37,173 nt of DNA. Origin: Thermoanaerobaculum aquaticum (GTDB lineage: Bacteria > Acidobacteriota > UBA4820). The position numbers and the translations under genes are program-made. Location of the stretch: assembly GCA_020722885.1 (NCBI GenBank), contig DYJZ01000008.1, positions 1-37,173 on the forward strand. The letters are read 5' to 3'. Below, in pieces: positions 1-37,173 of this stretch. The notes under the pieces were generated by a model. The model saw only the letters and a list, made by a program, of their open reading frames with translations, made no database searches and was not told the origin of the DNA. Numbering within the stretch: the stretch's first letter is position 1; every line of letters starts with the position of its first letter.

Positions 1-60
1 CTTCCATTTTAAAGGACATTTCTAATTAGTTTAAATAAGGACATTAATATAGTTACGACA
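1..60 (+). repeat. Dispersed repeat A, copy 1 (IS-end-like)
   Basis: This stretch matches 17829-17890 almost base for base, with a few substitutions and a 2-base indel near its right end. It contains the octamer-like motif GGACATT twice, about 29 bases apart, and ends in AGTTACGACA. Paired direct motifs of this kind are typical of transposase-binding ends, so a solo insertion-sequence end is a reasonable guess. No transposase gene lies nearby. The copy touches the window edge and could extend further left. Confidence 0.7.
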
Positions 61-76
61 GGTAAACAACAAAAAC

Positions 77-105
77 TTGCAATTTAAAATTTTTTAAACT
101 ATTAT
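77..105 (+). promoter_or_regulatory. Probable sigma-70 promoter of the PilZ gene
   Basis: A -35 box TTGCAA (77-82) and a -10 box TATTAT (100-105) are separated by 17 bases. They lie just after repeat A and 18 bases before the PilZ start codon, so the leader would be very short and would hold only the AGGAGG ribosome site at 113-118. Confidence 0.5.
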
Positions 106-122
106 AAAATGCAGGAGGAAAA

Positions 123-455
123 ATGGCAGAGCTTACCGGAACCAGGAAATTTCCAAGAATACCGATTGAATATCCGCTGCTTGCAGAATTGGTAGAAGAA
201 CCTGAAGAAGGTGGATTCGGGCTGACAAATGTTGTTGGATTAGGTGGATGTAGTTTTCTTGCCAACAGGAAATTCGGACAGAATAAGCTTTTGAAACTTA
301 CAATATCTTTTTCAGGAAGAGTTGTTGAAGCGGAGGCGAGAGTCGTTTATGAAAATCCTGCAGAAAAAGAAAAGTGGGAAATTGGAGTAGAATTTGTAAA
401 AATTTCTCCCTTTGACAGGTATTCTATTGAATCTCTTTTTCACAATAAGGAATAG
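123..455 (+). CDS. PilZ-domain protein (c-di-GMP receptor-like)
   Basis: A 110-residue stand-alone PilZ domain. Such proteins usually bind cyclic di-GMP and act on motility, polysaccharide export or gene expression. The N-terminal RxxxR motif is seen at residues 8-12 (RKFPR). The second ligand motif, normally D/N-x-S-x-x-G, is degenerate: residues 36-41 read NVVGLG, with valine in place of serine, so binding may be weak or lost. A hydrophobic beta-rich remainder ends in EIGVEFVKI, typical of the family. The start is clear, with AGGAGG five bases upstream. The gene is followed eight bases later by the cobalamin adenosyltransferase, so the two are probably co-transcribed. Confidence 0.8.
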   Translation: MAELTGTRKFPRIPIEYPLLAELVEEPEEGGFGLTNVVGLGGCSFLANRKFGQNKLLKLTISFSGRVVEAEARVVYENPAEKEKWEIGVEFVKISPFDRYSIESLFHNKE

Positions 456-463
456 GGATTTAC

Positions 464-1018
464 TTGGGAATAGTGACAAAATCGGGCGATGATGGAAAAA
501 CTGCTTTGCTTGGGGGGGAGCGAGTGAGCAAAAGTAGTACTCAGGTAGAAGCATACGGAACCATAGATGAACTGAACAGTTTTATAGGCTTTGCGATTTC
601 GCTTTCTGAGGAAGGTCTTTTTGTAAAAGAACTTGTTGAAATACAGAGAGACTTAAATCTTATATCAAGTCACCTTGCCCTTTCTGAAAAAGCGAGCAAT
701 GAAATAAAAAAAGTGTTACCTCCCTTTGAAGAAGATAAATTCAAAAAGATTGAAAATATAATAGAATCACTCGAATCTCAAATTCCACCATTAAATAATT
801 TTATTCTTTACGGCGGGCACAAATTTGCTGCAATTCTTCAAGTTTTAAGGTGCATTGCGAGAAGGGCTGAAAGGAGAGTAGTTGAACTAAATGAAAAAAA
901 GAATGTAGAAAAAAACATTATTATTTATCTAAATCGGCTTTCAGACCTTTTATTTCTTATGGCAAGAAGTGTCAATCACCATTTTAAAGTAGAAGAAAAA
1001 CTGTGGAAAAAAGAATAA
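464..1018 (+). CDS. pduO: ATP:cob(I)alamin adenosyltransferase, PduO type
   Basis: 184 residues, the usual size for PduO-type corrinoid adenosyltransferases, which transfer the 5'-deoxyadenosyl group of ATP to cob(I)alamin to make coenzyme B12. The N-terminal ATP-binding stretch TKSGDDGKTALLGGERVSK and the following VEAYGTIDELNSF are nearly canonical. The helix with RCIARRAERRVVEL (about 128-141) carries the conserved Arg/Arg/Glu set, and YLNRLSDLLFLMAR follows. The start is TTG at 464 behind AGGAATAGGG; an in-frame GTG at 473 is the alternative. It sits between the PilZ gene and eno. It implies that the cell has adenosylcobalamin-dependent enzymes, none of which is in this window. Confidence 0.93.
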   Translation: MGIVTKSGDDGKTALLGGERVSKSSTQVEAYGTIDELNSFIGFAISLSEEGLFVKELVEIQRDLNLISSHLALSEKASNEIKKVLPPFEEDKFKKIENIIESLESQIPPLNNFILYGGHKFAAILQVLRCIARRAERRVVELNEKKNVEKNIIIYLNRLSDLLFLMARSVNHHFKVEEKLWKKE

Positions 1019-1029
1019 ATTATCTTTAA

Positions 1030-1058
1030 TTCAATTTTTTAAATTTTGGTATTATAAT
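1030..1058 (+). promoter_or_regulatory. eno: Possible promoter of the eno operon
   Basis: A perfect -10 box TATAAT (1053-1058) lies 26 bases before the enolase start codon. The -35 region at 17-base spacing reads TTCAAT (1030-1035), a weak match. The ribosome site AAGGAGAGG follows at about 1071-1079. Confidence 0.45.
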
Positions 1059-1083
1059 AGTATCTTTATAAAGGAGAGGCAAG

Positions 1084-2364
1084 ATGATTATAGAGACTAT
1101 TATTGGAAGAGAAATTCTTGATTCAAGAGGAAATCCAACAGTAGAGGCAGAAGTTATTCTTTCTGATGGGACATCAGCAATTGCATCAGTTCCTTCAGGT
1201 GCTTCAACTGGTGAGGCTGAAGCACTTGAATTAAGAGACAAAGATAAATCCAGATACAATGGTAAAGGGGTTTTAAAAGCGGTTGAAAATCTTGAGAGCA
1301 TTATAGCAGAAACTCTTGAGGAGAGGCTGGCAATAGACCAGAGGGAAATTGATTACGCAATGATAAGAAAAGACGGGACTCCCAATAAAGAGGTTTTGGG
1401 GGCAAATGCAATTTTAGCAGCTTCGATCGCTGTAGCAAAAGCTGCGGCTTTGTCTCTTGAAATGCCTCTTTACAAATATCTTGGAGGGGTTTACGCCCAC
1501 AGGATACCCGTTCCTATGATGAATGTTTTAAATGGTGGGGCTCATGCGGATAACAATGTTGATGTACAGGAGTTTATGATTGTTCCGATTGGGGCAAAGA
1601 GTTTTAAGGAAGCATTGAGGATGGGTGCGGAAACATACCATTCTCTTAAGGCAATTTTAAAAGAGGAAAAACTATCATCCGCAATTGGTGATGAAGGGGG
1701 ATTTGCTCCCAATCTTAAAGAAGATGAAGAGGCGCTTGACCTTCTGGTGAAAGCCATTGAAAAAGCAGGTTACAAGGCTGGAAAGGATATATTTCTTGCA
1801 ATTGATACAGCGGCTTCAAACCTTTATGACGAGGAGACAAAGACTTACAGAATAGGAAGGCCAAGAAGAATAGATGAAGTAATTTCTTTATATAATGGCT
1901 GGATATCAAAGTACCCTCTTATATCCATTGAAGATGGCGTAGGGGAAAAAGACAGGGATGGATGGATTGCTCTAACAAAATCAATTGGCGACAGGGTTCA
2001 ACTCGTTGCTGACGATTATGTCGTTACAAATCCTGCTCTTTTCAAAAAGGCGATCTCGGACGGGATAGCCAACGCAATGCTTATAAAGCCAAATCAGATA
2101 GGAACGGTAACTGAAACCTGTGAAGCAGTTGAGATTGCAAAACGAGCAGGGTATGGAGTCGTTTTCAGCCACAGGTCCGGGGAAACGGATGATTCTTTCC
2201 TTGCTGATTTTTCGGTGGCGGTAAATGCAGATTTTATTAAGACAGGAGCACCTTGCCGGATGGATCGCCTCTCAAAATACAATCAGCTTTTAAGGATAGA
2301 AGAGGAACTTTCTGATTCAGCGGTTTATGCCGGGGAAGAGGTTTTAAAAAGATTAAAAAGATGA
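1084..2364 (+). CDS. eno: Enolase (phosphopyruvate hydratase)
   Basis: 426 residues, full length. It interconverts 2-phosphoglycerate and phosphoenolpyruvate in glycolysis and gluconeogenesis. Visible hallmarks in order are the N-terminal DSRGNPTVE, the mobile loop [30 protein letters not shown], the catalytic-glutamate segment GDEGGFAPN, the magnesium ligand segments [13 protein letters not shown] and [10 protein letters not shown], the lysine signature [13 protein letters not shown] and SHRSGETDD. All expected active-site segments are present. It shares four bases (ATGA) with the following ftsB-like gene, and comF and a secreted transglutaminase follow closely, so this is the first gene of a four-gene operon ending at the terminator near 5110. 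An eno-ftsB pairing is also known from Proteobacteria. Confidence 0.97.
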
Positions 2365-2669
2365 AGAGCGGGTTTTTTAAACTTGCTTTATTGATGGTTC
2401 TTCTTGTCTGGATTATTGTGGGACTTGCATTAGTGTGGGGTAAAGGAGGTATCCACGAAATCCTGAAAGCTAAAGAAAAAGAAATTCAGCTAAAAAATGA
2501 ACTCAATAACATTAAAAAAGAGAATATTAAGTTACAGAAAGAAATTCATATTCTTAAAACCTCACCTGAGGCTTATGAGGTGTATGCCAGAGAAAAGCTT
2601 TTTATGAAAAAACCTGGTGAGATTGTAATTTATCTGTCGAAGGATGGCTCTAAAAACGGGAGAAAGTAA
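2361..2669 (+). CDS. ftsB: FtsB/DivIC-family septum formation initiator
   Basis: 102 residues with the classic layout of FtsB/DivIC: a short cytoplasmic N-terminus, one membrane helix (about residues 6-26, [20 protein letters not shown]), a coiled coil (about 35-67, rich in KE and leucine heptads) and a C-terminal segment with [16 protein letters not shown], which is the conserved tail of the family. These bitopic proteins join FtsL and FtsQ in the divisome. The start codon overlaps the enolase stop (ATGA), which suggests translational coupling. The end overlaps the comF-like gene by 26 bases. Confidence 0.88.
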
Positions 2670-3420
2670 AAGTTTTTTTTGCTTCTATTTTTTTAGAAAT
2701 TTTATAAATTTAATTTTTCCTCCTGGAATATGCAGAATTTGTGGAACAAAGGTGAATTATGGCTTGCCTCAGATTTGCTTTTCCTGTCTAAAAAAAATAC
2801 AGAAGGTTAAGGAGCCTTTTTGCAATATTTGCGGAAGAGCGATGGCTGAAACAGCGGAAATAGGGGTCTGCGGGGATTGTCTGAAAGAGCCTCCTTCTTA
2901 CGAAAAGCATATAAGCCTTTATCTTTATGAAGGCGCTATAAGAGAAATGGTTCTTGCCTACAAAGTTTTAAAAAGATATCCTTTTTACCGGATTTTTGGG
3001 AAAAGCATAGCGAAAAATGTCAAAAATAAAATGGGAAATATTGCTTTTGATCTTGTTGCATTTATACCTACACCTTTTATCAGAAGAATTATGAGAGGTT
3101 TTTCTCCTGCCGAATTGATTGCAAAAAAATGTGGGAGAGAGTTAAATCTTCCTGTAAAAAATATTCTCAAGTTAAAAAAGCGAACAAAGCCTCAAAAAAA
3201 TCTTGGCGCAAAAGAGAGAAAAGAAAATCTCAAAGGAGCCTTTGATTGTAAAGAAGATTTGAGGGGGAAGAATGTACTTCTCATAGACGATATTTTCACA
3301 ACGGGAACAACTATTGAAGAAGCTTCCAGAATATTAAAAAAATGTGGAGCAAAAGTGTATGCCGCAACTTTTGCTATCAGGAAAAAAAGAGAAATAGATT
3401 TGCCAAGTATAGAGGATTGA
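2644..3420 (+). CDS. comF: ComF-family amidophosphoribosyltransferase-like protein
   Basis: 258 residues. The N-terminal third has two zinc-finger-like Cys pairs (CRICG...CFSC and CNICG...CGDC), followed by the typical YEGAIREMVLAYK segment. The C-terminal phosphoribosyltransferase domain has the PRPP-binding loop VLLIDDIFTTGTT. ComF proteins take part in DNA uptake and processing in competent bacteria, although many are in non-competent species with unknown roles. The annotated ATG overlaps the end of ftsB by 26 bases; a later start is possible because recognisable homology begins around residue 20 (INLIFPPGICRICG). Twelve bases separate its stop from the transglutaminase start. Confidence 0.88.
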   Translation: MALKTGESKSFFCFYFFRNFINLIFPPGICRICGTKVNYGLPQICFSCLKKIQKVKEPFCNICGRAMAETAEIGVCGDCLKEPPSYEKHISLYLYEGAIREMVLAYKVLKRYPFYRIFGKSIAKNVKNKMGNIAFDLVAFIPTPFIRRIMRGFSPAELIAKKCGRELNLPVKNILKLKKRTKPQKNLGAKERKENLKGAFDCKEDLRGKNVLLIDDIFTTGTTIEEASRILKKCGAKVYAATFAIRKKREIDLPSIED

Positions 3421-3432
3421 TAAGGAGGCGAA

Positions 3433-5109
3433 ATGGTTAAAAAGTTTATGTTTATTCTGTTTGTCTTTTCTTTGTCTTTATTTTTTATGGTGTCAATTTA
3501 TTGTCAGATTCCGCTCGAAGTTGAGAAAAGTTTTCCTCTTGATTTTAAAACGCCGACCGGTTTATGTTTTGACGGTAGTTTTCTCTGGGTTTCCGACCTT
3601 GCTACCACAAAGATAGCAAAGATAGACCCCGAAAACGGGAAGGTAAAAAAGGTGTACAATTCACCTTCTTTTAATGTAAATGCTCTTGCTTCAGATGGAA
3701 AACATTTGTGGATACTCGATTCTAATGAAAAAAATTTATTTGCTTTTGAGCCTGAGACGAATTTAGTAAAAACGCTTCAACTGGATGTTGATGACCCACA
3801 GGGAATCGTATTTGACGGAAAAGATATCTGGATTTCTGACGGGGCTTCTAAAAAAATTGTAAAGATAGACACAGAGGATGGAACCACCATCGAATCTTTG
3901 ACCGCGCCAACTGCAGGAACGGGCGGAAGAGGCCAGCTCACTGGAATGACATATCACAAAGGCTATCTGTGGGTTTCAGACAGGATGAGAGATGAAATAT
4001 ATCAGATTGATACTGAAAATGATTTTATTATAAACATTTTGAAAGCACCAGGGCCATACATTTCTGGATTGGCATTCTACAAAGATTTTATGGTTTGTCT
4101 TGATTATCAAAAAAAGTGTATAGATTATGTAAAACTTCCTCAAACAGGTAAGGCAATAAGATATAATCCGAGAAAGGAGACATTGACTTTTGGTGAAAGT
4201 TACTGCAATTTTGGTCCTGGAGATATTGAGGAATTAAATATTTTTATTGCTGTCCCGAAAGACTTGGTCTTCCAGGACCTGCTGTCAAATATAAAATTCG
4301 AACCAGATAACTATGTAATTGAAAAGGACGAATGGGGGCAGGATGTTGCGATATTTAATTTCAAGAATCTAAAGCCTCTTGATAAAGTTTCTGCCAGATT
4401 TAATGTGGACTGTACTCTTTACAATGTTTCCTATTTTATTGATCCCAGAGAGGCAGGAATGCTGGAAGATATTCCCCAAAATTTAGATCAGTATTTGAAA
4501 GACGATACAAAACTTAACATTCAAAATGATGTTATAAAGAATGCTGTAAAAGAGGCTGTTGGAAACGAGAAAAATGTATATTATATTGCAAGAAAAATTT
4601 ACAGGTATATTCAAGACAAAATGCATTATGAAATGGTAGGGGGGTGGAACACAGCTCCTGTGGTTCTTTCGAGGGGTTCTGGCTCCTGCTCTGAATACTC
4701 TTTTGTAATGATTTCAATGTTGCGTGCAGCTAAAATCCCCGCAAGGTATGCTGGTTCGGTTGTTGTAAGGGGAGACGATGCCTCAAGGGATGATGTTTTT
4801 CACAGATGGGTTGAAGTTTACATTCCGCCTTTTGGATGGGTTCCTGTAGATCCTTCAGGGGGTGATTCGCCTTCTCCATCTGAGCAGGCAAAGTGTTTTG
4901 GCTCTCTCCAAAATAGATTTTTGATAACAACAATTGGTGGAGGGGGCAGTAAATACCTTAAATGGGACTATAATTCTTATTCTTCTTATATCGCAAAAGG
5001 AGCGGTAAAGGTTTCAACACTGAAAATAGGTGATTGGGAGCCTTTTTCAAATTTTAAGAATGAGCCCCAAATTATTAAGGAAAATAAGAAAACAAAGGTG
5101 GGCGAATAA
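3433..5109 (+). CDS. Secreted beta-propeller/transglutaminase-like protein
   Basis: 558 residues with an N-terminal signal peptide (about 1-24, ending near SIYCQ). Residues about 35-240 hold repeated blades of the form DGSFLWVSDLATTKIAKID, DGKHLWILDSNEKNL, DGKDIWISDGASKKIVKID and KGYLWVSDRMRDEIYQID, as in NHL/Vgb-like propellers. A linking beta domain follows, then a transglutaminase-core fold with catalytic Cys419 (GSCSEYS), His457 (FHRWVEVY) and Asp473 (PVDPS). Bacterial proteins of this fold usually act as proteases or peptide-modifying enzymes in the envelope. The combination of blades and transglutaminase suggests that the propeller binds a target. Start chosen on the AAGGAGG ribosome site. 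It is the last gene of the eno operon; the function is otherwise unknown. Confidence 0.85.
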   Translation: MVKKFMFILFVFSLSLFFMVSIYCQIPLEVEKSFPLDFKTPTGLCFDGSFLWVSDLATTKIAKIDPENGKVKKVYNSPSFNVNALASDGKHLWILDSNEKNLFAFEPETNLVKTLQLDVDDPQGIVFDGKDIWISDGASKKIVKIDTEDGTTIESLTAPTAGTGGRGQLTGMTYHKGYLWVSDRMRDEIYQIDTENDFIINILKAPGPYISGLAFYKDFMVCLDYQKKCIDYVKLPQTGKAIRYNPRKETLTFGESYCNFGPGDIEELNIFIAVPKDLVFQDLLSNIKFEPDNYVIEKDEWGQDVAIFNFKNLKPLDKVSARFNVDCTLYNVSYFIDPREAGMLEDIPQNLDQYLKDDTKLNIQNDVIKNAVKEAVGNEKNVYYIARKIYRYIQDKMHYEMVGGWNTAPVVLSRGSGSCSEYSFVMISMLRAAKIPARYAGSVVVRGDDASRDDVFHRWVEVYIPPFGWVPVDPSGGDSPSPSEQAKCFGSLQNRFLITTIGGGGSKYLKWDYNSYSSYIAKGAVKVSTLKIGDWEPFSNFKNEPQIIKENKKTKVGE

Positions 5110-5137
5110 AAAAGGGGGAGTAACCACTCCCCCTTTT
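5110..5137. terminator. Bidirectional rho-independent terminator
   Basis: A perfect 12-base inverted repeat (5110-5121 and 5126-5137) with the four-base loop AACC. The arms are AAAAGGGGGAGT and ACTCCCCCTTTT, so both strands give a GC-rich stem with a U-run. It lies between convergent genes (the transglutaminase and the ompA-like gene) and would stop transcription from both sides. Confidence 0.9.
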
Positions 5138-5157
5138 AAAGTATAGTAAAACCAAAT

Positions 5158-6174
5158 TTAGTTCTTTGGAACTTCAATAGGTGCTACCGCAGTAATTTCA
5201 ACTCTTCTATTCTTTGATCTTCCTTCTTTTGTGTTGTTATCTGCAATAGGATCCGCTTTCCCTTTTCCTTCAACTTTGGCGATTCTGGATTCTGAAATTC
5301 CGTGTTCAATGAAATATTTCTTTACAGCTTCCGCTCTTCTCTGGCTCAAAGTAAGGTTCCATCTGTCGCTGCCAAGTTTGCAGGTATAGCCGGTAATGTT
5401 GATGTCAAGGGCTTTGTATTTGTTTAGTTTTTCAATTGCAGCGTTGAGAGCGGGTTCACCGTCCTTTGGAATTGTCCAGCTGTCAATTTTGAAATTAAGA
5501 ACGCTTTCATCAAGTGTAATTTTAATCATTTCAGGCTTTGGCGGTGGTGGTGGCGGTGGTGGTGGTGGTGGCGGTGGTGGTGGAAGAGGTTTTCTTGCTA
5601 TTAATGAAAGCCCTACCATCAGTTCGTAAGTGAAGAAATTCTTTTCCTTGAAGAAAGATGGAATTGTGGAAGTGCCTCCAGGAACATACCACCAGGAATA
5701 ATCGTTGTAGTAGTTGTCACTAAAGTCGTAACCCACAACACCTTCAACCTTAAAGGTGGTTCTTGGTGACAGAAATTTCTTAATTCCAAATCCTACATGG
5801 GTTAGAAAATCATTTGAAAAAACTTCATCAAATTTGTCTGGTTCCTGTGCTCTACCGCCAATTCCGAATTTGAAATAAGGAACTAAAGAATTTTCCGGCT
5901 TAACATTGTAAATTGCAGAAAACCTTAACCCGCAGAGGTCAGAGTCAATATGGCGCAGATTGGTGTCGGTGTAAAGAAACTGCGCTTCTCCAGCCCATTT
6001 TTCTGTGAAATTGTAAGCAAATGAGAAAGAATAGTTTGCACCTCTTTTCAATTCCCTGCCGGGGTAGGACATCCCGACCATCGGGCTGAATTCCCAATCG
6101 CCATCCTGAACCTGGGCTAAAATCGGAAGTGCTGTAGCGATGAGCAGAACCAAAACCCATAAACTTCTCTTCAT
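5158..6174 (-). CDS. OmpA-family outer membrane protein with polyproline hinge
   Basis: 338 residues from the ATG at 6174, which has AGGAGG at good spacing; an in-frame ATG 30 bases upstream lacks one. A signal peptide (about 1-20, ending ILAQ) is followed by an eight-strand-type beta-barrel domain (about 25-200), a hinge of 15 consecutive prolines and an OmpA C-terminal peptidoglycan-binding domain (about 215-330) with NLTLSQRRAEAVKKY and GRSKNRRVEI. In the ligand loop the usual GxTD aspartate is a cysteine (Cys265 in GYTCKLGS), while the partner arginine is kept. The protein probably tethers the outer membrane to the wall. It has its own promoter and ends at the shared terminator. Confidence 0.9.
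   Translation of the reverse strand: MKRSLWVLVLLIATALPILAQVQDGDWEFSPMVGMSYPGRELKRGANYSFSFAYNFTEKWAGEAQFLYTDTNLRHIDSDLCGLRFSAIYNVKPENSLVPYFKFGIGGRAQEPDKFDEVFSNDFLTHVGFGIKKFLSPRTTFKVEGVVGYDFSDNYYNDYSWWYVPGGTSTIPSFFKEKNFFTYELMVGLSLIARKPLPPPPPPPPPPPPPPPKPEMIKITLDESVLNFKIDSWTIPKDGEPALNAAIEKLNKYKALDINITGYTCKLGSDRWNLTLSQRRAEAVKKYFIEHGISESRIAKVEGKGKADPIADNNTKEGRSKNRRVEITAVAPIEVPKN
5539..5583. repeat. GGN microsatellite encoding 15 prolines
   Basis: Fifteen consecutive TGG/CGG triplets on the plus strand read as CCA/CCG proline codons in the OmpA gene. The codons are mostly CCA with CCG interspersed. The run is a slippage-prone simple repeat, but unit changes would keep the frame and only lengthen or shorten the hinge. 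Translation through it would need EF-P. Confidence 0.9.
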
Positions 6175-6209
6175 TAAATCCTCCTTTCTTTCAAAAACAT
6201 CCATCTTTC

Positions 6210-6238
6210 TTTATAACACCAAAAAAACTAAAAATCAA
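6210..6238 (-). promoter_or_regulatory. Promoter of the ompA-like gene
   Basis: On the minus strand a -35 box TTGATT (6233-6238) and a -10 box TATAAA (6210-6215) are exactly 17 bases apart, 36 bases before the chosen start codon. This fits the 75-base gap that separates the gene from its upstream neighbour and supports separate, strong expression of the porin. Confidence 0.6.
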
Positions 6239-6249
6239 GCAAAAAAACA

Positions 6250-7590
6250 TTAAACTTTTTTTAAATTTTGAAAGGCAATAAGCAAAGGATCCCAAACAGG
6301 AGCAAAAGGAGGAGCGTAGGATAAATCAAGATATTTTGCCTCTTCAAGAGATATTTTCCCGAGAATAATAGCGGAAAGCGTATCAATTCTTCCTTTTACC
6401 CCATCATTTCCAACAATCTGTCCCCCAAGAATCCTGCCATCTCTGTCTGCCACAATATTTATATCAATGGTTCCGTTGCTCTTTAAATAATGGGCTATAG
6501 TATCTGATGTGATATATATTTCTTTAGGGGCAAATCCCTCATTTTTTGCTTCTTCTATGGTTAATCCTGTTTTTCCTATTTCCAGTTCGAAAACTCTAAT
6601 AATTGATGTTCCCAAAATACCTTTAAATTCTTCTCTTTCACCCGCGATGTTGGCTCCAGCAACTCTTCCCATTTTATTTGCCGTTGTTCCGAGTGGAGTA
6701 TAGGTGTATTTATTTGTTATAAGATTTTTCACTGCGCAGCAATCGCCGCAGGCGTAAACATTGTGGAGGTTTGTTCGGCATCTTTCATCAACTTTTAGTG
6801 CTCCATTTAATTCAAATGAAATTCCTGAATTTTTAAGAAATTCAGTGTTTGGCGAAACACCCGTTGCGTAAATAAAAAAGTCACCGCCTAATTCTCCTTT
6901 GTTTGTTTCTATAGAAGTTAGCGTATTTCCTTCTTTGTTTATTTTTGTAATTAAGATCTCGGTGAAAACTCTTACTCCTTTTTCCTGAAGATGTTCGGCA
7001 ACTTTGAGTGAAAATTGTTGGTTTAAATTTCTGAGGAAAGCAGTTGTATTGGAGATTAGAGTAACTTTAACGCCACTTCTGGCAAGGCATTCAGCCATCT
7101 CAAGACCGATGTAGCCTGCACCGATTACAACTGCAGAATAGACTTTATTTTTGCTCAAAAAGTTTTTTATTTTTATTGCGTCACTTAGGGTATGAAGTGA
7201 AAAGAGATTTTCTGCTTCAAAATTAAAAACATCCGGCTTTTTGGGTTTACTGCCTGATGCAATTACAAGGAAATCGTAGTTTTCTTCTGTAATTCTTCCT
7301 GATTTTGTGTTTTTAAAAACTACCCGTTTTCTTCCAGGCATTATCTGAAGAGCGGTTTCATTTTTCTTTACGATTATTCCTCTTTTAAGAATTTCCTCAT
7401 CTGAAAGGGCAAAAAGATCATCAATTTCGGAAACTTCTTTTGAGAAAAGGTAGGGCAAACCACAAGCCCCGTAAGAAAGAAATTCGGAGGAATCGAAAAC
7501 AAAAACATCAAAATCACTTTTAGTTCTTTTAATTTTTGAGGCAGCACTCATACCTGCCGCGTTTCCGCCTATTACAACCACTATTGGCAT
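6250..7590 (-). CDS. CoA-disulfide reductase / NADH oxidase-like flavoprotein
   Basis: 446 residues of the FAD-dependent pyridine nucleotide-disulfide oxidoreductase family. The N-terminal FAD site reads VVVIGGNAAGMSAA and the NAD(P)H site VVIGAGYIGLEMAECL (about 155-170). A late FAD motif YACGDC is visible. The redox cysteine is Cys43 in SYGACGLPY, the position and context of CoA-disulfide reductases and related NADH oxidases and polysulfide reductases. No rhodanese domain follows, so it is the short type. It likely reduces CoA disulfide, polysulfide or oxygen in the cytoplasm; the substrate cannot be chosen from sequence. It follows the DUF507 gene by six bases in the same operon. Confidence 0.85.
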   Translation of the reverse strand: MPIVVVIGGNAAGMSAASKIKRTKSDFDVFVFDSSEFLSYGACGLPYLFSKEVSEIDDLFALSDEEILKRGIIVKKNETALQIMPGRKRVVFKNTKSGRITEENYDFLVIASGSKPKKPDVFNFEAENLFSLHTLSDAIKIKNFLSKNKVYSAVVIGAGYIGLEMAECLARSGVKVTLISNTTAFLRNLNQQFSLKVAEHLQEKGVRVFTEILITKINKEGNTLTSIETNKGELGGDFFIYATGVSPNTEFLKNSGISFELNGALKVDERCRTNLHNVYACGDCCAVKNLITNKYTYTPLGTTANKMGRVAGANIAGEREEFKGILGTSIIRVFELEIGKTGLTIEEAKNEGFAPKEIYITSDTIAHYLKSNGTIDINIVADRDGRILGGQIVGNDGVKGRIDTLSAIILGKISLEEAKYLDLSYAPPFAPVWDPLLIAFQNLKKV

Positions 7591-7596
7591 TTCAGT

Positions 7597-8160
7597 TTAT
7601 GCCTCTTTGGCAAGAATTTCCCTATAAAAAACATCTTTAAGGGTTTCAAATTCGCTCGTCCCCTCTTTTATATTTCGTTTTATAGAGAGGACTTTGTTTT
7701 TAGCCATTTCCTCCCGCTTCTGGTCTTTTCTTACTTCGTTTTTGAGTGCAAAAACTATCTCTTTGACAAGCAGGTCGAATTTTACGAAATATTCAATCTG
7801 GTCATCAGATTTAAAAAATTCTGCAAAATCTCTCGAAAGTTGCCAGATTTTATCATCGGGAAACTTTGATTCCCCACTCCACAAAACATACTTCTCCTTT
7901 GAGGCAAGATCTTTTCTTATTTTTGATAAAAGTGTCCTGTAATCAAAATCGCCTTGAGATTTCAGCCCCTCAAGTTTAGAATCAACAATTGCTTTTGCCT
8001 TCTCAGTATATTCACTGTCTTTTTCAAGGTCCATTTTGAAAATTTTCTCAAGTTTAAGAAGAGTTTCTCTCTGATTTTCAGATGAGATTACTTTTCTTTC
8101 AACAAGTTGCTTTAATATGCCCCTGCTAATTATAGTTATCAGTTTATCAGGCAGTCTCAT
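7597..8160 (-). CDS. DUF507-family protein
   Basis: 187 residues, beginning MRLPDKLITIISRGILKQL, which matches the start of DUF507 proteins; these are about 90 or 180 residues long and have no known function. It looks like two related halves: the first ends near residue 85 and the second begins around the DKIWQLSRDFAEFF segment. The protein is highly charged and mostly helical, without signal peptide or membrane helix, so it is cytoplasmic. It lies between the zinc-ribbon gene (gap eight bases) and the flavoprotein gene (gap six bases), which suggests one transcript. Confidence 0.7.
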   Translation of the reverse strand: MRLPDKLITIISRGILKQLVERKVISSENQRETLLKLEKIFKMDLEKDSEYTEKAKAIVDSKLEGLKSQGDFDYRTLLSKIRKDLASKEKYVLWSGESKFPDDKIWQLSRDFAEFFKSDDQIEYFVKFDLLVKEIVFALKNEVRKDQKREEMAKNKVLSIKRNIKEGTSEFETLKDVFYREILAKEA

Positions 8161-8168
8161 TTTTAAAA

Positions 8169-8879
8169 TTAAGACTCTTCATCAAGATAGAGGAATCTCT
8201 GACATCCTTCGCAGTAAACAATTTCTTCCCCATAATGAAGATCCTGCACAATTTTTGGCCTTACTCCAATGAAGCAGCCCTGGCATATTCCCCTTCTAAC
8301 TGGCGCCACGGCAAGACCATTTCTCGCTGATGCAATATGAGTATATTTTTCAAAATAATTTTTTGGAATTGAAGGGAGAACCAAATTTCTCTCTTCTTTT
8401 TTCTTGATTAGAAGAGATTCAATTTCTCTTTTTTCCTTTTCCAGTTCGTCTCTTTCTCCTTTTACACCGTTTTCCTGCTCAAGATATTTTTTTTCAAGAG
8501 AAGGAAGCTCTTTCTCGAGAGATTCAATCTCTTCAATAGTTGTAAGTTGCTCCTCTTCGAAATCATCTTTTTTCTTTTTTGCTGTGTCCATTTCCTTTAA
8601 AAGAGCGCTATATTCCTCGTTAGACTTTATTTTGGGCATTTTCAACTTCAATTCTCTTTCAGACACTTCAAGTTTGATTACCTCTTCAGCAAGGAGGTCT
8701 GCTTTCTTTTTAAGTTCATCAATTTTTTTCTTTGCTTCTTCAAAAGGAACTTTTGTTGATTCAATCTTCCTGTCTATTTCTAACATTCTTTTGGGAATCT
8801 GCTGAAGAGCATGCCCTAATTTTCTTATTTCAAGGTCAAGTTTCTGAAGCGTAACAAGTTTTTCCAGAAGATTATTCAC
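8169..8879 (-). CDS. Coiled-coil protein with C4 zinc ribbon (CT398/DUF164-like)
   Basis: 236 residues from the GTG at 8879. I prefer this GTG over the upstream ATG at 8948 because the extra 23 codons read through the terminator hairpin at 8890-8919, and because VNNLLEKLVTLQKLDLEI is the normal family beginning. A GGAG ribosome site sits eight bases upstream. Residues about 10-170 form a long antiparallel coiled coil, followed by a zinc ribbon with CQGC and YCEGC Cys pairs. The family resembles chlamydial CT398, which binds sigma-54 and secretion components, but its role in most bacteria is unknown. It is the first protein gene after the tRNA. Confidence 0.85.
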   Translation of the reverse strand: MNNLLEKLVTLQKLDLEIRKLGHALQQIPKRMLEIDRKIESTKVPFEEAKKKIDELKKKADLLAEEVIKLEVSERELKLKMPKIKSNEEYSALLKEMDTAKKKKDDFEEEQLTTIEEIESLEKELPSLEKKYLEQENGVKGERDELEKEKREIESLLIKKKEERNLVLPSIPKNYFEKYTHIASARNGLAVAPVRRGICQGCFIGVRPKIVQDLHYGEEIVYCEGCQRFLYLDEES

Positions 8880-8889
8880 TTTTCGACTC

Positions 8890-8919
8890 CAAAAAAATAG
8901 GGGTGCACTCTGGCACCCC
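8890..8919 (-). terminator. Rho-independent terminator after the tRNA, just before a start codon
   Basis: On the minus strand a seven-base perfect stem (GGGGTGC / GCACCCC, loop of six) is followed by TATTTTTTT. It would end the tRNA transcript. Its T-run finishes directly at the ribosome site of the zinc-ribbon gene, whose GTG lies only 11 bases from the end of the hairpin unit, so expression of the protein operon depends on read-through or on a promoter hidden inside the trailer. Confidence 0.8.
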
Positions 8920-8978
8920 ATTGTTTTTACCATAAAATTGAAAGGCAAGCCTTTTATCCAAACTTACTCCTTTCGTAG

Positions 8979-9055
8979 TGGTGGGCCCTCCAGGATTCGA
9001 ACCTGGGACCTGCCGGTTATGAGCCGGCAGCTCTAACCAGCTGAGCTAAGGGCCC
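8979..9055 (-). tRNA. tRNA with CAU anticodon, probably tRNA-Ile2
   Basis: A complete 77-base cloverleaf with encoded CCA. The acceptor stem is GGGCCCT paired to AGGGCCC, discriminator A. The D arm is GCTC/GAGC, the anticodon stem GCCGG/CCGGC with loop CTCATAA (anticodon at 9019-9021), and the T stem CCAGG/CCTGG with TTCGAAT. It is not an initiator: position 1 pairs and the three G-C pairs of the anticodon stem are absent. The GG-CC-rich acceptor and CTCATAACC resemble tRNA-Ile2, whose C34 is changed to lysidine by TilS, more than elongator tRNA-Met. An automatic call would read Met. Confidence 0.93.
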
Positions 9056-9125
9056 AGCCAAACTAATATAATTTAACACATTTTTCAAAAAAAAACAATC
9101 TCTTGAAGAAGTCCACAACATTTAA

Positions 9126-9250
9126 TACCAATTTGACATCTGTCGTTTATGAATTTGTAGGTAAGGATACCTATCCTTGCCCACGCCGGGATATGTATCC
9201 CGGCCTACGGGCGGAATTGATTTGTCTAATGTTGATGTCAAATTGGTGTA
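9126..9250. repeat. Small palindromic element (MITE-like) with nested hairpins
   Basis: A 14-base perfect inverted repeat (ACCAATTTGACATC at 9127-9140 and its complement at 9234-9247) encloses two further perfect hairpins: 9163-9178 (AAGGATA/TATCCTT, loop of two) and 9185-9204 (GCCGGGATA/TATCCCGGC, loop of two). GTAGG and CCTAC flank the pair. There is no coding capacity. The structure is what a non-autonomous mobile element or folded intergenic RNA would show. Confidence 0.65.
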
Positions 9251-9260
9251 ATACACAATA

Positions 9261-9477
9261 AGGAAGATTGCTTCGCCTGAGGAGGCTTTGAAGGTGTGCT
9301 CGCAATGACTGCGTTGTTTTTTAAGAGGGAGATTGCTTCACGGGAGAATGCCTCGAAGTAGAATTCGCAATGACAGCGTTTTTCTATGAGGAAAATTGCT
9401 TCGGAGGAGGATGCTACGAAGAAGCACTCGCGATGACTGCATTGTTTGTTAAAAAGAGGAAGATTACAATTTCTTCA
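9261..9477 (+). repeat. Tandem array of repeat B (three units plus a fragment)
   Basis: Units start near 9261, 9326 and 9389, with a fragment at about 9457-9477, giving a period of about 64 bases. Each unit has the form AGGAAGATTGCTTCG, a variable middle, GAAG, then CTCGCAATGAC. The ends (ATTGC/GCAAT, CTTCG/CGAAG) are inverted, so every unit can fold as a stem-loop. Single copies recur at 17691-17742, 26821-26869, 26882-26926 and 30394-30445. Confidence 0.8.
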
Positions 9478-9505
9478 AACTGTCGTTTTTTATATTTTTA
9501 TGCAT

Positions 9506-9560
9506 CACATCTGTCCAAAATAAATTTTGACATAACCATCTAAGAAGTCAAGGGGAAAAG
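9506..9560 (+). repeat. Dispersed repeat C, copy 1
   Basis: The segment starting CACATCTGTCCAAAATAAAT recurs at 17591-17645; the first 30 bases are identical and the following AAGAAGTCAAG block is also shared. In both places it sits beside repeat B. The remainder of this gene-free stretch (9561-9789) shows nothing I can identify. Confidence 0.75.
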
Positions 9561-9789
9561 AAAAAGGTGAGCCATTTTCGGATAAAATAATTTTTGCCTA
9601 CTAAAAAGAGAACTATAAAACACTGAAATGAGGCTCAACAATTGCTGGATAAGGGTACTCTTTGAGGAAAAACCAAAATTTAAATAACTATCTCATATGC
9701 CTTGTTTTCTAACCCCTTTAATACCCGTCCAAAACCCTCAATTTTTCAGGATTCCATTTCGGCTTTCAAATTATCCTCGACAGCAGTGA

Positions 9790-10089
9790 TTACACAGTAT
9801 CTTTTAGTATCTTGAGGTACTTTTCGTAAGGCAGAGCTTCCCAGCTTTCTGCACTTAGAGCACCAGAAGCTCTTGAAATCAGAGAAACCTTATGGGCAGT
9901 CTCTATGTCTTTTGCCTCATAAATGTCCATAAAATCATATGGGCCAAGAATTGAATAATGAGCAATCCATTTAACATCGGGACATGATTTTTTTACCTTT
10001 TTAATCCATTCCTTGCCCTTTTTTGCTCTCTCTTTGGGATTTTGAAGAACCTCCGGTGAAAGTCTGGTCATCAAGATAAAAGTTGCCAT
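9790..10089 (-). CDS. GYD-domain protein
   Basis: 99 residues from the ATG at 10089, chosen because AAGGAGG precedes it; the longer reading to 10143 only overlaps the citF end. The sequence beginning MATFILMTRLSPEVLQNP, then CPDVKWIAHYSILGPYDFMDI and the C-terminal ALPYEKYLKIL are typical of the GYD family (a ferredoxin-like small domain, named for the conserved Gly-Tyr-Asp, here GPYDF). Its biochemical role is unknown; the fold suggests ligand binding or an accessory role. It is the last gene of the hydro-lyase/lyase operon and overlaps no other frame after start correction. Confidence 0.85.
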   Translation of the reverse strand: MATFILMTRLSPEVLQNPKERAKKGKEWIKKVKKSCPDVKWIAHYSILGPYDFMDIYEAKDIETAHKVSLISRASGALSAESWEALPYEKYLKILKDTV

Positions 10090-10102
10090 TTCTGCCTCCT
10101 TT

Positions 10103-11662
10103 TCATCCAATTTTCCAAACACTATCAAGAAGCGTTCCGTCAACCCATTTTACAACGGCAACAACCTCATCACTCCTTTTTGGAGGATTGGGCTTACCGC
10201 CGCAAATTTCATAAACCTCTTTTTGTAATACCCTTATATCCTTTATTGGGAGATGTGATTTTTGAGCCTTCTCGAGAAGATCTTTTCTCTCTGGATTTAT
10301 GCAAATCCCTCTTTCTGTCACTATAACATCTATCAATTCAGATGGTCCTGTCAAAGTTGTTACTTCGTCAACCACAATCGGAATGCGGTCTCTTATGGCT
10401 GGAACGGCAAGGATGGTACAGCCTGAGAAAAGGCAATTCTGCCACCCTCCAATTCCGTGAAGAAGTCTTCCGTCAGAGTGGGTGACAACATTAGCATTAA
10501 AATTAACATCTACCTCTGTGGCTCCAAGAACAACAGCATCAACAAATTGTCCGAAAAACCCTTTTCCGTTGTAATTGTAACTTGTAAAAGGGCTTGTAGC
10601 AATATGCCTCGGATTGTCTCTCATACTTTCAACCCCATAAAGGTCAAAAGTTTGTCCGTCAAGGATATAGTCTGTAAGCCCTTCATTTAACAACTCAACA
10701 AGGTATTTAGTTGAACCGCCTCTTACAAATCTTGCCTTTATGCCCCTCTTTTTCATTTTTTCTTTAAGAAAGAGAACAAAGGCAAGGGCAATTCCTCCTG
10801 CGCCTGCCTGAAATGAAAAACCATCTCTCATTATCTCTGTTTCTTCAAGTAAATCTGCCACATACTGCGCAATTAAGAGCCTGTCCGGACTTTTTGTAAT
10901 TTCGGTTGTTCCCGAAACAATCTTTGATGGGTCACCTATTTTATCAACCACAACAACAGCATCAACATAATTGCCCTGAATCTGCCACGGAACACAGGGG
11001 AAGGGAATAAGATTGTCTGTGACAACAATTACTCTATCGGCATACATAGAGTCAGCAAGGGCAAAGTTTAGAGAACCGCAGGCGGCTGGCCCGTTTACTC
11101 CATTGGCGTTTCCAAAGGGGTCTGCACAGGGAGCGGCTATAACTGCAATATCAATATGGACTTCTCCGTCCTGTATCGCCTGCCACCTTCCACCATGAGA
11201 GCGTAAAACTCCAAGTCCATTCATTTTCCCTAAAGTGCAGTAATCGCCAAGAGGGCCATTCATAGAGCCTTCTATGTGGTGAATTATCCCCCTGTCCATT
11301 AGTTCTATAGCGGGGGAATGACAGGGAAAAGAGGCTGAAGGAAACCATACGAGGTCTTTGAGCCCCATTTCTTTGAAGACTTCAAACATCATATTTGCCA
11401 CGAAATCACCATTCCTGAAATGGTGGTGTGTTGAAATCGTCATCCCATCCTTAATGCCGCAAAGTTCAAACGCTTCTTTTAAATTTTTTACTACCTTGTT
11501 TCCGTTTTTTGGATAATCAGCAGAACAGGATATGGGAGGAGAAGCCTTTCTTCCTTTAGGTTTAAATTTGTCAACACCGAGAAAGGGAGTTTGTTCTTTT
11601 CCATTTACCACGGTTGGAACCAATCTTCCGACAGCATTTTTTACAAGCTCTACTTTAGCCAT
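10103..11662 (-). CDS. citF: Citrate (or citramalate) lyase alpha subunit
   Basis: 519 residues, the normal length of CitF. The alpha subunit is the acyl-ACP:citrate ACP-transferase, which loads the substrate onto the acyl carrier subunit by exchange with acetyl. Recognisable segments include DGMTISTHHHFRNGDF near residue 73, ADPFGNANGVNGPAACGSLNFA, FQAGAGGIALA near the middle and ILDGQTFDLYGVESM, all typical of CitF. It begins three bases after the CitD-CitE fusion, with GAGGAAT upstream. Citramalate lyase alpha subunits are of the same family, so the natural substrate cannot be settled by sequence; the LeuCD-like genes next door make citramalate a real option. Confidence 0.93.
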   Translation of the reverse strand: MAKVELVKNAVGRLVPTVVNGKEQTPFLGVDKFKPKGRKASPPISCSADYPKNGNKVVKNLKEAFELCGIKDGMTISTHHHFRNGDFVANMMFEVFKEMGLKDLVWFPSASFPCHSPAIELMDRGIIHHIEGSMNGPLGDYCTLGKMNGLGVLRSHGGRWQAIQDGEVHIDIAVIAAPCADPFGNANGVNGPAACGSLNFALADSMYADRVIVVTDNLIPFPCVPWQIQGNYVDAVVVVDKIGDPSKIVSGTTEITKSPDRLLIAQYVADLLEETEIMRDGFSFQAGAGGIALAFVLFLKEKMKKRGIKARFVRGGSTKYLVELLNEGLTDYILDGQTFDLYGVESMRDNPRHIATSPFTSYNYNGKGFFGQFVDAVVLGATEVDVNFNANVVTHSDGRLLHGIGGWQNCLFSGCTILAVPAIRDRIPIVVDEVTTLTGPSELIDVIVTERGICINPERKDLLEKAQKSHLPIKDIRVLQKEVYEICGGKPNPPKRSDEVVAVVKWVDGTLLDSVWKIG

Positions 11663-11665
11663 TTT

Positions 11666-12883
11666 CTATTCCTCACGCCAATTATTTTTTAAAATACCAG
11701 TTTTTTCCGCAATCGCAATTGTTTTTAAAGCCCTTTTAACGACTGGTGGATCTACCATTTTTGAGCCAACAGCAACAACTGACAACCCTTTTTTTTCTGC
11801 TTCCTCAAAAGCAAGGACGATTTTTTTCGCTTTTTCAATTTCCTTTTCTGAAGGGACAAAGGCTTGATTTATAACAGAAATTTGCCTTGGATGTATGCAC
11901 CCTTTGCCTTCAAATCCCATAGATTTTGATTCTATGCAGGATCTGTAAAGCCCTTCGAGATCATTTACATCAGAAAAAACAGAGTCAATTGGCGAAATGC
12001 TGGCAGCCCTTGCAGCATTTACAACAACAGAACGTGCCCAGAAAGATTCCTTTCCTTCATTTGTCCTCTCTGCTCCTATATCTAAAGTGTAATCCTCAAG
12101 ACCAATTGTAAGAGCAACGACATTGCTCGAGGATGAAGCGATATAACTTGCCTCAAAACATCCGAGCGCACTTTCTATTATGGGCATTAGAAAAATCTCG
12201 TTTGCAAGACTTTTTTCTTTTTTTATGGAAGTGATTTTTGTATCAACTGCCCTTACATGCTCACCCGTTTCAACTTTTGGGATCAAAATGATGTTAGGAT
12301 TCTGTGGAATAACTGCTTCAAGGTCAAGAAGCCCCAGTGTTCCCTGATTTATTCTTACCATCCTTTCGCATTCGCCAAAATCAACATTTCTTAAAGCGTT
12401 TCTCACAAGAATTCTTGCAGCGTCTTTTTCATTAGGAGAGACGGAATCCTCAAGGTCAAGAATGATCCCATCGGGTCTGTGCAAAGATGCGTTTATAAAA
12501 AACTTTGGCTCATTTCCAGGAAGATAAAGTCTTGATCTTCTCAATCGCTCTCTTTCGCTTTTTTGTTCAAAAAATGAAACGGCAGGCAAAAGAAATTCCT
12601 TTTTGATGTTAGAATCAGCCCTTTTTACCGCGCATTCAACCCTTGCTGCAATTACAAAATCGAGGGCACCATAATCTTCTACATAGATATCGCAATTTTG
12701 GACTCCAAGTTCGTCAAGTTCTTTTTTAATCAAATCTCTGATTTTGTCACCGTACATACATTCAACTTTTGATTTAAGGGTAATATGTATGCCGGGAGAG
12801 TCTTTTAATTCGACTTTTACATAACAGTCTGACCTTATACTTTCACCTCTTCTTCCTGCTTCTCCAATTTTACCCATTATCAT
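11666..12883 (-). CDS. citE: Fused citrate lyase acyl carrier (CitD) and beta subunit (CitE)
   Basis: 405 residues joining two normally separate subunits. Residues about 4-93 match CitD: the prosthetic-group region AGRRGESIRSDCYV, then YGDKIRDLIKKELDELGV and DYGALDFVIAARVECAVKRA. Residues about 108-400 match CitE: RSRLYLPGN, DLEDSVSPNEK, RINQGTLG, PKVETGEHV, IIESALG, GLEDYTLDIGAERT, DSVFSDVNDLEGL and GKGCIHPRQ. CitE splits citryl-ACP to oxaloacetate and acetyl-ACP, or citramalyl-ACP to pyruvate. In classical CitD the modified serine lies two residues before the Asp (ESSD); here that position is Arg17 and the candidate serines are Ser15 and Ser18. The start overlaps the LeuD-like stop (ATGA). 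Confidence 0.9.
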   Translation of the reverse strand: MIMGKIGEAGRRGESIRSDCYVKVELKDSPGIHITLKSKVECMYGDKIRDLIKKELDELGVQNCDIYVEDYGALDFVIAARVECAVKRADSNIKKEFLLPAVSFFEQKSERERLRRSRLYLPGNEPKFFINASLHRPDGIILDLEDSVSPNEKDAARILVRNALRNVDFGECERMVRINQGTLGLLDLEAVIPQNPNIILIPKVETGEHVRAVDTKITSIKKEKSLANEIFLMPIIESALGCFEASYIASSSSNVVALTIGLEDYTLDIGAERTNEGKESFWARSVVVNAARAASISPIDSVFSDVNDLEGLYRSCIESKSMGFEGKGCIHPRQISVINQAFVPSEKEIEKAKKIVLAFEEAEKKGLSVVAVGSKMVDPPVVKRALKTIAIAEKTGILKNNWREE

Positions 12884-13371
12884 ATCCCCCTTTGCTCTAA
12901 GAGCTTTTTCCTTGCATAATTGATTAAGCCTCCAGAATCTCTTATCTTTAATAGCTCTGCATTTAAAGGTGGTATCTTAAAAAAATTGTTTCCAACTTTT
13001 ATTTCTCCTTTTTCTGGCAGGATTTCAACCCCGTCACCTTCTTTGTAACTATCAACTGCTTCCCTGCATTCAATAAGAAGAAGCCCCTGATTTATTGAAG
13101 CCCTGAAGAAAATTCTTGCAAAACTTTTGGCTATTATTGCTTCAATTCCTATTGCCTTAAAGCCGAGTGCGGGTTGCTCTCTTGAGGAACCACATCCAAA
13201 GTTTTCACCGGCTATTATAAAATCATCCTTTTTAACTTTTTTTGCAAAATCGCTATCCAGATCTTCGAGAAGATGTGGAATAATCTCTTCTGCTTTTGAA
13301 CATGTATAAGTGTATCTACCCGGAAAAAGAAGGTCTGTGTTTATATCATCTCCATATTTAAAGACAGCCAT
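12880..13371 (-). CDS. LeuD-like hydro-lyase small subunit
   Basis: 163 residues from the ATG at 13371, which overlaps the large-subunit stop by one base (TAATG) and has GGGGAGG upstream. The open frame extends to 13506, but that part only shadows the large subunit. It is the swivel domain of the aconitase superfamily: KYGDDINTDLLFPGRY, ENFGCGSSREQPALGFKAIG and AKSFARIFFRASINQG are typical. The substrate-specificity loop after GRY reads TYTC, which is neither the usual LeuD YLRT-type nor a clear homoaconitase loop. It pairs with the LeuC-like gene. Possible reactions are mesaconate/citramalate, isopropylmalate, homoaconitate or dimethylmalate interconversion. Confidence 0.88.
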   Translation of the reverse strand: MAVFKYGDDINTDLLFPGRYTYTCSKAEEIIPHLLEDLDSDFAKKVKKDDFIIAGENFGCGSSREQPALGFKAIGIEAIIAKSFARIFFRASINQGLLLIECREAVDSYKEGDGVEILPEKGEIKVGNNFFKIPPLNAELLKIRDSGGLINYARKKLLEQRGI

Positions 13372-14630
13372 TACATTACCTCCCCTGGATCTGTTATTTT
13401 TCCAGTCAAAGCGCTTGCTGCAACTGTTAAGGGGCTGGCAAGATAAATTTCGGCATTCTTGCTTCCCATTCTTCCTTTGAAATTCCTGTTTGAGGTACTT
13501 ACACAAACTTCCCCTTCTGCAAGAAGTCCCTGATGAGCACCGAGACAGGGACCGCAGCCTGGAGGTAGAAGAATACCACCTGAATCAATTAAAGATTGAA
13601 TGGTTCCATTTTCCAGCCCTTTTTTTAAAACGTTTCTTGAGGCAGGCAAAATAAGCAGTCTTACATTTTTGGCAATTTTTTTCCCTTTAAGAATTTTTGC
13701 AGCAAGTTTGAAATCATAAACTCTTCCATTGGTGCAGGTTCCCAGTAAAGCCTGATTTATTATTTTTCCTTTAACCTCCTTAACAGTTGCGCAATTGTCA
13801 ACCGTGTGAGGTCTGGCAATCATGGGTTCAAGTTTATCAAGATTGTATGAAAGCACCCTTTCATACACAGCGTCATTATCTGCCCATATAGGTTTATACA
13901 AAAGAGGCTTTTTGATACTATCAAGAAACTCTTTTGTGATCTTATCAAACGGGAAAACTGCTATTTTTGCTCCCATCTCAATTCCCATATTTGCTATTGT
14001 AAATCTGTCATCAATTGAAAGATTTTCGATGTTCCCATGGTATTCCACAGCCCTGTAATTTGCACCGTCTGCACCAATCTCGCCAATTATTTTAAGAACA
14101 AGGTCTTTGCCAGTTACATAATCGTTTAACTTTCCCTTAAGTTCTATTTTTATGGTTGAAGGAACCTTAAGCCATGTCTCTCCTGTTAAAAGAAGTACAG
14201 CCGCCTCTGTCCTGTCAATACCTGTTGCAAAACAATTCAGGGCACCATACATACAGGTATGGCTATCGGAACCGAGAATCAATTTCCCAGGAAGAGCAAA
14301 CCCTTTTTCAACAACAAGTTGATGGCAAACACCTTCACCCACATCGAAAAAATTTTCTATTTCATATTTCTCAACAAATTCTCTTATTTTTTTATGTCCT
14401 GAAGCAGTTTTTTCATCAACTGCCGGCACAGTATGATCTATAGCAATTATTGGCATAGATTTTGAAATAATTCCATATTTTTTTAAATCCTCTTCGACCT
14501 TTGAAACTATAGCGCTTGTGTTGTCGTGTGTCAAAAGATGGTCTATGTTTACAAAGACAATCTGACCACATTCGATTTCTTTAAGACCAGCCTTTTCCAT
14601 TAAGATTTTTTCGGCAAAAGTAAATCCCAT
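13371..14630 (-). CDS. LeuC-like [4Fe-4S] hydro-lyase large subunit
   Basis: 419 residues, the size of the short bacterial/archaeal LeuC-homoaconitase type. It has the HxxxPAVDEKT segment, GVCHQLVVEKG, GSDSHTCMYGALNCFATGIDRTE and the cluster ligands in LLGTCTNGR and PPGCGPCLGAHQG (Cys-x2-Cys), then SNRNFKGRMG. All three cluster cysteines are present, so it should carry a substrate-binding [4Fe-4S] cluster. It begins three bases after the fused aconitase-like gene and is coupled to the small subunit. It belongs to the isopropylmalate/citramalate/homoaconitate group. No leuA or leuB is nearby, and the lyase genes downstream suggest a catabolic role rather than leucine synthesis. Confidence 0.9.
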   Translation of the reverse strand: MGFTFAEKILMEKAGLKEIECGQIVFVNIDHLLTHDNTSAIVSKVEEDLKKYGIISKSMPIIAIDHTVPAVDEKTASGHKKIREFVEKYEIENFFDVGEGVCHQLVVEKGFALPGKLILGSDSHTCMYGALNCFATGIDRTEAAVLLLTGETWLKVPSTIKIELKGKLNDYVTGKDLVLKIIGEIGADGANYRAVEYHGNIENLSIDDRFTIANMGIEMGAKIAVFPFDKITKEFLDSIKKPLLYKPIWADNDAVYERVLSYNLDKLEPMIARPHTVDNCATVKEVKGKIINQALLGTCTNGRVYDFKLAAKILKGKKIAKNVRLLILPASRNVLKKGLENGTIQSLIDSGGILLPPGCGPCLGAHQGLLAEGEVCVSTSNRNFKGRMGSKNAEIYLASPLTVAASALTGKITDPGEVM

Positions 14631-14633
14631 TTC

Positions 14634-16448
14634 TTAACTCCCGCTTTCAAGCAATCCACCTTTTAAATAAATCTTTTTCTGAATTTCTGACCACTTTTCA
14701 CTTTTTACGATCTCACCGTTTTCCCTCTTTATTTCTCCCTTTTCAAAATCAATCTCAATCATTTCGCCATCTTTAATTCCTTTGTCAATCAGGTCACTAA
14801 TAACTACAGGGAAACCAGAATTTATTGCATTTCTTTCATATATTGCCCCAAAACTTTTTGCTACAATGGCGCCAATTTTTAAGGCTTTAAAACAATCAAC
14901 CGCCTGCTGCCTGGAGGAACCTGCGCCAAAATTCTGTGAAGTAACTATTATATCACCCTCTTTTGCTCTTTCAGGAAAATCTTCATATCCGTTAAGATTT
15001 CCAAAAGTGTACTGTCCCATTTCCTCTATCTTTGTTATTGCAAGATGTTTGTTGTGGAAAATCATATCTGTATCAATGTTGTCTTTTTTTATAACCCAGA
15101 CTCTTCCTTTTATTTTCATTTGTTTGGACTTTATTTTTACAAACTCTTTTTTCTCCTCAGATTTCTTTTCTGAAGTTGGTGGAATAACTTTGAACTCTAT
15201 TTTTTTATCAATATTAGAAGGATCTGTTATAAATCCTGCAACAGCTGAGGCTGCTGCAACTCCTGGACTGGCAAGGTAAACATACCCTTTACCCTGTTTT
15301 CCTAAAAAATTTCTGTTACCAGTAGAAACGGTAACCTCATTGGGACCGTTTTGTCCAACCTGTCCTGCCGCACATCCTCCGCAACCAGCATTGGAAATGA
15401 GTGCTCCTGCATCTTTGAAAATTTTGAACAATCCTTCATCCATAGCTTTTTTCCAGACTTCATCGGTTGATGGAACAATTTTTAGAACAACACCCTCTGC
15501 AACCTTTCTGTTTTTAAGAATTGTGGCTGTTTTTCTTAAATCTTCGATTCTTCCATTTGTACAGGAGCCGATAAAAACACTATCAACTTTTGTCCCTCTA
15601 ACTTCGCTTAAACAAACAGCATCTTCAGGATGGCCCGGTCTTGAAATCATAGGTTCCGCTCTCGAAATATCAATGACATCTGTAAAATGGTAACTGGCAT
15701 TTTCATCAGCATAAGCGGGCTCAAAATCTTTCTTTAAAGCCCTTTCTCTGCAGTAACTAATAATCTCCTCGTTTGGGGGAAAAAAGAGAATTATGGCTCC
15801 CATTTCGGTAGCCATTGAAGAAATTGTTATTCTTCCAGCAAGAGAAAGCCTGTCCACATAATCTCCGTAAACTTCTGCAGATAAGCCCAAAAGGCCGTTT
15901 GCACCATAATGTTTAAGAAGAAGAAGGGCAATATCTTTAGGTTCAACCTCTTTTTCTGGCATTCCTTTAAGAGTAATTTTTATGCTTTTTGGAATTTTGA
16001 ACCAAACTTTTCCGGAGGTGAAAGCTGCTGCAATATCTATATCTCCCATTCCCTGACCAAAAGCACCTATTGCTCCAAGTATGTTTGCATGGGAATCTGT
16101 GGAAACAAATGTTGATGATGGATAGGCAAGCCCTTTCTCTATTGCGAGGTGCGTGCCGATACCTGCATTTATATCATAAACTTTTATTCCCCTTTTTCTT
16201 GCGAAAAGTCTGCATTTATGCTGATTTTCTGCGTATTTCTGATCTGAGCCGGTTGGATTGCAATCAAATGTAAAAAAAGTCTTTGATGGATCATCTATTT
16301 CCAAACCATTTTCCTCAATATGTTTTACAACATTTGCGCCGCCAAAATCTCTTGCAACCCTTGCGTCTATTTCGACATTTACTATCTCTCCCGCCTCAAC
16401 CTTTTCTTTTTTGCTATGAAGAGCGATGATTTTTTCAATAACAGTCAT
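14634..16448 (-). CDS. Single-chain aconitase-like hydro-lyase (LeuC-LeuD fusion type)
   Basis: 604 residues in which a LeuC-type catalytic part (about 1-415) is joined directly to a LeuD-type swivel part (about 445-604), unlike the roughly 900-residue AcnA or AcnB. Visible motifs are TFDCNPTGSDQKY, AGIGTHLAIEKG, STDSHANILGAIGAFGQGMG, the cluster ligands FIGSCTNGR and NAGCGGCAAGQ, STGNRNFLGKQG, and in the swivel part DNIDTDMIFHNKH and SQNFGAGSSRQQAVDC. A lysine/glutamate-rich linker of about 25 residues joins the parts. Proteins of this build have been annotated as aconitase. With CitF and CitD-CitE in the operon, citrate-isocitrate isomerisation is the simplest idea, but not proven. It starts one base after the HD gene. 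Confidence 0.9.
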   Translation of the reverse strand: MTVIEKIIALHSKKEKVEAGEIVNVEIDARVARDFGGANVVKHIEENGLEIDDPSKTFFTFDCNPTGSDQKYAENQHKCRLFARKRGIKVYDINAGIGTHLAIEKGLAYPSSTFVSTDSHANILGAIGAFGQGMGDIDIAAAFTSGKVWFKIPKSIKITLKGMPEKEVEPKDIALLLLKHYGANGLLGLSAEVYGDYVDRLSLAGRITISSMATEMGAIILFFPPNEEIISYCRERALKKDFEPAYADENASYHFTDVIDISRAEPMISRPGHPEDAVCLSEVRGTKVDSVFIGSCTNGRIEDLRKTATILKNRKVAEGVVLKIVPSTDEVWKKAMDEGLFKIFKDAGALISNAGCGGCAAGQVGQNGPNEVTVSTGNRNFLGKQGKGYVYLASPGVAAASAVAGFITDPSNIDKKIEFKVIPPTSEKKSEEKKEFVKIKSKQMKIKGRVWVIKKDNIDTDMIFHNKHLAITKIEEMGQYTFGNLNGYEDFPERAKEGDIIVTSQNFGAGSSRQQAVDCFKALKIGAIVAKSFGAIYERNAINSGFPVVISDLIDKGIKDGEMIEIDFEKGEIKRENGEIVKSEKWSEIQKKIYLKGGLLESGS

Positions 16449-16449
16449 T

Positions 16450-17034
16450 TCAATCTCCGATTAAAATTCCTTTTTCAAACATTACAAGAGGATCAAATGT
16501 GGCAAAATCAGCTTGATGGATAAATATTGTCTCAACAATTTTTGGTGCTCCCTCACCCTCTTTTGCATGACAGGCTATGATATTAAGAATCTCATCGGGA
16601 ACACCAGCCTCTGAAGCAATTACTATACCGGACATTGGATGGCGAAGGAGTTTTCCATTTCTACTTTTTCTGTAACCCCCCTTTCCGTCGGGTTCTATTT
16701 CAAGGATTTTTCCAACATCGTGTAATAATGCTCCCGCTATCAACCTGTCAAAATTAATTTTATAAGGAAGATTTTTAAAATACTTTTCCTGAGCCTTTGC
16801 CAGATGGTATGCTCCTGATGTTACTGCAAGTGTGTGGTCGATGAAGGTTATTCCCCTGCAATCAGTAAGGATTGAAAAAGGCATTTTAACCACTTCTTCA
16901 ATTCCCCTGAATTTGCTTCTTTTAATAGCTATTTCGTAAGTTTTTATTACAGACTCTTTTAATTTTTTGCTTTCAATTTTCATAAGCCATTCTTTAAAAA
17001 TTTTCTCAATTTCCTTTTTCAAATTTTTTTTCAT
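16450..17034 (-). CDS. HD-domain phosphohydrolase-like protein
   Basis: 194 residues from the ATG at 17034, which has AAGGAG upstream; the frame open to 17118 has no ribosome site and reads through the promoter. The metal-binding HD pattern is clear: DHTLAVTSGAYHLA, GALLHDVGK, RHPMSGIVIA and NIIACHAKEGEG, followed by FIHQADFATFD. It is cytoplasmic. HD proteins cleave phosphate mono- or diesters, for example nucleotides. It is the first gene of the operon and is joined to the aconitase-like gene by one base. A role in cofactor repair, or in making or removing the lyase prosthetic group, is possible but only a guess. Confidence 0.85.
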   Translation of the reverse strand: MKKNLKKEIEKIFKEWLMKIESKKLKESVIKTYEIAIKRSKFRGIEEVVKMPFSILTDCRGITFIDHTLAVTSGAYHLAKAQEKYFKNLPYKINFDRLIAGALLHDVGKILEIEPDGKGGYRKSRNGKLLRHPMSGIVIASEAGVPDEILNIIACHAKEGEGAPKIVETIFIHQADFATFDPLVMFEKGILIGD

Positions 17035-17061
17035 CAAAAACTCCTTCTTCCTAAACAATAT

Positions 17062-17092
17062 TTTGCCATTTGAAATTAACTTTGGCAAATGG
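17062..17092. promoter_or_regulatory. Inverted-repeat operator candidate in a divergent promoter region
   Basis: Two interleaved seven-base inverted repeats: TTTGCCA (17062-17068) with TGGCAAA (17083-17089), and CCATTTG (17066-17072) with CAAATGG (17086-17092). The element covers the -35 box and spacer of the plus promoter and touches the -10 box of the minus promoter, so one dimeric regulator could control both the operon and the membrane protein gene. Confidence 0.55.
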
Positions 17093-17098
17093 TATAAA
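17070..17098 (+). promoter_or_regulatory. Promoter of the small membrane protein gene
   Basis: A -35 box TTGAAA (17070-17075) and a -10 box TATAAA (17093-17098) with exactly 17 bases between them, about 60 bases before the start codon at 17159. It overlaps the candidate minus-strand promoter. Confidence 0.6.
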
Positions 17099-17118
17099 TA
17101 AAGTGGTAAAAAATACAA
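17091..17118 (-). promoter_or_regulatory. Possible promoter of the HD-aconitase-citrate lyase operon
   Basis: On the minus strand a -35 box TTGTAT (17113-17118) and a -10 box TATACC (17091-17096) are 16 bases apart. The -10 box overlaps the plus-strand -10 box, so RNA polymerase could occupy only one of the two promoters at a time. Confidence 0.4.
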
Positions 17119-17158
17119 TGGAAGCTATAAATTTGAAAGGATAGAAAAGGAGGCAAAA

Positions 17159-17584
17159 ATGTTTTTTGAGCTTTTAGCTTCAACTTTTATTGTTGCAGTG
17201 CTAACTTCAACTATAGGAGTGCTTCTCTTTTATAAGCCTATTAAAAAAGTTTTAGGAAGGCTTGTTTCAGAGGAACTTGCTTCAGTGTGGCAAAGGTATG
17301 TCCTTTTTGCAATCTATGCTGTTGGAATTTCAGGGGGCATAAGAGTCTGGGAACTGGATAGATATATAACACCTGATATGAATGGTTCTATTCTTCAACT
17401 TGACGAAGACAGATGGGTATTTGAGATTTACAAGACTATTATAGGCTCTCTTCAGAGCATAGCATGGTTGCTTTTCGTTTTCTTTCTGTTTGCTTTAATT
17501 GCTTATGTTGTGGTTAGAGGTTTTGAGTTAAAGAAGAGCCTAGAAAAAAGTGAGAATGGGGAAACTAAAAATTTAACTAAATAA
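17159..17584 (+). CDS. Small integral membrane protein of unknown function
   Basis: 141 residues that I do not recognise. Three hydrophobic segments are visible, at about 4-24 (LLASTFIVAVLTSTIGVLLF), 47-62 (the YVLFAIYAVGISGGI region) and 94-117 (SIAWLLFVFFLFALIAYVVV). The charged C-terminal tail (KKSLEKSENGETKN) is probably cytoplasmic. A conserved-looking amphipathic part, RVWELDRYITPDMNG, lies between the second and third segments. The start has AAGGAGGC at good spacing. It is transcribed away from the hydro-lyase operon from an overlapping promoter, which hints at a linked role such as transport or sensing. Repeat C begins seven bases after its stop. Confidence 0.75.
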   Translation: MFFELLASTFIVAVLTSTIGVLLFYKPIKKVLGRLVSEELASVWQRYVLFAIYAVGISGGIRVWELDRYITPDMNGSILQLDEDRWVFEIYKTIIGSLQSIAWLLFVFFLFALIAYVVVRGFELKKSLEKSENGETKNLTK

Positions 17585-17590
17585 ATAGAC

Positions 17591-17645
17591 CACATCTGTC
17601 CAAAATAAATTTTGACATAAACGTGTAAGAAGTCAAGAGCAAAAG
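17591..17645 (+). repeat. Dispersed repeat C, copy 2
   Basis: Matches 9506-9560: the first 30 bases are identical and the AAGAAGTCAAG block is shared. It lies directly behind the membrane protein gene and ahead of an inverted copy of repeat B. Confidence 0.75.
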
Positions 17646-17690
17646 TGTCAAGACTATTTAGAAATACTCCGTTGTGAGTGCTCACAAACC

Positions 17691-17742
17691 GTGTCATTGC
17701 GAGCCCTTCTTCGAAGTCTCCTCAGGCGAAGCAATCTCCCTC
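17691..17742 (-). repeat. Repeat B, single inverted copy
   Basis: Read on the minus strand it has the AGGGAGATTGCTTCGCCTGA beginning and the GGCTCGCAATGACAC end, very close to the first unit of the array at 9261. The stem ends ATTGC/GCAAT and CTTCG/CGAAG are kept. Confidence 0.8.
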
Positions 17743-17828
17743 TTGCTCACAAAGCCGAAACGGAGAGCCTTAGAGGGGTGTTCAATAGGGGTTTGCAAAA
17801 ATTATTTAATCTTTTTGCGGTTTTTCCA

Positions 17829-17890
17829 CTTCCGTTTTAGAGGACATTTCTAATTAGTTTAAATAAGAACATTATCATATAGTTATGACA
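17829..17890 (+). repeat. Dispersed repeat A, copy 2
   Basis: Nearly identical to window positions 1-60, including two spaced copies of the (G/A)ACATT motif and the end AGTTATGACA. As with copy 1, a plus-strand gene begins about 90 bases downstream. The bases between repeat and gene hold an AT-rich near-perfect hairpin around 17915-17952 that is not a convincing terminator. Other parts of the 17585-17982 gap show nothing further. Confidence 0.75.
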
Positions 17891-17982
17891 AAGTTTTTCC
17901 CAAAAGTTGAATTTTTTTTCAAAAAGAGTAAAATTACTCTTTTGAAAAAGTCTTTTTAGGGGGCAACCCATAGGGAGTTAAG

Positions 17983-18954
17983 ATGAACGGTTCTAATTTC
18001 AAGGCAATCGGAGTGAATCTTTTTACGAGATGCCCTTCAAATCCCATAGTTACAACGCATAATCTTCCTTACCCTGCAAATTCAATTTTTAATGCAGGAG
18101 CTGCACTTGTTGACGGGTGGACTGTTCTTCTTGCAAGGGTTGAAGATATGAGGGGTATCAGCCACCTGACTGTTTTGAGAAGCAAAGACGGCATTTCAAA
18201 CTGGATAGCAGATGGAAAGCCCTCTTTTCCACCCGACCCTGAAAAGTGTCCGGAAGAACTCTGGGGGATAGAGGATCCAAGAATAACTTTTCTGGAGGAG
18301 CTCCAGGTTTTTGCAATCTGCTATACCGCCTATTCAAGAAGGGGTCCGCAGGTTTCACTTGCTTTCACTAAGGATTTCAAAACCTTTGAAAGAAAAGGGG
18401 TGATTCTTCCCCCTGAGGACAAAAATGCCTCCCTGTTTCCCTGTAAGTTCAATGATAATTATGCAGTTCTCCACAGACCTGTTGCTGTGGGACAGGATTC
18501 TAACATCTGGATATCATTTTCAACAGATTTAAGGCGGTGGGGAGACCACAGTATGATTCTTGAATGCAGAAGAGGGGCATGGTGGGATAGTCACAGAATA
18601 GGTGCCTGTCCTCCTCCTCTCAGAACCGAAAAGGGGTGGCTCCTTGTTTATCACGGCGTAAGAAGCACTGTTTCAGGAGCGATATACAGACTTGGTTTAG
18701 CCCTTCTTGATTTAAATGACCCGACAAAGGTTTTAAGAAGGTCTGATGAATGGATATTTGGCCCCTCCGAGCCCTATGAACTTATTGGAGATGTTCATAA
18801 TGTAGTGTTTCCTTGCGGGTGGATTTATGAGGAGGAAAGCAGAAGAATAAGGCTCTACTACGGTGCAGCAGACACATCCATAGGACTTGCCACAGCAAAT
18901 CTCGACGAAATTCTCGAATACCTTGAAACCTGTCCCCAGCCGAAGCAACAGTAA
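17983..18954 (+). CDS. Glycoside hydrolase family 130 protein (mannoside phosphorylase-like)
   Basis: 323 residues, a single five-bladed-propeller GH130 domain without signal peptide. Family hallmarks seen in order are NPI near residue 21, FNAGAALVDG, ARVEDMRGISHLTVLRSKDG, GIEDPRITFLEE, CYTAYSRRGPQVSLAFTKDF, HRPV, GAWWDSHRIGACPPPLRTEKG, LLVYHGV, YRLGLALLDLNDPTKVL and YYGAADTSIGLA. GH130 enzymes phosphorolyse or hydrolyse beta-mannosides and related linkages in the cytoplasm. Which linkage is used cannot be told here. The start follows GGGAG at good spacing. The gene stands alone, with repeats upstream and a convergent neighbour downstream. Confidence 0.92.
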   Translation: MNGSNFKAIGVNLFTRCPSNPIVTTHNLPYPANSIFNAGAALVDGWTVLLARVEDMRGISHLTVLRSKDGISNWIADGKPSFPPDPEKCPEELWGIEDPRITFLEELQVFAICYTAYSRRGPQVSLAFTKDFKTFERKGVILPPEDKNASLFPCKFNDNYAVLHRPVAVGQDSNIWISFSTDLRRWGDHSMILECRRGAWWDSHRIGACPPPLRTEKGWLLVYHGVRSTVSGAIYRLGLALLDLNDPTKVLRRSDEWIFGPSEPYELIGDVHNVVFPCGWIYEEESRRIRLYYGAADTSIGLATANLDEILEYLETCPQPKQQ

Positions 18955-18992
18955 AATAATGCAATTAGAACAGGTGAGTGGGCGAGGAAATT

Positions 18993-20012
18993 TTATCCAT
19001 TCAGACTTGAAACTTCCTGAAATTTGATTTTTCCAAAAATTAGATATAAGCTGCCCCAGATAATTGCAGGTAGAAACATCATTGCGTGTCCTAAAATGGC
19101 TACGGAAACGGCGGTTTCCTCGCCCAATCCATAAAAAACAACGAGCGCTATATATATCGCTTTATGAACTCCGCCAACACCTCCAGGTGTTGGAATTGAT
19201 GCGCCTATTGAGACAAGTGAAAGAATCAAAAATGCAGAACCCCATGGAAGTTTAATTCCCACAGCCCTTGGAGCAAAGTAGCATGTCAGGGAAACAAAAC
19301 CCCATGCAAGAAGTGAAATAAAAACAAGAAGAATTATCATCCTTTTCTTTCGAAAACTTAAAAGTCCATCGGCAAAGATAAAAAAGTGTTTTACAATCTT
19401 GCCTAACATTGGTGATTTCAAAAGGTATTCGCTCTTCCTGGCTTTGTCCTCAAAACTATTTTTTCTTTTAGCAAACCACAGGAGGAAAATTATTGCCACC
19501 AGAGAGAGTGCAAAGATCAGAATGGAGATTTTGTTGAGCATCGAAATGTAAACACCGGCATCCTGAGAGACATTTTTAGTTCCTAAGAGAATAAAAATAA
19601 ACCAGAAAGAAACAAGCGCGATTAGATCAAGACCTCTTTCAAGAATTACAGAAGCGGCAGATGTTGTTAGCGGAACTCCTTCCCACCTTGAAAAAAGAAT
19701 GGGCCTTAGAACTTCCCCCAGTTTGGCGGGTGCCACTCCGGATACAGCAAAAGAAACGACTGTGGCTTTTAAAAGATTTGCGCTTGATAGCTTTCTTTCA
19801 AGTGGAAGAAGAAGCAACTTCCAGCGAAGAACACGGGTTAAAATAAAAAGAATTTCTCCAAAAACAGCCAGAGTGACGAAATAAAAATTCGCTTTTTTAA
19901 GTTCGTTAAAAACTTCCTGCCAGTTTGCCTTATAGGCGAAATGGTAAAAAAGCAAAATTCCAAGAATTATGCTGAATCCCCAGATGAGGAAGTTTTTTAA
20001 TTTTTTGCTCAA
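18993..20012 (-). CDS. Flippase-like membrane protein (UPF0104 / LPG synthase TM family)
   Basis: 339 residues with about eight hydrophobic helices. Family motifs are SGVAPAKLGEVLRP (about residue 90), SVILERGLDLIAL and the late ASIPTPGGVGGVHKA segment. The family includes the N-terminal membrane part of MprF and archaeal AglD relatives; members are thought to move lipid-linked substrates or lipids across the membrane. The aminoacyl-transferase half of MprF is absent, so no lysyl-lipid synthesis is implied. It starts three bases after the CheW-like gene and is the last gene of the six-gene operon. Confidence 0.88.
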   Translation of the reverse strand: MSKKLKNFLIWGFSIILGILLFYHFAYKANWQEVFNELKKANFYFVTLAVFGEILFILTRVLRWKLLLLPLERKLSSANLLKATVVSFAVSGVAPAKLGEVLRPILFSRWEGVPLTTSAASVILERGLDLIALVSFWFIFILLGTKNVSQDAGVYISMLNKISILIFALSLVAIIFLLWFAKRKNSFEDKARKSEYLLKSPMLGKIVKHFFIFADGLLSFRKKRMIILLVFISLLAWGFVSLTCYFAPRAVGIKLPWGSAFLILSLVSIGASIPTPGGVGGVHKAIYIALVVFYGLGEETAVSVAILGHAMMFLPAIIWGSLYLIFGKIKFQEVSSLNG

Positions 20013-20015
20013 TTC

Positions 20016-20546
20016 CTATTCTTTCTCTTTTGAGTTTTCTTCATAAGGCGGGAAATGAGTTTCAAGCATTTTATATTCCTTTGTGCTGAGAAGGTTTTTA
20101 GGATTCAGTATGTAATAAAGCATGTCTCTCACAAGAACCATTCCTTCCATAAAAGGAAGAATAGTCTGATGAATTACTAAAGGGGTCGGCTTAATCTCTT
20201 TTGGAGAGGTTGCAAAAACCTCCGTAACTCTGTCGACAAGAATTCCAAGCATCTGGTTTGAAATTGTCAGAACAACTATCCGCCCTTGTTTAGGATGAAC
20301 CGTTCCGAGTGAAAATCTCTCTTTTAAGTCAAGAATTGGAAGAATTGTGCCTCTTAACTCGATAACGCCTTTTAAGAAGGTGGGAGTTTGAGGGAGGGTA
20401 AAAATCTTCGGGATTTTAAGAATCTCCTTTATGTAGTTTATGTGAAAACAGTAAGCCTGATCGGAGGCCATAAATCCCAGAAATAAAATTTCTTCTTCTT
20501 TTTTTAAAGACTTTATTTGACTTGGTGCAAATGTGAATTCAACCAT
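20016..20546 (-). CDS. cheW: CheW-like chemotaxis coupling protein
   Basis: 176 residues with one CheW domain: EILFLGFMASDQAYCFHINYIKEIL, the LPQTPTFLKGVIELRGTILPILDLKERF block that is the most conserved part of CheW, and later MLGILVDRVTEVF. CheW proteins link chemoreceptors to the histidine kinase CheA. It is a little longer than E. coli CheW, with an acidic C-terminal tail. Its start overlaps the receptor gene stop by one base (TAATG), so it is probably the dedicated coupler of that receptor. No cheA, cheY or other chemotaxis gene is in the window, so it must act with a core set encoded elsewhere. Confidence 0.9.
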   Translation of the reverse strand: MVEFTFAPSQIKSLKKEEEILFLGFMASDQAYCFHINYIKEILKIPKIFTLPQTPTFLKGVIELRGTILPILDLKERFSLGTVHPKQGRIVVLTISNQMLGILVDRVTEVFATSPKEIKPTPLVIHQTILPFMEGMVLVRDMLYYILNPKNLLSTKEYKMLETHFPPYEENSKEKE

Positions 20547-22723
20547 TATTGTCCCTGTATTTTAAAGTGGGCGATTTCCTTTCCTGCCTCTTCAGCCCTC
20601 TGGGCAAGAACTTCGACTTTTTCACTCGCTTTCTTGATCAGAAGCTCATTTTCTTTTGAAATTGTCCTGAATGCGGTGACAGAAGACTCAACTCCAAGAG
20701 CCGCCTCTTTCTGGTTTTTGGTGAGGTTTAAAACACTTCCTACCGAAGATGTAAGTTTATCCATCGCTTTTCTTATAAGGGATGAGCCTAAACTTTGCTC
20801 TCTTGTTGCTCTTTTCACCTCGTCGGAAAGAGCCCTTATTTTGTTCACGGCTTTGAGAATCTGGTCGCTTCCTATGCTCTGTTCTTTTGTGGCTCTGCTC
20901 AATTGATGAGCCTGATCTCTCAACTGTTCTATAGAACGAAGGACAGAAGCAGTTCCTTTGCTCTGCTCCTGAATAGATCTGTTTATCTCCTGAGTCATCA
21001 TAACTGCAGGCTGGACGCTTTTTTGAATTCTTCTAAATGAACTTGCTGTTGCTTCGGATGCCTTGACTGTTTCTTCTACAAGAGATGATTGGGAGTTAAC
21101 GAGGTCAACTGCCCTTGTGACCTCCTGCTGAACCGTGTCAATCAGGGTCGCAATTTCTCTTGTTGAAACAGATGTCTTTTCCGCGAGGCTTCTGATCTCC
21201 CCGGCAACTACCGAAAAAGCTTTTCCCTGCTCCCCTGCCTGGGCTGCAATTATGGCAGCATTCAAAGCAAGAAGGTGGGTCTGCTCCATAACTTCATCGA
21301 TTACACCCAAAATATTCCCGATCTCTTCACTTCTTTTTCCAAGATTTTTCATCGCCTGAGTGACTGTCATAAATGAACCTTGAAGCTGAGTGATTGTGCT
21401 TGCAGTGTGTTCAACAACCTCAACCCCGCTTGCTGCCTCCTGAGACGCCGTTTCAACAGATTGCCTTGTTGAAGATGAATTTTGTTCTATTTGTCTTATG
21501 GAAGTTTCCATCTCGGTAATGGCTGAGGAAGTATCTTCAATAAACTTGTTTATCTGGTCTGCAGATGCGTCTATTTCCTTAATTGCCTGACCATTTTCAG
21601 CGAGTGTCGTTGCAGAAGTATTCACAGCTTCAGTGAGGCCGTCCGCACTGTTTGCTATCTGGTCAATGCTCGCTATCATTTCAAGAACTGAAGAACTGAC
21701 TTCTTCTGCCAATGCGGCAAGACCTTCCATATGTTCCGAAACTGCTTTAACAGATTTTTGAATTGAGGAAATGTTGTTGGCGACAACCTCCGTTGCTTCT
21801 GATTGCTTGTTAGTGTTCTCAATTGTTTTAAGGAGTTGCTTCCTTACGGCTGTAGTGTCAACTTCCACTTTTGAAAATGCATCTCTGATTCTTCTGATAG
21901 TCGAAGCGAGCTGAAGGGACATTAGCTTAAAAGCGGAAAACAACTGCCCTATTTCCCCTTTTGTCTCAACAGTGCCCTTAAATTCTGTAAGGTCTCCTTC
22001 TGAAACCCTCTTTGCAAGCTCAATAGGGGCGCTGAAAGATTTAAGAAGATAATTTGAAAAAGCATAGGCAAAGGCACCTCCTGTTAATGTGGCGATGACA
22101 AGAAGAACAAGCCCCAGAAGAAGATAACTTCTCTGGAGGCTTTTTAAAGCATTCAACCCCACCAAAATTCTCACTTCACCAAGCCGAGCAGCTTTTTCTG
22201 ATGGTGCTTCCGCCGCAGGGGCAAATCCAAATTCGGGGCTTTCCTGCTGGACTTCCATTTTGCCCTGAATTGTTCCTGTTATAGCCATCACTTTTCCTGT
22301 TGAAGTCGAAACCATTTTTGTTGACACACTGCTTGAAGAATTTTTACCTATTATTTTTTCGGTAAGACCCTGTTCATCAATAGATTTTTGTAAGGGGCCA
22401 TGTCCAGCTATCAAAGAATTTGAAGAATCCACAAATTCAACCCAGAGTATATTTTTGTCAGACTCAACCATTCTTTTGGCAAGTTCAGGAATCGCTTTTT
22501 TGTTGAACTGAATGTCGTAAACAGTAGAACTGCTTACCATAGCAGCCAGACTCATATAGGACTCTTCCATCTGGGAAAGAGAAATGGCTTTTGCTCTCGA
22601 GTAAAAAACAAGGGCGAGCATAAGAGACAAAATAAAAGAGATTAGCACAATAATAGTTATAATTTGATTTCTTATGCTTCCGAAGAGAAGATTCTTGATG
22701 CTTTCTTTAAATTTATTATTCAT
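20546..22723 (-). CDS. Methyl-accepting chemotaxis protein with divergent tip
   Basis: 725 residues. A first membrane helix (about 18-42) and a second (about 203-228) enclose a periplasmic sensor of about 160 residues. A HAMP domain (about 229-285) and a long signalling coiled coil follow. The hairpin tip is recognisable (LLALNAAI, AGEQGK, FSVVAGEIRSLAEKT), but three positions that correspond to Tsr trimer contacts differ: His483 for Asn376, Ile492 for Glu385 and Gln495 for Arg388. Asn381 is kept. The gene overlaps the upstream binding-protein gene by eight bases and the cheW-like gene by one, so all three are coupled. The sensor domain itself I do not recognise. Confidence 0.93.
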   Translation of the reverse strand: MNNKFKESIKNLLFGSIRNQIITIIVLISFILSLMLALVFYSRAKAISLSQMEESYMSLAAMVSSSTVYDIQFNKKAIPELAKRMVESDKNILWVEFVDSSNSLIAGHGPLQKSIDEQGLTEKIIGKNSSSSVSTKMVSTSTGKVMAITGTIQGKMEVQQESPEFGFAPAAEAPSEKAARLGEVRILVGLNALKSLQRSYLLLGLVLLVIATLTGGAFAYAFSNYLLKSFSAPIELAKRVSEGDLTEFKGTVETKGEIGQLFSAFKLMSLQLASTIRRIRDAFSKVEVDTTAVRKQLLKTIENTNKQSEATEVVANNISSIQKSVKAVSEHMEGLAALAEEVSSSVLEMIASIDQIANSADGLTEAVNTSATTLAENGQAIKEIDASADQINKFIEDTSSAITEMETSIRQIEQNSSSTRQSVETASQEAASGVEVVEHTASTITQLQGSFMTVTQAMKNLGKRSEEIGNILGVIDEVMEQTHLLALNAAIIAAQAGEQGKAFSVVAGEIRSLAEKTSVSTREIATLIDTVQQEVTRAVDLVNSQSSLVEETVKASEATASSFRRIQKSVQPAVMMTQEINRSIQEQSKGTASVLRSIEQLRDQAHQLSRATKEQSIGSDQILKAVNKIRALSDEVKRATREQSLGSSLIRKAMDKLTSSVGSVLNLTKNQKEAALGVESSVTAFRTISKENELLIKKASEKVEVLAQRAEEAGKEIAHFKIQGQ

Positions 22724-23636
22724 AAATTACTCCGATTTTTAATCCAGAGGGAATTTTTAACTTAAAAGCATTTAGCATTCCCCTGTTTAATGAAGTTTCG
22801 GAATCTTTTGGGAAACGAATTTCTTTGGATTGTGCCTTCCCCGTTGCTGTTACTTCTTTTACATTTTGTGCACCTGCTTTTCCTATTGATTCGGCTGAAA
22901 AATAGGAGGCAAAAAAGAAGCCTGAAGAGACCATTTTATCATTCAGGGCAAGGGGAAGAATACCAGAAGAAAGGCACTCTGTGGCGATATATCTAATCAC
23001 ATCGCTGTTGAGTGTAGTTGTATCGGGCAAAACAAGAAGCGCCTGAATATTTCCTTTTACTTCCTGAAAAATTGCCTGTATTTCGTCTTTGTTTGAAAAA
23101 CTGTAATCTATAACTTCCATTCCTGTTGACTTTAATTCAGAGATATAAAGATTTGCCGATTCTGAAATCTGAGAACTGTGAAGAATCCCTACCTTTTTGA
23201 CTTTTCTAAATGCCTTTATTTTCTCCATTAAATCTTTCGCCGAACCAAGAGAAGCAATTATAACCATTTTTTCATCAGGATAAATCTTCTCCACTTCTGG
23301 ATAGTAAACCATTGCTGCAACAATGAGGACATCGGGCATTGTCTGGCGCACTTTTTTTGCAGCATACGAACCTATTGCAAAAATTACCTTCGGGTTTTTT
23401 TCAGCAATTGCCTTTAAAACTGCTGAATCGTTGGCGCTTTCGTCGAGATAGTATGGTGAAGTGTCTAAATTAGAAATTTGTTCAACAAACGAAAATTGAA
23501 TAAAATTATTTTTAACCATTTCATAAGATTCAACATTCTTTTTTAGAACTATATAGACTCCCTGCCCCCATATTGAAACAGTCAGGAAAACTGAAAAAAT
23601 GAGAAATAAAACCACAAAAAAGAGGTTACGATTCAT
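22716..23636 (-). CDS. ABC-type substrate-binding protein (ABC_sub_bind family), sensor-linked
   Basis: 306 residues with a signal peptide (about 1-25, ending SIWGQ). The two-lobed fold of the PF04392-type family is indicated by KAIAEKNPKVIFAIGSYAAKKV, VLIVAAMVYYP, KKVGILHSSQISESANLYI, IQALLVLPDTTTLNSDVIRYIA and the C-terminal LKIPSGLKIGVIYE. It lacks a lipobox cysteine. It is preceded by an exceptionally good ribosome site, AGGAGGTGAT. No permease or ATPase gene accompanies it; instead its end overlaps the chemoreceptor start. It is therefore more likely to be the ligand-binding partner of the receptor than part of a transporter. Confidence 0.85.
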   Translation of the reverse strand: MNRNLFFVVLFLIFSVFLTVSIWGQGVYIVLKKNVESYEMVKNNFIQFSFVEQISNLDTSPYYLDESANDSAVLKAIAEKNPKVIFAIGSYAAKKVRQTMPDVLIVAAMVYYPEVEKIYPDEKMVIIASLGSAKDLMEKIKAFRKVKKVGILHSSQISESANLYISELKSTGMEVIDYSFSNKDEIQAIFQEVKGNIQALLVLPDTTTLNSDVIRYIATECLSSGILPLALNDKMVSSGFFFASYFSAESIGKAGAQNVKEVTATGKAQSKEIRFPKDSETSLNRGMLNAFKLKIPSGLKIGVIYE

Positions 23637-23669
23637 CTATCACCTCCTGCACACCTATAATTTAGAATA

Positions 23670-24995
23670 TCACTCATTTTTATTTAGGTCAATCTTTCTT
23701 TTTCTAAATTTTGATACATACACCGCACCCAATTTCCCCTTTACCCTTGCAAGGTATTTTGCTTTTGACGAAATTACTTCAATAATATTGTCTTTAGGGG
23801 CAGAAGAGTTCTCTGCGGCAATTTTTAGAGCCATTTTCTCAACTTGAAAGGGAAGTTCCTCCTTTCTGTTCGGGTTTCTTACGACAAGGTGAGCCCCGCT
23901 ATAATCAGCGACATGAAACCAGAAATCTTCCCCATTCGCAATTTTGAAGGAGACAACTTCATTCCCCCTTGCGTTTTTGCCAAAGTAACCTTTAAACCCC
24001 ATAGGTAAATCAATTTCGACGACATCCTTTAACAAAGTATTTTTAGCCTTTTTCTTTGTTCGGGGCTTTTGCTGTTTTTCTTCCTCTTTTTTTATAAAAT
24101 CGTCAAGAGAATCATTTTCTTCAATCTGTGCTATTTTGTCTTTTAAAAGGTCAATTTCCTTTTCCGTCTCTTCTATTCTTTCAGGAAGGAGTTTTGTTCT
24201 CTCTTTCCCTTTTTTTGCAAGTTTGAACCATTTTTGGGCATTTTCGTAGATGGAAAATTTGGGGTCAAGTTCGAGAACCATTTCCTTTGGCGGAGTAACC
24301 AGATAATCAGTTACAACAACTGTTTTTTCTCCTCTCCTGTGAATATCTTTCAAACCTAAAAGAGTTTTTCCGAGGATTTCGAATTTGAGAAAGTTCCTTC
24401 CCTCTTCGAGTTCACTTTTCATAACGGCAATTTTTTTTGATAGAGTTTCTATCCTTGAAAAAAGAGATTTTTTTTCCTGATTTTTAAATTTTTGAAGAAG
24501 ATAACTGTAAATTTCAGAAAAATCTTTTTCAAGAGGGAGTTCATCTTTCAAAACATTCTTTGAGGGTGGCAAACTCCATTTTTCAAAAGGCAGCCCCCGC
24601 CTGAATTCACCCTTAAATGTCCTTAAAGCCCATAGAATATTTTCATCTTCACCAAGGAGAATAATGTTAGCGTACCTTTTGAAACCCTCAAAAACAAGTG
24701 TTCTTTCTTCAAAACCTTTAAAGACAAATTTGAAAACCGGTTCATTCTCAACTTTCTGGCATTCTGAAAGATAATGTCCGAAAAGATTTTCCTTAAGAAG
24801 ATTTATTTCTTCGCCTATGGCGAGAAGTCTTGAAGTCAAACATAAGCCAACAGTGGAAGGGTGGGTAGAAAAAATCAAACCTATTTTGCAGTCAAAAACT
24901 AAATTGACAACAAAATCGTCTAACTTGATTGTGTTAATAACTTTCTTACCTCTAAGTTCCCTACTTAAAAGTTCTGTCAATTCGAAGTTGTTCAT
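23670..24995 (-). CDS. NFACT-family protein (RqcH/FbpA-like), short form
   Basis: 441 residues against about 570 for RqcH. An NFACT-N domain (about 1-190) is followed by a coiled coil (about 195-310) with a lysine-rich stretch and an NFACT-R domain with DFWFHVADYSGAHLVVRNP, close to the canonical WxH...GxH pattern. NFACT proteins bind obstructed 50S subunits and peptidyl-tRNA; RqcH adds alanine tails. By my alignment the Asp-Arg pair needed for tRNA recruitment, which follows a conserved glutamine, is replaced by Asn84-Glu85, so tailing activity is doubtful. The ATG overlaps the rhomboid stop by four bases. It shares an operon with membrane and chemosensory genes, an odd setting. Confidence 0.88.
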   Translation of the reverse strand: MNNFELTELLSRELRGKKVINTIKLDDFVVNLVFDCKIGLIFSTHPSTVGLCLTSRLLAIGEEINLLKENLFGHYLSECQKVENEPVFKFVFKGFEERTLVFEGFKRYANIILLGEDENILWALRTFKGEFRRGLPFEKWSLPPSKNVLKDELPLEKDFSEIYSYLLQKFKNQEKKSLFSRIETLSKKIAVMKSELEEGRNFLKFEILGKTLLGLKDIHRRGEKTVVVTDYLVTPPKEMVLELDPKFSIYENAQKWFKLAKKGKERTKLLPERIEETEKEIDLLKDKIAQIEENDSLDDFIKKEEEKQQKPRTKKKAKNTLLKDVVEIDLPMGFKGYFGKNARGNEVVSFKIANGEDFWFHVADYSGAHLVVRNPNRKEELPFQVEKMALKIAAENSSAPKDNIIEVISSKAKYLARVKGKLGAVYVSKFRKRKIDLNKNE

Positions 24996-25636
24996 TTAAG
25001 TCTTTGAAATTTCCTTCTTCTTATCCTGTATTTTATCTCTTCCCAAAACCGCTTTATCCTCCAGAGTTTGTTGCAGTAGATAAAAGCGAAGGCTATACCT
25101 CCAAGATGAGACAGATGAGCAATGTTTCCACCTCCGCCAAAGACAGAAAAATAGATTGAAAGAGCCACCAGAAGATATATGAAATGACGAACTGGAAGTG
25201 GGATTAAAAAGAAGAGAAAAACCTTAGAATTAGGAAAATAGATAGAATATGCCGTCAAAACGCCGAGCACTGATGCACTTGCGCCAACCACCCAGAACCC
25301 TTTCACAAAAAAGAGAGAAAAAAGACCTCCACTAATAGCTGAAAAAATGTAAATTATAAGAAATCTTCTAACCCCGAGGTAAATTTGAAGAGAACCTCCG
25401 AAAAAATAAAGCGAAAGCATATTGAATAATAGATGGCTCAAACTTCCATGAAGAATTGAATAGGTAAACAATGTGTAAATTCTATAGGGGAAAACATCTT
25501 TAGTATAAAGAGCCAAAATAGGTGTCAAATTTTTAAAGGTTAACTGTAAAAAGAAAAAAAGGGTATTTATTATTATTATTAAAAGAACTGTTTTAGTCAA
25601 AAGGTTGCCAAAAGAAACTTTTCTTTCAAAATACAT
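24992..25636 (-). CDS. Rhomboid-family intramembrane serine protease
   Basis: 214 residues with six or so membrane helices. The active-site parts are present: HGSLSHLLFNM in helix 2 with Asn72, the nucleophile Ser120 in VVGASASVLGVL in helix 4, and His177 in AHLSHLGG in helix 6. Rhomboids cut single-pass membrane proteins inside the bilayer. The basic C-terminal tail (WRIKRFWEEIKYRIRRRK) lies in the cytoplasm. GGAG precedes the ATG, and a short palindrome, AGACTAAAGTCT, overlaps the leader. It is the first gene of the six-gene operon and overlaps the NFACT gene by ATGA. Confidence 0.92.
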   Translation of the reverse strand: MYFERKVSFGNLLTKTVLLIIIINTLFFFLQLTFKNLTPILALYTKDVFPYRIYTLFTYSILHGSLSHLLFNMLSLYFFGGSLQIYLGVRRFLIIYIFSAISGGLFSLFFVKGFWVVGASASVLGVLTAYSIYFPNSKVFLFFLIPLPVRHFIYLLVALSIYFSVFGGGGNIAHLSHLGGIAFAFIYCNKLWRIKRFWEEIKYRIRRRKFQRLK

Positions 25637-25734
25637 TTAATACTCCAGACTAAAGTCTAACATACATTGAATAAAGAGAATAATGTAATTTTAGGGAAGG
25701 ACAGAAAGAGAAGAGGTTTAGAGGCTTAAATTAA

Positions 25735-26727
25735 TTAACTTTTATATGTTATTATAGTTTTTATATAATTAGCCCTCTCAAATGCTTCCGGAGCAGGACA
25801 TTTTAATTGACTCAAAACACCTTTCATTTCATCTATATAGTTGTAACCTTTTTTCTCTCCAATATTTTGAACTCCTTGAACAATCTCTTTAAGATACTCA
25901 ATGCCGTTTTTATAAAGAGCAGCACAAACCTGTACAGAGCTTGCTCCTGCCATAATTGCTTTGGCTGCATCTTCAGCCGTATGTACGCCGTTTGTTGCCG
26001 CAAAATCGAGGTTCACTCTGTCATAGAGAATTGAAATCCACCTTAAGGAAAGCCTTAAAGAAGAAGATGAACTTAATTCAAGGTGAGGTTTGACCTCAAG
26101 GTCCTCAATATCAAAATCTGGCTGGTAAAAACGGTTGAAAAGTACAAGACCGTCAGCTCCTGCGTTATTAAGTTTGTAAGCCATATTTGCAAAACTCGAA
26201 AAGTATGGTGAGACCTTTACTGCTACAGGTATATGTACAGACTCTTTAACAGATTTCACTGTTTCAAGGTAAATTTTTTCAATATCCTGTGCAGTCTCGT
26301 CGAGTCTTGTGGGGATGAAATAGATGTTCAATTCTATTGCATCTGCTCCTGCATTTTCCATCTTTTTAGCATACTTTGTCCATCCCCCTTTAGAAATTCC
26401 ATTTAAGCTTGCAATAACAGGAATTGAGAGTGATTCTTTTGCCTTTCTTATGAGTTCAAGGTAATCATCAGGTGTGGTTCTATATTCTTTGAGTGAGGGG
26501 AAATAGGATAGTGCCTCTGCGAAACTTTCAGCCCCTTGATTAATATAAAAATCAAGAATCTTTTCTTCCTCAATAACCTGTTCTTCAAATAGCGATCCTA
26601 AAACTACTGCGCCCGCACCATAATCTTCCATCTTCTTTAAATTTGAAAGATCCTCAGTGAGCAATGAGGCGCCCGGCACAAGAGGGTTTTTGATTTCAAG
26701 TCCAAGATACTTTGTTTTTAGATCCAT
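25735..26727 (-). CDS. Dihydroorotate dehydrogenase-like FMN protein, atypical active site
   Basis: 330 residues in a TIM-barrel FMN fold of the PyrD group: TKYLGLEIKNPLVPGAS at the start, IPVIASLNG, GADAIELNIYF, VAVKVSPYFSS, GADGLVLFNR and the late FAATNGVHTAEDAAKAIMAGAS. In true class 1 DHODs the central motif NxSCPN supplies the catalytic cysteine; here the corresponding segment reads NIYFIP, with no Cys or Ser. It is thus one of the DHOD-like proteins with another, unknown reaction. The gene stands alone, with GGAG before its start. The gap to the rhomboid gene (25637-25734) shows no clear terminator. Confidence 0.88.
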   Translation of the reverse strand: MDLKTKYLGLEIKNPLVPGASLLTEDLSNLKKMEDYGAGAVVLGSLFEEQVIEEEKILDFYINQGAESFAEALSYFPSLKEYRTTPDDYLELIRKAKESLSIPVIASLNGISKGGWTKYAKKMENAGADAIELNIYFIPTRLDETAQDIEKIYLETVKSVKESVHIPVAVKVSPYFSSFANMAYKLNNAGADGLVLFNRFYQPDFDIEDLEVKPHLELSSSSSLRLSLRWISILYDRVNLDFAATNGVHTAEDAAKAIMAGASSVQVCAALYKNGIEYLKEIVQGVQNIGEKKGYNYIDEMKGVLSQLKCPAPEAFERANYIKTIITYKS

Positions 26728-26820
26728 TTTGATCTCCTCTCTAACATATCTAAGTGTTACAACAAGTTATACAAAGAAAAATTCCCAATATTTTTTGTGT
26801 TACATTATCGTGTCTTAAGC

Positions 26821-26869
26821 AGTCATTGCTGGCCCGTCTTCGCAGCCTCATCTCCCGAAGCAATTTTTC
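26821..26869 (-). repeat. Repeat B, single inverted copy
   Basis: On the minus strand it reads ATTGCTTCGGGAGATGAGG at its start and CCAGCAATGACT at its end, with an inner GCGAAGACG, as in the array at 9261. A forward, more decayed copy starts 13 bases downstream. Confidence 0.7.
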
Positions 26870-26881
26870 GCTTTTAAAACA

Positions 26882-26926
26882 AAGGAAGATCACTTCGTTT
26901 GTGGACGCATCGAAGTAAATCCCGCC
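26882..26926 (+). repeat. Repeat B, degenerate forward copy
   Basis: AGGAAGATCACTTCG at the start and CATCGAAGTAAATCCCG near the end match repeat B with several changes; the terminal GCAATGAC has been lost. It points opposite to the copy at 26821, giving a head-to-head pair. Confidence 0.6.
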
Positions 26927-26955
26927 AGGACATTAGCATATGGTTATTACAATGT
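26927..26955 (+). repeat. Fragment of repeat A
   Basis: AGGACATTAGCATATGGTTATTACA matches the right-hand half of repeat A (GGACATT, then ATATAGTTATGACA in the full copies) with few changes. The left half is missing, replaced by repeat B. Confidence 0.5.
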
Positions 26956-26967
26956 TCATTAGCGCTC

Positions 26968-26995
26968 TTGACAAACAATTTTTATTTAGTATATT
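26968..26995 (+). promoter_or_regulatory. Near-consensus sigma-70 promoter
   Basis: A perfect -35 box TTGACA (26968-26973) and a -10 box TATATT (26990-26995) with a 16-base spacer, one of the strongest matches in the window. Transcription would start near 27002, about 13 bases before the 50-codon ORF and about 240 bases before the secreted protein genes. Confidence 0.7.
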
Positions 26996-27014
26996 TTTAT
27001 AAGTGGGGAACTTT

Positions 27015-27167
27015 ATGATAAATCTCTTAGCTGCTCTAAAAGAAGTTAAAGATTCTTTGTTAAAAGCTTCATCTCTTATTTTACCCCCCCCTCCCCCACG
27101 AAAAGAACAAATTATACATAGTTTCAAAGCAATGGAATTTAGAAACTTTCCAAAAACCTCCTCCTGA
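27015..27167 (+). CDS. Possible 50-residue leader ORF with a five-proline run
   Basis: A short reading frame with a ribosome-site-like GTGGGGA eight bases before its ATG and a near-consensus promoter directly upstream. The product begins MINLLAALKEVKDSLLKASS; residues 24-28 are five prolines encoded by a C8-T-C5 tract (27084-27097), then RKEQIIHSFKAMEF follows. I know no homologue. The C-tract is slippage-prone and a proline run would stall ribosomes lacking EF-P. It lies 72 bases before the start of the broken secreted protein. It could be a small protein, a leader peptide or chance; codon use alone cannot decide. Confidence 0.4.
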   Translation: MINLLAALKEVKDSLLKASSLILPPPPPRKEQIIHSFKAMEFRNFPKTSS

Positions 27168-27239
27168 AAACTGACAGGAAAATCTGAAGGTCAGGCGATG
27201 GTGATCCATAAAAAACTTCGCTTTTCAAAGGAGGAGAAA

Positions 27240-28088
27240 ATGATAAAAAGAGGAAAAATGTTGTCGATTTTGTTGTTATGTGCTTTTGTGCAACTGCTTG
27301 TTCTGGCTCAAGTGGAGATGCCATGGTTCTGGGATTTTGACCATCCTTCAACTTTTACAGACATTGACCTTGTTAACTGTCCGGCAAATCATTCCGATGA
27401 GTTTCCCCTTGATTTTTTTGAATTTGAAACTGCAGCTGTCGATGTTCGTGACGGCTCTATTGTTCCTTGTGATATGAGCTTCAGAATCTACTTTTCCACC
27501 GAAGGAGTGACCGATCCTAATCTACTGACGATGTGGCAGGGTGGTCATATGCACCAAAGGCAGACCGATAAGGCGCATAGAAGGGTTACATTGGGGGAGA
27601 TTGAAACGGTGCCAGCTTCGGATGATACGAACCCCGCTACGACAGAGGTTCAAGTGAGAATCGAAAACCATTTCGAAAAAATAAAAGTATTGAGGCCTGA
27701 AGCAGCGGGAGTCATAAAAATACGTGCCGACAGCAGAACCCGACCCAATCTGAACTATTGCGGCATAGAAAATGAATACTGGCATAAGGCTCCTGACAAT
27801 TCCAATCCTAATTGCTGGAAACATGCATATGGCGAATGGGCAGAATTTTTTCTGATTTTGGGTTTGCAGGAATTGCCGGAAAGCGGAGACAATGTCTATT
27901 ATAGAAGAGACAGAATAGCGGAAGGAGGAAGCAATCCATATCATCCGAACCCTCTTGCCTATTATGGAACACAGGGAATGATTAACGCTGTAATGCGACT
28001 TGCAAAGAATTACTATGAGGATGAAAAAACAAAAGAGCAAAAATTAAAAATAAAAGATATGAGTTTAAAGTGGGGGGGGGATATTTGA
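27240..28088 (+). CDS. Secreted protein, N-terminal part of a frame-disrupted putative metallopeptidase
   Basis: 282 residues from the ATG at 27240, which has AGGAGGAG upstream; the ATG at 27198 lacks one. A signal peptide (about 1-24, ending LVLAQ) is followed by a region with PWFWDFDHPSTF, a YFSTEG segment, and HPNPLAYYGTQGMINAVMRLA close to the end. The frame runs into nine consecutive G (28072-28080) and stops eight bases later. Coding continues without a break in the next frame to 28305, so the intact product would be about 354 residues. I do not recognise the N-terminal 250 residues. It is followed by a second secreted protein gene. Confidence 0.75.
   Translation: MIKRGKMLSILLLCAFVQLLVLAQVEMPWFWDFDHPSTFTDIDLVNCPANHSDEFPLDFFEFETAAVDVRDGSIVPCDMSFRIYFSTEGVTDPNLLTMWQGGHMHQRQTDKAHRRVTLGEIETVPASDDTNPATTEVQVRIENHFEKIKVLRPEAAGVIKIRADSRTRPNLNYCGIENEYWHKAPDNSNPNCWKHAYGEWAEFFLILGLQELPESGDNVYYRRDRIAEGGSNPYHPNPLAYYGTQGMINAVMRLAKNYYEDEKTKEQKLKIKDMSLKWGGDI
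28072..28080 (+). repeat. G9 homopolymer at the frameshift point
   Basis: Nine G in a row inside the codons for KWGG. With eight or eleven G the upstream frame joins the downstream frame (28081-28305) exactly; with nine it stops at 28086-28088. Such tracts change length by polymerase slippage and are also a common place for sequencing errors. Confidence 0.9.
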
Positions 28089-28305
28089 TATTAATGGGGA
28101 TTGGAGTTGTTCCCATGTTCGTCACAGAACGGGAAGAAGCGTTGACATAAGTAGAACTACTGTTAAAATTGAAAATGGAGTGGAGGTTCTTAAACAAATT
28201 GAAATAAATAAATTAAGAGAATTGGCAACTAAAAACAATCTTCGCCTAAATGAGAACGAATGGAAAAAACTGGGACTAATTCACTTAGACTATATAGGGA
28301 GGTAA
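28081..28305 (+). pseudogene. C-terminal part of the frame-disrupted protein, with HxxxHRxGxxxD-like motif
   Basis: 74 open codons in the +1 frame relative to the upstream part, beginning IFDINGDW and containing CSHVRHRTGRSVDIS, then a charged helical tail ending HLDYIGR. The His-x3-His and following Gly/Asp pattern recalls the zinc sites of M15 and M74 peptidases such as MepA (HxxGxxxD), so the catalytic residues would lie entirely behind the G9 tract. The stop at 28303-28305 lies two bases before the next ATG, and the ribosome site of that gene is inside these codons, which supports true coding. It has no start codon of its own. Confidence 0.6.
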
Positions 28306-28307
28306 AA

Positions 28308-30269
28308 ATGAGAAAACTATCCTTAATATATTTTGTTGTCTTTGTGTTTTCATTGACTTTGTTTTCGCAACAGTCGCCTGACCAGATCCCAAAACCAAAG
28401 TTTGACAATATCGTTGTAACCGCTTCTGTGGAAGAAACAACTTTAGAAGGTAGTTCGGCTTTTAAATATTCCTATATGGTATTTAATCCCCCGGATAATG
28501 AAGTTCCAATTGGGATGGGCGGCATTGAAATTTTGCTACACGGAGGGTATGTATTTGGTCTTTTCGAGCCAGAGGGGTGGAGCAGTGGTACCGGAGAAAA
28601 CCGCACACATTCTGCAGATGTTCCTCTTGACACAACGGCTTCTTTTGATTGCGATGAGTACGGTGATGGCACTTTTGGTGCAAATCGCCCTTTGCCTGGC
28701 ACGACAAGCGGCCCGATGGGGTTTTACTCATGGGACAGGCCACCTATGATAACCGAAGTGTGGGTTACGCCTGACATTGGAAGTTACCTCGTTGCATTTT
28801 ATGATTGGTATGAAAATCAGCCGGACAATCCTGAGACCTTTTTATACCCTCCAAAAGAAGGGGATGTCATCGCTTCTTTTGTAAAGAAAATTCCGACGCT
28901 GTGCCCTCTTGGAGACAATATTTCGGTCGGGGAGTTCCAGCACTGGGACAGGCTGATTTCGGACACGGAAAAAGCGGGGCAACTTGGCTGGATAATGGAT
29001 CAGGCTCTGCTTGCCTCCATATTGCAAAACCTGAAAGAAGGCAGAATTGCGCTGCAAAACAGCAATGAAATTCTGGCGCATCAAAAGCTGGATGCGGTAA
29101 TTGCCTTGATCTCCTCTGCGTCATCCTCTCAAGTAAAAAGGGAAGGGAAAGACCTTGTTTACTTAAATGCAAAGGTTTTAAATCAATATACGCCCTGGCC
29201 GTATGAACCTGTCTTAACGGTTACGCCATCATCAACAGAGCTTTCCCTCGGAGAGGAATTAGTGTTGACGGCAAAATTCACAGATGTTGCGTTAAATCAA
29301 CCAATTCAAGGCGCGAAAATAGTTTTTGAGGTGACTGAAGGCCCGCATTATGGAATGGAATGCGAAGATATAACCGATAACAACGGAACCGTAATTTTTA
29401 ATTACATTGGCTACTATGAAGGGGAAGATACGATAGTATGCTATGTTTCAAGAGAGGAATTGCCCTCTGTTTATGTAAAAGTGCTATGGGAGGGAGGTCC
29501 AGATTTAATGCTTTCATTTTTTGTCCCCTCATCAATAACAGTTGAGCCGGGAGGAACCTTCTATATCTCGGACAAAGTTGTTAACACAGGAACATTACCT
29601 GCACCCGCGACCTATGTCCACTATTACATTGGAACAAAAGAGGATTTGAGCGATGCAAAATATTTCGGTGAAAGACAAATTGCAGCGCTTAAACCTAAAG
29701 AAAGCGACATGGTAACAATGAGGCCATATATTCTACCTCCCGAACTGCCGCCTCAGAAGTATTATTTTTCTTGTTGCGTCGATCCAGAAGATTTGATTGC
29801 CGAGCTCAATGAGGATAACAACTGTTCCGATACAAATATCTGGGCAACGGCTGGAATAGTTCCCGTTCAAAAAATCCCCAACAACCCCCCTGATTGTTCG
29901 AAAGCCACTGCAAGCCCGAATAATCTCTGGCCGCCGAATCACAAACTAAAAGATATTTCGATAGAGGGAGTAACCGAGCCCGACGGGGATGCGGTGACAG
30001 TGACCGTTACATCAATCACCCAGGATGAGCCGGTGAATGGTTTAGGAGAGGGGGACACATCACCCGACGGGTTCGGAGTGGGGAGTGCCAATCCGCAGGT
30101 GAGGGCAGAGAGATGCGGGAGTGGAAACGGAAGGGTTTACAGGATAAACTTCAAGGATGTTGATGCAAAAGGCGGAGAATGCACTAATTTTGTGACGGTC
30201 GGTGTTCCACACGATAAGAAAGATACCCCGATTGATGATGGTCAGAACTACGATTCAACATTGCCGTGA
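28308..30269 (+). CDS. Large secreted multidomain protein with CARDB and Ig-like parts
   Basis: 653 residues from the ATG at 28308, which has GGGAGG upstream; the ORF is open from 28260 but without a site. A signal peptide (about 1-20, ending LFSQ) is followed by an unknown domain (about 25-200), a helical region (about 205-290), a Big_1/Ig-like domain (about 305-400: VTPSSTELSLGEELVLTAKF, NGTVIFNYIG), a CARDB-like domain (about 403-520: GGTFYISDKVVNTGTLPAPA, AELNEDNNCSDTN) and a C-terminal unit (about 535-650) with SPNNLWPPNHKLKDI, TSITQDEPVNGLGEGD and VPHDKK. That last unit is found at the ends of many exported proteins. Base composition rises in the final 350 bases, which suggests that the C-terminal unit was acquired. 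The gene probably forms an operon with the broken gene before it. Confidence 0.8.
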   Translation: MRKLSLIYFVVFVFSLTLFSQQSPDQIPKPKFDNIVVTASVEETTLEGSSAFKYSYMVFNPPDNEVPIGMGGIEILLHGGYVFGLFEPEGWSSGTGENRTHSADVPLDTTASFDCDEYGDGTFGANRPLPGTTSGPMGFYSWDRPPMITEVWVTPDIGSYLVAFYDWYENQPDNPETFLYPPKEGDVIASFVKKIPTLCPLGDNISVGEFQHWDRLISDTEKAGQLGWIMDQALLASILQNLKEGRIALQNSNEILAHQKLDAVIALISSASSSQVKREGKDLVYLNAKVLNQYTPWPYEPVLTVTPSSTELSLGEELVLTAKFTDVALNQPIQGAKIVFEVTEGPHYGMECEDITDNNGTVIFNYIGYYEGEDTIVCYVSREELPSVYVKVLWEGGPDLMLSFFVPSSITVEPGGTFYISDKVVNTGTLPAPATYVHYYIGTKEDLSDAKYFGERQIAALKPKESDMVTMRPYILPPELPPQKYYFSCCVDPEDLIAELNEDNNCSDTNIWATAGIVPVQKIPNNPPDCSKATASPNNLWPPNHKLKDISIEGVTEPDGDAVTVTVTSITQDEPVNGLGEGDTSPDGFGVGSANPQVRAERCGSGNGRVYRINFKDVDAKGGECTNFVTVGVPHDKKDTPIDDGQNYDSTLP

Positions 30270-30393
30270 TATAGTCGTGTTCACCAATTAGCCAATCAAG
30301 TAAGGGCTTTATTTTTAAATTGTCAGGGCTGCAATTGCTGTATCTCTAAAATAACACTATTTGTGAATTGCCGTTATGAAAGATAGTTCAATG

Positions 30394-30445
30394 AGGAAGA
30401 TTGCTTCGTAAGCAGAGGCTTCTAAGGAGCACTCGCAATGACAGG
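30394..30445 (+). repeat. Repeat B, single forward copy
   Basis: AGGAAGATTGCTTCGTAAGC at the start and GCACTCGCAATGACAGG at the end, the best single match to the units at 9261. It is the only repeat found in the 30270-30578 gap; otherwise that gap holds only the promoter of the glycosyltransferase gene. Confidence 0.8.
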
Positions 30446-30528
30446 TTAGGAGAGGGATCGTAGTGACATTATCACCACTCCAATTCTTCTCTTAAAAAGT
30501 CCAATATGATATGGAATTTTACAATCTG

Positions 30529-30557
30529 CTGACAAATGAAATAGATTGCTATATAAT
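30529..30557 (+). promoter_or_regulatory. Promoter of the glycosyltransferase gene
   Basis: A -35 box CTGACA (30529-30534) and a perfect -10 box TATAAT (30552-30557) with 17 bases between them, 22 bases before the TTG start codon, so the leader is short and consists mainly of the AAGGAGAG ribosome site. Confidence 0.7.
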
Positions 30558-30578
30558 CAATATTGAAAGGAGAGACCT

Positions 30579-31673
30579 TTGTCACAGGATACGCCGACGA
30601 TCCTGCATATAAATACTGAAAGAGGATTCAGGGGGGGTGAGATTCAAACTCTTGAAATAGCAAGGAGAGTGAGAGAACTTGGCTTTCCTACCATAATGCT
30701 CTGTCATAGAGAGGGACAGCTTCTTGAAAAAGCCAAAAAAGAGAATATTCATACAATCGAGTTCAATCCAAAGGGAGAACTTGATATTTTTTCTGCTTTG
30801 AAATTAAGAAAAATTGTGAAAGAATTTTCTGTGAATATTGTACACTGCCATACTTCACAGGCACTTGGAATTGCTTATCTTTCAGCAATAAGAAATAAAG
30901 GGGTTAAAGTTATTGGAACCAGAAGGGTCTCCTTTTTACTTCATTCAAAATGGTCTATTAAAAAATATCTTGCTGCCTCAAAGATAATTGCAGTTTCAGA
31001 GTCAATAGCAAAAAGCTTAAATGAAAAGGGGGTTCACGCTGAAAAACTTGCGATAATCCATTCCGGGTTTGATATATCCAAATTCAGGAAGCTTCTTGAC
31101 CCTCAGGTAATAAAAGAGCGTCTTGGGGTATCCAGAAACTTTCCTGTGATAGGAGTGGTTGGTGCTCTGGCTCATCATAAAGGACACAAAACTTTTTTGA
31201 AGGCTCTTTCAAGAGTTTGGATAAGTTTCCCCAACCTCATTGCTATCTTTGTCGGAGAGGGCCCGGCAAAGGAAGATCTGGAAAAATCTGTTGCTTCAAA
31301 GGCTATTCCAGCCCTCTTTCTCGGTTTTGTTGAAAATGTTGCACCAATCTACAAAAGTTTTGATGTCTTTGTTTTACCTTCTGTTTCCGGGGAAGGTTCT
31401 CCTGCTGTTATAAAAGAGGCTGCTGCAGCTGAAGTTCCTGTTGTTGCGACAAACATTGGTGGGGTTGAGGAGATTTTAAGAAATGGAACTGAAGCAATTC
31501 TTGTGCCTCCTTCAGACCCAGCAAGATTATCAAACGCAATAATGACCATCCTTAATGACAGAGATTTTTCTTTTTCGCTTGTAAAAGAGGCAAAAAAGAG
31601 GGTAGAGCAATTTACTTTTGAAAAAGTTGCAGAAGGGCACGCAAAGCTTTACCTGGAAGTTTTCAAGCGATAA
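30579..31673 (+). CDS. GT4-family glycosyltransferase
   Basis: 364 residues of the GT-B fold, family 4. The N-terminal acceptor domain starts LHINTERGFRGGEIQTLEIA, followed by IVHCHTSQALGIAYLSAIR and GTRRVSF. In the donor domain GVVGALAHHKGHKTFLKAL, AIFVGEGPAKEDLEK and the nucleotide-sugar motif SGEGSPAVIKEAAAAEVPVVATNIGGVEEIL (the EX7E region) are typical. It probably adds a sugar to a lipid-linked or surface glycan at the inner face of the membrane; the sugar is unknown. The start is TTG, chosen because AAGGAGAG precedes it and no ATG is available before the conserved beginning. The end overlaps the convergent regulator gene by 25 bases. Confidence 0.9.
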   Translation: MSQDTPTILHINTERGFRGGEIQTLEIARRVRELGFPTIMLCHREGQLLEKAKKENIHTIEFNPKGELDIFSALKLRKIVKEFSVNIVHCHTSQALGIAYLSAIRNKGVKVIGTRRVSFLLHSKWSIKKYLAASKIIAVSESIAKSLNEKGVHAEKLAIIHSGFDISKFRKLLDPQVIKERLGVSRNFPVIGVVGALAHHKGHKTFLKALSRVWISFPNLIAIFVGEGPAKEDLEKSVASKAIPALFLGFVENVAPIYKSFDVFVLPSVSGEGSPAVIKEAAAAEVPVVATNIGGVEEILRNGTEAILVPPSDPARLSNAIMTILNDRDFSFSLVKEAKKRVEQFTFEKVAEGHAKLYLEVFKR

Positions 31674-32236
31674 GGTTTTTCCCCTCCCTCAAATATTTTT
31701 TTAAAGGTTTTGTTAAGTTCTTCTTCTGAGAGAGGTTTTTGAAGAACATCATAAAATCCACTCTTTTCTGCTTTGATAATTAAATTTGGACTTAATTTTT
31801 TTGCAAATCCAAGAAGCACAGTATCAGACAAACTCGCTTCCTTTCTGATTGCTTCTCCCAATTCTTTGTTAGAAAATTTCTTTGAATCAAAATCGAGAAG
31901 AATTAACCACGGCTTTAACTTTGCTGCTGTAATTCCACATTCTATCTGATTTTTTATGAAAACAAAATCTAAAGGAAATTTAAATTTCTTTATTCTGGCT
32001 ATTTCTCTTTCGTTATCTGTAACTAAAAGGCAGACATTTTTTTTGTGTTTATTGAATTGAGGGATTGGCATCCTGTTTTCTTTTAGAAAGCTCACCAAAT
32101 CTGTTATTTTGATTCTTCTATGTCCTCCTGCGGTTTTGTATCCTTTAAGTATTCCCTTTATCAGCCAGAGTCTAATTGTATATGGGCTTATCTGAAGCAG
32201 TTTCGCCGCTTCAAATGTTGTTAGAGTTTCCTTCAT
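31649..32236 (-). CDS. Excisionase/BldC-type HTH protein with receiver-like domain
   Basis: 195 residues. The N-terminal MerR/excisionase-type helix-turn-helix (about 5-52) reads TTFEAAKLLQISPYTIRLWL, then GYKTAGGHRRIKITDL. After a short linker comes a receiver-like domain (about 66-185): VCLLVTDNERE in place of the usual acidic DD pair, LILLDFDS with a candidate phosphorylated aspartate, TVLLGFAKK and the late lysine in VLQKPLS. The acidic pocket is thinner than normal, so phosphorylation is uncertain. This pairing of HTH and receiver is known as a bacterial regulator type. It overlaps the bactofilin stop by four bases (ATGA). Confidence 0.82.
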   Translation of the reverse strand: MKETLTTFEAAKLLQISPYTIRLWLIKGILKGYKTAGGHRRIKITDLVSFLKENRMPIPQFNKHKKNVCLLVTDNEREIARIKKFKFPLDFVFIKNQIECGITAAKLKPWLILLDFDSKKFSNKELGEAIRKEASLSDTVLLGFAKKLSPNLIIKAEKSGFYDVLQKPLSEEELNKTFKKIFEGGEKPYRLKTSR

Positions 32237-32583
32237 CTTTTTTTGCCAGTTTCCTCAGGAAGAATTTTTGTTCTTCCTTCTGTTTCTATTTTGCCGGCAA
32301 GTATTCCACCATCTTCAACAAAGAGGTGTCCTGTTTTAAGGTTTCCCTGAATTTTGCCAAAAGAGAAAACTCTGGCACATTCCTCTGCAAAAACATCTCC
32401 TTCTATGATTCCAAAAACATCTATCTCTCTGCATTTTAAAGGTCCCCTCACAAAAGAGCCCTTCTGGATGGTAACTTTTGCAGTCGTTAAAATTTCTCCT
32501 TCAAACCTTCCTTCAACTATAATTTCCTCTTTTGAATCAAGTTTTCCCTTTGCGAAAGTTCCTTTATCAATTCTTGTTGCCAT
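32233..32583 (-). CDS. Bactofilin (polymer-forming cytoskeletal protein)
   Basis: 116 residues from the ATG at 32583, which has GGGAGG upstream; the longer open frame to 32703 runs through the promoter. The beta-helical core (about 10-100) shows the repeating pattern GKLDSKEEIIVEGRFEGEI, KGSFVRGPLKCREIDVFGIIEG and TGHLFVEDGGILAGKIE. Bactofilins polymerise without nucleotides and organise cell-wall enzymes or chromosome partition proteins. It diverges from scpB (chromosome segregation) across a 92-base region and is translationally coupled to the HTH-receiver regulator. No M23 peptidase gene, a frequent partner, is next to it. Confidence 0.9.
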   Translation of the reverse strand: MATRIDKGTFAKGKLDSKEEIIVEGRFEGEILTTAKVTIQKGSFVRGPLKCREIDVFGIIEGDVFAEECARVFSFGKIQGNLKTGHLFVEDGGILAGKIETEGRTKILPEETGKKR

Positions 32584-32605
32584 AGAACCTCCCAAAAAAT
32601 ATTTT

Positions 32606-32634
32606 ACTATAAAACATAAATTTGTTTCAGTAAA
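32606..32634 (-). promoter_or_regulatory. Promoter of the bactofilin-regulator operon
   Basis: On the minus strand a -35 box TTTACT (32629-32634) and a -10 box TATAGT (32606-32611) with 17 bases between them, 23 bases before the bactofilin start. Confidence 0.5.
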
Positions 32635-32648
32635 AGATTCTAAAGTGT

Positions 32649-32654
32649 TATAAT
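32649..32654 (+). promoter_or_regulatory. scpB: -10 box of the scpB operon
   Basis: A perfect TATAAT lies 22 bases before the scpB start codon. At 17-18 bases upstream only TTCAGT or TTTCAG is found, a weak -35 box, so the promoter may need an activator. Confidence 0.45.
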
Positions 32655-32675
32655 TAAAATTCAGGGAGGATCTGT

Positions 32676-33299
32676 ATGAACAGAGAAGACCTTGAAGGAG
32701 CAACGGAGGCGATACTTTTTATTGCAACAGAACCCGTTTCTGTTGACACTTTTTTTAAAGTGTTTGGCGGACAGGTAACTCCTTCAGAAATAGTTGAAAT
32801 ACTAAAGAGGATTGAAAGAAAGTATGAAGAGAATACACTCGGCATTATTTTGAGGCAGGTGGCTGGAGGGTATCAGTTTGTAACGAGGGCTGAGCACTCC
32901 GTTTTTGTTAAAAATTATCTAAAAGAACACAACACAAGAAAACTTTCAAAAGCAGCGGTCGAAGTCCTTGCTATCGTAGCATACAAACAGCCGATTACAG
33001 CGGCAGAAATTGCTGCAATTAGAGGAACAGAGTCACAACAGGTTATAAAAGGGCTTCTTGAAAAAAAGTTGCTCAAAATTCAGGGGAGAAAACAGGTGGT
33101 TGGTAAACCGCTTCTTTACGGCACAACAAAAGAGTTTCTTGTCCATTTCGGTTTAAATTCACTTGATGACCTTCCAGGTTTTGAGGAACTTGAAGAAGTC
33201 TTTAACGAAAACGTCAAACAGGAAAGCCTTTTCAAGGATATTAATGGTTCAAACAATGAAGCAGAAAGAGAAGAAGAACAGGGATCTAAAATCCAGTAA
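32676..33299 (+). CDS. scpB: Segregation and condensation protein B
   Basis: 207 residues with two winged-helix domains. Typical segments are EDLEGATEAILFIATEPVS near the start, FVTRAEHS, KAAVEVLAIVAYKQPITAAEIAAIRG (the ScpB signature), KLLKIQGRKQVVGKPLLYGTT and FLVHFGLNSLDDLPGFEEL. ScpB dimers join ScpA and Smc in the bacterial condensin. scpA, which usually precedes scpB, is not adjacent: the upstream neighbour is the divergent bactofilin. GGGAGG precedes the ATG. The end overlaps the pseudouridine synthase gene. Confidence 0.95.
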   Translation: MNREDLEGATEAILFIATEPVSVDTFFKVFGGQVTPSEIVEILKRIERKYEENTLGIILRQVAGGYQFVTRAEHSVFVKNYLKEHNTRKLSKAAVEVLAIVAYKQPITAAEIAAIRGTESQQVIKGLLEKKLLKIQGRKQVVGKPLLYGTTKEFLVHFGLNSLDDLPGFEELEEVFNENVKQESLFKDINGSNNEAEREEEQGSKIQ

Positions 33300-34035
33300 G
33301 ATAGAAGGAATTAGAATAAACAGATTCCTTGCAAGGTGTGGAGTCTCTTCAAGAAGAGAGGCGGAAAAACTAATTGAAGAGGGAAGAATTTTTCTTAACG
33401 GTGAAAGGGTAGACTCTTTTTCTACACTTGTCGACCCTGTAAAGGACAGAGTCGAGTTTGACGGCGAAAGAGTCAGGCTTCCCAAGAGGTTTTCCTATTT
33501 TATATTTTACAAGCCTAAAGAAATTGTAAGCACAATCAATGACCCGGAAGGAAGAGCTTCAATAAAAAGATTTTTTCCTTCGGGAATAAAAGGACTATTT
33601 CCAGTTGGAAGGCTTGATTACCACAGTGAAGGGCTTATGCTTATAACAAACGACGGGGAACTTTCGGCACGACTTCTTCATCCAAGATACAAGGTCATAA
33701 AAACTTACGAACTAAAAGTCAAGAAAAATCCTTCAGAAGAAAATCTTGAAAAATTGAGGAATGGAATTTTTCTTAATGGCAGGAAAACACTTCCCGTTGA
33801 AATTAAGAGAATTATAAGGAGGGAGACTGCTCACACCTGGTTTGAAGTTAAAATGAAAGAAGGAAGAAAGAATCAATTGAGGGAAATGTTTTTCAGAATA
33901 GGTCACCCGGTAATTAAACTCAAAAGAGTGGCTATAGGAACTATAAGAATAGGAAAAATGAAGCCAGGTGACATAAGGGAATTGACAAAAAAAGAAGTTG
34001 AAGAACTTATGTTAAGTTGCGGATTAAATGTATAA
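33244..34035 (+). CDS. rluB: 23S/16S rRNA pseudouridine synthase, RluB/RsuA family
   Basis: 263 residues from the ATG at 33244 (AAGGAT upstream); ATG 33256 is an alternative, and the frame itself is open to 33163 inside scpB. An S4 RNA-binding domain (INRFLARCGVSSRREAEKLIEEG, about 20-80) is followed by the synthase domain with the catalytic aspartate in GRLDYHSEGLMLITNDG, then LLHPRYKVIKTYE and EGRKNQLREM. RluB makes pseudouridine 2605 in 23S rRNA, RsuA pseudouridine 516 in 16S rRNA. The neighbour scpB favours RluB, since scpA-scpB-rluB is a common order. It overlaps scpB by 56 bases. Confidence 0.9.
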   Translation: MVQTMKQKEKKNRDLKSSKIEGIRINRFLARCGVSSRREAEKLIEEGRIFLNGERVDSFSTLVDPVKDRVEFDGERVRLPKRFSYFIFYKPKEIVSTINDPEGRASIKRFFPSGIKGLFPVGRLDYHSEGLMLITNDGELSARLLHPRYKVIKTYELKVKKNPSEENLEKLRNGIFLNGRKTLPVEIKRIIRRETAHTWFEVKMKEGRKNQLREMFFRIGHPVIKLKRVAIGTIRIGKMKPGDIRELTKKEVEELMLSCGLNV

Positions 34036-34044
34036 GGAGCCAAA

Positions 34045-35136
34045 ATGAAAATACCACTTTCAGATCACATCGAAAACTTAAGTCCTTACCAGCCGGGTAA
34101 ACCTATTAAAGAGGTTGAGAGGGAATTAGGCATTAAAAATACCATTAAACTCGCCTCAAATGAAAATCCATTTGGCCCATCCCCAAAAGCAATTAAAGCA
34201 GGAAGAAAGGCGCTAAAGGAGATTCACCTTTATCCCGAAGGTGGCGGATTTTATCTCTGTGAAGCCCTTTCCAGGTTTTATAAGGTTCCAAAAGATTGGA
34301 TAATTCTCGGAAATGGTTCTGTAGAAATCATTGAAATTGCTGCTAAGGCACTGATCTATAAAGGACTGAATTCTGTAATGAGTGAAGGTTCTTTTGCAAT
34401 GTACAAAATTGCCACCCTTGCTATGGGAGGAGAGGCAAGGGAAGTAAAAATGAAAAACAGAACCCACGACCTGAAAGAAATGGCAAAGGCTGTCGATAAA
34501 AACACAAGAATAGTAATGGTGGCAAACCCAAACAACCCTACCGGAACTTACAACTCTTACAGGGAAGTGGAAGACCTTCTTGAATCTGTTCCTGAAAATG
34601 TTCTTGTGATTATTGACGAAGCCTATAAAGAATATATCGTCAGAGAAGACTATAAAAGTGCAAAGTACCTTATTGAAAAATATCCCAATCTTCTTGTTCT
34701 TGGAACATTTTCAAAGGCTTACGGTCTTGCCGGTTTGAGAATAGGATATGGATTTGGCAATCCTGAAGTTCTTGAAATTCTTCACAAAGTTCGTTCTCCC
34801 TTTAATACGAGTCTTATTGCACAGGAGGCATGCTTGGCAGCACTTGAGGATCAGGAGTTTGTAAAAAAATCGGCAGAATTGAACCTGAAAGAGATGGCTT
34901 TTGTGGAAAACGAATTGAAAAAGCTTAAACTTTCCTTTACCCCTTCGGTTGGGAATTTTATTCTTATTGACCTTCCTATAAGTGGAAAGGAATTTTTTGA
35001 TAAACTTTTAAAAGAAGGTGTAATCGTAAGGCCAATGGCTATGAGTGGATTTCCAAACTCTGTTAGAGTTACAATTTCAAAGAGAAAGGACAACAAAAAG
35101 TTTATTGAAGCGACTAAAAAGGTCTTGAATCTATAA
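34045..35136 (+). CDS. hisC: Histidinol-phosphate aminotransferase
   Basis: 363 residues of the class I/II PLP aminotransferase fold. It shows IKLASNENPFGPSPKA near the start, YPEGGGFYLCEAL, GNGSVEIIEIAAKALI, VANPNNPTGTYN, IIDEAYKEY and the PLP lysine Lys224 in TFSKAYGLAGLRIGYG; RPMAMSGFPNSVRVTIS is the C-terminal arginine region. It converts imidazole-acetol phosphate to histidinol phosphate and may also transaminate aromatic amino acids. No other his gene is in the window, so a wider role is possible. It begins nine bases after rluB with AAGGAG upstream. Confidence 0.92.
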   Translation: MKIPLSDHIENLSPYQPGKPIKEVERELGIKNTIKLASNENPFGPSPKAIKAGRKALKEIHLYPEGGGFYLCEALSRFYKVPKDWIILGNGSVEIIEIAAKALIYKGLNSVMSEGSFAMYKIATLAMGGEAREVKMKNRTHDLKEMAKAVDKNTRIVMVANPNNPTGTYNSYREVEDLLESVPENVLVIIDEAYKEYIVREDYKSAKYLIEKYPNLLVLGTFSKAYGLAGLRIGYGFGNPEVLEILHKVRSPFNTSLIAQEACLAALEDQEFVKKSAELNLKEMAFVENELKKLKLSFTPSVGNFILIDLPISGKEFFDKLLKEGVIVRPMAMSGFPNSVRVTISKRKDNKKFIEATKKVLNL

Positions 35137-35139
35137 TTG

Positions 35140-36912
35140 ATGGTATCAATAAACCCTTCAGATATTCCAGAGGTTTTCGGATGTTACATTTTCAAAGACG
35201 AGAACAAAAAAGCTCTCTATGTCGGAAAAGCCAAAAATTTAAGGGCAAGAATTAGGTCATATTTACTTAAAAATGTCTCTGAAAAAATCGTAAGGTTAAG
35301 AAATGAGGCAGCAGAAATAGAATTTATTGCCACAAATAATGAATGGGAGGCATTTCTTCTTGAAAACAATTTAATAAAACAATTTCATCCAAAATACAAT
35401 GTTCTATTAAGGGATGACAAAACATATCCCTTCCTTAAAATAAACCTCAAAAAGAATTTTCCAAAAGTAGAATTTACAAGAAGGATGGAAAAAGATGGCT
35501 CACTCTATTTCGGACCATTTGTTCCTTCATCCAATGCCAGAAAAAACCTTAAAGCTATTCAGGAGTTTTTTGGCGTTGCAACCTGTAAAGATCCCTTAGA
35601 CCAGTCAAGAAGCAGGCCCTGTCTTCTATATGAAATGGGAAAATGTCTTGCCCCCTGTGTAAAAGATAAAATCTCAAAAGAAAATTATAGAAAAAGGGTT
35701 GAAGAGGTTCTTCTTTTTCTTGAGGGAAAAGATGAAGAACTTTTAAAAATTTTAAAGAAAAGAATGACTGAAGCAGCTGAAAGGCAGGAGTATGAAATTG
35801 CTGCAAGTTATAGAGACCTTCTTTTTGCAGCTGAAAGCCTTAAATTAAAGCAAAATGTTGTTTTTCAAAGTTCAGGACACATTGATTTTTATGCCCTGAT
35901 TGGAGAAGGAGACACTTTTGTTGCAGAAAAATTTACAATCATAGAGGGTAAAATAGTTGAAAGAAAAAATTATTTTTTTGAAGATGTGGAACTAAAAAAA
36001 GATGAATTGTGGGAAACTTTTTTAACTCAAATATATTCAAACACAAAAACAATTCCTGTGGAAATATGCGTTTCGGAAGAATTTAAAAGCCTCAATCTTG
36101 TCTCCAAATTTCTTTCAGAAAAATTGCAAAGAAAGGTTCGAATCTGGAACCCGAAAAGCGGGAAAAAGTGTCAAATATTAAATACATTAACAAAAAATGG
36201 TATTTTTTCCCTTTCTATGCGGCTGGGTGAAAGTGCGAAACTTGAACTATTACGAAAAATTTTAAAACTTCAAAAGACAATCAAACATATTGAATGTATG
36301 GATGTTTCACACTTTCAGGGAGAGGCTCCCTATGTTTCTCTTGTTGTATGGAAAGGAGGGAAGTTTGAGAAAGGTGAATACAGAAAATTTGCACTCAAAG
36401 AAGCATCTGGAGGGGATGATTATGGTGCTATTGAAGAGGCGGTCTTTCGTAGATACAGAGATGTTCTTGAGGAAGGAAAAGAATTGCCTGACCTCATTTT
36501 AATAGACGGGGGAGCAAATCAGGCGCAGTCTGCCCTTAAAGGACTTAACAAACTAAATCTGAATGTATCTGTTTTAGGACTTGCCAAAAAGGAGGAAAAA
36601 CTTTTCTTACCGGGTAAAAAAGAGCCCTTAAATTTTGAGAAAAACTCTCCACTTATGCTTATTTTAAGAAAGATACGGGATGAAGCACACAGATTTGCCA
36701 TAAAAACGAGCAAAAGAAAAATGGAAAAGACAAGAACAACTTCTCCACTTCTTTCTATTAAAGGAATCGGAGAAAAGAGTGCAAAAAAACTTTTAAAATT
36801 CTTTTTGACAACAGAAAATGTCCTTAAGGCAGACAGGGAAACCCTTGAAAAAGTTGTTGGGAAAAGAAGCGCAAAAGCAATTCTAAAATGGAGGGAAGAA
36901 AAGAATCTCTGA
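35140..36912 (+). CDS. uvrC: UvrABC excinuclease subunit C
   Basis: 590 residues from the ATG at 35140; a TTG at 35137 directly after the hisC stop is the alternative. The N-terminal GIY-YIG nuclease domain (GCYIFKDENKKALYVGKAKNLRAR) makes the 3' cut. A Cys-rich region (ATCKDPLDQSRSRPCLLYEMG), the UVR motif (AAERQEYEIAASYRDLL) and the RNase H-like nuclease for the 5' cut (MDVSHFQGE, ILIDGGANQAQSAL, RDEAHRFA) follow, with tandem helix-hairpin-helix motifs (SIKGIGEKSAKKLLKFF) at the end. All key parts are present. The gene is coupled to hisC by a three-base gap and ends the scpB operon. Confidence 0.95.
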   Translation: MVSINPSDIPEVFGCYIFKDENKKALYVGKAKNLRARIRSYLLKNVSEKIVRLRNEAAEIEFIATNNEWEAFLLENNLIKQFHPKYNVLLRDDKTYPFLKINLKKNFPKVEFTRRMEKDGSLYFGPFVPSSNARKNLKAIQEFFGVATCKDPLDQSRSRPCLLYEMGKCLAPCVKDKISKENYRKRVEEVLLFLEGKDEELLKILKKRMTEAAERQEYEIAASYRDLLFAAESLKLKQNVVFQSSGHIDFYALIGEGDTFVAEKFTIIEGKIVERKNYFFEDVELKKDELWETFLTQIYSNTKTIPVEICVSEEFKSLNLVSKFLSEKLQRKVRIWNPKSGKKCQILNTLTKNGIFSLSMRLGESAKLELLRKILKLQKTIKHIECMDVSHFQGEAPYVSLVVWKGGKFEKGEYRKFALKEASGGDDYGAIEEAVFRRYRDVLEEGKELPDLILIDGGANQAQSALKGLNKLNLNVSVLGLAKKEEKLFLPGKKEPLNFEKNSPLMLILRKIRDEAHRFAIKTSKRKMEKTRTTSPLLSIKGIGEKSAKKLLKFFLTTENVLKADRETLEKVVGKRSAKAILKWREEKNL

Positions 36913-37084
36913 ATATTCTATTCAAAGTAAATTCTTGCATAAACAAATAGTGTATAAATCCATAACATTTGGGGTTTTTGAAGAAGGATAAGATAAACCA
37001 TCTTCTGCAGGACAAATACAGAAAATTGATGGAATCATTAAAAACAAGTAGGTCTCAGAAAAAGCCTCTTTTAAACCGCAAATT

Positions 37085-37173
37085 CTACTTTTTCTTTTCC
37101 TTGTCCTGAGTGGCTTTTGTTTGTTCCACCTTTTCGGTTTTGGCAGCCTCCCCGCTGTTTCCTGTTTTTTTGA
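37085..37173 (-). CDS. C-terminal end of a lysine/glutamate-rich protein (partial)
   Basis: The reading frame that ends with TAG at 37085-37087 is open to the window edge and gives 28 residues ending EQTKATQDKEKKK. Such charged, low-complexity tails are found on ribosomal proteins, membrane proteins and chaperones, so the identity cannot be told. It is convergent with uvrC. The gap between them (36913-37084) shows no clear hairpin. Confidence 0.4.
   Translation of the reverse strand, partial: KKTGNSGEAAKTEKVEQTKATQDKEKKK

Follow-up and report, generated by a model that had tools for sequence, protein, structure and literature searches.

The window, by which we mean the whole 37,173-nucleotide stretch of DNA analysed, contains a two-gene operon consisting of a gene for a secreted, M74-like (LAS-type) putative metallopeptidase and a gene for an exported protein with a CARDB domain, and the first of these genes is out of frame. 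The frame was lost at a tract of nine G by slippage, biological or technical. We judge it marginally probable that the operon is under stochastic on/off control via homopolymer slippage, the window representing the off state, since homopolymers in the predicted promoter spacers of related operons match the architecture of known poly-G phase variation.

Positions 27240–28305 (+) form one gene, split at the G9 tract (Table 1). The first frame is preceded by a Shine-Dalgarno sequence (AAAGGAGG, 27227–27234) and begins with a hydrophobic, signal-like N-terminus, in agreement with the first-pass annotation of a secreted protein; it covers some 280 residues of the M74-like protein. The second frame is open from 28069 onward to a TAA stop at 28303–28305, and a change of frame is possible only within 28069–28088, a 20-base interval that contains the nine-base tract. 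The next ATG lies two bases past this stop, which had been described as adjoining the following gene. The frames join only if the tract length modulo 3 equals 2, and the joined protein has 354 residues. The earlier arithmetic, by which either eight or eleven G would fuse the frames, is right, but the two lengths are not equivalent: the longer one would add a third glycine, and exactly two are found in all ten aligned homologues.

Table 1. Features of the split gene, its operon and its upstream region in the window
Feature	Position (strand)	Remarks
Best promoter-like site	26968..26995 (+)	TTGACA-16-TATATT; spacer without homopolymer; 244 bases before the ATG; consensus match only
CCCCCCCCTCCCCC tract	27084..27097 (-)	inside a 144-base intergenic repeat, 27018-27161 (-); in the operon's predicted leader
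First frame	27240..28088 (+)	ATG 27240 to TGA 28086-28088; 282 aa; stop just past the tract
G9 tract	28072..28080 (+)	site of frame loss; codes the family's invariant Gly-Gly
Second frame	28081..28305 (+)	rest of the catalytic region; 74 residues and stop
HVRHRTGRSVD, putative zinc motif HxxHxxGxxxD	28114..28146 (+)	both His, Gly and Asp invariant in ten homologues
His of IHLD, putative last zinc ligand	28282..28284 (+)	invariant in ten homologues
Partner gene	28308..30269 (+)	653-aa exported protein; signal-like start; CARDB domain; directly downstream in relatives too

Only four G/C runs of at least nine bases occur in the 1.90-Mb genome (107 contigs, 91% complete), and we estimate the odds of an accidental break within 20 bases of such a run at roughly 6e-5. 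Because a chance coincidence with so rare a run is very unlikely, we attribute the loss of frame to slippage at the tract. The tract is also the sole lesion seen, and in an alignment with ten homologues all family-invariant residues are kept on both sides of it.

That the two frames belong to a single protein, as first proposed, is borne out by related genomes. A search in the same genus and family returned homologues of the joined protein with one uninterrupted frame spanning both halves, and their alignment crosses the junction without a gap. Invariant residues comprise D, S, L and GG before or at the tract; past it come W, H, H, G and D, and finally a C-terminal H. In a Pfam search, the fused 354-residue sequence matched Peptidase_M74 (PF03411) over residues 240–343, across the junction (E = 1.5e-4), whereas neither half alone gave a match. 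The scores (21.9 bits for the whole joined protein, 24.4 for the C-terminal part) are below the gathering threshold of 25, and the C-terminal HxHxRF ligand motif of M74, carried as H.H.RF by the M74 proteins of the phylum, is replaced in this family by IHL[DE] or a similar sequence in which a single His is invariant; we therefore describe the protein as M74-like and do not file it as an M74 member. The zinc motif, originally likened to that of M15/M74, is thereby narrowed to an M74-like ligand pattern. Profile–profile comparison of the family with the phylum's M74 proteins gave a probability of 90% over 62 columns, covering the DxS-GG-HxxHxxGxxxD region. AlphaFold models were poor (pLDDT 51 and 43), a sequence search of the PDB returned chance matches only, and the viral contigs searched held no relatives of the protein.

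The named relatives are MAGs assigned to Acidobacteriota, Thermoanaerobaculaceae and Ca. Aminicenantes UBA4820. The peptidase and CARDB genes are adjacent in G002 and G003 and in two copies in G001; less similar pairs occur in G100 and, twice, in G060. The operon's genomic place is not conserved: in G003 the dehydrogenase that neighbours it in the window has other genes at its flanks, so that a syntenic copy there was rejected. A second homologue in G060 (L044:1172–2016) is split between two frames at ~1411–1498, with no long tract at that point, and is either another broken copy or an assembly error. Elsewhere in the window, an OmpA-like outer-membrane protein (5158–6204, −) has its two domains separated by a run of ~16 prolines. 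A 1.1-kb stretch without a long frame (8949–10102) holds a tRNA (8982–9055, −), an A9 run and a 103-residue open stretch beyond the stop side of the neighbouring gene.

Upstream regions were readable for seven operon copies; the copy in G002, cut by a contig end, was left out of the promoter count. A homopolymer lies between TTGACA and the −10 box in four of the seven, whereas among other TTGACA promoter-like sites the count is 2 of 89 (Fisher p = 1.5e-4; 0.002 if L044, the weakest, is not counted as a hit), where promoters were predicted by consensus match, spacer runs of at least eight bases were counted, and the comparison sites come from stretches mostly picked for poly-G and hence enriched in it. 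This contrast is post hoc, the pattern having been seen first, and covers seven copies only. The four promoters read TTGACA-AATCGT-G10-TATAAT (L011, G001:C84; tract ~75–83 bases 5′ of the ATG), TTGACA-AATTG-T15-ACAAT (L008, G003; the −10 box is TACAAT, its first T being the last T of T15), TTGACA-GGGCGGT-G14-TATCTT (L037, G060:C33) and TTGACA-AAGGACC-G8-TAGGCT (L044, G060:C47; a weak −10 box matching at 3/6 positions). The T15 run is the only A/T run above nine bases in about 296 kb examined. With lengths of 15, 16, 19 and 21 bases, the relatives' spacers fall around the 17-base optimum and would differ in promoter strength. TTGACA promoters free of such a tract were found for L009, L036 and the window, whose operon is the fifth copy with a homopolymer but has it, as G9, in the coding frame.

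The intergenic repeat in the window's predicted leader occurs twice in the genome, the copies being 77% identical (second copy G000:C72:19491–19624, L047). It carries a G8 tract followed by TAAAAT, and in the C72 copy the tract sits between TTGGCA and TAAAAT; the repeat is possibly a promoter-like element that is mobile or has been duplicated. In relatives, poly-G was also observed 1–8 bases upstream of a TTGACA box (L067:2726–2738, G13; L075:2150–2158, G9; L087:1995–2003, G9), the G13 of L067 preceding a TetR-regulator-like gene and then efflux genes.

Across these operons, tracts of a type prone to length change, placed where their length would set either reading frame or promoter spacing, are present as G9 in frame in the window and as G10, T15, G14 and G8 in the relatives' spacers. 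If they act as a switch, slippage of the spacer tract in the relatives would change the distance between the −35 and −10 boxes, whereas in the window's species, with the tract in the coding frame, only some lengths would yield the full enzyme. Tract length would vary within the population and would control expression. The phase-variable switch of the first-pass annotation gains only indirect backing from the relatives' spacer homopolymers, although the in-frame G9 from which it was proposed recurs in none of them. A broader proposal, which we advance tentatively and with less than even confidence, is that uncultured Acidobacteriota conserve the peptidase–CARDB operon as a locus dedicated to phase variation: a spacer homopolymer recurs in two families despite a change of base (G10, G14, G8, T15), and the window's species would have shifted the switch to the coding frame, at the catalytic domain.

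Several observations weigh against a switch. The coding tract is confined to the window, whereas promoter tracts recur, and at the corresponding position the relatives lack a G run, at least one codon of their Gly-Gly being GGA or GGC; the window's own promoter lacks a tract; and runs of G8–G10 are tolerated unbroken in other genes. For the last point, every other G/C run of at least eight bases in the genome was read in context, in the stretches around the tracts. All 15 other coding tracts of 8–10 bases (two of nine, one of ten) lie in uninterrupted frames, and several of these belong to housekeeping genes, for example dprA and thiC (gene names assigned from sequence); a run of this kind can thus be neutral. 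With no other coding tract out of frame, the idea of a genome-wide collection of broken genes open to switching was rejected. Unusual abundance of poly-G was rejected as well: the four runs of at least nine bases compare with a Markov expectation of 4–12, and the relatives hold as many or more.

Without the promoters, the coding evidence would speak for one isolated event, either a mutation or an error. The former, a one-off slippage event that either left a young pseudogene in this lineage or was assembled from a minority mutant, would give the tract no regulatory role. It accords with the absence of the coding tract from all relatives, with a G-run count at chance level and with the rapid divergence of the peptidase (25–28% identity to relatives versus 80% for the neighbouring dehydrogenase), and G060 has a further frame-split copy, broken away from any long tract. 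A decaying gene sits less easily with the lack of a second lesion and the retention of all invariant residues, and copies of the operon repeatedly carry homopolymers at their promoters; we consider a one-off mutation rather unlikely. It is the spacer homopolymers upstream of the homologues that shift the balance towards a switch.

That the true gene is intact and the tract was misread in sequencing or assembly is an unlikely explanation too. Homopolymers are the usual sites of error, and assemblies of this group do falter at poly-G: in G002 two contig ends sharing ~150 bases (end of L070, C99; start of L071, C51) disagree by a single base where a G10/G11 run ends, and G003:C144 ends in G14. 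The 15 in-frame coding tracts, which include all three others of at least nine bases, indicate, however, that the present assembly is not generally wrong at such runs.

The remaining alternative is that the present sequence yields some full-length enzyme, through programmed +1 frameshifting, as raised in the first-pass annotation, or through transcriptional slippage at the G run. It is highly improbable: a nine-base run in a 20-base frame overlap is a possible slippery site, but no homologue changes frame here or needs to, and in a non-systematic reading we noticed no stimulatory element.

Mismatch repair bears on how readily such tracts would slip. We did not find mutS1 in this assembly, which is 91% complete, whereas it is present in G001, G002 and G003; its position differs among these relatives, and neither of the junctions corresponding to its two flanks in G003 holds it here (L061, L064, L065). 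The 9% of the genome that is missing could contain the gene; mutL is intact. Absence of mutS1, if real, would raise slippage, and loss of mutS increases phase variation in meningococci (PMC3447861).

Should the switch be real, environmental anaerobes would keep stochastic control over an exported protein and a secreted enzyme that probably acts on the cell wall, which would suggest phage, predation or competition as the driver, not immune evasion. Our open-access literature search returned no paper linking phase variation to Aminicenantes, and for Acidobacteria nothing relevant.

The closest counterpart of the enzyme is MepA, the M74 reference, a zinc-dependent D,D-endopeptidase of peptidoglycan (PMC6403190). 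The window protein shares with PF03411, the family of the penicillin-insensitive murein endopeptidase MepA, the motif order DxS-GG-HxxHxxGxxxD and the helix that precedes it, and differs in an extra N-terminal region of ~200 residues, the CARDB partner and the single C-terminal His; from the motif, we infer that it cuts peptidoglycan. Loss of a cell-wall peptidase through a change in homopolymer length near the 3′ part of its gene has a parallel in Campylobacter pgp1, a peptidoglycan carboxypeptidase gene with a variable A8 tract for which both variation and phenotype were demonstrated (PMC5133587), whereas the window case, read from sequence alone, concerns another enzyme class, another base and an unrelated host lineage. 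The coding tract itself most resembles that of lgtA of Neisseria meningitidis, an intragenic poly-G that is on at G8 and off at G9 (PMC3447861): in both, an in-frame G run lies in a gene for a surface or exported function and G9 truncates the product. Unlike lgtA, the window tract belongs to an uncultured Acidobacteriota-type host, is not conserved in relatives and is known from one assembly. For the relatives' operon copies, with a homopolymer between the −35 and −10 boxes, the model is the promoter-spacer poly-G phase variation of porA of N. meningitidis and TP0126 of Treponema pallidum, with an optimum of 17 bases (PMC7864442); the differences are that the tract lies in the relatives' predicted promoters, not in the window's own, and that one copy uses T instead of G.
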